This document shows, one piece after another, positions 1 to 39,536 of a stretch of 39,536 bases of DNA. This DNA is from Prevotella sp. (GTDB lineage: Bacteria; Bacteroidota; Bacteroidia; Bacteroidales; Bacteroidaceae). Both the position numbers and the translations under genes were made by a program. Each line of letters begins with the position of its first letter. Within the stretch, counting starts at the first letter, position 1. The notes beneath the pieces are model-generated. The model was given only the letters and a program-made list of their open reading frames with translations. It did not search any database and was not told the origin of the DNA. Location of the stretch: contig JAFVGZ010000002.1 of the NCBI GenBank assembly GCA_017478025.1, positions 1 through 39,536 on the forward strand, given 5' to 3'.

Positions 1-38
1 AAGTTACTCCATTACCCTCTAAAAGTTACTCCATTACC
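1..38. repeat. Two copies of a 16-bp direct repeat at the window edge
   Basis: The 16-base word AAGTTACTCCATTACC occurs at 1-16 and again at 23-38, a period of 22 bp. Because it starts at the first base, it may be the end of a longer array outside the window. The rest of 39-240 shows no gene that I can support, only a small inverted repeat (ACACC at 63-67 with GGTGT at 74-78). Confidence 0.6.
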
Positions 39-240
39 GTGAGAAAGACCTGCCTCTAGAATACACCTCAAACGGTGTGTGTTAAAATATGTTTAAGAAT
101 TGCGTTGATGAGGTAAAAGACACTTTAACATGAATTTCCATGATTTGATCATAAATGAAGTGATTTAAACGAATAAACATGTGATTGAAAGAATTTCCAG
201 AATTGGTTCATGGGCGTTGATGTTAGTGAGATATAGGTGC

Positions 241-275
241 AAAAAGAAAGGCGACACATTGCTGTGCCGCCTTTT
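241..275 (-). terminator. Intrinsic terminator downstream of rpmA
   Basis: Arms 247-258 and 263-274 pair over 12 bp with one mismatch and a 4-nt loop. Read on the minus strand the hairpin is followed by a T run (complement of 241-245). It sits about 75 bp beyond the rpmA stop and probably ends the rplU-rpmA transcript. Confidence 0.75.
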
Positions 276-348
276 ATCGTTTGTTTGGAATAAGCTTTTT
301 TTTGAAAGTTTTGTGCCATTGGGTAGCTACCCCGTGGGCTCAGAGGTG

Positions 349-612
349 TTATGCCTCTGCGGTGGCGATGACGCTTACTACGCTCTTGTCGTACTTTCCC
401 TTGTGGAAGTTCACAGTACCGTCAATGAGAGCATAGAGTGTGTCGTCCTTGCCCTGTGCAACACCTGCACCAGGGAAGTGCTTGTTACCACGCTGGCGAA
501 CGATGATGTTGCCGGCTGTGACAGCCTGTCCACCGAAAATCTTGACACCAAGTCGCTGTGAAGCTGACTCGCGTCCGTTCTTAGAACTACCTACACCTTT
601 CTTATGTGCCAT
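349..612 (-). CDS. rpmA: 50S ribosomal protein L27
   Basis: This 87-residue protein is bL27 of the large ribosomal subunit, whose N-terminal tail reaches towards the peptidyl-transferase centre. The N-terminus [16 protein letters not shown] and the central GNIIVRQRG and HPGAGV-like (HFPGAGV) segments are diagnostic, and the length is normal. It begins with MAHKK directly, so there is no N-terminal extension of the kind that must be cleaved in Firmicutes. The start codon is at 610-612. An unusually good Shine-Dalgarno-like GGAGG lies about 8 nt upstream on the coding strand (complement of 621-625), although such sites are little used in Bacteroidetes. It follows rplU by 22 bp, the standard L21-L27 pair, and is ended by the hairpin at 241-275. 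Confidence 0.97.
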
Positions 613-634
613 TTCTTAGTCCTCCTACTTGTTT

Positions 635-952
635 TTAAGCCACTACAGACTTGATTACTAATTCAGTGAACTGGGCACGGAATCCGTTGCGCTTGCGCTC
701 GTCCTTACGACGCTTCATCTTGAAGACGATGACCTTGTCGCCCTTAACGAGTGGGTTCACTACTTCACATACTACTTTGGCACCGCTTACAGTGGGTGCG
801 CCTACTGTTACTGCACCGTTGTTGTCAACCAACAGTACCTTGTCAAACTCAACAGACTGGCCTTCTTCTGCATCCTGAATGTGGTGAACGAAGAGCTTCT
901 TGCCTTCCTCGGCCTTGAACTGCTGACCCTGAATTTCTACAATTGCGTACAT
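635..952 (-). CDS. rplU: 50S ribosomal protein L21
   Basis: A 105-residue bL21, which binds 23S rRNA in the large subunit. The start [13 protein letters not shown], the VGAPTV segment and the basic [15 protein letters not shown] stretch near residue 80-95 that contacts rRNA are all present, and the length is typical. It is the first gene of the rplU-rpmA pair. A Bacteroidetes -7 element lies at 1054-1061, giving a leader of roughly 100 nt with inverted repeats that could be an autoregulatory leader. Confidence 0.97.
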
Positions 953-984
953 TGTTTGTTATTGAAATTTGGGATTTCTCTGCT

Positions 985-1061
985 GGGCGACCCGTCCCCG
1001 AGACGAGTACTTATTCGAGCCCATAACAGACTACATTATTAATTTTGCGGCTGCAAAGTTA
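985..1061 (-). promoter_or_regulatory. rplU promoter and structured leader
   Basis: On the minus strand TAACTTTG (plus 1054-1061) matches the Bacteroidetes -7 consensus TAnnTTTG; I see no clear -33 TTTG. Between it and the rplU start, GGGC (1019-1022 on the complement) can pair with GCCC (985-988), enclosing a small CGTC/GACG hairpin at 993-1005. The promoter is well supported; a regulatory leader RNA is an inference only. Confidence 0.5.
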
Positions 1062-1129
1062 CTAAATTATCTCCACATAGGAGAATTTTTAGGTTTATTT
1101 AACTTTAGAGGGGCACCAATCCCCACCAT

Positions 1130-2479
1130 TTACAGCTTTTGGAGTTCGTCGAAAGTGATTGTCTTTGTATCGAGGGTTACTACATCCTTCAGGGCTGTCA
1201 TGAGCTTGCGGTCTGCAGCTTGGTTGACGAACTGATCTACCTGCTCAGGCTTCTTCAGCATCTCCTCGGCATAGTTGTCAAGGTATTCCTCTGGGATGTT
1301 TGACATGCCGTACTGTGCAAACTGTATGCGTGCCATATCCTTTGCTGCGGCCTTAACGTCTGCATCCTCAAGCTTTATTTCGCACTGCTCCATCAGTTTA
1401 TTCTTGGCAAGATGCCATGTGAGCTCCTTGATGGATGCCTCATAGTTCTTATCTACATACTCCTGATCGTGCTCCTTGTTGTTGGCAAGCATGATACGCT
1501 TCATCAGTTCATCGTCATACTCTACCTTGCCGAGCTTCTTCTCTACGTATTCGCGAACGTCAACGAGGAAGCGATACTGTGCGTTCTCGTTCATCTGCTC
1601 CTTGAGGTTTGCAGCAATCTTCTCGCGGAATTCCTTCTCGCTGTTAACAGCTCCCTCGCCGAATACCTGATTGAAGAGCTCCTGGTCAATGGCGTGCTTG
1701 TTGTAACGTGAGATTTCTGTTATCTGATAAGAGAAGTCAGATGTGATGTTCTCAGCTTCTTCCTTGCTAATCTTCAGCAGAGAAGAGATTTCTACAGTGC
1801 TGTCTGGATATGCCTTCTTGGGGTTGATGGTCAGGATGTCACCCAATTTGCATCCCTGGAACAATGCCTTCTGGTCATCAGCTTTGATGTATGAAGGAAG
1901 GATGATAGCGTCAGAAACCTCGATGCCGCCTTCCTTGGTGCTGCCGTCAGCGTTCAGCTCACGGATGTCGCCCTTCAGCATGTCACCATCCTGATAGTCA
2001 TCTACCTTCTCGTAGCTGCCTCCACGTGATGCATAAGAGTCAATCTGCTGGTCTATCATCTTGTCCTCAACCTCGATGTCATAATATGCAATCTTGTTCT
2101 TCTTCGTCAGCTTGATATCCATTTCTGGAGCTACTGCGATGTCGAACTTCATGGTGTATGGAGCTGGCTGGTCCAGATCGATGGGCTCTTCGCCCAGGTG
2201 AGGCATGGGCTCGCCAAGCATATTGATGTTGTTCTCCTTGATGTAGTCGTAAATCTTGTTGCCCACGAGCTTGTTGATGACATCCACCTTAATCTGTGGA
2301 CCTACCTGCTTCTTTATGAGTGGCAACGGAGCCTGTCCGGGTCTGAAACCCGGCATGTTTACGCGACGGCGATAGTCGTTGAGTTGCTTGCGTACGTCAT
2401 CCTGATAATCTGCTTCTTCAATGACGATGGTCATCAGGCCACTGCCGGCCTTTGTGCTGTTGTCGAATGTGATGTTCAT
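1130..2479 (-). CDS. tig: Trigger factor, ribosome-associated chaperone
   Basis: A 449-residue trigger factor, the chaperone that docks beside the ribosome exit tunnel and shields nascent chains. The ribosome-docking signature GFRPGQAP is at residues 44-51, within the N-terminal domain (about 1-145). A divergent PPIase-like region follows at roughly 150-250, then a long helical C-terminal domain rich in Lys and Glu. The PPIase segment is weakly conserved, as is usual in Bacteroidetes, so isomerase activity is uncertain. It is transcribed alone from the promoter at 2577-2607; the gap to rplU (177 bp) contains the rplU promoter. Confidence 0.95.
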   Translation of the reverse strand: MNITFDNSTKAGSGLMTIVIEEADYQDDVRKQLNDYRRRVNMPGFRPGQAPLPLIKKQVGPQIKVDVINKLVGNKIYDYIKENNINMLGEPMPHLGEEPIDLDQPAPYTMKFDIAVAPEMDIKLTKKNKIAYYDIEVEDKMIDQQIDSYASRGGSYEKVDDYQDGDMLKGDIRELNADGSTKEGGIEVSDAIILPSYIKADDQKALFQGCKLGDILTINPKKAYPDSTVEISSLLKISKEEAENITSDFSYQITEISRYNKHAIDQELFNQVFGEGAVNSEKEFREKIAANLKEQMNENAQYRFLVDVREYVEKKLGKVEYDDELMKRIMLANNKEHDQEYVDKNYEASIKELTWHLAKNKLMEQCEIKLEDADVKAAAKDMARIQFAQYGMSNIPEEYLDNYAEEMLKKPEQVDQFVNQAADRKLMTALKDVVTLDTKTITFDELQKL

Positions 2480-2576
2480 AAAATTATTATAGAGTTTTAT
2501 TAGTTTTGTAGGCTATGCCATATTGTCCTTGGCACTCCAAACATTAAAAATGTGCGCGCAAGGGCAAAAAGTTCGG

Positions 2577-2607
2577 CAAAGTTACTATTAAGTTTTGAGA
2601 TATGCAA
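2577..2607 (-). promoter_or_regulatory. tig promoter
   Basis: On the minus strand a TTG (complement of 2605-2607) is separated by 20 nt from TAACTTTG (complement of 2577-2584), the Bacteroidetes -33/-7 arrangement. The predicted 5' leader is about 90 nt. Confidence 0.65.
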
Positions 2608-2679
2608 GAAAAAAACATTTTTTATCATTTTTCATGGCGGGAAAAGTGGGGAAAGGGAGGGGGCGAAGGTGTTGCTGGA

Positions 2680-2698
2680 CCTGCGGGGAAACCGCAGG
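2680..2698 (-). terminator. Perfect hairpin after the YigZ-family gene
   Basis: CCTGCGG (2680-2686) and CCGCAGG (2692-2698) form a perfect 7-bp stem with a 5-nt loop, starting six bases beyond the yigZ stop. No T run follows on the minus strand, so it may be a weak terminator or a transcript-stabilising 3' end. Confidence 0.4.
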
Positions 2699-2703
2699 GA
2701 ACT

Positions 2704-3285
2704 CTAAATCCTGATGGAATTGAGGCGGGCTTCCAGCTCTTCGAGCTTGGATTTTGCAATAGCAAACGTGATGGAGCAGGTGTTGTTGAAGTTCTGCTGC
2801 ACTATGCGTGCCTGCATATTGCGCCCTATTTTCATCACCTCGTTCATCTTCTCGTATGCAAAGGTGAATTCCAACTGTCCCTCCATGAGTCTCTCTGTTG
2901 TCTGGGCATGAGCTAATGCGTCTGTTGCTGCGGTGCGGTATGCCACAATGAGGCCACCAGTGCCGAGATTTACTCCGCCATAGTATCTAATAACAAAGAT
3001 TACAACGTCTGAGATACCGGCACTGAGCATTGCTCCGAGTATGGGCTTCCCTGCAGTAGAGGAGGGCTCGCCATCGTCGTTGGCGCGGAATACGGCTCCA
3101 TCAGGGCCGAGACGATAGGCGTAGCAGACGTGGCGCGCATCGTAATACTTCTTGCGATAGAAGCTGTTGAGCTCCTTGATTTGCTCAACAGTGGTCACTG
3201 GATGTGCGAACGCGTAGAACTTACTCCGCTTCTCGGTGTAATATCCCTCTGAGGGTTCTTGTATTGTTGTATAAGTATCAGACAA
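2704..3285 (-). CDS. yigZ: YigZ/IMPACT family protein
   Basis: A 193-residue member of the UPF0029/IMPACT family. The family motifs are clear: ARHVCYAYRLG at about 50-60, NDDGEPSSTAGKP at 69-81, and RYYGGVNLGTGGL at 100-112, followed by a DUF1949-type C-terminal domain. The bacterial family has no firmly established role; eukaryotic IMPACT modulates Gcn2 signalling. The start must be the TTG at 3283-3285, since an in-frame TAA lies a few codons upstream and no ATG fits the homologous N-terminus. It follows the lipid kinase-like gene by 27 bp, so the two are probably co-transcribed. Confidence 0.9.
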   Translation of the reverse strand: MSDTYTTIQEPSEGYYTEKRSKFYAFAHPVTTVEQIKELNSFYRKKYYDARHVCYAYRLGPDGAVFRANDDGEPSSTAGKPILGAMLSAGISDVVIFVIRYYGGVNLGTGGLIVAYRTAATDALAHAQTTERLMEGQLEFTFAYEKMNEVMKIGRNMQARIVQQNFNNTCSITFAIAKSKLEELEARLNSIRI

Positions 3286-3312
3286 TGTGCAATCTACGGT
3301 CTGTTATCTTTC

Positions 3313-4311
3313 TTAGAAGTTTAATGTGTTCTGAATTAGGTTCTTCGTCTCGTCTTGCAACACCTGTATGTCGTTGAAGAACTGCGAGAAGGTGGTCTGC
3401 ATGAAGTTCGGTCTGCGGCGCCTTTTGTCCGCATGTGCATTCACGACCACACGGATTCCTTTGTTGCGCATTACTACGTGCAGATCGGCATCTGTTTCAA
3501 TTGGATCTCCGTCGTAGTGTATGAGACCTGGCTTAGAGCGGCGTATGCGAATGTCCTTGCCCTGGAAGCATTTCGTGCGTGCAGACTGGTTGATGGTCTT
3601 GCTCATCAGGTCTATGCCCACCTGTGGCGCGGTGAGTATTCCCAATGGCTCCATGATGACAATGTCAAGCAGACCGTCATTCATGGATGCCTGGGGCGCT
3701 ATATAGGCATCGTTGCCGTACTGTGAGGCGTTAGCGATAGATACGAGGAAGGCTTTGTAAGACTCATATTCACCGCCGTCAATGGAGATGTCATAAGTCT
3801 CGGATTCGTATTGAAAGCCTGCTTTAAGTATTTTCTCTAAGTATGTGATTCTTCCGCGTTTACCAGCTTCAGCAAATCTCTTTGATATATATGCGTCAAA
3901 GCCTACGCCGCAGGTGCAGAAGAAAGGGTGGTCATTGATGAGTCCATAGTCCAATTCGTGCACTATCCCCTCATTGATGATGTCAATAGCACCCTCTGGC
4001 GTGTTTGGCAACATAAGGTGTCTCGCCAGTCCGTTACCAGACCCGGCGGGTATGATACCTAAAGCGGTAGGTGTTTCTCTCAATGCACGTGCCACCTCAT
4101 TCACCGTTCCGTCGCCACCAACGGCCACAACAGTGTCAACGCCTTGCTCAACAAGGGATTTGGTTAAAACGGTAGCGTGGCCGGAATGCTCTGTGAAGAA
4201 TATCTTAACCTCATACTTAGTGGCGTCCATGCGCGACTTTATCAGGTCGGGAAATCCCTCCTTGCTTTCTGTTCCCGATTTGGGATTGATAATGAATGAA
4301 ATTTTTTTCAA
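3313..4311 (-). CDS. Diacylglycerol / sphingoid-base kinase family protein
   Basis: A 332-residue lipid kinase of the DAGK catalytic family (YegS/DgkB/sphingosine kinase type), which phosphorylates a lipid hydroxyl with ATP. The nucleotide-binding signature GGDGTVNEV is at 65-73 and PAGSGNGLAR at 88-97; the rest matches the two-domain family length. The substrate cannot be read from the motifs. Its neighbour, divergently transcribed 166 bp away, is a serine palmitoyltransferase, which makes a sphingoid base, so a dihydrosphingosine kinase is a reasonable reading; a related Porphyromonas enzyme is reported to phosphorylate dihydrosphingosine. Plain diacylglycerol kinase remains possible. A -7 element (TAACTTTG) lies at 4337-4344 on the minus strand. 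Confidence 0.88.
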   Translation of the reverse strand: MKKISFIINPKSGTESKEGFPDLIKSRMDATKYEVKIFFTEHSGHATVLTKSLVEQGVDTVVAVGGDGTVNEVARALRETPTALGIIPAGSGNGLARHLMLPNTPEGAIDIINEGIVHELDYGLINDHPFFCTCGVGFDAYISKRFAEAGKRGRITYLEKILKAGFQYESETYDISIDGGEYESYKAFLVSIANASQYGNDAYIAPQASMNDGLLDIVIMEPLGILTAPQVGIDLMSKTINQSARTKCFQGKDIRIRRSKPGLIHYDGDPIETDADLHVVMRNKGIRVVVNAHADKRRRRPNFMQTTFSQFFNDIQVLQDETKNLIQNTLNF

Positions 4312-4336
4312 GCTTATTTTCTTATAATTTAGGTCG

Positions 4337-4344
4337 CAAAGTTA
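4337..4344 (-). promoter_or_regulatory. Probable -7 element of the lipid kinase gene
   Basis: TAACTTTG on the minus strand matches TAnnTTTG, about 25 bp before the start codon. No clear -33 partner is seen. It lies back-to-back with the spt promoter in the same 166-bp divergent spacer. Confidence 0.5.
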
Positions 4345-4414
4345 GTGTTTTTAATTCTCCTCTTGGCTGAAATTAGCATTAATTCACATTTTTAATTAAA
4401 TAATTTGATAATTG

Positions 4415-4446
4415 TTGGTCAGAATAAAAGAAAATGTGTATCTTTG
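4415..4446 (+). promoter_or_regulatory. spt promoter
   Basis: TTG at 4415-4417, a 21-nt spacer and TATCTTTG at 4439-4446 fit the Bacteroidetes -33/-7 pattern. This places transcription start downstream of any upstream alternative start codon, so translation must begin at 4478. Confidence 0.75.
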
Positions 4447-4477
4447 CACCCGAAATTGTATAATTAAACAAATTTTA

Positions 4478-5665
4478 ATGGGACAACTACAAAAGAAGTT
4501 TGAGTCATATCGTTTGCCTCAGCGCTTTATGGAGATGGGTGTTTACCCTTATTTCCGTGAGATTACTGGTAAACAAGGAACAGAGGTTTCCATGGGAGGC
4601 CACAAGGTATTGATGTTTGGCTCTAATGCCTATACTGGACTTGTAGGCGATAATCGTATCTGTGAGGCAGCAAAGGCCGCAATAGATAAGTACGGCACGG
4701 GATGTGCCGGCAGCCGTTTCCTCAATGGTACGCTTGACATTCACGTTAAGCTGGAGAAAGATTTGGCAGAGTTTGTACACAAGGATGATGCCCTGTGCTT
4801 CTCTACCGGTTTCTCTGTTAATGCAGGCGTCATTGCCGCTGTCGGTGGACGTGAAGACTATATCATCTGTGATGATCGCGACCATGCAAGTATCGTGGAC
4901 GGTCGCCGCCTCAGTTTTGCAAAGCAGCTGAAGTTTAAGCACAATGATATGGAGGACCTGGAGAAGATTCTCAAGGGTCTGCCATACGATGCGGTAAAGT
5001 TGATAATTGTTGATGGAGTATTCTCTATGGAGGGCGACTTGGCCAAGCTCCCCGAGATTGTGGAACTGAAGCACAAGTACAACTGCTCCATCATGGTTGA
5101 CGAGGCCCACAGCCTTGGTGTCTTCGGTGATCATGGCCGCGGTGTCTGCGATCATTTCGGACTGACGGACGAGGTGGATCTCATCATGGGAACATTCTCA
5201 AAGTCACTCGCTTCTATCGGCGGATTCATCGCCGGTGACTGGGATACCATAAACTATCTGCGTCACACCTCGCGTACATATATATTCTCTGCTTCTAACA
5301 CTCCAGCAGCAACGGCAGCAGCACAGAAAGCGCTTGACATACTGAAGGCTGAGCCAGAGATTATCAGCAAGCTGTGGGATGTTACGAACTATGCCTTGAA
5401 GCGCTTCAAGGACGAGGGATTTGAGATAGGAGACACCGAGTCGCCAATCATACCTCTTTATATACGCGATGCAGACAAGACATTCCTCATCACATCGCTT
5501 GCCTTCGAGCACGGCGTGTTCATCAACCCTGTTGTGCCACCTGCATGTGCACCACAAGATACATTGGTGCGATATGCATTGATGGCGACACATACGAAGG
5601 AACAAGTTGACCGCTCCGTTGAAATACTGAAGGGGATTTTCAAAGAGCAAGGTGTGCTGAAATAA
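4478..5665 (+). CDS. spt: Serine palmitoyltransferase (alpha-oxoamine synthase family)
   Basis: A 395-residue PLP-dependent alpha-oxoamine synthase. In Bacteroidales this gene product condenses serine with a fatty acyl-CoA to 3-ketosphinganine, the first step of sphingolipid synthesis. The fold-type-I signatures are present: substrate-loop GTGCAGSRFLNG near 73-84, DEAHS at 208-212 and the PLP lysine K242 in TFSKSLAS. The ATG at 4478 is chosen because the promoter overlaps the longer possible reading frame. The close relative 2-amino-3-ketobutyrate CoA ligase is the main alternative; the divergent lipid kinase argues for the sphingolipid role. It ends in a strong terminator at 5671-5702. Confidence 0.85.
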   Translation: MGQLQKKFESYRLPQRFMEMGVYPYFREITGKQGTEVSMGGHKVLMFGSNAYTGLVGDNRICEAAKAAIDKYGTGCAGSRFLNGTLDIHVKLEKDLAEFVHKDDALCFSTGFSVNAGVIAAVGGREDYIICDDRDHASIVDGRRLSFAKQLKFKHNDMEDLEKILKGLPYDAVKLIIVDGVFSMEGDLAKLPEIVELKHKYNCSIMVDEAHSLGVFGDHGRGVCDHFGLTDEVDLIMGTFSKSLASIGGFIAGDWDTINYLRHTSRTYIFSASNTPAATAAAQKALDILKAEPEIISKLWDVTNYALKRFKDEGFEIGDTESPIIPLYIRDADKTFLITSLAFEHGVFINPVVPPACAPQDTLVRYALMATHTKEQVDRSVEILKGIFKEQGVLK

Positions 5666-5670
5666 AATAA

Positions 5671-5702
5671 AAAGCCCCTCCCCAATGAAGGGAGGGGTTT
5701 AT
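5671..5702 (+). terminator. Intrinsic terminator of spt
   Basis: CCCCTCCC (5675-5682) pairs perfectly with GGGAGGGG (5690-5697) across a 7-nt loop, followed by TTTATT. It begins 10 bp after the spt stop codon. Confidence 0.85.
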
Positions 5703-5845
5703 TATATCAAAGGAGTTAGAAGAAGTAGGAAGAAGTTAGGGGGAGTAAGAAGAAGTTAGAAGGAGTAAAAGGAGATAGAAGACATGTGTCTTAATTTCTT
5801 GAACCCCTTAGCCTCCTTAAACTTCTTAAACCTCTTAAAACATTA
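5703..5845. repeat. Purine-rich / pyrimidine-rich intergenic repeat
   Basis: About 5708-5780 is a degenerate array of AGAAGAAGTTAG-like purine-rich units; after GACATGTGTC the sequence turns into pyrimidine-rich units of the CCTTAAACTTCTTAAA type up to about 5840. The halves are imperfectly complementary, so the spacer could fold as a long mismatched hairpin. It lies between the spt terminator and the DUF4494 gene. No ORF is present. Confidence 0.55.
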
Positions 5846-5870
5846 ATACAATAAAAAGAACAAATAGACT

Positions 5871-6320
5871 ATGCGCGAAAATGGACAAGCCTCATGGTTT
5901 GAGGTGAAGATAAAATATGACAAGCAAGTGGATGACGACCCACAGAAGAAGGTTACGGAGGCGTATGTGGTTGACGCTTTGACATTTGCTGAGGCAGAAG
6001 AGAATATCACCGAAGAGATGTCTGCTTTTATCACGGGCGAGTTTGAGGTGGCAGATATAAAGAAAGCCTCGTTCAAGGCAGTATTCTTCTCTGACAACCC
6101 CAAGGATGACCGTTGGTATAAGGCAAAGGTACAGTTCATCATCATAGACGAGAAAAGCGGTAAGGAGAAGTACACGGCCATCACCTACTTGGTGCAGGGC
6201 AACTCCTTGCAGACCGCTACGAAGAATGTCGAGGAGGTGATGAATGCCGGTATGCAGGACTGGAAGTTCGCCTCGCTTGCAGAGACAACAATCCTGGATG
6301 TTTTTGAGAAGAAACCATGA
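5871..6320 (+). CDS. DUF4494 domain-containing protein
   Basis: A 149-residue, cytosolic-looking protein that I recognise as the Bacteroidetes family DUF4494. It has no signal peptide and no membrane segment. An acidic/basic alternating N-terminal half includes WFEVKIKYDKQ, and there is a conserved-looking YLVQGNSLQTATKNVEEVM segment near 118-136. The function is unknown. Its stop codon overlaps the start of the YggS-family gene (ATGA), so the two are translationally coupled and probably act under shared expression. Confidence 0.85.
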   Translation: MRENGQASWFEVKIKYDKQVDDDPQKKVTEAYVVDALTFAEAEENITEEMSAFITGEFEVADIKKASFKAVFFSDNPKDDRWYKAKVQFIIIDEKSGKEKYTAITYLVQGNSLQTATKNVEEVMNAGMQDWKFASLAETTILDVFEKKP

Positions 6321-6970
6321 TAGCAGATAATCTCAAAAAAGTAAAAGATTCTCTTGCGGCAGGCGTAGAACTTGTTGCAGTGAGCAAGTATCACCCCATA
6401 GAAAGTGTCAGGGAGGCTTACGACGCAGGTCAGCGCGTTTTTGGCGAGAGCCGCGAGCAGGAACTGCGCGTGAAGCACGAAGCGCTGCCCAGTGATATCA
6501 GGTGGCACTTCATTGGGCACTTGCAGACGAACAAGGTGAAATATATCGCGCCGTATATCGCTATGATTGAGGCGGTTGACTCACTTAAGTTGTTGCAGGA
6601 GATTAATCGTCAGGCAGAGAAGAATAATCGCGTCATAGACGTGCTGCTAGAGTTGCATTTGGCACAGGAAAGCACTAAGAGCGGCATGTTGCCTGAGGAA
6701 TGTTTCCAGATGTTGCAGCAGGGTGAATGGCGCTCATTCAAGAATGTGCGTATTCGTGGCATCATGATGATGGCATCAAACACCGACAACGGCGAACAGA
6801 TAAAGCAGGAATTCACACGTGCTCGAGACTGCTTTGAAAGCATGAAGCAGCAGTTCTTTGCTGATGATGATAGCTTCAATGTCAAATCATACGGCATGAG
6901 CGGTGACTATCTCATGGCTCAAGAGTGCGGCTCTAACCATGTAAGAGTGGGAAGCATGATATTTTCCTGA
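6317..6970 (+). CDS. yggS: YggS family pyridoxal phosphate homeostasis protein
   Basis: A 217-residue member of the YggS/PROSC family, single-domain PLP-binding TIM-barrel proteins that buffer PLP and influence amino-acid metabolism. The PLP lysine is K24 in LVAVSKYHP, and FGESREQEL, WHFIGHLQTNK and YGMSGDY segments are characteristic. Its length is slightly short of the usual 225-235. The ATG overlaps the stop codon of the DUF4494 gene by 4 bp. A short spacer of about 80 bp without a clear terminator separates it from the TamB-like gene. Confidence 0.93.
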   Translation: MIADNLKKVKDSLAAGVELVAVSKYHPIESVREAYDAGQRVFGESREQELRVKHEALPSDIRWHFIGHLQTNKVKYIAPYIAMIEAVDSLKLLQEINRQAEKNNRVIDVLLELHLAQESTKSGMLPEECFQMLQQGEWRSFKNVRIRGIMMMASNTDNGEQIKQEFTRARDCFESMKQQFFADDDSFNVKSYGMSGDYLMAQECGSNHVRVGSMIFS

Positions 6971-7051
6971 TACATCACGTGGCAGAAACATTATGGAGTA
7001 GGGGAGGAAATACATTCAAGATTATTGTGCTTTTTTTGATAATTTGAATTT

Positions 7052-10000
7052 ATGAAGATAGTGAGACATATCATCCTTTTTCTTGTTTGGACGGTTGTTT
7101 CAATCTACTTCGCCGTATTCCTTTTGCCGCGCCTGCCTTACGTACAGTCCCTTTTGGCCGAAACGATGCAGGAGGCCATAACCCAGAAGATTGGCACCCG
7201 GGCCGTTGTGGGGCGCGTTGACGTAAGACTTCCCGACAGAATCGTTGCTGATGACGTTACGCTCTTTGACCAGAAGGGCAAAGAGATGCTCCATGCGGGC
7301 AGAATTTCAGTCTCTATGGAGCTGCTGCCCCTCCTTGAGCAGAGAATCGTTATAACCTCTGCCCAGTTGTTTGGATCGCGTGTGACACTCTATCAGCAAG
7401 ACGGGGAAGCCCCACTGAACTGTCAGTATGCCATCGATTCGCTGACAAAAAAGAAGCCTGACAGTCAGCACACCCCCCTGGACCTCACAATACATTCGGT
7501 CATAATACGCAATAGCAAGATAAGTTATGACCGATGGGACAAGGAAGAACAAGAAGGTAAATTCTCTCCTTATCACATACACCTTTTAGATGTATCCTCC
7601 CATATAGCTCTAAATCATCTCACCGATGACACTATAGACGTGTTTCTCAAGGAGTTGCGCTTTGTGGAAGAATCAGGTCTGAAGGTGACAGATATGTCTT
7701 TTAAGGCCGACTATGTCAAGAAGCCCGACGGTGTTGAGCAACAACACTCGGTAAATCTCACATCCTTTCTTCTGAGGATGCCCCAGACAAAGGTGCAAAT
7801 ACCCCAGTTGCTGACACGTTTCAACACTACGCCTGAGGGTAAGATAAAGCCCGGAAGCATAAGTATTAATACCGAGTTAGACATTCCATACGTTGATGCT
7901 GCCGACTTTGGTAACATTCTTCCCGCAGGTATCTCTGGTTTATTGCCGGTATTGACCATGAAAGGCTCTGTGAACGGAACCGATGCACAGTCCAACGTAA
8001 CGCTTGCAATACACACCACAGATACCGATGAAATGGCGATAATGTCAGCTATGGAGCTACACGATGCGCTGACGGCCCCTGAGGCAAACATCCTCGTTTC
8101 CCAGTTCCATATCTCCGAGAGCCTCTTGCGTGGACTATGTAACAAGGCCTCGCTACCAAAGATTCTAAGCAATGTCGGCTCCATAGACACCAAAGGTCGC
8201 ATAGAGGCAAAGCTGCACGACTATGTCAAGCGACCACCGATAAAACTATCCACAGAACTTACAGCCTCAAAGCTGGGGTTCCTCTCTCTTGCTGGCACCT
8301 ATGCCGGCAACACGATAAAGGCCGATGTCAAAACAAACGATATGAATCTGTCTAAAATCACGGGACAGTCAAAATTAGGATCGTTGACTTGCAAAACGTC
8401 ATTGGAAGTACATCTGGATGACAAAGACAAGTTGTCATCTGTCAAACTGTCAGACGGAAGAATAGACAAGATAGAGTATGCCTCAAATACATATCGTGGC
8501 ATCGAGGTTGATGCTATGTACAAGCGAGACGGTCACGGCAACGATGCTGCTGCGGGAAGCATAAAGATGAGTGACCCACGACTCTCGTTTGATTCTGACT
8601 TTGACATCGCTCATCTGAATATCAGCGATTTGACGGGAAACATCGAGATAAGAAACTTTCGGTCCGACTTCGGAAAGCCCGCTTCGCTTCAGCATGTCTC
8701 GCTCATCTCTCACAAGCAGGACGGCATGAGAGATATCTCGTTGGACACCGATTTTGCTTCTCTGCACATAAACGGAGCAATAGATCTGCGCACTCTCCAT
8801 CAGTCTTTTGACAACCTCATATCCAAATACCTGCCATCATTGACCGGAAACAGGAACACGGTGCCGACATCCAATGATTTTTCTATCAATGCGAGAATAG
8901 AAAACCTTGATTTCCTGAAGTCTTTTGTTGATATCCCCATTGAGATTGGCAGTCCCATTGATATCAGCGGCACAGTAGGTGATTTGTCAAACACCACCAA
9001 TATCGGCATTGATATGCCTTCGCTCAACATACAGGGCTTGGAGCTGGAGGGTACCCAAATAACACTATGGACACCCCAGGGCAGTCTCAACAGTTCCATA
9101 GAAACCTTTCTCGACCAGCCACGAGGTAAGGTGAGGCTGAACCTGGACTGTGCGGCGGCAAACGACACCCTCGCTACACGCATCATGTGGGACAACCTGC
9201 AGAAGCGGCCTTTCAAGGGTGATGTGTCGCTGGTCACAAGGTTCCATGCAAAGGACGAGGTGGGCAATGTGGCAAATTTCGATATTACAATTCCCAATTC
9301 CACCTTCGAATTGGGCGACAGCGTGTGGCAGGTACAAACGAATGCAATTTCATATAATGACGGAAAACTGGATGTTGACAATCTCACAATGGGAAATGCC
9401 TCACAAGCACTGCGTGTTGATGGCGTTTTCTCCAAGTCGCCTGACGACTCCGTGCATGTGGGACTGAAGAATATCGATGTCAGTTACATCCTGAATCTCG
9501 TGAATTTCCACTCCGTAGAGTTCGAAGGCTTTGCTTATGGCGATATCACTGCCCGTGCCATATTGGGCGACTATGAAGCACGCGCCTCGCTGGACGTGCA
9601 GCAGTTCAAGTTTGAAAGCGGAAAGCTTGGAACACTGCATGCCAATGCTGACTACTCCAAGAATGAAGGCAAGATAAACATACATGCGTTGGCAGATGAC
9701 CCCGAAGCAGACGGACGGGCACACATCAACGGAAGCATCGGCGTGAGTCCTGGATACCTGGACCTTGACGTTGCGGCTGATAGCCTCAGGCTTGACTTCA
9801 TGCAGAAATTCTGTCAGTCATTCCTCAGCGATGTGGATTTGCGCGGAAGTGGAAACGTGCGCATATTCGGCCCCTTCAACAACGTTGACCTTGCAGGTGG
9901 GCTGAGCGCCAATGGCGAACTGACAATCAACTCCACCCATTGCCACTATCAGCTGCCTGGCGATAGCGTGCTCTTCACAAGCGGCAACATACACTTTGCA

Positions 10001-11368
10001 CATGCGCCCATCAAGGACAAACTGGGTAATACGGCATACCTTAACGGAGACATACACCATCGCAACTTCGGACGCATGACATACAACCTGAACGTGAAGA
10101 CAGACCGATTCCTGGCTTATGACATCCCCGAGTTAGATGATGATTCTTACTGTGGTGTCGCAATTGTCAATGGCGATATAGACATCACGGGCAGACCGGG
10201 TGAGCTCAATCTCAATGCTGACGTTAACACCCTTAACGGCAGTTATATCATCTACGATGCCTCATCTACCGCTACCGTCACCTCGCGTGACTTCATACAG
10301 TGGAACTCAGCCTCGCAGAAAGATGCTGCCGAAGCCTCACACTCCAAGGGTCTGACAGCTGCCAGCGCGCCTGCACCCACCACCAATATCCACATGACAC
10401 TCCTCATAAATGTAACTCCCGATACGAAGCTGCACCTTCTCATGGACCGCTCTACAGGTGACTACATAGACCTCTACGGCAACGCTGCCCTCAATGCCAC
10501 CTACTATAATAAAGGCTCTTTCCGACTGCATGGCAACTATGAGATTACCGAAGGCACCTACCACATGACCATACAACGCCTCATAGCAAAGAATTTCCGC
10601 TTCTCTCCAGGAAGCACCATCGCTTTCGGTGGCGACCCCTATGACGCTCTGTTACAGATGAAGGCTGTCTATGCCCTCAACAGTGTACCGTTGTCTGACC
10701 TCAACATCGGTTCGTCGTTCAAGTCCAACAATGTGCCTGTCAACTGTATCATGAACATCAGCGGCACACCTGCAAAGCCCGTCGTTGACTTCGGACTTGA
10801 GCTGCCCTCGCTCAGCACAGATGCGCAGCAGATGGTCAACTCGGTCATCAATTCTGAGGAACTGATGAACCAACAGGTGCTCTATCTCCTTGCAATCGGT
10901 CGTTTCTATGCCGGTGACAATGCCGACAACTCATCACGGCCTGATGCCTCGGGGCAGACGGGACAGACAAGTTTGGCACTGCAAAGCTTCCTCAGCGGTA
11001 CGCTCTCACAACAGTTCAACTCTATCATGGAGAGGCTGATGAGCCAGCTGTCAAAGAAAAACACGTGGACCTTTGGTGCCAATGTGGCAACGGGCAATGA
11101 GGGCATGAGCAATGCAGAATATGAGGGTCTGCTCAGCGGAAAACTGTTCAACAATCGCCTGCTGTTCGACGGTCAGTTCGGCTATCGTGACAATGTCAGC
11201 ACCAATACCCAGAGCTTTATCGGTGACTTCACCATAAAATACCTCCTCACCCCATCAGGCACCATAGCGCTGAAGGCGTACAATCAAACCAACGACAGAT
11301 ACTTCACGCGCAACTCACTCAACACACAGGGCATAGGTATTGTCTTCCAAAAGGAGTTTGGTAAATAG
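7052..11368 (+). CDS. tamB: TamB-like translocation/assembly module protein (DUF490)
   Basis: A 1438-residue AsmA/TamB-like protein. One N-terminal membrane anchor lies at about 7-25, followed by a very long beta-rich repetitive region that in this family forms a hydrophobic-groove bridge across the periplasm, and a C-terminal DUF490 region at roughly 1000-1438 containing LSDLNIGSSF and VPVNCIMNISGTPAKPVVDF. In proteobacteria TamB works with the outer-membrane TamA in outer-membrane protein insertion and/or lipid transport; the partner is not in this window. The whole 4.3-kb frame is open on this strand, and several long antisense frames are shadows. Length is within the family range. Confidence 0.88.
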   Translation: MKIVRHIILFLVWTVVSIYFAVFLLPRLPYVQSLLAETMQEAITQKIGTRAVVGRVDVRLPDRIVADDVTLFDQKGKEMLHAGRISVSMELLPLLEQRIVITSAQLFGSRVTLYQQDGEAPLNCQYAIDSLTKKKPDSQHTPLDLTIHSVIIRNSKISYDRWDKEEQEGKFSPYHIHLLDVSSHIALNHLTDDTIDVFLKELRFVEESGLKVTDMSFKADYVKKPDGVEQQHSVNLTSFLLRMPQTKVQIPQLLTRFNTTPEGKIKPGSISINTELDIPYVDAADFGNILPAGISGLLPVLTMKGSVNGTDAQSNVTLAIHTTDTDEMAIMSAMELHDALTAPEANILVSQFHISESLLRGLCNKASLPKILSNVGSIDTKGRIEAKLHDYVKRPPIKLSTELTASKLGFLSLAGTYAGNTIKADVKTNDMNLSKITGQSKLGSLTCKTSLEVHLDDKDKLSSVKLSDGRIDKIEYASNTYRGIEVDAMYKRDGHGNDAAAGSIKMSDPRLSFDSDFDIAHLNISDLTGNIEIRNFRSDFGKPASLQHVSLISHKQDGMRDISLDTDFASLHINGAIDLRTLHQSFDNLISKYLPSLTGNRNTVPTSNDFSINARIENLDFLKSFVDIPIEIGSPIDISGTVGDLSNTTNIGIDMPSLNIQGLELEGTQITLWTPQGSLNSSIETFLDQPRGKVRLNLDCAAANDTLATRIMWDNLQKRPFKGDVSLVTRFHAKDEVGNVANFDITIPNSTFELGDSVWQVQTNAISYNDGKLDVDNLTMGNASQALRVDGVFSKSPDDSVHVGLKNIDVSYILNLVNFHSVEFEGFAYGDITARAILGDYEARASLDVQQFKFESGKLGTLHANADYSKNEGKINIHALADDPEADGRAHINGSIGVSPGYLDLDVAADSLRLDFMQKFCQSFLSDVDLRGSGNVRIFGPFNNVDLAGGLSANGELTINSTHCHYQLPGDSVLFTSGNIHFAHAPIKDKLGNTAYLNGDIHHRNFGRMTYNLNVKTDRFLAYDIPELDDDSYCGVAIVNGDIDITGRPGELNLNADVNTLNGSYIIYDASSTATVTSRDFIQWNSASQKDAAEASHSKGLTAASAPAPTTNIHMTLLINVTPDTKLHLLMDRSTGDYIDLYGNAALNATYYNKGSFRLHGNYEITEGTYHMTIQRLIAKNFRFSPGSTIAFGGDPYDALLQMKAVYALNSVPLSDLNIGSSFKSNNVPVNCIMNISGTPAKPVVDFGLELPSLSTDAQQMVNSVINSEELMNQQVLYLLAIGRFYAGDNADNSSRPDASGQTGQTSLALQSFLSGTLSQQFNSIMERLMSQLSKKNTWTFGANVATGNEGMSNAEYEGLLSGKLFNNRLLFDGQFGYRDNVSTNTQSFIGDFTIKYLLTPSGTIALKAYNQTNDRYFTRNSLNTQGIGIVFQKEFGK

Positions 11369-12042
11369 CAGACAAACAATTTTCATGTCATTATGGCATC
11401 GTTAAATCGGAGTCCATGTAGAGATGCGTGCTTGATTTATGGTCCATTCATGATAATTTGTGTCTGAAACTCTCCTTCATCTGCATCATTTCTTTCTCAT
11501 TTAATTCGTGTAATTCAAGTAATTATCGGTTCCTTCCCGGCCTTCATGTTTTTATATGATTCAACTTTTGGAAGTAGAAAAATGTCCTAAAAGGGTGCGT
11601 ACTCTGCAATCCTTTACGGAGCTCAAGCGAGCAATAGTACTGAGCAGGGCAATCCACCATCCAAATTGACGCTGAACCCTTACTTCTTATGCGATTTACA
11701 ATGTGTCAAAGCAGATAAGCCATTCAGCGTCATGTGAATAAGGATGACCGTACGAAACATACGGTCACTTAGATTTATGTCAGCTTATTTTTATTAGCGT
11801 ACACCGAGGCCCGGGACGCCCACGTTCCTGTGTGGATGCTCGTGTTTTTTAAGTCCTTATACTTTTTTATATAAAATAAATCGGCAATAATGCATGTTAT
11901 TGATTTTTTTTTGTACCTTTGCAGATGAATTCGATAAATGTCTGCGAGATGTGGAAATTTGGAAGCCACCATTTAGTAACCCCTCAATCAAAGCCACCCG
12001 TCAAATAACCCCAACCAAACACAAGTGTTAGAAGAAAAATAT
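11369..12042. other. Gene-poor spacer with potential RNA structures
   Basis: No coding region can be supported. It holds a 9-bp inverted repeat GACGCTGAA (11668-11676) / TTCAGCGTC (11723-11731), then a perfect 8-bp hairpin at 11745-11752 / 11760-11767, then a GC-rich island near 11805-11845 inside AT-rich DNA. The end of the spacer carries the GH43 promoter. The paired elements suggest a structured RNA or decayed repeat. Confidence 0.45.
11914..11921 (+). promoter_or_regulatory. -7 element of the GH43 gene
   Basis: TACCTTTG matches TAnnTTTG and is preceded by a T-rich run. It predicts a leader of about 115 nt before the ATG at 12043. No convincing -33 TTTG is seen at the right distance. Confidence 0.55.
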
Positions 12043-14235
12043 ATGCGAACATTGATAACCCTTCTCATTACCGTGTGTCTGGTGCCGAATGTGTCGGCGC
12101 AGGTTATGCTGACGGATTCAGATATTGCAAATGCCTACAGGACTACGACATACAAGAACCGTGTGTCGTGTCATGACCCTTCGGTGGTGCTGGATGATGT
12201 GACATATCCTGCCAGCCCGAGGTTCTATGTCTTCGGTTCGCATCTAGGCAGGGGTTACACCTTCCTGGCATCCAACTACAGGAACTGGTCTTCGTTCAAG
12301 GCGGGCGAGGAGTCTATGTCAAGGACGAACAGCCTCTTTGGGGATTTGAATGGCAACCTGGTGAACTATTCTGATGCCTACAGTCAGCATGCTGTCCGTA
12401 CGGTATTGAATTATGAGGGTTTGGAGGAGACCTTCGGCGACTATGTGGATGGTTCGGACTTTGACGCTCACGGCTGGCAGTACAAGGGCTACAGCGTGAG
12501 GGGCAACCAATGGGCGCCTGATGTGATATACAACAAGACCATGCAGAAATGGTGTATGTACATGAGTGTGAACGGTGACCGCTGGTGCTCCAGCATCGTG
12601 TGTCTCACCAGCATCAACCCGCAAGGGCCGTGGGTCTATCAGGGTCCGGTGGTGTTCAGCGGCTTTCAGGGTCTGTCGGCGCACAACGCATACGCGGCTG
12701 CCAACGATTGGAAATACACGGATCTGCACATCGCCACAGGCGCTACATCGCTGCCGTCAAGATATAACCGCAGCAACTCATGGGGCAGCTATTGGCCTAA
12801 CTGCATAGACCCGTGCGTGTTCTATGACGAGGACGGTGAGCTCTGGATGACCTACGGCTCATGGAGCGGCGGCATCTGGATGCTGAAACTCAATGCGGAA
12901 AACGGCCTGCGAGACTATACTTATACGTATCGTGCATCAGGATCAAACCAGAACACCACGAGCGATCCGTACTTTGGCAAGAAGATAGCCGGTGGTTGGT
13001 ACGTGTCAGGCGAGGGCAGCTATGTGAAGAAGATAGGCCCCTACTACTTCCTCTTCCTGAGCTACGGCGGCTTAGGGTCTGCAGAGGGCTATCAGATCAG
13101 GGTGTTCCGCTCGCAGTATGCCGGAGGTCCCTACACCGACCCATACGGCACGAGCGCCATATACAACTCCTACCAGATGAACTACGGTCCTTCGGCACAG
13201 ACAAACAGGGGTATGCTCCTGATGGGCGGCTACAAGTGGGACCTGATGCCGTCGGCAGAGATAAGCCAGGGTCATAACTCCGTCTTCACAGACCAGGCAG
13301 GGCGTGACTTCGTGGCCTACCACACACGCTTCAGCGATGCCGGCGAATGGCACGAGGTGAGAATACATCAGCTGTTGCTCAACGAGGACGGATGGGTGAT
13401 GGCGGCGCCTTACGAGTTCAGCGGACAGACGGTGACGAGCGACGATATAGCCACCCGGGAGAGCATACCGGAGAGCGAGGTGCCCGGTGACTATCAGTTC
13501 ATCAGGCATCAGTATAACCAGAACTATGCCTCCAAAGCCTACAAGACTCCTGAGACCATTCACCTGACCGCGGATTACCGCATAACGAATGCTACGGGTG
13601 CGGAGATCGGCACGTGGACCAAGGGTGTGGCATCCGACTATGTGACGCTGGTGATATCGGGGGTGACATACAAGGGAGTGCTCCTGAGGCAGGTGATGGA
13701 CTATAGCAACGTGAACTGCCTGTGCATCAGTGCCGTATCATCGTCCAGCGGCAGCCTCGCGATAGGCCAGAACAACTTCACCTACCAGCAGCAGATATGG
13801 CTGTCGAAGGCTGACTATAAGGCTGCGATAAAATACACGCTGGACAATCTGAAGATGCCTGCGAGCAACGGCACTACCGTAAAAAGCAACCTCACGCTGC
13901 CCACGAAGGGCTTTCTTGGCACGGATGTTGTTTGGAGTACAAGCAATGAGAGCGTGATGACCAGCAGCGGAGCGGTGAAGGGCAACGGCAACGTGACGCT
14001 GACATGCAGCATACAGAAAGACGGATATGCATACAACCGTGACATCAGCGTGAACGTGACCGGCGTGACGGGAATAAAGAACGTAGTGAGCACCGGCGCT
14101 GAGGGCGAGGCAAGACGCAGAAACGCAGGCCTGGATGGCAAGACATACGACCTGCAGGGACGCGAGGTGGAAGAGAGCTACAGAGGTATCATCATCAGAG
14201 ACGGTAAGAAAACAACGAATCAGCAGAACAGATAA
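12043..14235 (+). CDS. Secreted glycoside hydrolase family 43 protein (arabinanase-like)
   Basis: A 730-residue exported enzyme with a signal peptide ending near VSA-Q (residue 19/20). The five-bladed propeller catalytic residues of GH43 can be assigned: D45 in CHDPSVV, D256 in CIDPCVF, E324 in SGEGSYVK, and the metal-ligand-type H411 in GHNSV. A beta-rich region at about 480-590 resembles the C-terminal domain of endo-arabinanases, then a bacterial Ig-like domain at about 610-675. The end (701-730) is a degenerate DLQGR-type Prevotella tail. Arabinan or arabinoxylan is the likely substrate class but is not proven by sequence. ATG 12043 gives a clean signal peptide, whereas the upstream GTG does not. 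No SusC/SusD genes flank it. Confidence 0.87.
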   Translation: MRTLITLLITVCLVPNVSAQVMLTDSDIANAYRTTTYKNRVSCHDPSVVLDDVTYPASPRFYVFGSHLGRGYTFLASNYRNWSSFKAGEESMSRTNSLFGDLNGNLVNYSDAYSQHAVRTVLNYEGLEETFGDYVDGSDFDAHGWQYKGYSVRGNQWAPDVIYNKTMQKWCMYMSVNGDRWCSSIVCLTSINPQGPWVYQGPVVFSGFQGLSAHNAYAAANDWKYTDLHIATGATSLPSRYNRSNSWGSYWPNCIDPCVFYDEDGELWMTYGSWSGGIWMLKLNAENGLRDYTYTYRASGSNQNTTSDPYFGKKIAGGWYVSGEGSYVKKIGPYYFLFLSYGGLGSAEGYQIRVFRSQYAGGPYTDPYGTSAIYNSYQMNYGPSAQTNRGMLLMGGYKWDLMPSAEISQGHNSVFTDQAGRDFVAYHTRFSDAGEWHEVRIHQLLLNEDGWVMAAPYEFSGQTVTSDDIATRESIPESEVPGDYQFIRHQYNQNYASKAYKTPETIHLTADYRITNATGAEIGTWTKGVASDYVTLVISGVTYKGVLLRQVMDYSNVNCLCISAVSSSSGSLAIGQNNFTYQQQIWLSKADYKAAIKYTLDNLKMPASNGTTVKSNLTLPTKGFLGTDVVWSTSNESVMTSSGAVKGNGNVTLTCSIQKDGYAYNRDISVNVTGVTGIKNVVSTGAEGEARRRNAGLDGKTYDLQGREVEESYRGIIIRDGKKTTNQQNR

Positions 14236-14271
14236 ACGACAATATAAACTCATAAACCCAAAAAAGAAATC

Positions 14272-14835
14272 ATGACAGTACTTTTAATTATCATCGGTGT
14301 AGTAGTATTGATAGCTCTCTATGCTATCAGCGTGTATAACGGCCTTGTGAAGCTGCGCAACAACCGCGAGAACGCCTTTGCCAACATCGACGTTCAGCTG
14401 CAGCAGCGCTATGACCTCGTGCCGCAGTTGGTAAACACGGTAAAGGGTTATGCCGCTCACGAGAAGGAACTGCTTGAGCGAATCACGGCAGCACGCAGCG
14501 CATGCATGAACGCCACAAGCGTGAACGACAAGATTGCCGCAGACAATCAGCTGACCAGCGCCCTGGCAGGCCTGAAGGTGAGCGTGGAGGCTTATCCTGA
14601 CCTGAAGGCAAACCAGAACTTCATGCAGCTGCAGACCGAGCTGGCCGACATTGAGAACAAGCTGGCATCAGTACGCAGATTCTTCAACTCTGCTACGAAG
14701 GAGCTGAACAACGGCATACAGACCTTCCCGGCAAACGTACTCGCAGGAATGTTCGGATTCACCACTCAGCCAATGTTTGAGGTAGCACCGGAAGAGCGCG
14801 CTGCCGTAAGCAAAGCTCCGAAAGTGGAGTTCTAA
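14272..14835 (+). CDS. lemA: LemA family protein
   Basis: A 187-residue LemA family protein with a single N-terminal membrane segment (about residues 3-21) and a long helical exposed domain. Diagnostic segments are YNGLVKLRNNRENAFANIDV, QLQQRYDLVPQLVNTVKGY and RRFFNSATKELNNGIQTFP. The biochemical role is unclear. In many bacteria lemA is next to an HtpX-like membrane protease, as it is here (88-bp gap), which supports a shared membrane quality-control function. It follows the GH43 gene by 36 bp; whether they are co-transcribed is uncertain. Confidence 0.93.
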   Translation: MTVLLIIIGVVVLIALYAISVYNGLVKLRNNRENAFANIDVQLQQRYDLVPQLVNTVKGYAAHEKELLERITAARSACMNATSVNDKIAADNQLTSALAGLKVSVEAYPDLKANQNFMQLQTELADIENKLASVRRFFNSATKELNNGIQTFPANVLAGMFGFTTQPMFEVAPEERAAVSKAPKVEF

Positions 14836-14851
14836 AAGAACGATCCGTTCC

Positions 14852-14885
14852 CCCGGCCTGTGACGCTTGCATGACAGAGCGAAAC
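14852..14885 (+). repeat. Dispersed hairpin repeat, degenerate copy A
   Basis: This copy preserves CGGC..TGTGACGCTTGC..GACAGAGCG from the element that is best conserved at 38448-38487. It lies in the lemA-htpX spacer. Confidence 0.5.
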
Positions 14886-14890
14886 ATCAA

Positions 14891-14925
14891 TTTGTTAATT
14901 TGTTAATTCGTTAATTCGATAATTT
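14891..14925 (+). repeat. Octamer array (TTAATTYG) abutting the htpX start
   Basis: Four tandem 8-bp units of the form TTAATTTG/TTAATTCG plus a diverged fifth unit run directly into the htpX start. The last degenerate unit supplies the TTG start codon itself. The same octamer is found before dapA and serA. Confidence 0.7.
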
Positions 14926-15928
14926 GAAATACGTAGGCTTACAAACCCAGATAGACCGCAATAACCGCCTGAGCGTGTTGTTATTGCTGATGTTTCCTTG
15001 CATCATCCTCGGTATGGTGTGGATATTCCTGCTCATTCTGAACTACTTGACCGGTGGGTACGTGGACCAGTATGGAGAGGTGGTGCATGAGATAAACATC
15101 GATACGGTGAACTACTATTTCCTCACAGCCCTGCCCTGGGTGGTAGGAGCTGTGGGGATATGGTTTCTCATAGCATACTTCTCAAACACCTCAATGGTGC
15201 GTGCCGCCACCCATGCGCGCCCCTTGGAGCGTCGCGAGAACCCGAGGGTGTATAACATCGTTGAGAACCTCTGCATGACATGCGGTATGGATATGCCGAT
15301 GGTGAACGTAGTGGATGACCCTCAGCTGAATGCCTTCGCCTCGGGAATAGACAAGAAATCCTATACCGTCACGGTGACAACGGGAATGCTCGACCTGCTG
15401 ACGGACGAAGAGCTGGCAGGCGTAATAGGCCATGAGCTGACGCACATTCGCAATCACGACACACGACTGCTGATAACGTCGATCGTCTTTGTCGGCATAG
15501 TGTCAACGATTATGAGCATCGTTGTCAGAATGCTGTTCAACTACTTCATCTACGGCGGCAGCAGCGACCGCAGGAGCAACGGCAAGGGCGGCGGTGTCAG
15601 CATGTGGGTGATAATGATTGTCGGCGTGGTGTGCTGCGCTATAGCCTATCTCTTTACCCTGCTGACGCGATTTGCTATCAGCCGCAAGAGAGAATACATG
15701 GCCGATGCCGGCGGTGCGGAGCTCTGTGGCAACCCGCTGGCGCTCGCCTCTGCACTCAGAAAGATATCAGGCAATCCCGGATTGCAGGACGTGGAGCGCG
15801 AGGATGTGGCGCAGCTCTTCATAGTGCATGAGCAGGGATTTACGTCTGGCATACAGACAGTATTCTATCACATGTTCTCTACCCACCCCGACACCCAGCG
15901 GCGCATAGAGATATTGGAACAGTTCTGA
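14924..15928 (+). CDS. htpX: M48 family membrane zinc metalloprotease (HtpX-like)
   Basis: A 334-residue HtpX-type protease that degrades damaged membrane proteins. The zinc motif HELTH is at 170-174 (H170, E171, H174) and the third ligand is in the downstream EYMADAGG segment. Membrane segments are apparent at about 16-40, 65-87, 182-205 and 223-246. The start is TTG at 14924: an in-frame TAA lies four codons upstream, and the N-terminus MKYVGLQTQI is the family start. It pairs with lemA. Expression could be influenced by the octamer array in which the start codon sits. Confidence 0.92.
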   Translation: MKYVGLQTQIDRNNRLSVLLLLMFPCIILGMVWIFLLILNYLTGGYVDQYGEVVHEINIDTVNYYFLTALPWVVGAVGIWFLIAYFSNTSMVRAATHARPLERRENPRVYNIVENLCMTCGMDMPMVNVVDDPQLNAFASGIDKKSYTVTVTTGMLDLLTDEELAGVIGHELTHIRNHDTRLLITSIVFVGIVSTIMSIVVRMLFNYFIYGGSSDRRSNGKGGGVSMWVIMIVGVVCCAIAYLFTLLTRFAISRKREYMADAGGAELCGNPLALASALRKISGNPGLQDVEREDVAQLFIVHEQGFTSGIQTVFYHMFSTHPDTQRRIEILEQF

Positions 15929-15940
15929 ATTTGAGGGAGT

Positions 15941-15976
15941 TCTTGCTTAGGCAAGCGTCACAGAGTGCCGAGTGAG
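15941..15976 (-). repeat. Dispersed hairpin repeat, copy B (inverted)
   Basis: The reverse complement reads CTCGGCACTCTGTGACGCTTGCCTAAGCAAGA in outline, matching copies D and E over about 30 bp. It lies just after the htpX stop. Adjacent bases 15984-15997 also repeat the AGAAGACATGTGT word seen near 5777. Confidence 0.65.
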
Positions 15977-16035
15977 AGGGAGACAGAAGACATGTGTGAA
16001 TAAAAAATAAGAAATAAAGAATTGAGAATAAGTTT

Positions 16036-16746
16036 TTGCGCACGATCTATTCAAAATACGACAAGACGCAGATAGGGTCACTTCCTCGGATAAACTTCGA
16101 GGGCCGCATCATTGTGCTGCTGACGGAGCGTGAGGCGGAGAAGGCTGTTGACTATCTGTTGAAGCAAGACATACTGGGCGTAGATACGGAGACACGCCCC
16201 ATCTTCAAGCGGGGTCACCAGAACAAAGTGGCTCTGCTTCAGGTGTCAACAGAGGATACTTGCTTTCTCTTCAGGCTGAACAGAATAGGCCTTTGTCCAC
16301 CCGTGAAGCGGCTGCTTGAGGCAGAGACACCGAAGAAGATAGGTCTCTCGTGGCATGATGACCTGATGATGCTCCATAAACGCGGAGAGTTCAGCGAGGC
16401 TGGATTCATAGATCTGCAGGACCACATGAGGGAGTTGGGAATAGAAGACCTGAGTCTTGCCAAACTGTATGCCAATATCTTCGGTCAGAGGATAAGCAAG
16501 CGCGAGCAGCTGAGCAACTGGGAGGCAGCCGTGCTGACAGAGAAACAGAAACTGTATGCCGCAACAGATGCGTGGGCGTGCATACAATTATATAAGGAAT
16601 ATGAGAGGTTGAAAGAGACAGGAGACTTTGAACTAATAAAAGTGAAGAAAGAAGAACCGGCAGAACCGGATATTCTGGAAAGTCCGGATAGTCCGGAAAT
16701 CCCGGAGATTCCGTCCAATCCGGAAAACCCAGCAGCAAATGAATAA
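16036..16746 (+). CDS. 3'-5' exonuclease domain protein (RNase D-like, DEDD family)
   Basis: A 236-residue protein with one DEDD exonuclease domain. Exo I is D50/E52 in LGVDTETRP, Exo II an Asp in WHDDLMM (108-109), and Exo III Y174/D178 in LYAATDAW, the DEDDy pattern. The HRDC domains of true RNase D are absent; instead residues 208-236 form a Pro/Glu/Ser-rich tail with PEIPEIP-type repeats. Nucleic-acid substrate is not predictable. The start is TTG at 16036, because an in-frame TAA is at 16015 and no ATG intervenes. The stop overlaps the next gene's start by 8 bp. Confidence 0.87.
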   Translation: MRTIYSKYDKTQIGSLPRINFEGRIIVLLTEREAEKAVDYLLKQDILGVDTETRPIFKRGHQNKVALLQVSTEDTCFLFRLNRIGLCPPVKRLLEAETPKKIGLSWHDDLMMLHKRGEFSEAGFIDLQDHMRELGIEDLSLAKLYANIFGQRISKREQLSNWEAAVLTEKQKLYAATDAWACIQLYKEYERLKETGDFELIKVKKEEPAEPDILESPDSPEIPEIPSNPENPAANE

Positions 16747-17944
16747 ACGAGTATATCTTAGAAAGGGCAGGGAGGCTTCAGCAGAGCGCTTTCATCCCTG
16801 GATATTCTCCGGCGCCATACAGAGGATAGACGACGGAGTGGAAGAGGGTGACATCGTGGATGTATATTCACACGGTGGTGAGTATATCGGTCGCGGACAT
16901 TATCAGATAGGCAGTATCGCTGTGAGACTGCTGACGTTTGACGATGAAAACATCGACGGGACCTTTTGGCGCAACCGTCTGTCTGCAGCTCTCACGATGA
17001 GAGAGAAAGCCGGCATCTGCGGCTGTGAGGGTAGCAACACTTATCGTTTGGTGCATGGAGAGGGTGATATGCTGCCTGGCCTTGTGATAGACTGTTACGG
17101 AGATACGGCGGTGATGCAGGCCCACAGCGTGGGAATGCACAGATATCGCAAGCAGATAGCAGAGGCGCTGAAGGACGTGATGGGCGAGAGAATAGGTCAC
17201 ATCTACTACAAGAGCGATACGACGCTGCCGTATAAGGCGCAGCTGGGAGAAGGAGAAAACGGAGACGATGGGCAGAAGAGCGGATTCCTCTATGGCGGCA
17301 CAAAGAACGATGTGGCAACTGAGAACGGCCTGAAGTTCCACGTAGATTGGCTCAGAGGACAGAAGACCGGCTTCTTCATAGACCAGCGCGACAACCGTGC
17401 CCTGCTCGAGAAATATGCCAAGGACAAGCATGTGCTCAATATGTTCTGTTATACAGGCGGCTTCTCGCTGTACGCTATGCGTGGCGGAGCGAAAGTGGTG
17501 CATTCTGTTGACTCCTCGGGTAAGGCGATAGAGCTGACAAGAGAAAACATAGAGATGAACTTCCCCGGAGATGCAAGACATGAGGCATTCTGTGAGGATG
17601 CTTTCAAATATCTTGACAGTTCCGGCAGCAACTATGACCTTATTATATTAGACCCTCCGGCATTTGCCAAACATCGCGGAGCGCTGCACAATGCGCTCAA
17701 GGGATATACCCGCATAAACGCTAAGGCGTTTGAGAAAATCAAACCCAACGGAATACTGTTCACCTTCTCCTGCTCTCAGGTGGTGACTAAGGACAACTTC
17801 AGGAATGCCGTATTCACGGCTGCTGCGCTGTCAGGCAGAAAGGTGCGCATATTGCACCAGCTGCATCAGCCGTCAGATCACCCGATAAACATCTATCATC
17901 CGGAGGGAGAATACCTGAAGGGATTGGTGCTCTATGTTGAATAA
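16739..17944 (+). CDS. rlmI: Class I SAM-dependent rRNA methyltransferase (RlmI-like)
   Basis: A 401-residue protein with an N-terminal PUA-like RNA-binding domain (about 1-75), a central RlmI-type domain and a C-terminal Rossmann methyltransferase. Motifs: TGFFIDQRDNR at 210-220, SAM-binding NMFCYTGGFSLYA at 234-246, and LDPPAF at 304-309. In E. coli RlmI makes 5-methylcytosine in 23S rRNA; members of the clade differ in target, so the exact base is not assigned. It overlaps the exonuclease upstream by 8 bp and tilS downstream by 11 bp, indicating tight translational coupling. Confidence 0.9.
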   Translation: MNKRVYLRKGREASAERFHPWIFSGAIQRIDDGVEEGDIVDVYSHGGEYIGRGHYQIGSIAVRLLTFDDENIDGTFWRNRLSAALTMREKAGICGCEGSNTYRLVHGEGDMLPGLVIDCYGDTAVMQAHSVGMHRYRKQIAEALKDVMGERIGHIYYKSDTTLPYKAQLGEGENGDDGQKSGFLYGGTKNDVATENGLKFHVDWLRGQKTGFFIDQRDNRALLEKYAKDKHVLNMFCYTGGFSLYAMRGGAKVVHSVDSSGKAIELTRENIEMNFPGDARHEAFCEDAFKYLDSSGSNYDLIILDPPAFAKHRGALHNALKGYTRINAKAFEKIKPNGILFTFSCSQVVTKDNFRNAVFTAAALSGRKVRILHQLHQPSDHPINIYHPEGEYLKGLVLYVE

Positions 17945-19292
17945 GGTTCGTGCGTATATAGAGAAGCATCGTCTGCTGAATAGGGACAGCCTGCACATCG
18001 TTGCTCTGTCAGGTGGTGCTGACTCCGTATGCCTGCTTCGCATGATGAAGCAAATGGGCTACAGGGTAGAGGCGGCGCATTGTAACTTCAAGCTTCGGGG
18101 CGAGGAGAGCAACCGGGATGAGGCATTCTGCAGATCGCTGTGCGAGACATTGGGAGTGGAGCTGCATGTCGTGCACTTTGACACACGTGAATATGCGTCG
18201 CTTCACAGCGTAAGTATCGAGATGGCCGCCCGGGAACTGCGATACGGATACTTCTACCAGTTGGCAGAAGCATTGGGCGCAGAGGATATCATCGTGGCAC
18301 ATCACGAAGATGACAATATAGAGACGATGCTGATAAACCTGCTGAGAGGAACGGGCATAACCGGTCTGGAGGGTATAAGACCGGAGCGGGAAATCGTAAA
18401 GCGCCCGTTGCTCTGTCTCACGAGAAAAGAAATAGAGTGCTATCTCAAAGCGATAGGACAGGAGTATATTACGGACAGCAGCAATTTGGTGGCTGACGTA
18501 ATGAGAAACAAGGTGCGGCTGAACCTGATTCCAATGCTGGAGGAAATCATGGACGGCGCAAAGCAGAATATCACTCGCACAATGGAGAACCTGTCGGAAG
18601 CGGCTAAGGTCGTGAGGTTCACGATAGAGCAGGGAATAGCCCGTTGTGTGGAGAAACCCTGTGACTCCCACAGTAAGAGCTGCGGTCTGGAACTGAAGAT
18701 ACGTATAGATGACCTGATGAGAGAGCCTTCGCCGGAGATGCTGCTCTTTGAGGTGCTGAGACAATACGGCATTAATCCGTCGCAGATATCTGAGATACAC
18801 CGCGTGGCAACAGAGGGTGGGGCAGAAGGCCGTAGAGTGTGGCACACGAATACACATACGGTATCTATGGAGAGAGACTCTATCTTAGTAGGCCATGAGG
18901 AGGACGTTCCTACGATTGTAATACCTGAAAGCGGAACGTATGTCTGTGGAGCAGGAAGAAAAATAGAAATCAGGACAGAAGAGAAAACAGAGGACTTTAG
19001 TGTGAGCAAGTCTCCTCTTCTTGCCACACTTGACGCTTCGAAGGTCAGAATGCCGCTGACGATGAGGAAGATTCAGGCAGGAGACAGGTTTGTGCCTTAC
19101 GGCATGAGAGGCATGAAACTGATAAGCGACTATATGGCAGACCGTAAGAAGAACTACTTTGAGAGGCAGCAGCAGACGGTGCTCTGCGATGCTGACGGAG
19201 AGGTGGTTTGGCTTACAGGCGAGCGCGTGGCACAGAAGGCTGCGTGTAATGAAAAGACAATAAAGGTACTGTCTGCGCGTTATATTCTATGA
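17934..19292 (+). CDS. tilS: tRNA(Ile)-lysidine synthase
   Basis: A 452-residue TilS, which converts C34 of the AUA-reading tRNA-Ile to lysidine using ATP and lysine. The PP-loop SGGADS is at 26-31; HCNFKLRGEES (71-81) and a TilS C-terminal domain with DRFVPYGMRGMKLISDY near 381-397 complete the assignment. It overlaps the rRNA methyltransferase gene by 11 bp and the following lipoprotein gene by 4 bp, so it sits in a run of RNA-modifying and RNA-processing genes. Confidence 0.95.
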   Translation: MLNKVRAYIEKHRLLNRDSLHIVALSGGADSVCLLRMMKQMGYRVEAAHCNFKLRGEESNRDEAFCRSLCETLGVELHVVHFDTREYASLHSVSIEMAARELRYGYFYQLAEALGAEDIIVAHHEDDNIETMLINLLRGTGITGLEGIRPEREIVKRPLLCLTRKEIECYLKAIGQEYITDSSNLVADVMRNKVRLNLIPMLEEIMDGAKQNITRTMENLSEAAKVVRFTIEQGIARCVEKPCDSHSKSCGLELKIRIDDLMREPSPEMLLFEVLRQYGINPSQISEIHRVATEGGAEGRRVWHTNTHTVSMERDSILVGHEEDVPTIVIPESGTYVCGAGRKIEIRTEEKTEDFSVSKSPLLATLDASKVRMPLTMRKIQAGDRFVPYGMRGMKLISDYMADRKKNYFERQQQTVLCDADGEVVWLTGERVAQKAACNEKTIKVLSARYIL

Positions 19293-20776
19293 TGAATAAG
19301 GTAATAATACTCATAGCAAACATATTACTGCTTGCAAATATAATGCTGCTGGCATCGTGCTCTGACGATGACACGTTCTCTACGTCACCATCATTCAAGC
19401 TGACTTTCTCGGCTGACACCTTGTCATTAGATACCGTATTCTCTACGGTTCCATCGCACCACAAACAGTTGGTCGTATATAACAACAATGCTGACGGAAT
19501 GCGCATAAGTATGGTAAGCCTGGAAAGCGGAACGAGGACACAGTTCCGGGTGAACGTAAACGGCTCATATCTTTCCGGTTCGCTCAATGACCCTGTAGAG
19601 AACCTTGAGTTGCGAAAGGGCGACTCAATCCGGGTCTTCGTAGAAGTGACGACGAGAGCAAACGGCGACACCTTGCCCAAGTTGGTCAACGATAACCTGG
19701 TGTTCCTGCTGGAAAACGGTTCGCGCCAGAAGGTGAACCTGAATGTGTGGTCGTGGGATGCAACGCTGCTCAGAAAGGCCACATTCTCCAAAGACACTAC
19801 GCTGGCTGCGGTAAAGGGAAAGCCAATCGTTGTCTATGATACTTTGACCGTAGGACCTGAAGCGACCCTGACGATAGCCCCAAAGACAACACTTTACTTC
19901 CATTCTGATGCAGGAATAGACGTGAAGGGAACGTTGAAGATATCGGGCGAGAAAGATAATGAGGTCACCCTGCGTCCTGACCGTCTGGACAGGATGGTGA
20001 CCAATCTGACCTATGATAACAACCCAGGACAGTGGAGGGGCATAAATTACCGCAGCGGCTCATTCGGTAACACTATCAGTTATGCTGACATACACGGCGC
20101 CACGGATGCTATCGTGTGCGACTCTTCTGATGTCTCCAGAGAGAAATTGTCCATCGACCATTCCACGATACACAACAACAGCGGTACGGGAGTGAGTGGC
20201 GTCAACAATATGATAACCATCGAGAACACGCAGATAAGCAATTCCGCTACAGGCTGCCTGAATTTTATTGGTGGCAACATAGAGATAAACCATTGTACAG
20301 TGGCGCAGTATTATCCGTTTGACTCAAACAGAGGTCCGGCGCTTTATTTCACTAACGCTTTGGCCGATGTGCCTTATCCGCTTACGATGGACGTATATAA
20401 TAGTATCATAAAGGGTTATGCCGACGATGTTGTGATATGGGCAACAGGAGATGCGGACAATCATTTGGATGTAACATTCAAGAATAGCGTAGTGAGGACA
20501 GAACCCGGAAAGGATTATGAGTATATGTTCTCCGATTGCGTGATAGAAGATCCCAAAGACACCTTGCTGAGCGGAAAGAGCTACTTCAAGTTGTTTGACA
20601 CAGACAACTTTATTTATGATTTCACTCCAAAGAAGACACTTGGCTCTACGGAAACGATAAATCCGTCTATCAGAATGGCAGATGCGATGACCACATTGCC
20701 TGACGATAGAACCGGAAAAGCGCGAAAAGAGTCGGAGAAACATGATGCTGGTTGTTACGAAGTTACAGAAGAATAA
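19289..20776 (+). CDS. Lipoprotein with right-handed beta-helix region
   Basis: A 495-residue predicted outer-membrane or periplasmic lipoprotein: signal peptide with lipobox LASC and Cys24, then an acidic SDDD that fits Bacteroidetes export signals. Residues about 35-150 are a beta-rich domain; about 185-400 shows the spaced Ile/Asn pattern of a parallel beta-helix (for example DATDAIVCDS, STIHNNSGTGV, TQISNSATGCL). No catalytic motif is visible, so its function is unknown. The overlap with tilS (4 bp) ties its expression to the upstream genes. Length and context look intact. Confidence 0.8.
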   Translation: MMNKVIILIANILLLANIMLLASCSDDDTFSTSPSFKLTFSADTLSLDTVFSTVPSHHKQLVVYNNNADGMRISMVSLESGTRTQFRVNVNGSYLSGSLNDPVENLELRKGDSIRVFVEVTTRANGDTLPKLVNDNLVFLLENGSRQKVNLNVWSWDATLLRKATFSKDTTLAAVKGKPIVVYDTLTVGPEATLTIAPKTTLYFHSDAGIDVKGTLKISGEKDNEVTLRPDRLDRMVTNLTYDNNPGQWRGINYRSGSFGNTISYADIHGATDAIVCDSSDVSREKLSIDHSTIHNNSGTGVSGVNNMITIENTQISNSATGCLNFIGGNIEINHCTVAQYYPFDSNRGPALYFTNALADVPYPLTMDVYNSIIKGYADDVVIWATGDADNHLDVTFKNSVVRTEPGKDYEYMFSDCVIEDPKDTLLSGKSYFKLFDTDNFIYDFTPKKTLGSTETINPSIRMADAMTTLPDDRTGKARKESEKHDAGCYEVTEE

Positions 20777-20860
20777 TTGATTTACATCTAATATCCAAGA
20801 AATTGTATGCTAAAATCAAGAAAAATATCAAAAACATTTTTTGTTGAAATATTTTTTTTG

Positions 20861-20868
20861 TAACTTTG
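20861..20868 (+). promoter_or_regulatory. HU gene -7 element
   Basis: TAACTTTG matches TAnnTTTG. A TTTG at 20840-20843 lies 17 nt upstream, slightly closer than usual. The initially transcribed TTTGCAACCGTTTTT word is identical to that at the serC promoter. Confidence 0.65.
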
Positions 20869-20922
20869 CAACCGTTTTTTATGTATAACTCAGAGAAACA
20901 GTAATTAAATACATAACTCAAA

Positions 20923-21219
20923 ATGACAAAGTTAGATATAATCAACCAAATTGTGGACACGACAGGCTTAGCAAAGAAGGATGCCACTGTTGCAGTGGAG
21001 TCTTTTATGAAGATTGTTCGTGATGCCATGTGTGAGGGTGAGAATATATATCTGCGTGGTTTTGGAACTTTCCTTGTAAAGAAACGCGCACAGAAGACAG
21101 CCCGTAATATCAGTAAGAACACCACCATCACGGTGCCAGCACACAATTTCCCTGGTTTCAAGCCTGCTAAGAGTTTTCAGCAGAAGATGAAGGGAGAAGA
21201 AGTGACAGCAAACGATTAA
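20923..21219 (+). CDS. HU family DNA-binding protein
   Basis: A 98-residue HU/IHF-family protein, a dimeric nucleoid protein that bends DNA. The helical N-terminus (MTKLDIINQIVDTTGLAKKD), the RGFGTFLVKKRAQKTARN beta arm and the C-terminal HNFPGFKPAKSF are the family landmarks. The arm-tip NISKNTTITVPAH replaces the more common NPxTG sequence, so DNA preference may differ. It has its own promoter and is followed 20 bp later by the 29-codon basic gene and then RNase G/E. Confidence 0.93.
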   Translation: MTKLDIINQIVDTTGLAKKDATVAVESFMKIVRDAMCEGENIYLRGFGTFLVKKRAQKTARNISKNTTITVPAHNFPGFKPAKSFQQKMKGEEVTAND

Positions 21220-21239
21220 ACCATTAAAAGAAAGATATT

Positions 21240-21329
21240 ATGCCTAACGGAAAGAAGAAAAAGGGCCACAAGATGGCCACTCACAAGCGTAAGAAGAGAT
21301 TAAGAAAGAATCGTCATAAGAGCAAGTAA
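21240..21329 (+). CDS. 29-residue highly basic mini-protein
   Basis: An ATG at 21240 opens a 29-codon frame ending TAA at 21329. Seventeen of the 29 residues are Lys or Arg and three are His; it starts MPNGKKKKGHKMATHKRKK and ends in RLRKNRHKSK. I recall equivalents at the same place before RNase G in other Bacteroidales. The composition suggests an rRNA-binding or ribosome-associated peptide, possibly one of the small Bacteroidetes-specific ribosomal proteins, but I cannot name it. It lies 20 bp after HU and 18 bp before the RNase gene. Confidence 0.8.
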   Translation: MPNGKKKKGHKMATHKRKKRLRKNRHKSK

Positions 21330-21347
21330 GATAAAGCTGCTATATTC

Positions 21348-22922
21348 ATGACGAGCGAGTTGATCATCGACGTAAGAGAGAAGGAAATCTCTATTGCGTT
21401 GTTAGAAGATAAGAGTCTCGTGGAGTTTCAAACAGAACCCCGCGAGGCCTCTTTTTCTGTTGGCAATATCTATTTGGCACAGGTCAGAAAGATAATGCCA
21501 GGACTCAATGCGTCGTTTGTGAATGTGGGGTATACCAAGGATGCTTTCCTGCATTACCTGGATTTGGGAATGCAGTATTCCTCTTACGAGAAGTACCTGA
21601 AACAACTGTGCAGCGACCGTAAAAAACTATACTCTTTTGATAAGGCTGTTCGCTTGCCTGACTTGCCCAAAGAAGGGTCAGTGGCCAATGAGCTGAAAGT
21701 GGGACAGGATGTGCTCGTCCAAATTGTGAAGGAGCCAATCTCGACGAAAGGTCCACGCCTAACAGGAGACATCTCTCTGCCTGGACGCTTTTTGGTGTTG
21801 ATACCATTCGGCGAAAAAATCAATGTTTCGTCAAAGATAAAAAGCGGTCATGAACGTACTCGCCTGAAGCAAATCCTACAAAAGATAAAGCCAAAGAATT
21901 TTGGCGTTATCGTAAGAACAGTAGCTGAGGGCTTGCGCGAGGAAGAACTGAATGAAGAGCTGCAGATGCTCTTGAACCGTTGGGAGGATACTCTGCGCAA
22001 GATTCAGACGGCAACGAAGCGCCCCGCCCTCGTGTTTGAAGAGAACAGCAGGGCTGTGGCTATGTTGCGTGACTTGCTGAACTCTACCTACGAGAATATC
22101 TATGTGAATGATGATCAGGTATATGAAGACGTAAGAAAGTATGTCGCTCAGATAGCTGCTGACAAAGTAAGCATAGTAAAGAGATATACGGGGAAAGTAC
22201 CTATCTTTGACAACTTCAACGTTACACGCCAGATGAAGTCTGGCTTGGGACGTACGGTGAACTACAAGCATGGAGCCTATCTCATCATAGAGCATACGGA
22301 GGCGATGCATGTGGTAGATGTCAATAGTGGCAACCGCTCACGTGGCGTAGAGGGTCAGGAGGCAAATGCCTTAGATGTAAACCTGGGAGCTGCAGATGAG
22401 TTGGCACGACAGCTGCGACTCAGGGATATGGGCGGCATCATCATTGTCGATTTTATCGATATGGCGTTGCCTGAAGACAGGCAATTACTGTATGAACGCA
22501 TGTGCAAGAACATGCAGAAAGACCGCGCAAGACACAGTATCCTTCCTCTGAGCAAGTTCGGTCTGATGCAGATAACGCGTCAGCGCGTAAGGCCGGCAAT
22601 GGACATGAATGTGGAGGAGATATGCCCCACATGTTTGGGAAAGGGCAAGATAAAGTCAAGCATCATGTTTGTTGAGATGCTTGAAAACAAACTCAGGAAA
22701 CTCACACGCGACATAGGGGTTAAGAACCCCAGACTTTATGTGCACCCCTACGTATATGCGTATATTAAAAGAGGTATTATAAGCATAATGACCAAGTGGC
22801 GCTTGCGCTACGGCTTGGGGATTGATGTTATTCCTTCGCAGGAATTGGGCATGCTACAGTACAAGTTCTATAACCGTTCGGGCGAGTTTATAGATATGAA
22901 AGAGGATAATGATGACATCTGA
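21348..22922 (+). CDS. rng: Ribonuclease G/E family endoribonuclease
   Basis: A 524-residue Rne/Rng family enzyme that makes 5'-end-dependent single-stranded cuts in rRNA precursors and mRNA. An S1-like region lies at about 35-140. The Mg-binding aspartates are D324 in HVVDVNSG and D368 in IIIVDFIDM. The zinc-link EICPTCLGKG is at 424-433 (C426, C429). There is no long RNase E-type C-terminal scaffold, so it is RNase G-like. It is probably co-transcribed with HU and the basic mini-protein. Confidence 0.93.
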   Translation: MTSELIIDVREKEISIALLEDKSLVEFQTEPREASFSVGNIYLAQVRKIMPGLNASFVNVGYTKDAFLHYLDLGMQYSSYEKYLKQLCSDRKKLYSFDKAVRLPDLPKEGSVANELKVGQDVLVQIVKEPISTKGPRLTGDISLPGRFLVLIPFGEKINVSSKIKSGHERTRLKQILQKIKPKNFGVIVRTVAEGLREEELNEELQMLLNRWEDTLRKIQTATKRPALVFEENSRAVAMLRDLLNSTYENIYVNDDQVYEDVRKYVAQIAADKVSIVKRYTGKVPIFDNFNVTRQMKSGLGRTVNYKHGAYLIIEHTEAMHVVDVNSGNRSRGVEGQEANALDVNLGAADELARQLRLRDMGGIIIVDFIDMALPEDRQLLYERMCKNMQKDRARHSILPLSKFGLMQITRQRVRPAMDMNVEEICPTCLGKGKIKSSIMFVEMLENKLRKLTRDIGVKNPRLYVHPYVYAYIKRGIISIMTKWRLRYGLGIDVIPSQELGMLQYKFYNRSGEFIDMKEDNDDI

Positions 22923-22957
22923 TGTCAGTTAGTTTTTTGAAAAAGAGAGTCAAAAAG

Positions 22958-22988
22958 TTTGCAGATATAAAAAAAAACATTAACTTTG
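22958..22988 (+). promoter_or_regulatory. Promoter of the polysaccharide export gene
   Basis: TTTG at 22958-22961, a 19-nt spacer and TAACTTTG at 22981-22988 form a textbook Bacteroidetes promoter 28 bp before the start codon. Confidence 0.85.
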
Positions 22989-23016
22989 CGCTAAAATTGA
23001 CATATAAGTAGTACTC

Positions 23017-23814
23017 ATGAAGAAAAATTTCACATTACTCTTGCTCGTTGTCGCAGCAGCAATAGCATTCTCTGGTTGTACAATGACCAAACAAGTTGCA
23101 TATTTTCAAAATATGGAACAGGTTGATATTGAGTCAACAAGCATGATGCCTGAGATACACATAAAGCCGAACGACGAACTCACAATTCTTGTCTCGTCTA
23201 TCACCCCAGAGGCAGCAGAACCGTTCAATATGAGGCTGTATGCAAATCAGACATCTAATTTTGGTAGCTCAACAGCATCAAATTCTCTCTATACATACAT
23301 AGTAGATAAGGAGGGAAATATCAATTTCCCTGTTATTGGCAAGTTGAAGGTCGTTGGTTTGAGCCGTACAGAAGCAGAGGACTTGATACGTGGCAAAATC
23401 CAGCCTTACTTCTCAGCTGAAGAGAAGCCAGTGGTAAAGGTTAGATATGCCAGCTTCAAGGTTACCGTAATCGGTGAAGTGAGCGGTTCGCGCGTCATTA
23501 CAGTCCCCAATGAGCGCCTTAGCATAATCGAGGCATTGGCTCAAGCGGGAGACCTGTCCATATATGGTAAGCGTCCTAACGTGCTGTTGGTGAGAGAAGG
23601 ACCTGACGGAAAAAAGGTGTCTGTTCGTTATAACCTTAACGATGCGAATATCTTCAATTCCCCATACTATTATCTGGAGCAGAACGATATCATATACGTT
23701 GAGCCGCAAAAGGCCAGAGCCCGCAGCGCCGATGTGTCTTCATATACGTTCTGGACACCGTTTGCAAGTATAGCAATGTCAGTTGCCACAATGGTAATAA
23801 GTTTAACAAAATAA
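23017..23814 (+). CDS. Polysaccharide biosynthesis/export lipoprotein (Wza-like)
   Basis: A 265-residue outer-membrane export protein of the Poly_export/Wza family. The signal peptide ends in lipobox FSGC with Cys21. The Poly_export domain is at about 45-145 (KPNDELTILVSS), an SLBB domain follows at about 150-230 (VIGEVSGSRVITVPNERLS), and a hydrophobic C-terminal segment at about 245-262 would cross the outer membrane, as in Wza. It is a single gene with its own promoter and terminator; no Wzc-type tyrosine kinase or glycosyltransferase genes flank it, so it probably serves a locus elsewhere. Confidence 0.9.
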   Translation: MKKNFTLLLLVVAAAIAFSGCTMTKQVAYFQNMEQVDIESTSMMPEIHIKPNDELTILVSSITPEAAEPFNMRLYANQTSNFGSSTASNSLYTYIVDKEGNINFPVIGKLKVVGLSRTEAEDLIRGKIQPYFSAEEKPVVKVRYASFKVTVIGEVSGSRVITVPNERLSIIEALAQAGDLSIYGKRPNVLLVREGPDGKKVSVRYNLNDANIFNSPYYYLEQNDIIYVEPQKARARSADVSSYTFWTPFASIAMSVATMVISLTK

Positions 23815-23829
23815 GAAATGACCATAAAG

Positions 23830-23875
23830 AAGAGTTAATATGAAGAGCCGAATGTTCCTCGTATTAACTCTTTTT
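23830..23875 (+). terminator. Intrinsic terminator after the export gene
   Basis: AAGAGTTAATA (23830-23840) pairs perfectly over 11 bp with TATTAACTCTT (23862-23872), followed by more T residues. The 21-nt loop can form a small inner stem. Confidence 0.8.
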
Positions 23876-23896
23876 CCTTTAAAATAAACAACCCTT

Positions 23897-25762
23897 ATGT
23901 GTGGAATAGTAGGATATATAGGAAAGAAACAGGCTTACCCAATACTGATAAAAGGTCTGAAACGCCTTGAGTATCGCGGATATGATTCTGCAGGCTGTGC
24001 TTTGGTGTCAGATGCGGATCACAAGTTGAATATCTATAAGGCCAAAGGAAAGGTGTCTGACCTGGAGAGTGTCGCTGATGCTCAGGATCACTCCGGCGTT
24101 CTCGGTATCGCTCATACGCGTTGGGCAACACACGGTGTTCCCAGCGAGGTAAACGCACACCCGCATACCAGCCAGTCGGGAAATATCACTATAGTACACA
24201 ACGGCATAATAGAAAACTATGCCACTCTGCGTGAACAGCTTAAGGGTAAAGGCTATACCTTCAAAAGCGAGACAGACACAGAAGTTCTTGTCCAGCTTAT
24301 TGAGTATATAATGGAGAAGAATGATGTGGATCTTCCTACTGCGGTTCGCGGCGCATTAAATCAGGTCTTCGGAGCTTATGCTATAGCTGTCATAGATGCT
24401 CGCCATCCTGATGTGATTGTGGCAGCACGCAAATCTTCACCTTTGGCAGTAGGTGTGGTTGAGGATAATAGCGAATTCATATTGGCTTCTGACGCTTCTC
24501 CTATTGCAGAATATACCAAGCAGATAGTCTATCTCAACGATGAAGAGATGGCTATCCTTGAGTGTGGCAAGCCGTTGCATGTGTTCAAACTCAACGGAGA
24601 AGAGACGGATGCTATAATCAAGGAGGTGAACGTCGATATCTCTATGCTTGATCATGAGGGCTTCCCTCACTTCATGCTGAAGGAAATCTTTGACCAGCCC
24701 AACGTGCTGAAAGACTGTATGAGTGGTCGTGTCATAGAGTCTCCTTTCACTCACCATCCAGAGATACTCCTTTCAGCCGTTCGTAATCATCGTAGGGAGT
24801 TGCTTCAGGCACGCCGCATAATAATTGTCTCTTGCGGCACATCGTGGCATGCAGGCTTGATAGGCAAGCAGCTCATAGAGCATTTCTGCCGCATACCTGT
24901 AGAAGTGGCATACGCCAGCGAGTTCAGGTATAGCGACCCTGTCATAGAGCCCAATGACGTTGTTATGGCTATATCCCAGTCAGGAGAGACAGCCGATACT
25001 CTTGCCGCAGTAAAACTGGCAAAGGAACGAGGAGCACTCATCTTCGGTATCGTGAATGGCGTAGGCTCTTCTATAGCACGCGAATCTGATACGGGAACAT
25101 ACATACACGTAGGTCCCGAGATAGGTGTTGCATCTACTAAAGCTTTTACCGGTCAGGTTGTAGTGCTGGCGATGATAGCTCTTGCTATAGGCAATGCGAA
25201 AGGTACCGTGGAGGATGAGGAATACGAGGAGACGATAAAGGAGCTGCAGAGTATTCCGGAAAAGATAAAGAAGGTGCTGGAGCAGAATGAGAAGATAGAG
25301 CACCTTGCCCTGAAATATACTTTTGCACACAATTTCCTCTATCTGGGTCGCGGTTGGAACTATCCCGTTGCCCTTGAAGGAGCGTTGAAACTGAAAGAGA
25401 TAAGTTACATTCATGCAGAGGGTTATCCTGCTGCAGAGATGAAGCATGGACCGATAGCCTTAGTGGATGAAGAGATGCCTGTAGTATTCATTGCTACCCA
25501 TCATAAGCTGTACCGTAAGATTATCTCTAACATGCAGGAAGTAATCTCACGTCGTGGTCGCATTATAGCCGTTGTCACCGAAGGAGACGAGGAAGTAAAG
25601 GCTATGGTGGATGAGGTGATAGAGGTGCCTCAGACGTTAGCGTGCCTTGCTCCGTTACTCAGTGTCATACCGTTACAACTGCTCTCATATCACGTAGCCG
25701 TAGCAAAGGGACTCAACGTAGATCAGCCGCGTAATCTGGCAAAATCCGTAACAGTAGAATAA
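23897..25762 (+). CDS. glmS: Glutamine--fructose-6-phosphate aminotransferase (isomerizing)
   Basis: A 621-residue GlmS, which makes glucosamine-6-phosphate from fructose-6-phosphate and glutamine, the entry to cell-wall amino sugars. It starts with MCGIVGYIG, so the N-terminal glutaminase nucleophile Cys is at position 2; EYRGYDSAG and HTRWATHG are glutaminase motifs. Two SIS domains follow, with SQSGETADT and ALEGALKLKEISYIHAEGYPAAE, and the C-terminus ends NLAKSVTVE as in the family. It is slightly longer than the usual 610. It leads a probable glmS-carA-carB run of glutamine-using enzymes. Confidence 0.96.
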   Translation: MCGIVGYIGKKQAYPILIKGLKRLEYRGYDSAGCALVSDADHKLNIYKAKGKVSDLESVADAQDHSGVLGIAHTRWATHGVPSEVNAHPHTSQSGNITIVHNGIIENYATLREQLKGKGYTFKSETDTEVLVQLIEYIMEKNDVDLPTAVRGALNQVFGAYAIAVIDARHPDVIVAARKSSPLAVGVVEDNSEFILASDASPIAEYTKQIVYLNDEEMAILECGKPLHVFKLNGEETDAIIKEVNVDISMLDHEGFPHFMLKEIFDQPNVLKDCMSGRVIESPFTHHPEILLSAVRNHRRELLQARRIIIVSCGTSWHAGLIGKQLIEHFCRIPVEVAYASEFRYSDPVIEPNDVVMAISQSGETADTLAAVKLAKERGALIFGIVNGVGSSIARESDTGTYIHVGPEIGVASTKAFTGQVVVLAMIALAIGNAKGTVEDEEYEETIKELQSIPEKIKKVLEQNEKIEHLALKYTFAHNFLYLGRGWNYPVALEGALKLKEISYIHAEGYPAAEMKHGPIALVDEEMPVVFIATHHKLYRKIISNMQEVISRRGRIIAVVTEGDEEVKAMVDEVIEVPQTLACLAPLLSVIPLQLLSYHVAVAKGLNVDQPRNLAKSVTVE

Positions 25763-25806
25763 GAACATCGTTCATAAAGGAACACACAAGCATACATTAG
25801 ATAATA

Positions 25807-26904
25807 ATGAGAAACGTTACACTACTTTTAGATGACGGACAGAAGTTCAAGGGTAAGTCCTTTGGATACGATAAGCCCGTTGCTGGCGAGGTCGTATTCA
25901 ATACCGCTATGACCGGTTATCCTGAGAGCCTCACTGACCCCTCATACGCAGGGCAGATGATGGTCCTGACATATCCGCTTGTAGGAAATTACGGCGTGCC
26001 GCCTTTCACTTTTGAAGCAAACGGACTCCCCACGTTCATGGAGAGTGATAAAATTTATGCTTCAGCAATAATCGTGGCTGACTACTGCGAGAAGTACAGC
26101 CATTGGAATGCTAAGGAAAGTCTTGCTGAATGGCTGCAGCGCGAGCACGTGCCTGGCATTACTGGCATAGATACCAGAGAACTTACAAAGGTTCTGCGCG
26201 AGCATGGTGTCATGATGGGAAAAATCATCTTTGACGATGAGCCCGACAACATCCCAGAGGCACATTATGAAGGCGTAAACTTCGTTGACCAGGTATCGGT
26301 AAAGGACGTTATAACATATCAACCGGTAGAGGGTAGTGTGGCAGAAGGTCAGAAAGCCAAAAAGGTTGTCCTCGTCGATTGTGGCGTGAAAGCCAATATC
26401 ATACGTTGTCTGATAAACCGTGGATGCGAAGTCATCAGGGTTCCTTGGAATTACGACTACACCGATATGGAGTTCGATGGTCTCTTCTTGGCCAATGGTC
26501 CTGGTGACCCTGATATGTGTGAGGATGCCGTTGCTATAATCAGAAAGCAGATGTCCAAAAGTGATAAGCCTATCTGCGGTATCTGCATGGGCAACCAGCT
26601 GCTCTCAAAGGCTGCAGGAGCCAAGATTTACAAGCTGAAGTACGGACATCGCTCCCACAATCAGCCGGTACGCATGGTAGGTACCAATCGCTGCTTCGTA
26701 ACGTCTCAGAATCACGGATATGCCGTTGATGCCACAACGCTGGGAGAAGAATGGGAAGAACTCTTCGTCAATATGAATGACGGCTCAAACGAGGGTATCA
26801 GACACAAGACGAAGCCTTGGTTCTCAAGTCAGTTCCACCCAGAGGCCTGCTCAGGTCCTGTCGATACGGAATTCATGTTCGATAAGTTTGTTTCAGCACT
26901 ATAA
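25807..26904 (+). CDS. carA: Carbamoyl-phosphate synthase small subunit
   Basis: A 365-residue CarA, the glutaminase subunit that supplies ammonia to CarB for carbamoyl phosphate in arginine and pyrimidine synthesis. The N-terminal CPSase_sm_chain domain includes FNTAMTGYPESLTDPSYAGQ. The class I amidotransferase domain has the nucleophile Cys in PICGICMGNQLL and the His-Glu pair in FHPEAC. The start ATG at 25807 lies 44 bp after glmS, and carB follows after 27 bp, so carA and carB form an operon. Confidence 0.96.
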   Translation: MRNVTLLLDDGQKFKGKSFGYDKPVAGEVVFNTAMTGYPESLTDPSYAGQMMVLTYPLVGNYGVPPFTFEANGLPTFMESDKIYASAIIVADYCEKYSHWNAKESLAEWLQREHVPGITGIDTRELTKVLREHGVMMGKIIFDDEPDNIPEAHYEGVNFVDQVSVKDVITYQPVEGSVAEGQKAKKVVLVDCGVKANIIRCLINRGCEVIRVPWNYDYTDMEFDGLFLANGPGDPDMCEDAVAIIRKQMSKSDKPICGICMGNQLLSKAAGAKIYKLKYGHRSHNQPVRMVGTNRCFVTSQNHGYAVDATTLGEEWEELFVNMNDGSNEGIRHKTKPWFSSQFHPEACSGPVDTEFMFDKFVSAL

Positions 26905-26931
26905 TTACCACCTAACACACGAGCAAAGAAA

Positions 26932-29900
26932 ATGAAAGATGAAAGAATAAAAAAGGTATTGCTCCTGGGTTCAGGTGCATTGAAGATAGGAGAGGCAGGA
27001 GAGTTCGACTATTCTGGCTCTCAGGCATTGAAGGCTCTGCGCGAAGAAGGCATAGAGACCATCCTCATCAACCCTAACATCGCTACGGTACAGACATCTG
27101 AGGGTGTGGCCGATAAGGTCTATTTCCTTCCCGTGCAGCCATACTTCGTGGAGCGTGTAATCAAGGAAGAGAGACCTGACGGTATCATGCTCGCTTTTGG
27201 AGGACAGACAGCCCTCAACTGCGGTGTGGAGCTGTATAAGTCCGGCATACTTGAAAAGTATAATATTCAGGTGCTTGGCACTCCGGTTCAGGCAATCATG
27301 GATACCGAAGACCGTGAGCTCTTCGTGGAGAAACTGGATGAGATAGACGTCAAGACTATCAAGTCTCATGCCGTAGAGAGTGTCGAAGCTGCAAGAAAGG
27401 CAGCTGCAGAACTGGGCTATCCTGTTATCATTCGTGCTGCCTATGCCTTAGGCGGACTGGGTTCGGGCTTCTGCGACAATGAAGAGGAGCTGAACAAGCT
27501 GACCGAGAAGGCCTTTTCTTTCTCTCCCCAGGTGTTGGTGGAGAAATCCCTGAAGGGCTGGAAGGAGATAGAGTATGAGGTTGTCAGAGACAAATATGAC
27601 AACTGTATCACCGTTTGTAATATGGAGAACTTCGACCCACTCGGCATTCATACCGGTGAGTCAATAGTCATCGCTCCGTCACAGACGCTCAACAACTCAG
27701 AGTATCATAAGCTGCGCGCACTCGCCATAAAGATTATACGTCACATCGGCATCGTGGGTGAGTGTAACGTGCAGTACGCCTTTGACCCCAAGTCAGAGGA
27801 CTATCGCGTCATAGAGGTCAACGCCCGTCTCAGCCGTTCTTCTGCGTTAGCGTCTAAGGCTACAGGTTATCCCCTCGCTTTCGTTGCTGCGAAATTAGGT
27901 ATGGGCTACGGGCTCTTCGAACTCAAGAACTCTGTCACCAAGACCACATCGGCATTCTTTGAGCCGGCATTGGATTATGTCGTTTGCAAGATACCGCGCT
28001 GGGATCTCTCTAAGTTCAGGGGAGTGGATAAGGAGTTAGGCTCTTCCATGAAGTCTGTTGGCGAGGTAATGGCTATCGGTAGAAATTTCGAGGAGGCCAT
28101 ACAGAAAGGTCTCCGAATGATAGGTCAGGGAATGCACGGCTTCGTAGAGAATAAGGTGTTGCAGATTGACGATATAGAGGGTGCGCTGAAGTCACCTACA
28201 GACAAGCGTATCTTCGTGATTGCCAAAGCTCTGAAGCGAAAGATCTACACCCCTGAGCAAATCCACGAGATGACAAAGATTGATATGTGGTTCCTTGAGA
28301 AACTCCAGCACATCATCGACATCGACGATGAGATGGACAGGTGCACCTCTATCAATTCCATGGACAAGTCGCTCCTCAGGACTGCAAAGGAATATGGCTT
28401 TACGGATTTCCAGATAGCACGTGCCGTAGGTCTCGACAAGGAGATGGGCAACATGCATAAGGCTATTCTCGCAGTTCGCTCTTTGCGCAAGTCATTGGGC
28501 ATAGTGCCTTATGTCAAGCAGATAGACACCCTCGCGGCTGAATATCCGGCTCATACGAACTATCTCTATATGACCTATGCTGCCGTAGCTAATGACATAG
28601 CCTACGAGAATGACAAGAAATCCATCGTCGTACTCGGTTCCGGAGCCTATCGCATCGGCTCTTCCGTGGAGTTCGACTGGTGTGGCGTGCAGGCCCTTAA
28701 CACCATTCGCAAGCAGGGATATCGCTCCGTAATGATAAACTACAACCCCGAGACCGTAAGTACCGATTACGATATGTGTGACCGTCTCTACTTCGATGAG
28801 CTTACGTTTGAGAGGGTTATGGACATCCTTGACCTTGAGAATCCGTATGGTGTCATTCTCTCCACAGGAGGTCAGATACCAAACAATCTCGCCATGAAGC
28901 TCGATGCCCAGAATGTGCCCATACTCGGAACGACGGCTAAGGATATCGACAACTGCGAGGACCGTGCGTTGTTCTCTGCTATGCTCAACCGCATTGGTGT
29001 CGATCAGCCTGACTGGGCTGCGCTGACGTCTATGGACGACATCAACTCATTCATCGAGCGTGTCGGCTTCCCCGTTCTTGTCAGACCGTCTTACGTCCTC
29101 TCCGGTGCGGCCATGAATGTCTGCTCTAACCGCGATGAGCTGGAGAGGTTCCTCAAACTTGCGGCAAACATCTCCTCAGAACACCCCGTCGTGGTGAGCA
29201 AGTTCATAGAACATGCTAAGGAGATAGACTTTGACGGCGTGGCAAAAGACGGTGAGATCATCGCTTATGCTATCTCCGAGCACGTAGAGTTTGCAGGAGT
29301 TCACTCTGGTGACGCCACCCTGCAGTTCCCGCCTCAGAAGCTTTACGTCGAAACGGTAAGGCGTATCAAGAGAATCACTCGACAGATAGCGAAGGAGCTC
29401 CACATCACAGGTCCGTTCAACTGTCAGTATATGGCAAAAGACAACGACATCCTTGTCATAGAGACCAATCTGCGTGCCTCACGTTCGTTCCCATTCGTCA
29501 GCAAGGTGTTGAAGTTCAATCTCATCGAACTGGCAACGAAGATCATGCTCGGCGTACCGTTCGAACGTCCGTCAAAGAACCTCTTTGACCTCGACTACGT
29601 GGGCATAAAGGCCAGCCAGTTCTCCTTCAATCGCCTGCAGAAAGCAGACCCCGTCCTGGGTGTCGATATGGCTTCCACGGGTGAGGTAGGGTGTATCGGT
29701 CAAGACACGTCCTGTGCCCTCATCAAGTCTATGCTCTCTGTGGGATACAAGATACCGAAGAAGACTATCCTGCTTTCTACGGGTGATGCAAAGCAGAAAG
29801 CCGAGATGCTCGATGCAGCCCGTCAGCTTATCAGCAACGGCTTCGTCCTCTATGCTACAGGCGGCACGCATAAATACCTCAACGAGCAGGGCGTGGAAAA

Positions 29901-30165
29901 CATCGAGGTGTTCTGGCCCTCTGATGAAGGCAAATACCCTCAGGCGTTGGATATGCTGCATGAGAGAAAGATTGATATGGTGGTAAACATTCCAAAGAAC
30001 CATACCGTTCGCGAGTTGGACAATGGATATAAGATCCGTCGTGCTGCCATAGACCTCAATATCCCTCTCATCACCAACAGCCGTCTCGCCTCTGCATTCA
30101 TCAATGCGTTCTGCACGATGAAACTTGACGACATCGCCATAAAACCATGGCAAGACTATAAGTAA
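26932..30165 (+). CDS. carB: Carbamoyl-phosphate synthase large subunit
   Basis: A 1077-residue CarB with the expected internal duplication: two ATP-grasp halves, the first beginning LLLGSGALKIGEAGEFDYSG near residue 10 and the second VVLGSGAYRIGSSVEFDW near 564, and a C-terminal MGS-like allosteric domain that includes LYATGGTHKYL. It makes carbamoyl phosphate from bicarbonate, ammonia from CarA and two ATP. Length matches the family. It ends the glmS-carAB run; repeat-rich DNA follows. Confidence 0.97.
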   Translation: MKDERIKKVLLLGSGALKIGEAGEFDYSGSQALKALREEGIETILINPNIATVQTSEGVADKVYFLPVQPYFVERVIKEERPDGIMLAFGGQTALNCGVELYKSGILEKYNIQVLGTPVQAIMDTEDRELFVEKLDEIDVKTIKSHAVESVEAARKAAAELGYPVIIRAAYALGGLGSGFCDNEEELNKLTEKAFSFSPQVLVEKSLKGWKEIEYEVVRDKYDNCITVCNMENFDPLGIHTGESIVIAPSQTLNNSEYHKLRALAIKIIRHIGIVGECNVQYAFDPKSEDYRVIEVNARLSRSSALASKATGYPLAFVAAKLGMGYGLFELKNSVTKTTSAFFEPALDYVVCKIPRWDLSKFRGVDKELGSSMKSVGEVMAIGRNFEEAIQKGLRMIGQGMHGFVENKVLQIDDIEGALKSPTDKRIFVIAKALKRKIYTPEQIHEMTKIDMWFLEKLQHIIDIDDEMDRCTSINSMDKSLLRTAKEYGFTDFQIARAVGLDKEMGNMHKAILAVRSLRKSLGIVPYVKQIDTLAAEYPAHTNYLYMTYAAVANDIAYENDKKSIVVLGSGAYRIGSSVEFDWCGVQALNTIRKQGYRSVMINYNPETVSTDYDMCDRLYFDELTFERVMDILDLENPYGVILSTGGQIPNNLAMKLDAQNVPILGTTAKDIDNCEDRALFSAMLNRIGVDQPDWAALTSMDDINSFIERVGFPVLVRPSYVLSGAAMNVCSNRDELERFLKLAANISSEHPVVVSKFIEHAKEIDFDGVAKDGEIIAYAISEHVEFAGVHSGDATLQFPPQKLYVETVRRIKRITRQIAKELHITGPFNCQYMAKDNDILVIETNLRASRSFPFVSKVLKFNLIELATKIMLGVPFERPSKNLFDLDYVGIKASQFSFNRLQKADPVLGVDMASTGEVGCIGQDTSCALIKSMLSVGYKIPKKTILLSTGDAKQKAEMLDAARQLISNGFVLYATGGTHKYLNEQGVENIEVFWPSDEGKYPQALDMLHERKIDMVVNIPKNHTVRELDNGYKIRRAAIDLNIPLITNSRLASAFINAFCTMKLDDIAIKPWQDYK

Positions 30166-30193
30166 TGCAAAATTAATAATGCAAAATGCAAAA

Positions 30194-30316
30194 TTCGTTT
30201 GCTCACGTACCTCCCTCCTTAGGGGGGAGCCGGTGGGGGGCTTTAATTTGTTAATTCGTTAATTCGTTCGCTCACGTCCCTCCCTCCTTAGGGGGAGCTG
30301 GTGGGGGGCTTTAATT
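30194..30316 (+). repeat. Tandem GC-rich hairpin repeat in the dapA leader
   Basis: Two near-identical units, 30194-30248 (55 bp) and 30263-30316 (54 bp), are joined by octamer-type TTAATTCG copies (30247-30264). Each contains CTCCCTCCTTAGGGGG, a stem of about 8 bp with a 3-nt TTA loop, followed by GGTGGGGGGCTTTAATT. A related hairpin occurs within menA. The hairpin-plus-CTTTAATT ends may act as terminators after carB. Confidence 0.75.
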
Positions 30317-30326
30317 CTAAAATAGT

Positions 30327-31235
30327 ATGCAAAATATCTTTCGCGGTTTGGGTATAGCCCTTGTAACACCATTTAATGATGACTTCAGCATTGATTATGA
30401 ATCCCTGCAGAACATCATAGAGTATCAACTATCCAACGGTGCAGACTTCCTCTGCATTCTCGCTACTACGGGTGAGACACCTTGCCTCTCTGAGGAAGAG
30501 CACTATCAGGTGAAGCAATTCATCGTCAAGCAAGTAGCAGGACGAGTGCCTATCCTCATGGGATGTGGCGGCAACAACACAGCTGCTGTCGTCAAGATGT
30601 GTAAGGAGTACGACATGAGCGGCGTCGATGGTCTGCTCAGCGTGTGTCCGTACTACAACAAGCCTTCGCAGGAGGGTCTGTATCAGCATTTCAAGGCTAT
30701 CGCCGGAGCAACAAAGCTGCCTGTCGTTCTGTATAATGTTCCGGGCAGAACAGGCGTAAACCTCAAGCCCGAGACAACATGCCGCCTGGCCAATGACTGT
30801 GACAACATCGTGGCAATCAAGGAGGCCAGCGGCTCCATAGAGCAGGTTGATGAGATTATCAAGCTCAAGCCGGCAGACTTTGAGGTGCTCTCCGGAGATG
30901 ACGCTATCACCTTCCACATGATCGCAACAGGAGCCGTAGGTGTGATCTCTGTCATTGGCAACGCGCTGCCAAAGGAGTTCTCGCGCATGATACGCTTGGA
31001 GTTCAATGGCGAGTTCGGTGCCGCACAGAGGGTGCATCACAGGTTTACAGACCTCTACAGCCTGCTCTTCGTTGATGGCAACCCAGCCGGTGTCAAGGCC
31101 CTGATGAACGAACTGGGACTGCTGAAGAATGTCCTGCGCCTGCCATTGGTTCCTACACGCTTGAAGACACATCAGCGAATTGCAGAAGTTCTGAAGAGTC
31201 TCAACAGAGACCTGCCTATTTTGCCCATCAAATAA
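30327..31235 (+). CDS. dapA: 4-hydroxy-tetrahydrodipicolinate synthase
   Basis: A 302-residue DapA, a TIM-barrel aldolase that condenses pyruvate with aspartate semialdehyde in the lysine/diaminopimelate pathway. The Schiff-base lysine is K165 in IVAIKEASG. The active-site TTGE is at 47-50, Y136 is in VVLYNVPG and R141 is in the following RTG. The start ATG at 30327 lies 11 bp after the tandem repeats. The HD-domain gene follows after 5 bp and menA overlaps that, so the three probably form an operon. Confidence 0.95.
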   Translation: MQNIFRGLGIALVTPFNDDFSIDYESLQNIIEYQLSNGADFLCILATTGETPCLSEEEHYQVKQFIVKQVAGRVPILMGCGGNNTAAVVKMCKEYDMSGVDGLLSVCPYYNKPSQEGLYQHFKAIAGATKLPVVLYNVPGRTGVNLKPETTCRLANDCDNIVAIKEASGSIEQVDEIIKLKPADFEVLSGDDAITFHMIATGAVGVISVIGNALPKEFSRMIRLEFNGEFGAAQRVHHRFTDLYSLLFVDGNPAGVKALMNELGLLKNVLRLPLVPTRLKTHQRIAEVLKSLNRDLPILPIK

Positions 31236-31240
31236 GGTGC

Positions 31241-31864
31241 ATGAGTATAAGCATCAGTCTTGACTTGATGGAGTTTGTGGAGCGCAACATCCTGCCCAGG
31301 TATGCTGCGTTCGACGAGGCGCATAGCATGCAACATGTTATGCACGTCATCAAGTGTTCCCTGCTCTTGGCTGAGAATCTGGGTGCTGATGTGGATATGG
31401 CCTACGTTGTTGCGGCTTATCACGATTTGGGACTTGAAGGTCCGCGTGCCATTCATCACATTACGAGCGGCAAGATACTCCTTGCCGACAAGCGTCTGGA
31501 GCGCTGGTTCTCTGCCAGGCAAATACAGATAATGAAAGAAGCCGTTGAGGATCATCGCGCATCAGCATCCCGGGCTCCACGCTCCATATATGGAAAGATA
31601 GTGGCAGAGGCAGACCGTGACCTCAACCCCGAGAGCGTGTTCCGCAGGGCAGTACAATACGGTCGGGCACACTATCCCGAGATGTCCGAAGAAGAACATT
31701 GGGAACGCTTCCTGCAACACATGCAGCAGAAGTATTCTGCATCAGGATACATAAAACTATGGATTCCCGGTTCGCAGAACGAGCAACATCTCGCGGAGCT
31801 GCGTCGCATCATCAGCGACAAAACACTCCTCAGGCAGGAATTTGAACGATACTTCCATACATGA
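31241..31864 (+). CDS. HD domain-containing phosphohydrolase-like protein
   Basis: A 207-residue protein with an HD-type metal-binding domain: H28 or H32 in HSMQHVMHV, the H61-D62 doublet in AAYHDLGL, a later His in VEDHRAS, and the closing Asp in EADRDLNP. These residues suggest a metal-dependent phosphohydrolase or nucleotidase; the substrate is unknown. It lies 5 bp after dapA, and its stop overlaps the menA start (ATGA), so it is co-expressed with them. Confidence 0.85.
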   Translation: MSISISLDLMEFVERNILPRYAAFDEAHSMQHVMHVIKCSLLLAENLGADVDMAYVVAAYHDLGLEGPRAIHHITSGKILLADKRLERWFSARQIQIMKEAVEDHRASASRAPRSIYGKIVAEADRDLNPESVFRRAVQYGRAHYPEMSEEEHWERFLQHMQQKYSASGYIKLWIPGSQNEQHLAELRRIISDKTLLRQEFERYFHT

Positions 31865-32829
31865 TAATAGATATAAACACGAAGAAATCTGAGGGCCAGG
31901 TAGAGCAGGGTAGTCTGAAAGCCTGGTTCCTTGCAGCCCGTCCCAAGACACTTTCAGGTGCCGCCGTACCCGTGATGCTCGGATGTGCTTGCGCATACCA
32001 TACACAACCTTCCCTTTTCCATACTCTTCCTCTCCTTCAGGGGAGGGCCGGGGTGGGGCTCTCACCCCTCATCCCCCTCATTCTCTGCTTCCTCTTCGCC
32101 TTTGTCATGCAGATAGACGCCAATTTCATCAACGACTACTACGACTGCGTTCGTGGTCGTGACAACGAAGAGCGCTTAGGTCCGCTTCGTGCGTGCCAGC
32201 AAGGGTGGATATCCCTTAGGCAGATGCGATGGGGCATAATCATCACAACCATAATAGCCTGCCTCGTGGGACTCCCACTGGCATTTATCGGAGGCTACGA
32301 ACTCATCCTCATCGGAGCAGCCTGCGTGCTCTTCTGCTTCCTCTACACCACCACGCTCTCGGCATTAGGCTTGGGAGACCTCCTGGTGCTCATATTCTTT
32401 GGCATCATCCCCGTTTACTTCACATACTACGTCCTCATACACCCCGCCACGTTCTCATGGAGTGTTCTCCTTACGGGCATAGCCTGCGGACTCGTCGTCG
32501 ATACCCTTCTCCTCATCAATAATTACCGCGACATCGACAACGACCGGAACAGCGGCAAGAAGACACTAACCGTATTCATAGGCAAAGAGAAAACCGAATG
32601 GCTTTACATCACCCTGCCCACAGCGGCACTCGTCACGATGCTGCTCGTATATGGGTGGACAAACATGAACATCATCATCTGTTTCATCCCATACTTCCTC
32701 TTCGTCCAGTCCTGGTCCAAGATGCGGCAGATAGGGCAGGGGAGGGCACTCAACAAGGTACTCGGAATGACAGCTCGAAACATATTTGTTTACGGTCTTT
32801 TGATAAGTTTACTTATCATTTTGACATAA
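31861..32829 (+). CDS. menA: 1,4-dihydroxy-2-naphthoate polyprenyltransferase
   Basis: A 322-residue membrane prenyltransferase of the UbiA family that makes demethylmenaquinone. The first Asp-rich motif is MQIDANFINDYYDC (83-96) and the second is NNYRDIDNDRNSGKKTL; six to nine hydrophobic segments are visible. Residues 51-70, between the first and second membrane segments, are an insertion not expected in Bacteroidales MenA, and the DNA there (32011-32070) carries the GC-rich hairpin repeat. The frame remains open. The start overlaps the HD gene by 4 bp. Confidence 0.92.
   Translation: MIIDINTKKSEGQVEQGSLKAWFLAARPKTLSGAAVPVMLGCACAYHTQPSLFHTLPLLQGRAGVGLSPLIPLILCFLFAFVMQIDANFINDYYDCVRGRDNEERLGPLRACQQGWISLRQMRWGIIITTIIACLVGLPLAFIGGYELILIGAACVLFCFLYTTTLSALGLGDLLVLIFFGIIPVYFTYYVLIHPATFSWSVLLTGIACGLVVDTLLLINNYRDIDNDRNSGKKTLTVFIGKEKTEWLYITLPTAALVTMLLVYGWTNMNIIICFIPYFLFVQSWSKMRQIGQGRALNKVLGMTARNIFVYGLLISLLIILT
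32011..32070 (+). repeat. GC-rich hairpin repeat inside menA
   Basis: CCTCTCC (32029-32035), loop TTCA and GGGGAGG (32040-32046) form a 7-bp stem with one G-T pair, followed by GCCGGGGTGGGG. The layout matches the intergenic units before dapA. It is read as SLFHTLPLLQGRAGVGLSPL without disrupting the frame. Confidence 0.65.
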
Positions 32830-32874
32830 AAAGCATCGGTCTCACGTGCAAAAATGCAAAAATGCGCGTTAATT

Positions 32875-32906
32875 TTTGCCCCTTTCGCAAATTTTGACTA
32901 CCTTTG
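32875..32906 (+). promoter_or_regulatory. serC promoter
   Basis: TTTG at 32875-32878, a 20-nt spacer and TACCTTTG at 32899-32906. The transcript would start about 45 bp before the ATG. Confidence 0.8.
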
Positions 32907-32957
32907 CAACCGTTTTTACAGAGATAACTAACTCACATTTATAATAAACAAAACTCA

Positions 32958-34025
32958 ATGAAGAAGTACAATTTTAATGCAGGTCCGTCAATTCTTCCAC
33001 GCGAAGTGATTGAGCAGACAGCTGCAGCATGTCTTGATTTTGACAATTCAGGACTCTCACTTATGGAGATTTCTCACCGTGCAAAGAACTTCCAGCCCGT
33101 CGTTGACGAGGCAGAGGCACTCATGAAGGAGCTGCTCGACATTCCAGAGGGCTACAAGGTGCTCTTCCTGGGAGGTGGCGCATCCTTAGAGTTCTGCATG
33201 GTTCCATTCAACTTCCTTGAGAAGAAGGCTGCCTACCTCAACACAGGCGTTTGGGCTACAAAGGCCATGAAGGAAGCTAAGCTCTTCGGCGAAGTAGTAG
33301 AGATAGCATCATCTGCTGACAAGAACTTCACCTATATCCCTCAGAACTACACCATCCCAACAGATGCAGACTATCTGCACATCACTACCAACAACACCAT
33401 CTACGGTACAGAGATCCGTGAGGACATCGACTCTCCAATTCCTCTGATTGCCGATATGTCATCAGACTTCCTCTCTCGCCCTCTCGACGTGAGCAAGTAC
33501 GCTCTCATCTACGGCGGTGCACAGAAGAACCTCGCAATGGCCGGTGTTACCTTCGTAATCGTAAAGGAAGACGCTCTGGGCAAGGTATCACGTCAGATTC
33601 CTACTATGCTCGACTATCGCACACACGTCAAGAAGGGCTCTATGTTCAACACACCTCCAGTAGTACCTATCTACTCTGCCCTCATGAACCTGCGTTACAT
33701 CAAGGCTCACGGTGGCGTAAAGGCAATGGACAAGCTCGCTCATCAGCGTGCAGAGATTGTTTACGGTGAGATAGACCGCAACAAGCTCTTCGTAGGAACA
33801 GCAGAGGAGAGCAGCCGCTCACTCATGAACCTCACCTTCGTCCTCAAGCCAGAGTACCAGGATCTGCAGGACGAGTTCCTCGCCTTCGCTACATCAAAGG
33901 GTATGGTAGGCGTCAAGGGACATCGTGACGTAGGTGGATTCCGTGCTTCTTGCTACAACGCAATGTCAATCGAAGGCTGTGAGGCCCTCGTAGCATGTAT
34001 GAAGGAGTTTGAGGCTCAGCACTAA
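32958..34025 (+). CDS. serC: Phosphoserine aminotransferase
   Basis: A 355-residue class V PLP aminotransferase that converts 3-phosphohydroxypyruvate to phosphoserine, and may also serve pyridoxine synthesis. N-terminal [21 protein letters not shown] (69-79) and the PLP lysine K190 in GGAQKN are diagnostic. Codon use is strongly biased towards a few codons, unlike the neighbouring menA, as expected for a highly expressed gene. Its own promoter precedes it, and serA, the preceding pathway enzyme, follows after 179 bp of inverted-repeat DNA. Confidence 0.96.
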
Positions 34026-34043
34026 TTCGCGAATGAAAGAAAG

Positions 34044-34136
34044 TTGAAAGAAATTAGAATAATTAGAATAATTTTTCGCTACCAGATATTTCCAACTGCG
34101 TCAGTTTATTATTCCTATTATTCCAATTTCTTTCAA
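34044..34136. repeat. Long inverted repeat between serC and serA
   Basis: Arms 34044-34072 and 34108-34136 are each 29 nt and complementary at 26 positions, with a 35-nt loop. Each arm contains a tandem AGAATAAT-like word. It could act as an attenuator, an mRNA-stabilising hairpin or a bidirectional terminator. Confidence 0.75.
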
Positions 34137-34162
34137 AAACCATCGAAATACATACGCTAAAT

Positions 34163-34200
34163 AATTCGTTAATTCGTTAATTTGTTAATTCGTTAATTCG
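34163..34200 (+). repeat. Octamer array (TTAATTCG) before serA
   Basis: Five near-perfect tandem 8-bp units end 4 bp before the serA ATG. The same unit precedes htpX and lies in the dapA leader. Confidence 0.8.
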
Positions 34201-34204
34201 ACAT

Positions 34205-35125
34205 ATGGTTAAAGTTTTAATCGCGACAGAGAAGCCATTTGCTGCTCCTGCTGTTGCTGGAATAAAAGAAATCATCGAGAAGGCAGGCTTCGAACTCGCG
34301 CTCCTCGAGAAATACACAGAGAAGTCACAGCTTCTTGCTGCCGTAGCAGATGTTGATGCAATCATCATCCGTTCAGACAAGATCGACGCAGAAGTGCTCG
34401 ACGCTGCCAAGAACCTCAAGATTGTCGTTCGTGCCGGTGCCGGTTATGACAACGTAGATCTCGCTGCCGCTACCTCACACAACGTAGTAGTCATGAACAC
34501 CCCGGGCCAGAACGCCAACGCCGTAGCAGAGCTCGTGCTCGGACTCCTCGTCTATACCGTACGTAACTTCTACAACGGCAAGGCAGGCTCAGAGCTCATG
34601 GGCAAGACCCTCGGCATCCTCGCCTTCGGCAACGTAGGCCGCAACGTGGCACGCATCGCCAAGGGCTTCGGCATGAACGTATGCGCATTCGACGCATACT
34701 GCCCTGCTGACGTCATCGAGGCAGCTGGCGTAAAGGCGTGTGCTTCACAGGCAGACCTCTTCAAGGAGGCAGACATCATCTCCCTCCACATCCCTGCAAC
34801 AGCAGAGACAAAGCAGTCCATCAACTACGACCTCTGCAGCACGATGAAGAAGAACGCAATCCTCATCAACACAGCGCGCAAGGAAGTCATCGACGAGGCA
34901 GGCCTGCTCAAGCTGCTTGCAGAGCGCGAAGACCTGAAGTACATCACCGACATCAAGCCCGATGCTGATGCCGACTTCGCCAAGTTCGAAGGTCGTTACT
35001 TCTCCACCCCAAAGAAGATGGGTGCCCAGACAGCAGAAGCCAACACCAACGCCGGTCTTGCAGCAGCAAACCAGATAGTAGGCTTCATCAAAGAAGGCAT
35101 CACAAAATTCCAGGTAAACAAGTAA
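34205..35125 (+). CDS. serA: D-3-phosphoglycerate dehydrogenase (short Bacteroidales type)
   Basis: A 306-residue NAD-dependent 2-hydroxyacid dehydrogenase, assigned as SerA from its pairing with serC. NAD-binding GILAFGNVGR is at 137-146 and the catalytic Arg is R225 in INTAR. There is no ACT regulatory domain. Two usual landmarks are missing: the acid of the DVFEEEP-type segment, and the catalytic His, where TPKKMGAQ (268-275) replaces TPHIGG. The same replacement is, as I recall, typical of Bacteroidales SerA. Codon bias is strong, like serC. Its last codons and terminator are duplicated at 35808-35907. Confidence 0.88.
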   Translation: MVKVLIATEKPFAAPAVAGIKEIIEKAGFELALLEKYTEKSQLLAAVADVDAIIIRSDKIDAEVLDAAKNLKIVVRAGAGYDNVDLAAATSHNVVVMNTPGQNANAVAELVLGLLVYTVRNFYNGKAGSELMGKTLGILAFGNVGRNVARIAKGFGMNVCAFDAYCPADVIEAAGVKACASQADLFKEADIISLHIPATAETKQSINYDLCSTMKKNAILINTARKEVIDEAGLLKLLAEREDLKYITDIKPDADADFAKFEGRYFSTPKKMGAQTAEANTNAGLAAANQIVGFIKEGITKFQVNK

Positions 35126-35150
35126 ATCTCAATCCCTTATACCCTACGAC

Positions 35151-35195
35151 AAAGACACCGGTACCGCATCACAAGCAGTATCGGTGTCTTTATTT
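35151..35195 (+). terminator. Intrinsic terminator of serA
   Basis: AAAGACACCG (35151-35160) pairs with CGGTGTCTTT (35182-35191), extendable by three more pairs inside, followed by an AT-rich TATTTT tract. Confidence 0.85.
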
Positions 35196-35283
35196 TCTCA
35201 TCCCTCAATGTTCAAAGATGCGTTTAAGTTATGCAAAATGGAAAATCGCTTTTACATTTTCATGACGTAGCATCTTCGACGAA

Positions 35284-35388
35284 GTCAATGGTCAATTGTC
35301 AATCGTCAATCCTCAATGGTCAATTGTCAATCGTCAATGGTCAACGGGCAATTGTCAATTGTCAATGTTCAATGTTCAACGGTCAAAT
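35284..35388 (+). repeat. 15-copy heptamer array (GTCAATN)
   Basis: Fifteen consecutive 7-bp units of the form GTCAATN with few substitutions (CTCAATG, GTCAACG, GGCAATT, TTCAATG, final GTCAAAT) run without a break. The array feeds straight into the duplicated promoter cassette. Shorter TCAATG(G/C)TCAAT runs also occur next to the dispersed repeats at 35905 and 38583. Confidence 0.85.
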
Positions 35389-35528
35389 TTTGCATTTTGA
35401 ATTCTTAATTTTTAATTTCCTCCCCCTCCCCTCGCTCCGCAGAGAAATTATCATCGTTTTCTTTGTATATTCAGAATTTATTCTTAATTTTGCAGCGAGA
35501 AATAAATACGAATATAGTTATGACAGCA
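35386..35528 (+). promoter_or_regulatory. Duplicated promoter-and-start cassette, copy 1
   Basis: These 143 bp match 38603-38745 at 139 positions without gaps. They include a perfect promoter, TTTG at 35462-35465, 19-nt spacer, TAATTTTG at 35485-35492, and end with the first three codons ATG ACA GCA of the antitoxin-like pseudogene. Confidence 0.9.
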
Positions 35529-35822
35529 GTTGCAAGAAAATTATTGGAAACTCCAATGGCCCCTTATTCAAATTTGTTGCAGAGCATGAGTAGCGAAGAA
35601 AAAAAAATTGTCATCATGTTCTTGACAGAGTCCTTGTCAGAGTCATCAGATAAATCCAACGAATTCAGCCTGTCCAAAGAAGAGCGGAAGCGAGGTCTAA
35701 TGTCCCTTGCGGGTTGTTGGAAAGACAATCCTTAAGACGCCGCCAAAATGGAGTCTGCTATTAAGGATGCCCGTAAAAATGAATTTATGCGAGAAATAAA
35801 TTACAGACAGGTAAACAAGTAA
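35520..35822 (+). pseudogene. Antitoxin-like gene interrupted by a nonsense codon and fused to a serA tail
   Basis: The frame starts at ATG 35520 and runs 71 codons (MTAVARKLLETPMAPYSNLL to AGCWKDNP) to a TAA at 35733-35735. Without that codon it stays open for 28 more residues (DAAKMESAIKDARKNEF..) to TAA 35820-35822, and GAA-to-TAA is the simplest explanation because DNPEDA is what I would expect in this antitoxin-like family. The last codons (QVNK) are copied from the serA 3' end, so the true C-terminus is replaced. No toxin gene follows. I read it as the remnant of a type II antitoxin; a functional 71-aa product is not excluded. Confidence 0.7.
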
Positions 35823-35907
35823 ATCTCAATCCCTTATACCCTACGACAAAGACACCGGTACCGCATCACAAGCAGTATCGGTGTCTTTTTTTACTCATCC
35901 CTCAATG
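35808..35907 (+). repeat. Duplicate of the serA 3' end and terminator
   Basis: 100 bp identical to 35111-35210 at 98 positions, offset 697 bp. It carries the last codons of serA (QVNK, stop) and a second intact terminator hairpin (35848-35857 / 35879-35888 followed by T7). Confidence 0.9.
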
Positions 35908-35924
35908 GTCAATGCTCTATCGTC

Positions 35925-35970
35925 CGCTCGGCCCTATGGGACGCTTGCGTAGTATAACGGAGCAAGAATG
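35925..35970 (+). repeat. Dispersed hairpin repeat, copy C
   Basis: Reads CGCTCGGCCC..GACGCTTGCGTAG..CGGAGCAAGAATG, matching copies D and E over most of about 45 bp, and is followed by the same TTCAATGCTCAAT flank as copy E. A 133-codon frame covering this stretch is fortuitous. Confidence 0.75.
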
Positions 35971-36018
35971 TTCAATGCTCAATCGTCAGTCGCATCTTGC
36001 CGTCAGCAGCACGAAGTT

Positions 36019-36060
36019 TCAACTGGTTACAATTTGTAACCGTTTCATTTCCTTCTTCAT
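36019..36060 (-). pseudogene. Truncated 13-codon reading frame behind an intact promoter
   Basis: On the minus strand ATG at 36058-36060 opens MKKEMKRLQIVTS and stops at 36019-36021, just before the dispersed repeat. The start resembles a signal-peptide N-region that has lost its gene body. A good promoter precedes it (36091-36122). It is probably the beginning of a gene cut off by recombination; a leader peptide is the alternative. Confidence 0.4.
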
Positions 36061-36090
36061 AGTTATATTCTTATTTAGTTATTCTTTCGG

Positions 36091-36122
36091 CAAAATTACA
36101 AATAAAAATCCTTATCACCAAA
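36091..36122 (-). promoter_or_regulatory. Minus-strand promoter
   Basis: On the minus strand TTTG (complement of 36119-36122), a 20-nt spacer and TAATTTTG (complement of 36091-36098). It drives the truncated frame at 36019-36060. Confidence 0.65.
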
Positions 36123-36130
36123 AAACAAGC

Positions 36131-36155
36131 AAAAAAAAACCACTCGCGAAGAGTG
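36131..36155 (-). terminator. Intrinsic terminator, minus strand
   Basis: CACTC (36141-36145) and GAGTG (36151-36155) form a 5-bp stem with a 5-nt loop, followed on the minus strand by nine T residues (complement of 36131-36139). It is well placed to end the lipoprotein/MSL-like operon. Confidence 0.6.
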
Positions 36156-36200
36156 AGCCCTATCATGCCAGGAACCCCGTCCCCTGTGGCATCAGCAAAA

Positions 36201-36226
36201 GGGTGGGGACAAATTGTCACCCCCCC
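36201..36226. other. Hairpin in the spacer 36156-36299
   Basis: GTGGGGACAA and TTGTCACCCCCC form an imperfect stem around a one-base centre. The spacer 36156-36299 otherwise shows no supported gene. A plus-strand frame here ends in TWIEFGYSASKWIRVP at 36313, which I cannot assign. Confidence 0.4.
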
Positions 36227-36299
36227 TTCGATACCAACGCCTGGAGGCAAGCAACGGGTGATACTTGGATAGAGTTTGGCTATAGTGCTTCAAAGTGGA

Positions 36300-36500
36300 T
36301 CAGAGTCCCTTGATCATTGGGAAGCCGCAGGTCAGAATGTCGCCACCCTTGCGATGCTTTGGCAACACACGGTAGTCTGTGGCGCGAGCCAAAGCGAAAG
36401 CCCCATTGCCGTAGGCATGATAGAACATACCCACGGCCATGAGGTAAAACGCGGTTTGACCATTGCTTTCCTGCTGCTGCAGGATTTCCTTTTCCGTCAT
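36300..36500 (-). CDS. Truncated DGR-associated MutS-like (MSL) protein
   Basis: A 66-residue frame beginning MTEKEILQQQESNGQTAFYL, with MAVGMFYHAYGNGAFALARA and YRVLPKHRKGGDILTCGFP. This matches my memory of the N-terminal half of small proteins resembling MutS domain I that sit beside reverse transcriptases in Bacteroidetes diversity-generating retroelements. Those proteins are about twice as long and end in an EAMNFL-like helix; here the frame leaves the family after GFPM and stops within five codons, so I consider it truncated. It lies 93 bp after the lipoprotein gene, separated by two hairpins. No reverse transcriptase follows. Confidence 0.65.
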   Translation of the reverse strand: MTEKEILQQQESNGQTAFYLMAVGMFYHAYGNGAFALARATDYRVLPKHRKGGDILTCGFPMIKGL

Positions 36501-36522
36501 AATGGCCTATTCTATTTTTTCG

Positions 36523-36562
36523 ACCGCCTTACGGCGGTATCTACAAGCCGCTAATGCGGCTT
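36523..36562 (-). other. Two tandem perfect hairpins between the variable region and the MSL-like gene
   Basis: ACCGCC/GGCGGT (36523-36528, 36533-36538) and AAGCCGC/GCGGCTT (36545-36551, 36556-36562) each close a 4-nt loop. DGR targets are known to carry a hairpin or cruciform with a 7-10-bp stem and 4-nt loop just after the variable region; one of these has the right stem length, but the loops (GTAA and ATTA on the coding strand) do not fit the reported GRNA consensus. Confidence 0.65.
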
Positions 36563-36593
36563 TAATAGATAAATTGGTAAATCGATAAATAGG

Positions 36594-37916
36594 TTAAAAA
36601 GCGAGGCAGGCACGAACCAGAGGAGCGCCGATGTTTTTAGGGACCTCTTCCCAATTGCCCCTGCCCGTGTTAAAGTTGAAAATGCTTACGTAGCCGGAGC
36701 CGCCCTCCGTACTAGACCAGTAGAAGTCCAACTTCAAGTTAGAACCGCCAACACTGGTGAAGCCGTCGCGAAGGTAGTTGTAGGCGCCTGCTGCAGTAAT
36801 CATATTATTCCACTGACCCTGGCTGGCCAGCAGCCATGTTGCACCGGTAACAGGAGTGGACGTGTTCTTGGTGGTGTTGCAGGCTGTCTTTGCATTATTC
36901 CAATCCATACCACTACTGCTTTCATCGGTCAGTGCCAGCGCCAGACCATGGTTGTAGGTGGCATGGCCCGTGGTACCTATATAGATTATCTTGGCCACGC
37001 GAGCCTTCGTGCAGGCAGCATCTGCACCATAGGCATGGATATGTCCGTCTGCACAAATAAGCTTGCCCTTGTCTGCAGACGTAGCTGCTGCTGCCATCGT
37101 GTAGGCCGCAGCCTGTGTCTTCGTCACGTTGTACACCTTGCCATCGAGTGTCTGGCTGGCACCGAATGAGATGGCGGCTTTACTGCCCATTTTCACGTTG
37201 GCACTGCTCAGCGTTGTGCCTTTGGCTACGGGCAGGACAAACTTGGCAACGACCTTTTCACTCTCAGTCGTCGTAGTAACGTAGGCAGTGCAGATGGCTG
37301 CGCTGTTGTTGCTGACTACAGCAGAGAGTTCGGTGCCAGTGGTGGTACCGTCCTCGAAGGTAATCACGAAGTTGAGGAAGGCGGTCTGCTGCGTCAGCGA
37401 GAACGACTTAGCGCTGTAAGTCGATGTGCCAGTCAGGTTGCTGTATTTCTGTACGGCATCGTTCACGCTGGAGCAGTAGGCTGACGAGGGATAGTTCACC
37501 GTTACGGCTCCGGTTGTCGCATTGATAGTTACCTCAGAGCCATCAGTCTGCTGTGCGCTCACCAGCGTGGCGGTCAGCGAAAGGTCGCTGGCAGGAGTGC
37601 CAGAGCCTGAATAGGTCAGGTCACCCGAGAAGGTGGCGCTGGCAGTACCCGTACCCGTCTGGATGTTGAGCACGCCCTTGATGTTGGTGCCAGTCACGTA
37701 GAGTTTGTCACCGGCAGCAAAATAGAGCGTCTTGTTGTCACTCTCAACGGTGGCGCGTGTTGAGGCACCGCTATTGACTGTTACAGTGTAGGGAATGGTC
37801 TTTGCCGCGTTCTGCTGTACGGGCGATTCGTTAGCGTTGTCATCGTTTGAACAGGCGGTCATCACGAGGGCGGCCGTCATCGACAGCGCAGCCCAAAGAA
37901 AGCTATTCTTTTTCAT
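36594..37916 (-). CDS. Fimbrillin-like lipoprotein with C-type-lectin-like C-terminus (DGR target type)
   Basis: A 440-residue surface lipoprotein: signal peptide with lipobox VMTAC and Cys22, followed by acidic SNDDN. Residues about 40-280 resemble the fimbrillin family (ATVESDNKTLYFAAGDKLYV and two beta domains). Residues about 285-440 have the C-type-lectin-like layout of Bacteroidetes DGR targets: GKLICADGHIHAYG, IIYIGTTGHATY, GLALAL, TWLLASQGQWNNM, YWSSTE and final VRACLAF. Such domains present a variable binding surface. It is the second gene of an operon with a 43-aa peptide gene 27 bp upstream and the MSL-like fragment downstream. An ordinary non-diversified CLec lipoprotein is the alternative. 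Confidence 0.8.
   Translation of the reverse strand: MKKNSFLWAALSMTAALVMTACSNDDNANESPVQQNAAKTIPYTVTVNSGASTRATVESDNKTLYFAAGDKLYVTGTNIKGVLNIQTGTGTASATFSGDLTYSGSGTPASDLSLTATLVSAQQTDGSEVTINATTGAVTVNYPSSAYCSSVNDAVQKYSNLTGTSTYSAKSFSLTQQTAFLNFVITFEDGTTTGTELSAVVSNNSAAICTAYVTTTTESEKVVAKFVLPVAKGTTLSSANVKMGSKAAISFGASQTLDGKVYNVTKTQAAAYTMAAAATSADKGKLICADGHIHAYGADAACTKARVAKIIYIGTTGHATYNHGLALALTDESSSGMDWNNAKTACNTTKNTSTPVTGATWLLASQGQWNNMITAAGAYNYLRDGFTSVGGSNLKLDFYWSSTEGGSGYVSIFNFNTGRGNWEEVPKNIGAPLVRACLAF
36597..36722 (-). other. Candidate DGR variable region (VR)
   Basis: The last 42 codons of the lipoprotein gene, from YWSSTE to the conserved-type end VRACLAF. Between them many codons are NNC (GGC, GGC, TCC, GGC, TAC, AGC, TTC, AAC, GGC, GTC, ATC), as expected if AAC codons of a template had A positions randomised. 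The end GTTCGTGCCTGCCTCGC is GC-rich, like an initiation-of-mutagenic-homing site. No template repeat was found in the window. Confidence 0.6.
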
Positions 37917-37943
37917 TGTCGTTTCTGTTTAAAGGGTTCATTA

Positions 37944-38075
37944 CTAAAGGTCTTCAGGATCGCCCATTGGGTTGAGGTTTCCATCACCATTACTACCTGC
38001 CAGCAGCTGCGGCTGTTGTTTCAACTCGAAGACCTGCATCGAGGGCTTCTCATACTCTCTTTTCTTTGTTGTCAT
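37944..38075 (-). CDS. 43-residue peptide with LLAGS motif
   Basis: An ATG at 38073-38075 opens a 43-codon frame, MTTKKREYEKPSMQVFELKQ then QPQLLAGSNGDGNLNPMGDP and a short acidic end, stop at 37944-37946. The pattern of aromatic-x-KPxMxVxEL, a Gln-rich stretch, LLAGS and a Gly/Asp/Asn-rich tail recurs, as I recall, in short Bacteroidales proteins encoded near fimbrillin-type lipoproteins; their role is unknown. There is no signal peptide. It is the first gene behind the promoter at 38156-38186 and lies 27 bp before the lipoprotein gene. Confidence 0.7.
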   Translation of the reverse strand: MTTKKREYEKPSMQVFELKQQPQLLAGSNGDGNLNPMGDPEDL

Positions 38076-38155
38076 GTATTTATGTTTGTGAGTTAAATAG
38101 ATTGTTCTAAACATCGTCTAAATTATTCTAAACGTCGTCAAGTCCGTTTCGGCTG

Positions 38156-38186
38156 CAAAGGTAATACATCCGCCGTTAATTTCAAA
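38156..38186 (-). promoter_or_regulatory. Promoter of the LLAGS peptide-lipoprotein operon
   Basis: On the minus strand TTTG (complement of 38183-38186), 19-nt spacer, TACCTTTG (complement of 38156-38163). The 80-nt leader contains a 14-bp direct repeat TTCTAAACRTCGTC at 38105-38118 and 38126-38139 (plus-strand sense). Confidence 0.85.
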
Positions 38187-38243
38187 AAAAAAAACGAAGA
38201 AAAGTTAAAAGGTGACGAAATCATTAGCGCAACTACCTTTTGA

Positions 38244-38270
38244 TGAAACAGGTGACAGGTTCCTGTTTCA
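38244..38270. other. Perfect 9-bp hairpin
   Basis: TGAAACAGG (38244-38252) and CCTGTTTCA (38262-38270) with a 9-nt loop. It lies between the smalltalk terminator and the operon promoter; the word GAAACAGG recurs in the terminator next to it. Confidence 0.6.
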
Positions 38271-38276
38271 CATACT

Positions 38277-38317
38277 AAAAAAATCCCCGAAACAGGGTGG
38301 TTAATCCTATTTCGGGG
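38277..38317 (-). terminator. Terminator of the smalltalk-like gene
   Basis: CCCCGAAACAGG (38285-38296) and CCTATTTCGGGG (38306-38317) pair over 12 positions with one mismatch; on the minus strand seven T residues follow (complement of 38277-38283). Confidence 0.85.
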
Positions 38318-38323
38318 TGTTGC

Positions 38324-38419
38324 CTACACATTAAATCCGAGGGTAGTGAGTACCGCTGTGACAGTCGTGAGGATTAGATTTATCCACACCGACCACTTGT
38401 TCTTTGTGTTGTCAGTCAT
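38324..38419 (-). CDS. Smalltalk-like mini-protein (31 aa)
   Basis: ATG at 38417-38419 opens a 31-codon frame, MTDNTKNKWSVWINLILTTV then TAVLTTLGFNV, stop at 38324-38326. A short polar N-terminus, a Trp and one hydrophobic helix ending TTLG match my recollection of the smalltalk family of about 32-residue Bacteroidales proteins of unknown role. An unusually strong Shine-Dalgarno (GGAGG, complement of 38425-38429) lies 5 nt upstream, rare in this phylum. A terminator follows 7 bp later. The amidase and HU-like genes that often accompany the family are absent; dispersed repeat D lies directly upstream. Confidence 0.65.
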   Translation of the reverse strand: MTDNTKNKWSVWINLILTTVTAVLTTLGFNV

Positions 38420-38447
38420 GTTTTCCTCCTTTCATGATTCAATTCTT

Positions 38448-38487
38448 CGCTCGGCACTTTGTGACGCTTGCGTAGCAGAGCGGAGCA
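38448..38487 (+). repeat. Dispersed hairpin repeat, copy D
   Basis: A 40-bp copy identical to copy E. Terminal CGCTC and GAGCG can pair around an inner ACG-CTTG-CGT hairpin. Confidence 0.85.
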
Positions 38488-38493
38488 TTTAGA

Positions 38494-38510
38494 GCCCCTT
38501 AATAAGGGGC
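38494..38510. other. Small perfect hairpin between repeats D and E
   Basis: GCCCCTT and AAGGGGC form a perfect 7-bp stem with a 3-nt AAT loop. Confidence 0.6.
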
Positions 38511-38539
38511 GGCTATAATGCAGGGATTTTTACCGTTAT

Positions 38540-38579
38540 CGCTCGGCACTTTGTGACGCTTGCGTAGCAGAGCGGAGCA
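38540..38579 (+). repeat. Dispersed hairpin repeat, copy E
   Basis: Forty bases identical to 38448-38487, then AGAATGGTCAATGCTCAAT, the same flank as copy C, leading into promoter cassette copy 2. Confidence 0.85.
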
Positions 38580-38602
38580 AGAATGGTCAATGCTCAATCC
38601 AT

Positions 38603-38745
38603 AATTTTGCATTTTGAATTTTTAATTTTTAATTTCCTCCCCCTCCCCTCGCTCCGCAGAGAAATTATCGTCGTTTTCTTTGTTTATTCAGAATTTATTC
38701 TTAATTTTGCAGCGTGAAATAAATACGAATATAGTTATGACAGCA
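38603..38745 (+). promoter_or_regulatory. Duplicated promoter-and-start cassette, copy 2
   Basis: Matches 35386-35528 at 139 of 143 positions with no gaps. TTTG at 38679-38682, 19-nt spacer and TAATTTTG at 38702-38709 form the promoter; the homology ends after ATG ACA GCA of the antitoxin gene. Confidence 0.9.
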
Positions 38746-38994
38746 TTACAATTAAACGCACAGATTTGGCGAGACATGAGCATCTTGGCTGACAGCGAAC
38801 CCATGATGAAGCGAGTGGCAAAATACTTGCATAATTTGGTCGCAGAAAAAGAAGACTCAACTCTGATGACGAAAGAGGAATTCTTCGCCAAAATTGAGCG
38901 TGCCGAACAGCAGATAGCCAGAGGTGAAGGAATGGAAATGCGTCCAGACGAAGATTTGACAATGTTTTTGAAGAGAAACGGATACAATGTATAG
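38737..38994 (+). CDS. Type II antitoxin of a YoeB-type module
   Basis: An 85-residue protein, helical and acidic, with a C-terminal half (MTKEEFFAKIERAEQQIARG and a RPDEDLTMFLKRNGY tail) that should wrap the toxin. I see no clear Phd/YefM N-terminal fold, so the family is assigned by context. ATG 38737 is chosen because it lies just after the promoter and is shared with the other cassette; a longer frame from 38680 would start inside the promoter. The stop overlaps the toxin start by 8 bp, the usual antitoxin-first arrangement, and the complex probably represses its own promoter. Confidence 0.85.
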   Translation: MTALQLNAQIWRDMSILADSEPMMKRVAKYLHNLVAEKEDSTLMTKEEFFAKIERAEQQIARGEGMEMRPDEDLTMFLKRNGYNV

Positions 38995-39259
38995 AGTCAT
39001 CATCACACCTGAAGCTGCCTCTGATTTGGAACGACTTGCTTATAGTGAGCCAAAGGCGTTTGCCAAAGCCAGCCTCTTTATCGGAGAGTTGCGAGAGCAT
39101 CCAAAGACTGGGACGGGCCATCCTGAACCTCTTAAAGGTAAGCCTGAAGGAAGATGGAGCCGCAAAATCACCAAGAAACATCGTATGGTTTATCGCATCT
39201 TCGAAACAGAGGTTTACGTTGACGTACTCTCGTCTTATGGGCATTACGATGACAAATAA
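38987..39259 (+). CDS. Txe/YoeB family toxin, ribosome-dependent mRNA interferase
   Basis: A 90-residue RelE-superfamily toxin. By comparison with E. coli YoeB, the catalytic residues map to E47 in HPEPLKG, R66 in KKHRMVYR and H86-Y87 in the C-terminal YGHYDD. The GRWSRKI segment (55-61) is also typical. Such toxins cut mRNA in the ribosomal A site and are neutralised by the co-encoded antitoxin. It overlaps the antitoxin gene by 8 bp. All key residues are present, so the toxin looks active. Confidence 0.92.
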   Translation: MYRVIITPEAASDLERLAYSEPKAFAKASLFIGELREHPKTGTGHPEPLKGKPEGRWSRKITKKHRMVYRIFETEVYVDVLSSYGHYDDK

Positions 39260-39286
39260 GTAGTCTCGTGATATAACTTCAGCTAT

Positions 39287-39400
39287 CTACTTGACTGACT
39301 CCCTCATTTGTTCTATAAGATCATCAGAAGATACAAGCGTAAACACATGATTACATATCCCGACAGAAAGAGTCTTGCGTCCTTCTGAAGCATTTACCTC
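39287..39400 (-). pseudogene. Possible C-terminal gene fragment
   Basis: On the minus strand a 37-residue open stretch ends LVSSDDLIEQMRESVK at 39287 but is closed by an in-frame TAA at 39401-39403 and has no start codon. The composition looks protein-like, but I do not recognise it. It may be the end of a lost gene or chance. Confidence 0.25.
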
Positions 39401-39401
39401 T

Positions 39402-39536
39402 TACCTTTGCATCCGATTATAGAGATTGTTCCATTTTCATGAAATAATTCTTGCAGATGGATGCAATACGGTTTAAGTTTTGTAGCTTTGCTAGAGATTT
39501 ATGCCGTTGAGGGTGAGAAGACACTTACCTAGATAA
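39402..39536 (+). other. Terminal spacer with two promoter-like -7 elements
   Basis: TACCTTTG at 39402-39409 and TAGCTTTG at 39483-39490 match TAnnTTTG, but neither has a convincing TTTG about 20 nt upstream. No gene is visible before the window ends; a plus-strand gene may begin just outside. Confidence 0.35.

Follow-up and report, generated by a model that had tools for sequence, protein, structure and literature searches.

According to PMC4891356, Treponema denticola strains without the reverse transcriptase (RT) and template repeat (TR) of a diversity-generating retroelement (DGR) keep their target genes, many of which encode lipoproteins, and these targets differ from the templates of sister strains mostly at adenines; the authors of that account believe that they are remnants of lost DGRs. 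Remote variable proteins have been described in cyanobacteria, where C-terminal CLec-type variable regions (VRs) are dispersed away from the RT (PMC7517822). The DGR of Bordetella phage BPP-1 requires a GC-rich hairpin with a four-nucleotide loop 3′ of the VR, and the phage DGRs presented in the same source have the loop consensus GRNA and a hairpin 4–34 bp from the VR (PMC3240598). Furthermore, MSL (MutS-like; Pfam PF01624) is listed among the known accessory proteins of DGRs (PMC10053308). Among DGR papers searched by title and abstract opening, with subscription papers mostly uncovered, none dealt with the VR family described below.

Here, we analyzed a window that is a whole contig of 39,536 bases (C43; genome label G000). 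The source assembly comprises 2.93 Mb in 43 contigs and is 84.7% complete, and the four relatives that have names are labeled as Prevotella or Prevotellaceae MAGs. We consider it likely that the window holds a real DGR target that has lost the RT-bearing half of its machinery and whose VR is probably frozen.

Layout of the locus

ORF predictions and folding bore out the minus-strand arrangement read in the initial annotation, i.e., a 43-aa peptide, a 440-aa protein, two hairpins, and a MutS-like fragment (Table 1). An Rfam search of the window gave no match.

Table 1. Features of the locus in window coordinates; the last line gives the genes of the related locus L135 in the numbering of its own contig.
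Feature	Position	Strand	Basis
43-aa leader-like peptide gene	37944..38075	-	ORF; kin conserved immediately 5′ of related target genes
DGR target (variable) protein gene, 440-aa lipoprotein, frame intact	36594..37916	-	ORF and full-length relatives
VR, 3′ end of target gene	36597..36722	-	Codon-position and third-base signature across relatives
IMH-like 21-mer, conserved 3′ end of VR	36597..36617	-	Recurrence across genus genomes
Hairpin 1, 3′ of stop codon, 7-bp stem, loop ATTA	36545..36562	-	Folding
Hairpin 2, GC-rich 6-bp stem, loop GTAA	36523..36538	-	Folding
Truncated MSL DGR accessory gene, first ~61 codons	36319..36500	-	Pfam MutS_I; L030/L135 homology
Post-break unrelated sequence, last codons and stop of 66-aa ORF	36300..36318	-	Alignment
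L135 genes (G387:C30)	peptide 1118-1240; target 1290-2627; MSL from 2729; Avd 3051-3335; RT 3345-3881, off contig

In at least 15 loci, a relative of the 43-aa peptide immediately precedes a match to the target protein (tblastn, read by hand), and searches of Pfam, NCBIfam, and PHROG with the peptide gave no match. The N-terminus of the 440-aa protein, MKKNSFLWAALSMTAALVMTACS, was judged by eye to be a lipoprotein-type signal. Full-length relatives are encoded at loci L030 (66% identity) and L031 (56% identity); the searches recovered no further strain of the species, L030 providing the nearest full-length relative. The protein had initially been annotated as fimbrillin-like with a C-type-lectin-like end, and both labels apply indirectly, because the matches lie mainly in relatives and are weak or absent in the window protein itself: Pfam Lcl_C matched the C-terminal module in 18 of 26 aligned relatives and gave no match in the window protein, and the Mfa1 fimbrial model matched six of the 26 at E ≤ 0.01 and the window protein weakly (E 0.051). 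A profile built from 26 sequences matched PDB 8q4e (HbP1) with an E-value of 7.1e-8.

Regarding the surroundings of the locus, a YoeB/Txe-type toxin (TIGR02116, 64.6 bits) with an ORF in antitoxin position is found at 38680–39259 (plus strand), and a second ORF at 35463–35735 (plus strand) has the same upstream stretch as this toxin–antitoxin pair. The stretch is repeated with 97% identity over 143 nt (35386–35528 and 38603–38745), and the two copies flank the DGR remnant. At 35284–35386, a 14-nt TCAATGGTCAATTG-like unit is repeated in tandem. A 105-nt direct repeat (97%; 35111–35215 and 35808–35912) bounds a unit of 697 bp and spans the 3′ end and the terminator-like hairpin of a 306-aa gene, which, by eye, we take to encode a dehydrogenase; it looks as if an insertion had taken place at the 3′ end of this gene.

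Variation in the VR family

The ends of the related genes have a common DNA skeleton, in which codon positions 1 and 2 vary and position 3 is mostly C. Mean entropy over 18 VR codons was 1.61, 1.71, and 1.28 bits at positions 1, 2, and 3, respectively. At the choice codons of 40 genes, NNY accounted for 277 of 324 codons in the VR (85.5%) versus 6911 of 10471 upstream (66.0%). The NNY share was above the upstream share in 38 of the 40 genes (paired Wilcoxon p 1e-10), a p-value that overstates independence, as the VRs are related and have codon habits in common, so that the samples are not independent. This comparison was restricted to the ends ACLAF, ACFAF, ACLVF, SCLAF, and PCLAF, one of 41 sequences being dropped by the length and motif filter. 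Variation at positions 1 and 2 together with a preference for C or T at position 3 fits mutagenized AAY template codons.

Pairwise comparisons were in line with this pattern (differences at positions 1, 2, and 3). Between the window and L030, we counted 88, 63, and 131 differences over the upstream 380 codons and 13, 13, and 9 over the last 42 codons (39 aligned). The corresponding values for the window and L037 were 182, 164, and 212 upstream and 13, 17, and 11 in the last 42 codons, and those for L030 and L037 were 170, 158, and 217 upstream and 12, 11, and 5 in the last 42 codons. The VR end of L031 is a different one, and pairs with this locus were less clear-cut (window, 106, 81, and 172 upstream and 17, 14, and 15 in the last 42 codons; L030, 105, 89, and 179 upstream and 21, 20, and 16 in the last 42 codons).

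These numbers bear on an explanation that does without a DGR, namely an ordinary Lcl_C-type adhesin whose loops vary by selection and recombination, with a stray MutS-like fragment alongside. The wide occurrence of Lcl_C among the aligned relatives, the failure to find a TR, and the existence of multi-copy arrays (L085 and L086), which allow recombination, would all agree with such an adhesin. Ordinary divergence, however, falls mostly on third positions, which is also what the upstream parts of these genes show, whereas the VR behaves otherwise and has an excess of NNY codons; moreover, MSL is a DGR-linked gene in the relatives. We regard this explanation as highly improbable. The variation between species has the A-to-N form expected of a DGR target, which is not direct proof; because no TR of this VR family was found, adenine-limited change was deduced by comparing the VRs with one another. 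Mutagenic retrohoming would then have made the window VR.

A separate observation concerns L087 (G306) and L088 (G145), whose VRs are the same except at 4 of 150 nt. The flanks of these two loci are far more divergent than the VRs (70% identity over 600 nt upstream, ungapped, and 27% over 100 nt downstream), which suggests that the module may have been transferred.

Hairpins downstream of the VR

The stretch with the two hairpins folded far better than shuffled sequences (z −4.84; 0 of 200 shuffles as good). Both hairpins have four-nucleotide loops and are also present in L030, L031, L135, and G390. Hairpin 1 starts 34 nt past the VR end. Its loop, compared in 11 loci, is GACA in seven and GAGG, GTAA, and TGTC in one each, and ATTA in the window only. 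GACA fits the GRNA consensus of phage DGRs; neither of the window loops, ATTA and GTAA, does. As it departs from this consensus, the ATTA loop gives a weak hint at a decayed target site. A GC hairpin within 110 nt was detected for 15 of 41 C-terminal ends versus 2% of shuffles, the 15 including one false VR (L071), and by this measure most ends were without such a hairpin.

MSL stump and related operons

The 66-aa ORF (36300–36500, minus strand) matched Pfam MutS_I barely above the cut-off (21.0 versus 20.6 bits), and its residues 1–61 are 93% identical to the MSL of L030, in agreement with the initial description of a fragment resembling the MutS-like accessory of DGRs. At the DNA level, the window and L135 are homologous from the VR end to ~36319, corresponding to MSL codon ~61, where the homology stops; the last five residues of the ORF (MIKGL) are therefore not MSL. 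Past the break, the window sequence did not align with L030, L031, or L135. Homology to L135 ends later in the other two loci, at MSL codon ~94 in L030 and ~105 in L031, and no RT or Avd match was found in either of them. A 21-mer match in genome G390 (L187; G390:C94:73-375) was rejected as a full VR, as only the terminal bases of a VR are present there, ahead of the hairpins and a broken MSL; the remainder of the target gene is gone. The MSL of G390 breaks at codon 61, identical to the window, and this common break is beyond what independent decay explains.

To assess the association between MSL and RT, we searched 398 genomes of the genus with a five-row MSL alignment and judged adjacency to DGR RT matches by hand. 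In total, 19 MSL places were found in 16 genomes, and ten of the 19 places adjoin a DGR-type RT (G387, G024, G330:C31, three in G189, G288, G201, G105, and G003). The nine without adjacent RT are those of the window (G000), G390, G330:C97, G032, G282, G286, G006, G278, and G349. Among these, the weak matches in G278 and G349 may have arisen by chance or represent true MutS, those in G330:C97 and G390 are near a contig end, and the RT of G282 may be missed, because this genome has a local TR–VR pair. Other RT-less MSLs are damaged too, i.e., those of G032 and G286 are fragments. To our knowledge, the DGR of BPP-1 has no MSL.

The closest RT-bearing relative of the window is L135 (G387:C30), with the order peptide–VP–hairpins–MSL–Avd–RT. 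Its Avd matched Pfam bAvd with 49.2 bits, and its RT, cut by the contig end, matched RVT_1 with 29.0 bits, slightly below the cut-off of 29.6. Between L135 and L030, the MSLs are 87% identical. L135 is itself damaged, its MSL and Avd being shortened, with one running into the other, and the sequence between them being rearranged; its VR 3′ end differs, with two mismatches in the 21-mer, and no TR was found on its short contig. With an operon that continues into Avd and RT in L135, a break inside MSL in the window, and neither RT nor TR found in the assembly, the initial view of a DGR decayed by loss of its RT is well supported. Regarding L030, the DGR RT in its genome (G060) is accompanied by an MSL from a different subfamily. 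The TR–VR finder returned no pair in G060; similar frame-shifted ORFs, compared by eye, suggest that this DGR has a TR–VR pair of its own. As a template for the L030 VR, the G060 DGR locus was discarded, being absent from the top matches of an A-tolerant scan.

Search for an RT and a template in the genome

A search of the genome for RT and TR, which the initial annotation had proposed, was run in several ways. Both the RVT_1 profile and an alignment of DGR RTs gave 0 matches in the 84.7%-complete assembly. The final 21 nt of the VR, with up to three mismatches, matched a single place, i.e., the VR itself, as did blastn with 153 nt of VR DNA (E ≤ 1), and an A-tolerant TR scan of the window gave low scores only. 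Neither the RT nor the TR that a complete DGR would have was thus found in the assembly, in support of a lost RT. Of the two observations that the initial annotation had named as refuting its reading, one, the lack of a template, holds within the assembly. In the flank at 34001–39536, the search for an RT relic returned just one match of 22 residues (E 0.7). An RT or TR could, however, lie in the ~15% of the genome that the assembly does not cover, and their absence is not proof of loss.

As a control, 22 TR–VR pairs from loci of the genus were used. Blastn with 153 nt of the VR (E ≤ 1, database size 3 Mb) recovered the TR in 22 of 22 pairs, and a 21-mer taken from where the shared block ends had at most three mismatches in 20 of 22, a sensitivity that is flattered because the pairs were chosen by the A-tolerant TR–VR finder. 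A cruder control, in which the 21-mer was anchored to the stop codon, left 11 of 22 pairs with at most three mismatches, several of the misses being due to a wrong frame or to a block that ends before the stop.

Template-less targets across the genus

With up to three mismatches, the VR 21-mer was matched at 90 places, spread over 70 of the 398 genus genomes; not all of these places are VRs. By eye, we read 82 of the 90 places and recognized no template for the window VR family among them. The eight unread places are found in G102 (two), G275, G322, G178, G120, G093, and G395:C10 (one each); the 21-mers of the first seven resemble ones that were read elsewhere as non-VR. A draw of 399 genomes from the family (≤2 mismatches) added four genomes, all of one other genus, with three VR-like matches and one that is not; none looks like a TR. 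Across all loci, we obtained 56 distinct VR-like ends (57 less the false positive L143; 54 and 49 with earlier filters); three of them belong to another genus, and one (L030) is not part of the 398-genome draw. VRs with the window-type 3′ end occur in ~40 of the 398 genomes (hand count). A flanking RT match was found for two of the 56 ends (L135 in G387 and L192 in G330), Avd for one at a contig end (L190 in G408), and MSL without RT for two (the window and L030); some RTs could be out of view, because the downstream flanks span only 180 to 11,890 nt.

VR-like modules also form arrays, with four 21-mer places in L085 (G271:C55) and three in L086 (G067:C4). Several of these modules lie inside longer frames and not at the protein end.

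Strong DGR RT matches (E ≤ 1e-40) are present in 28 of the 398 genomes (hand count). Six genomes combine such a match with a window-type VR (G100, G145, G201, G288, G330, and G387) versus 2.8 expected (P 0.049; hand tally); two of these are VRs of a local DGR, and the RT of G100 has in-frame stops. The threshold does not mark the limit of DGR RTs, as G354 and G420, with matches near 1e-24, have TR–VR pairs. At E ≤ 1e-10, which takes in 85 genomes with RTs of DGR type or not, the overlap is nine versus 8.5 expected (counted by hand), the added genomes being G179, G195, and G368. The link between window-type VRs and a resident RT is at most weak. Local TR–VR pairs were found at at least 20 RT loci of the genus, and none of the TRs of these DGR loci fits as the source of a window-type VR. 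The genome G145, a single contig of 3.45 Mb, has two window-type VRs and one strong DGR RT match with an unrelated TR; beyond the two VRs there is no 21-mer match and no template for them.

The initial annotation had raised the further possibility of a remote target served in trans, to which the co-occurrence counts lend little support. In this case, a DGR elsewhere, i.e., on the unassembled part of the chromosome, a plasmid, or a phage, would still diversify the window VR. It would accord with the incomplete genome, with the retained VR, IMH-like end, and hairpins, with the precedent of remote targets in cyanobacteria (PMC7517822), and with a pair of loci in G288 (L091 and L146), a genome with four strong DGR RT matches: these are 96% identical over 100 nt after the VR, and their VRs differ at 33 of 150 nt, mostly at codon positions 1 and 2. 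Against it stand the lack of a recognizable TR at the 82 places read by eye and at the four family-draw matches, the single contig of G145 with its unrelated TR, and the recovery of most TRs (20 and 22 of 22, with finder-picked controls) by searches of the same kind. Furthermore, the window has the loop ATTA in place of the GACA found in seven of 11 loci, and phage, plasmid, and viral collections gave no match. A live remote target is in our view unlikely.

As ~40 of 398 genomes share the VR end on many scaffolds, with no template among the 82 places read, one may also think of a traveling DGR on a rarely assembled mobile element, which would enter a genome, rewrite resident targets in trans, and be lost again. 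We consider this quite unlikely; if true, target and machine would be inherited separately.

Discussion

Our preferred reading, a DGR target left behind by its machinery, builds on the operon order, the truncation point, the absence of RT and TR from the assembly, and the DGR-type variation across relatives. The ancestral operon would have comprised the peptide, the target lipoprotein, the hairpins, MSL, Avd, and RT, plus a template repeat. The 3′ end of the target gene would have received adenine-mutagenized cDNA copies of the template, and the product would have been a surface protein, possibly a displayed adhesin, with a variable binding face of Lcl_C type. In the lineage of the window, everything beyond MSL codon ~61 would then have been lost, presumably by deletion or rearrangement, and the VR would now be frozen. 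As the protein frame is intact, one variant of the target is probably still expressed, with diversification being over.

The case documents a DGR target that seems to have outlived its RT, and RT-less targets of this VR family are common in one Prevotella-type genus. A large DGR survey states that its own method would miss remote targets (PMC8144416); as surveys anchored on the RT miss such targets, DGR-made surface proteins may be undercounted.

Within the genus, the locus compares best with L135, with which it has in common the peptide, a similar C-terminal target module, the two hairpins, and an MSL of the same subfamily; L135, in contrast, goes on into Avd and RT and has another VR 3′ end. 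In the BPP-1 DGR, as in the window, a GC-rich hairpin with a four-nucleotide loop lies 3′ of a C-terminal VR, but, as described, the BPP-1 DGR is complete and active, and the GRNA loop consensus of phages is absent from the window (PMC3240598). With their C-terminal CLec-type VRs and no RT alongside, the remote targets of cyanobacteria resemble the window, whereas in the genomes presented in that source a resident DGR has a TR that matches the remote VR (PMC7517822). The RT-less targets of T. denticola, many of them likewise lipoproteins, have adenine-type variation and neither RT nor TR; according to their description, however, sister strains supply the matching TR and HRDC is the accessory gene, whereas for the window no TR was found and an MSL stump is left (PMC4891356). 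RT-less DGR targets are already known from T. denticola, and the window is another such case; more unusual is that so many targets across the genus are without a recognized template.
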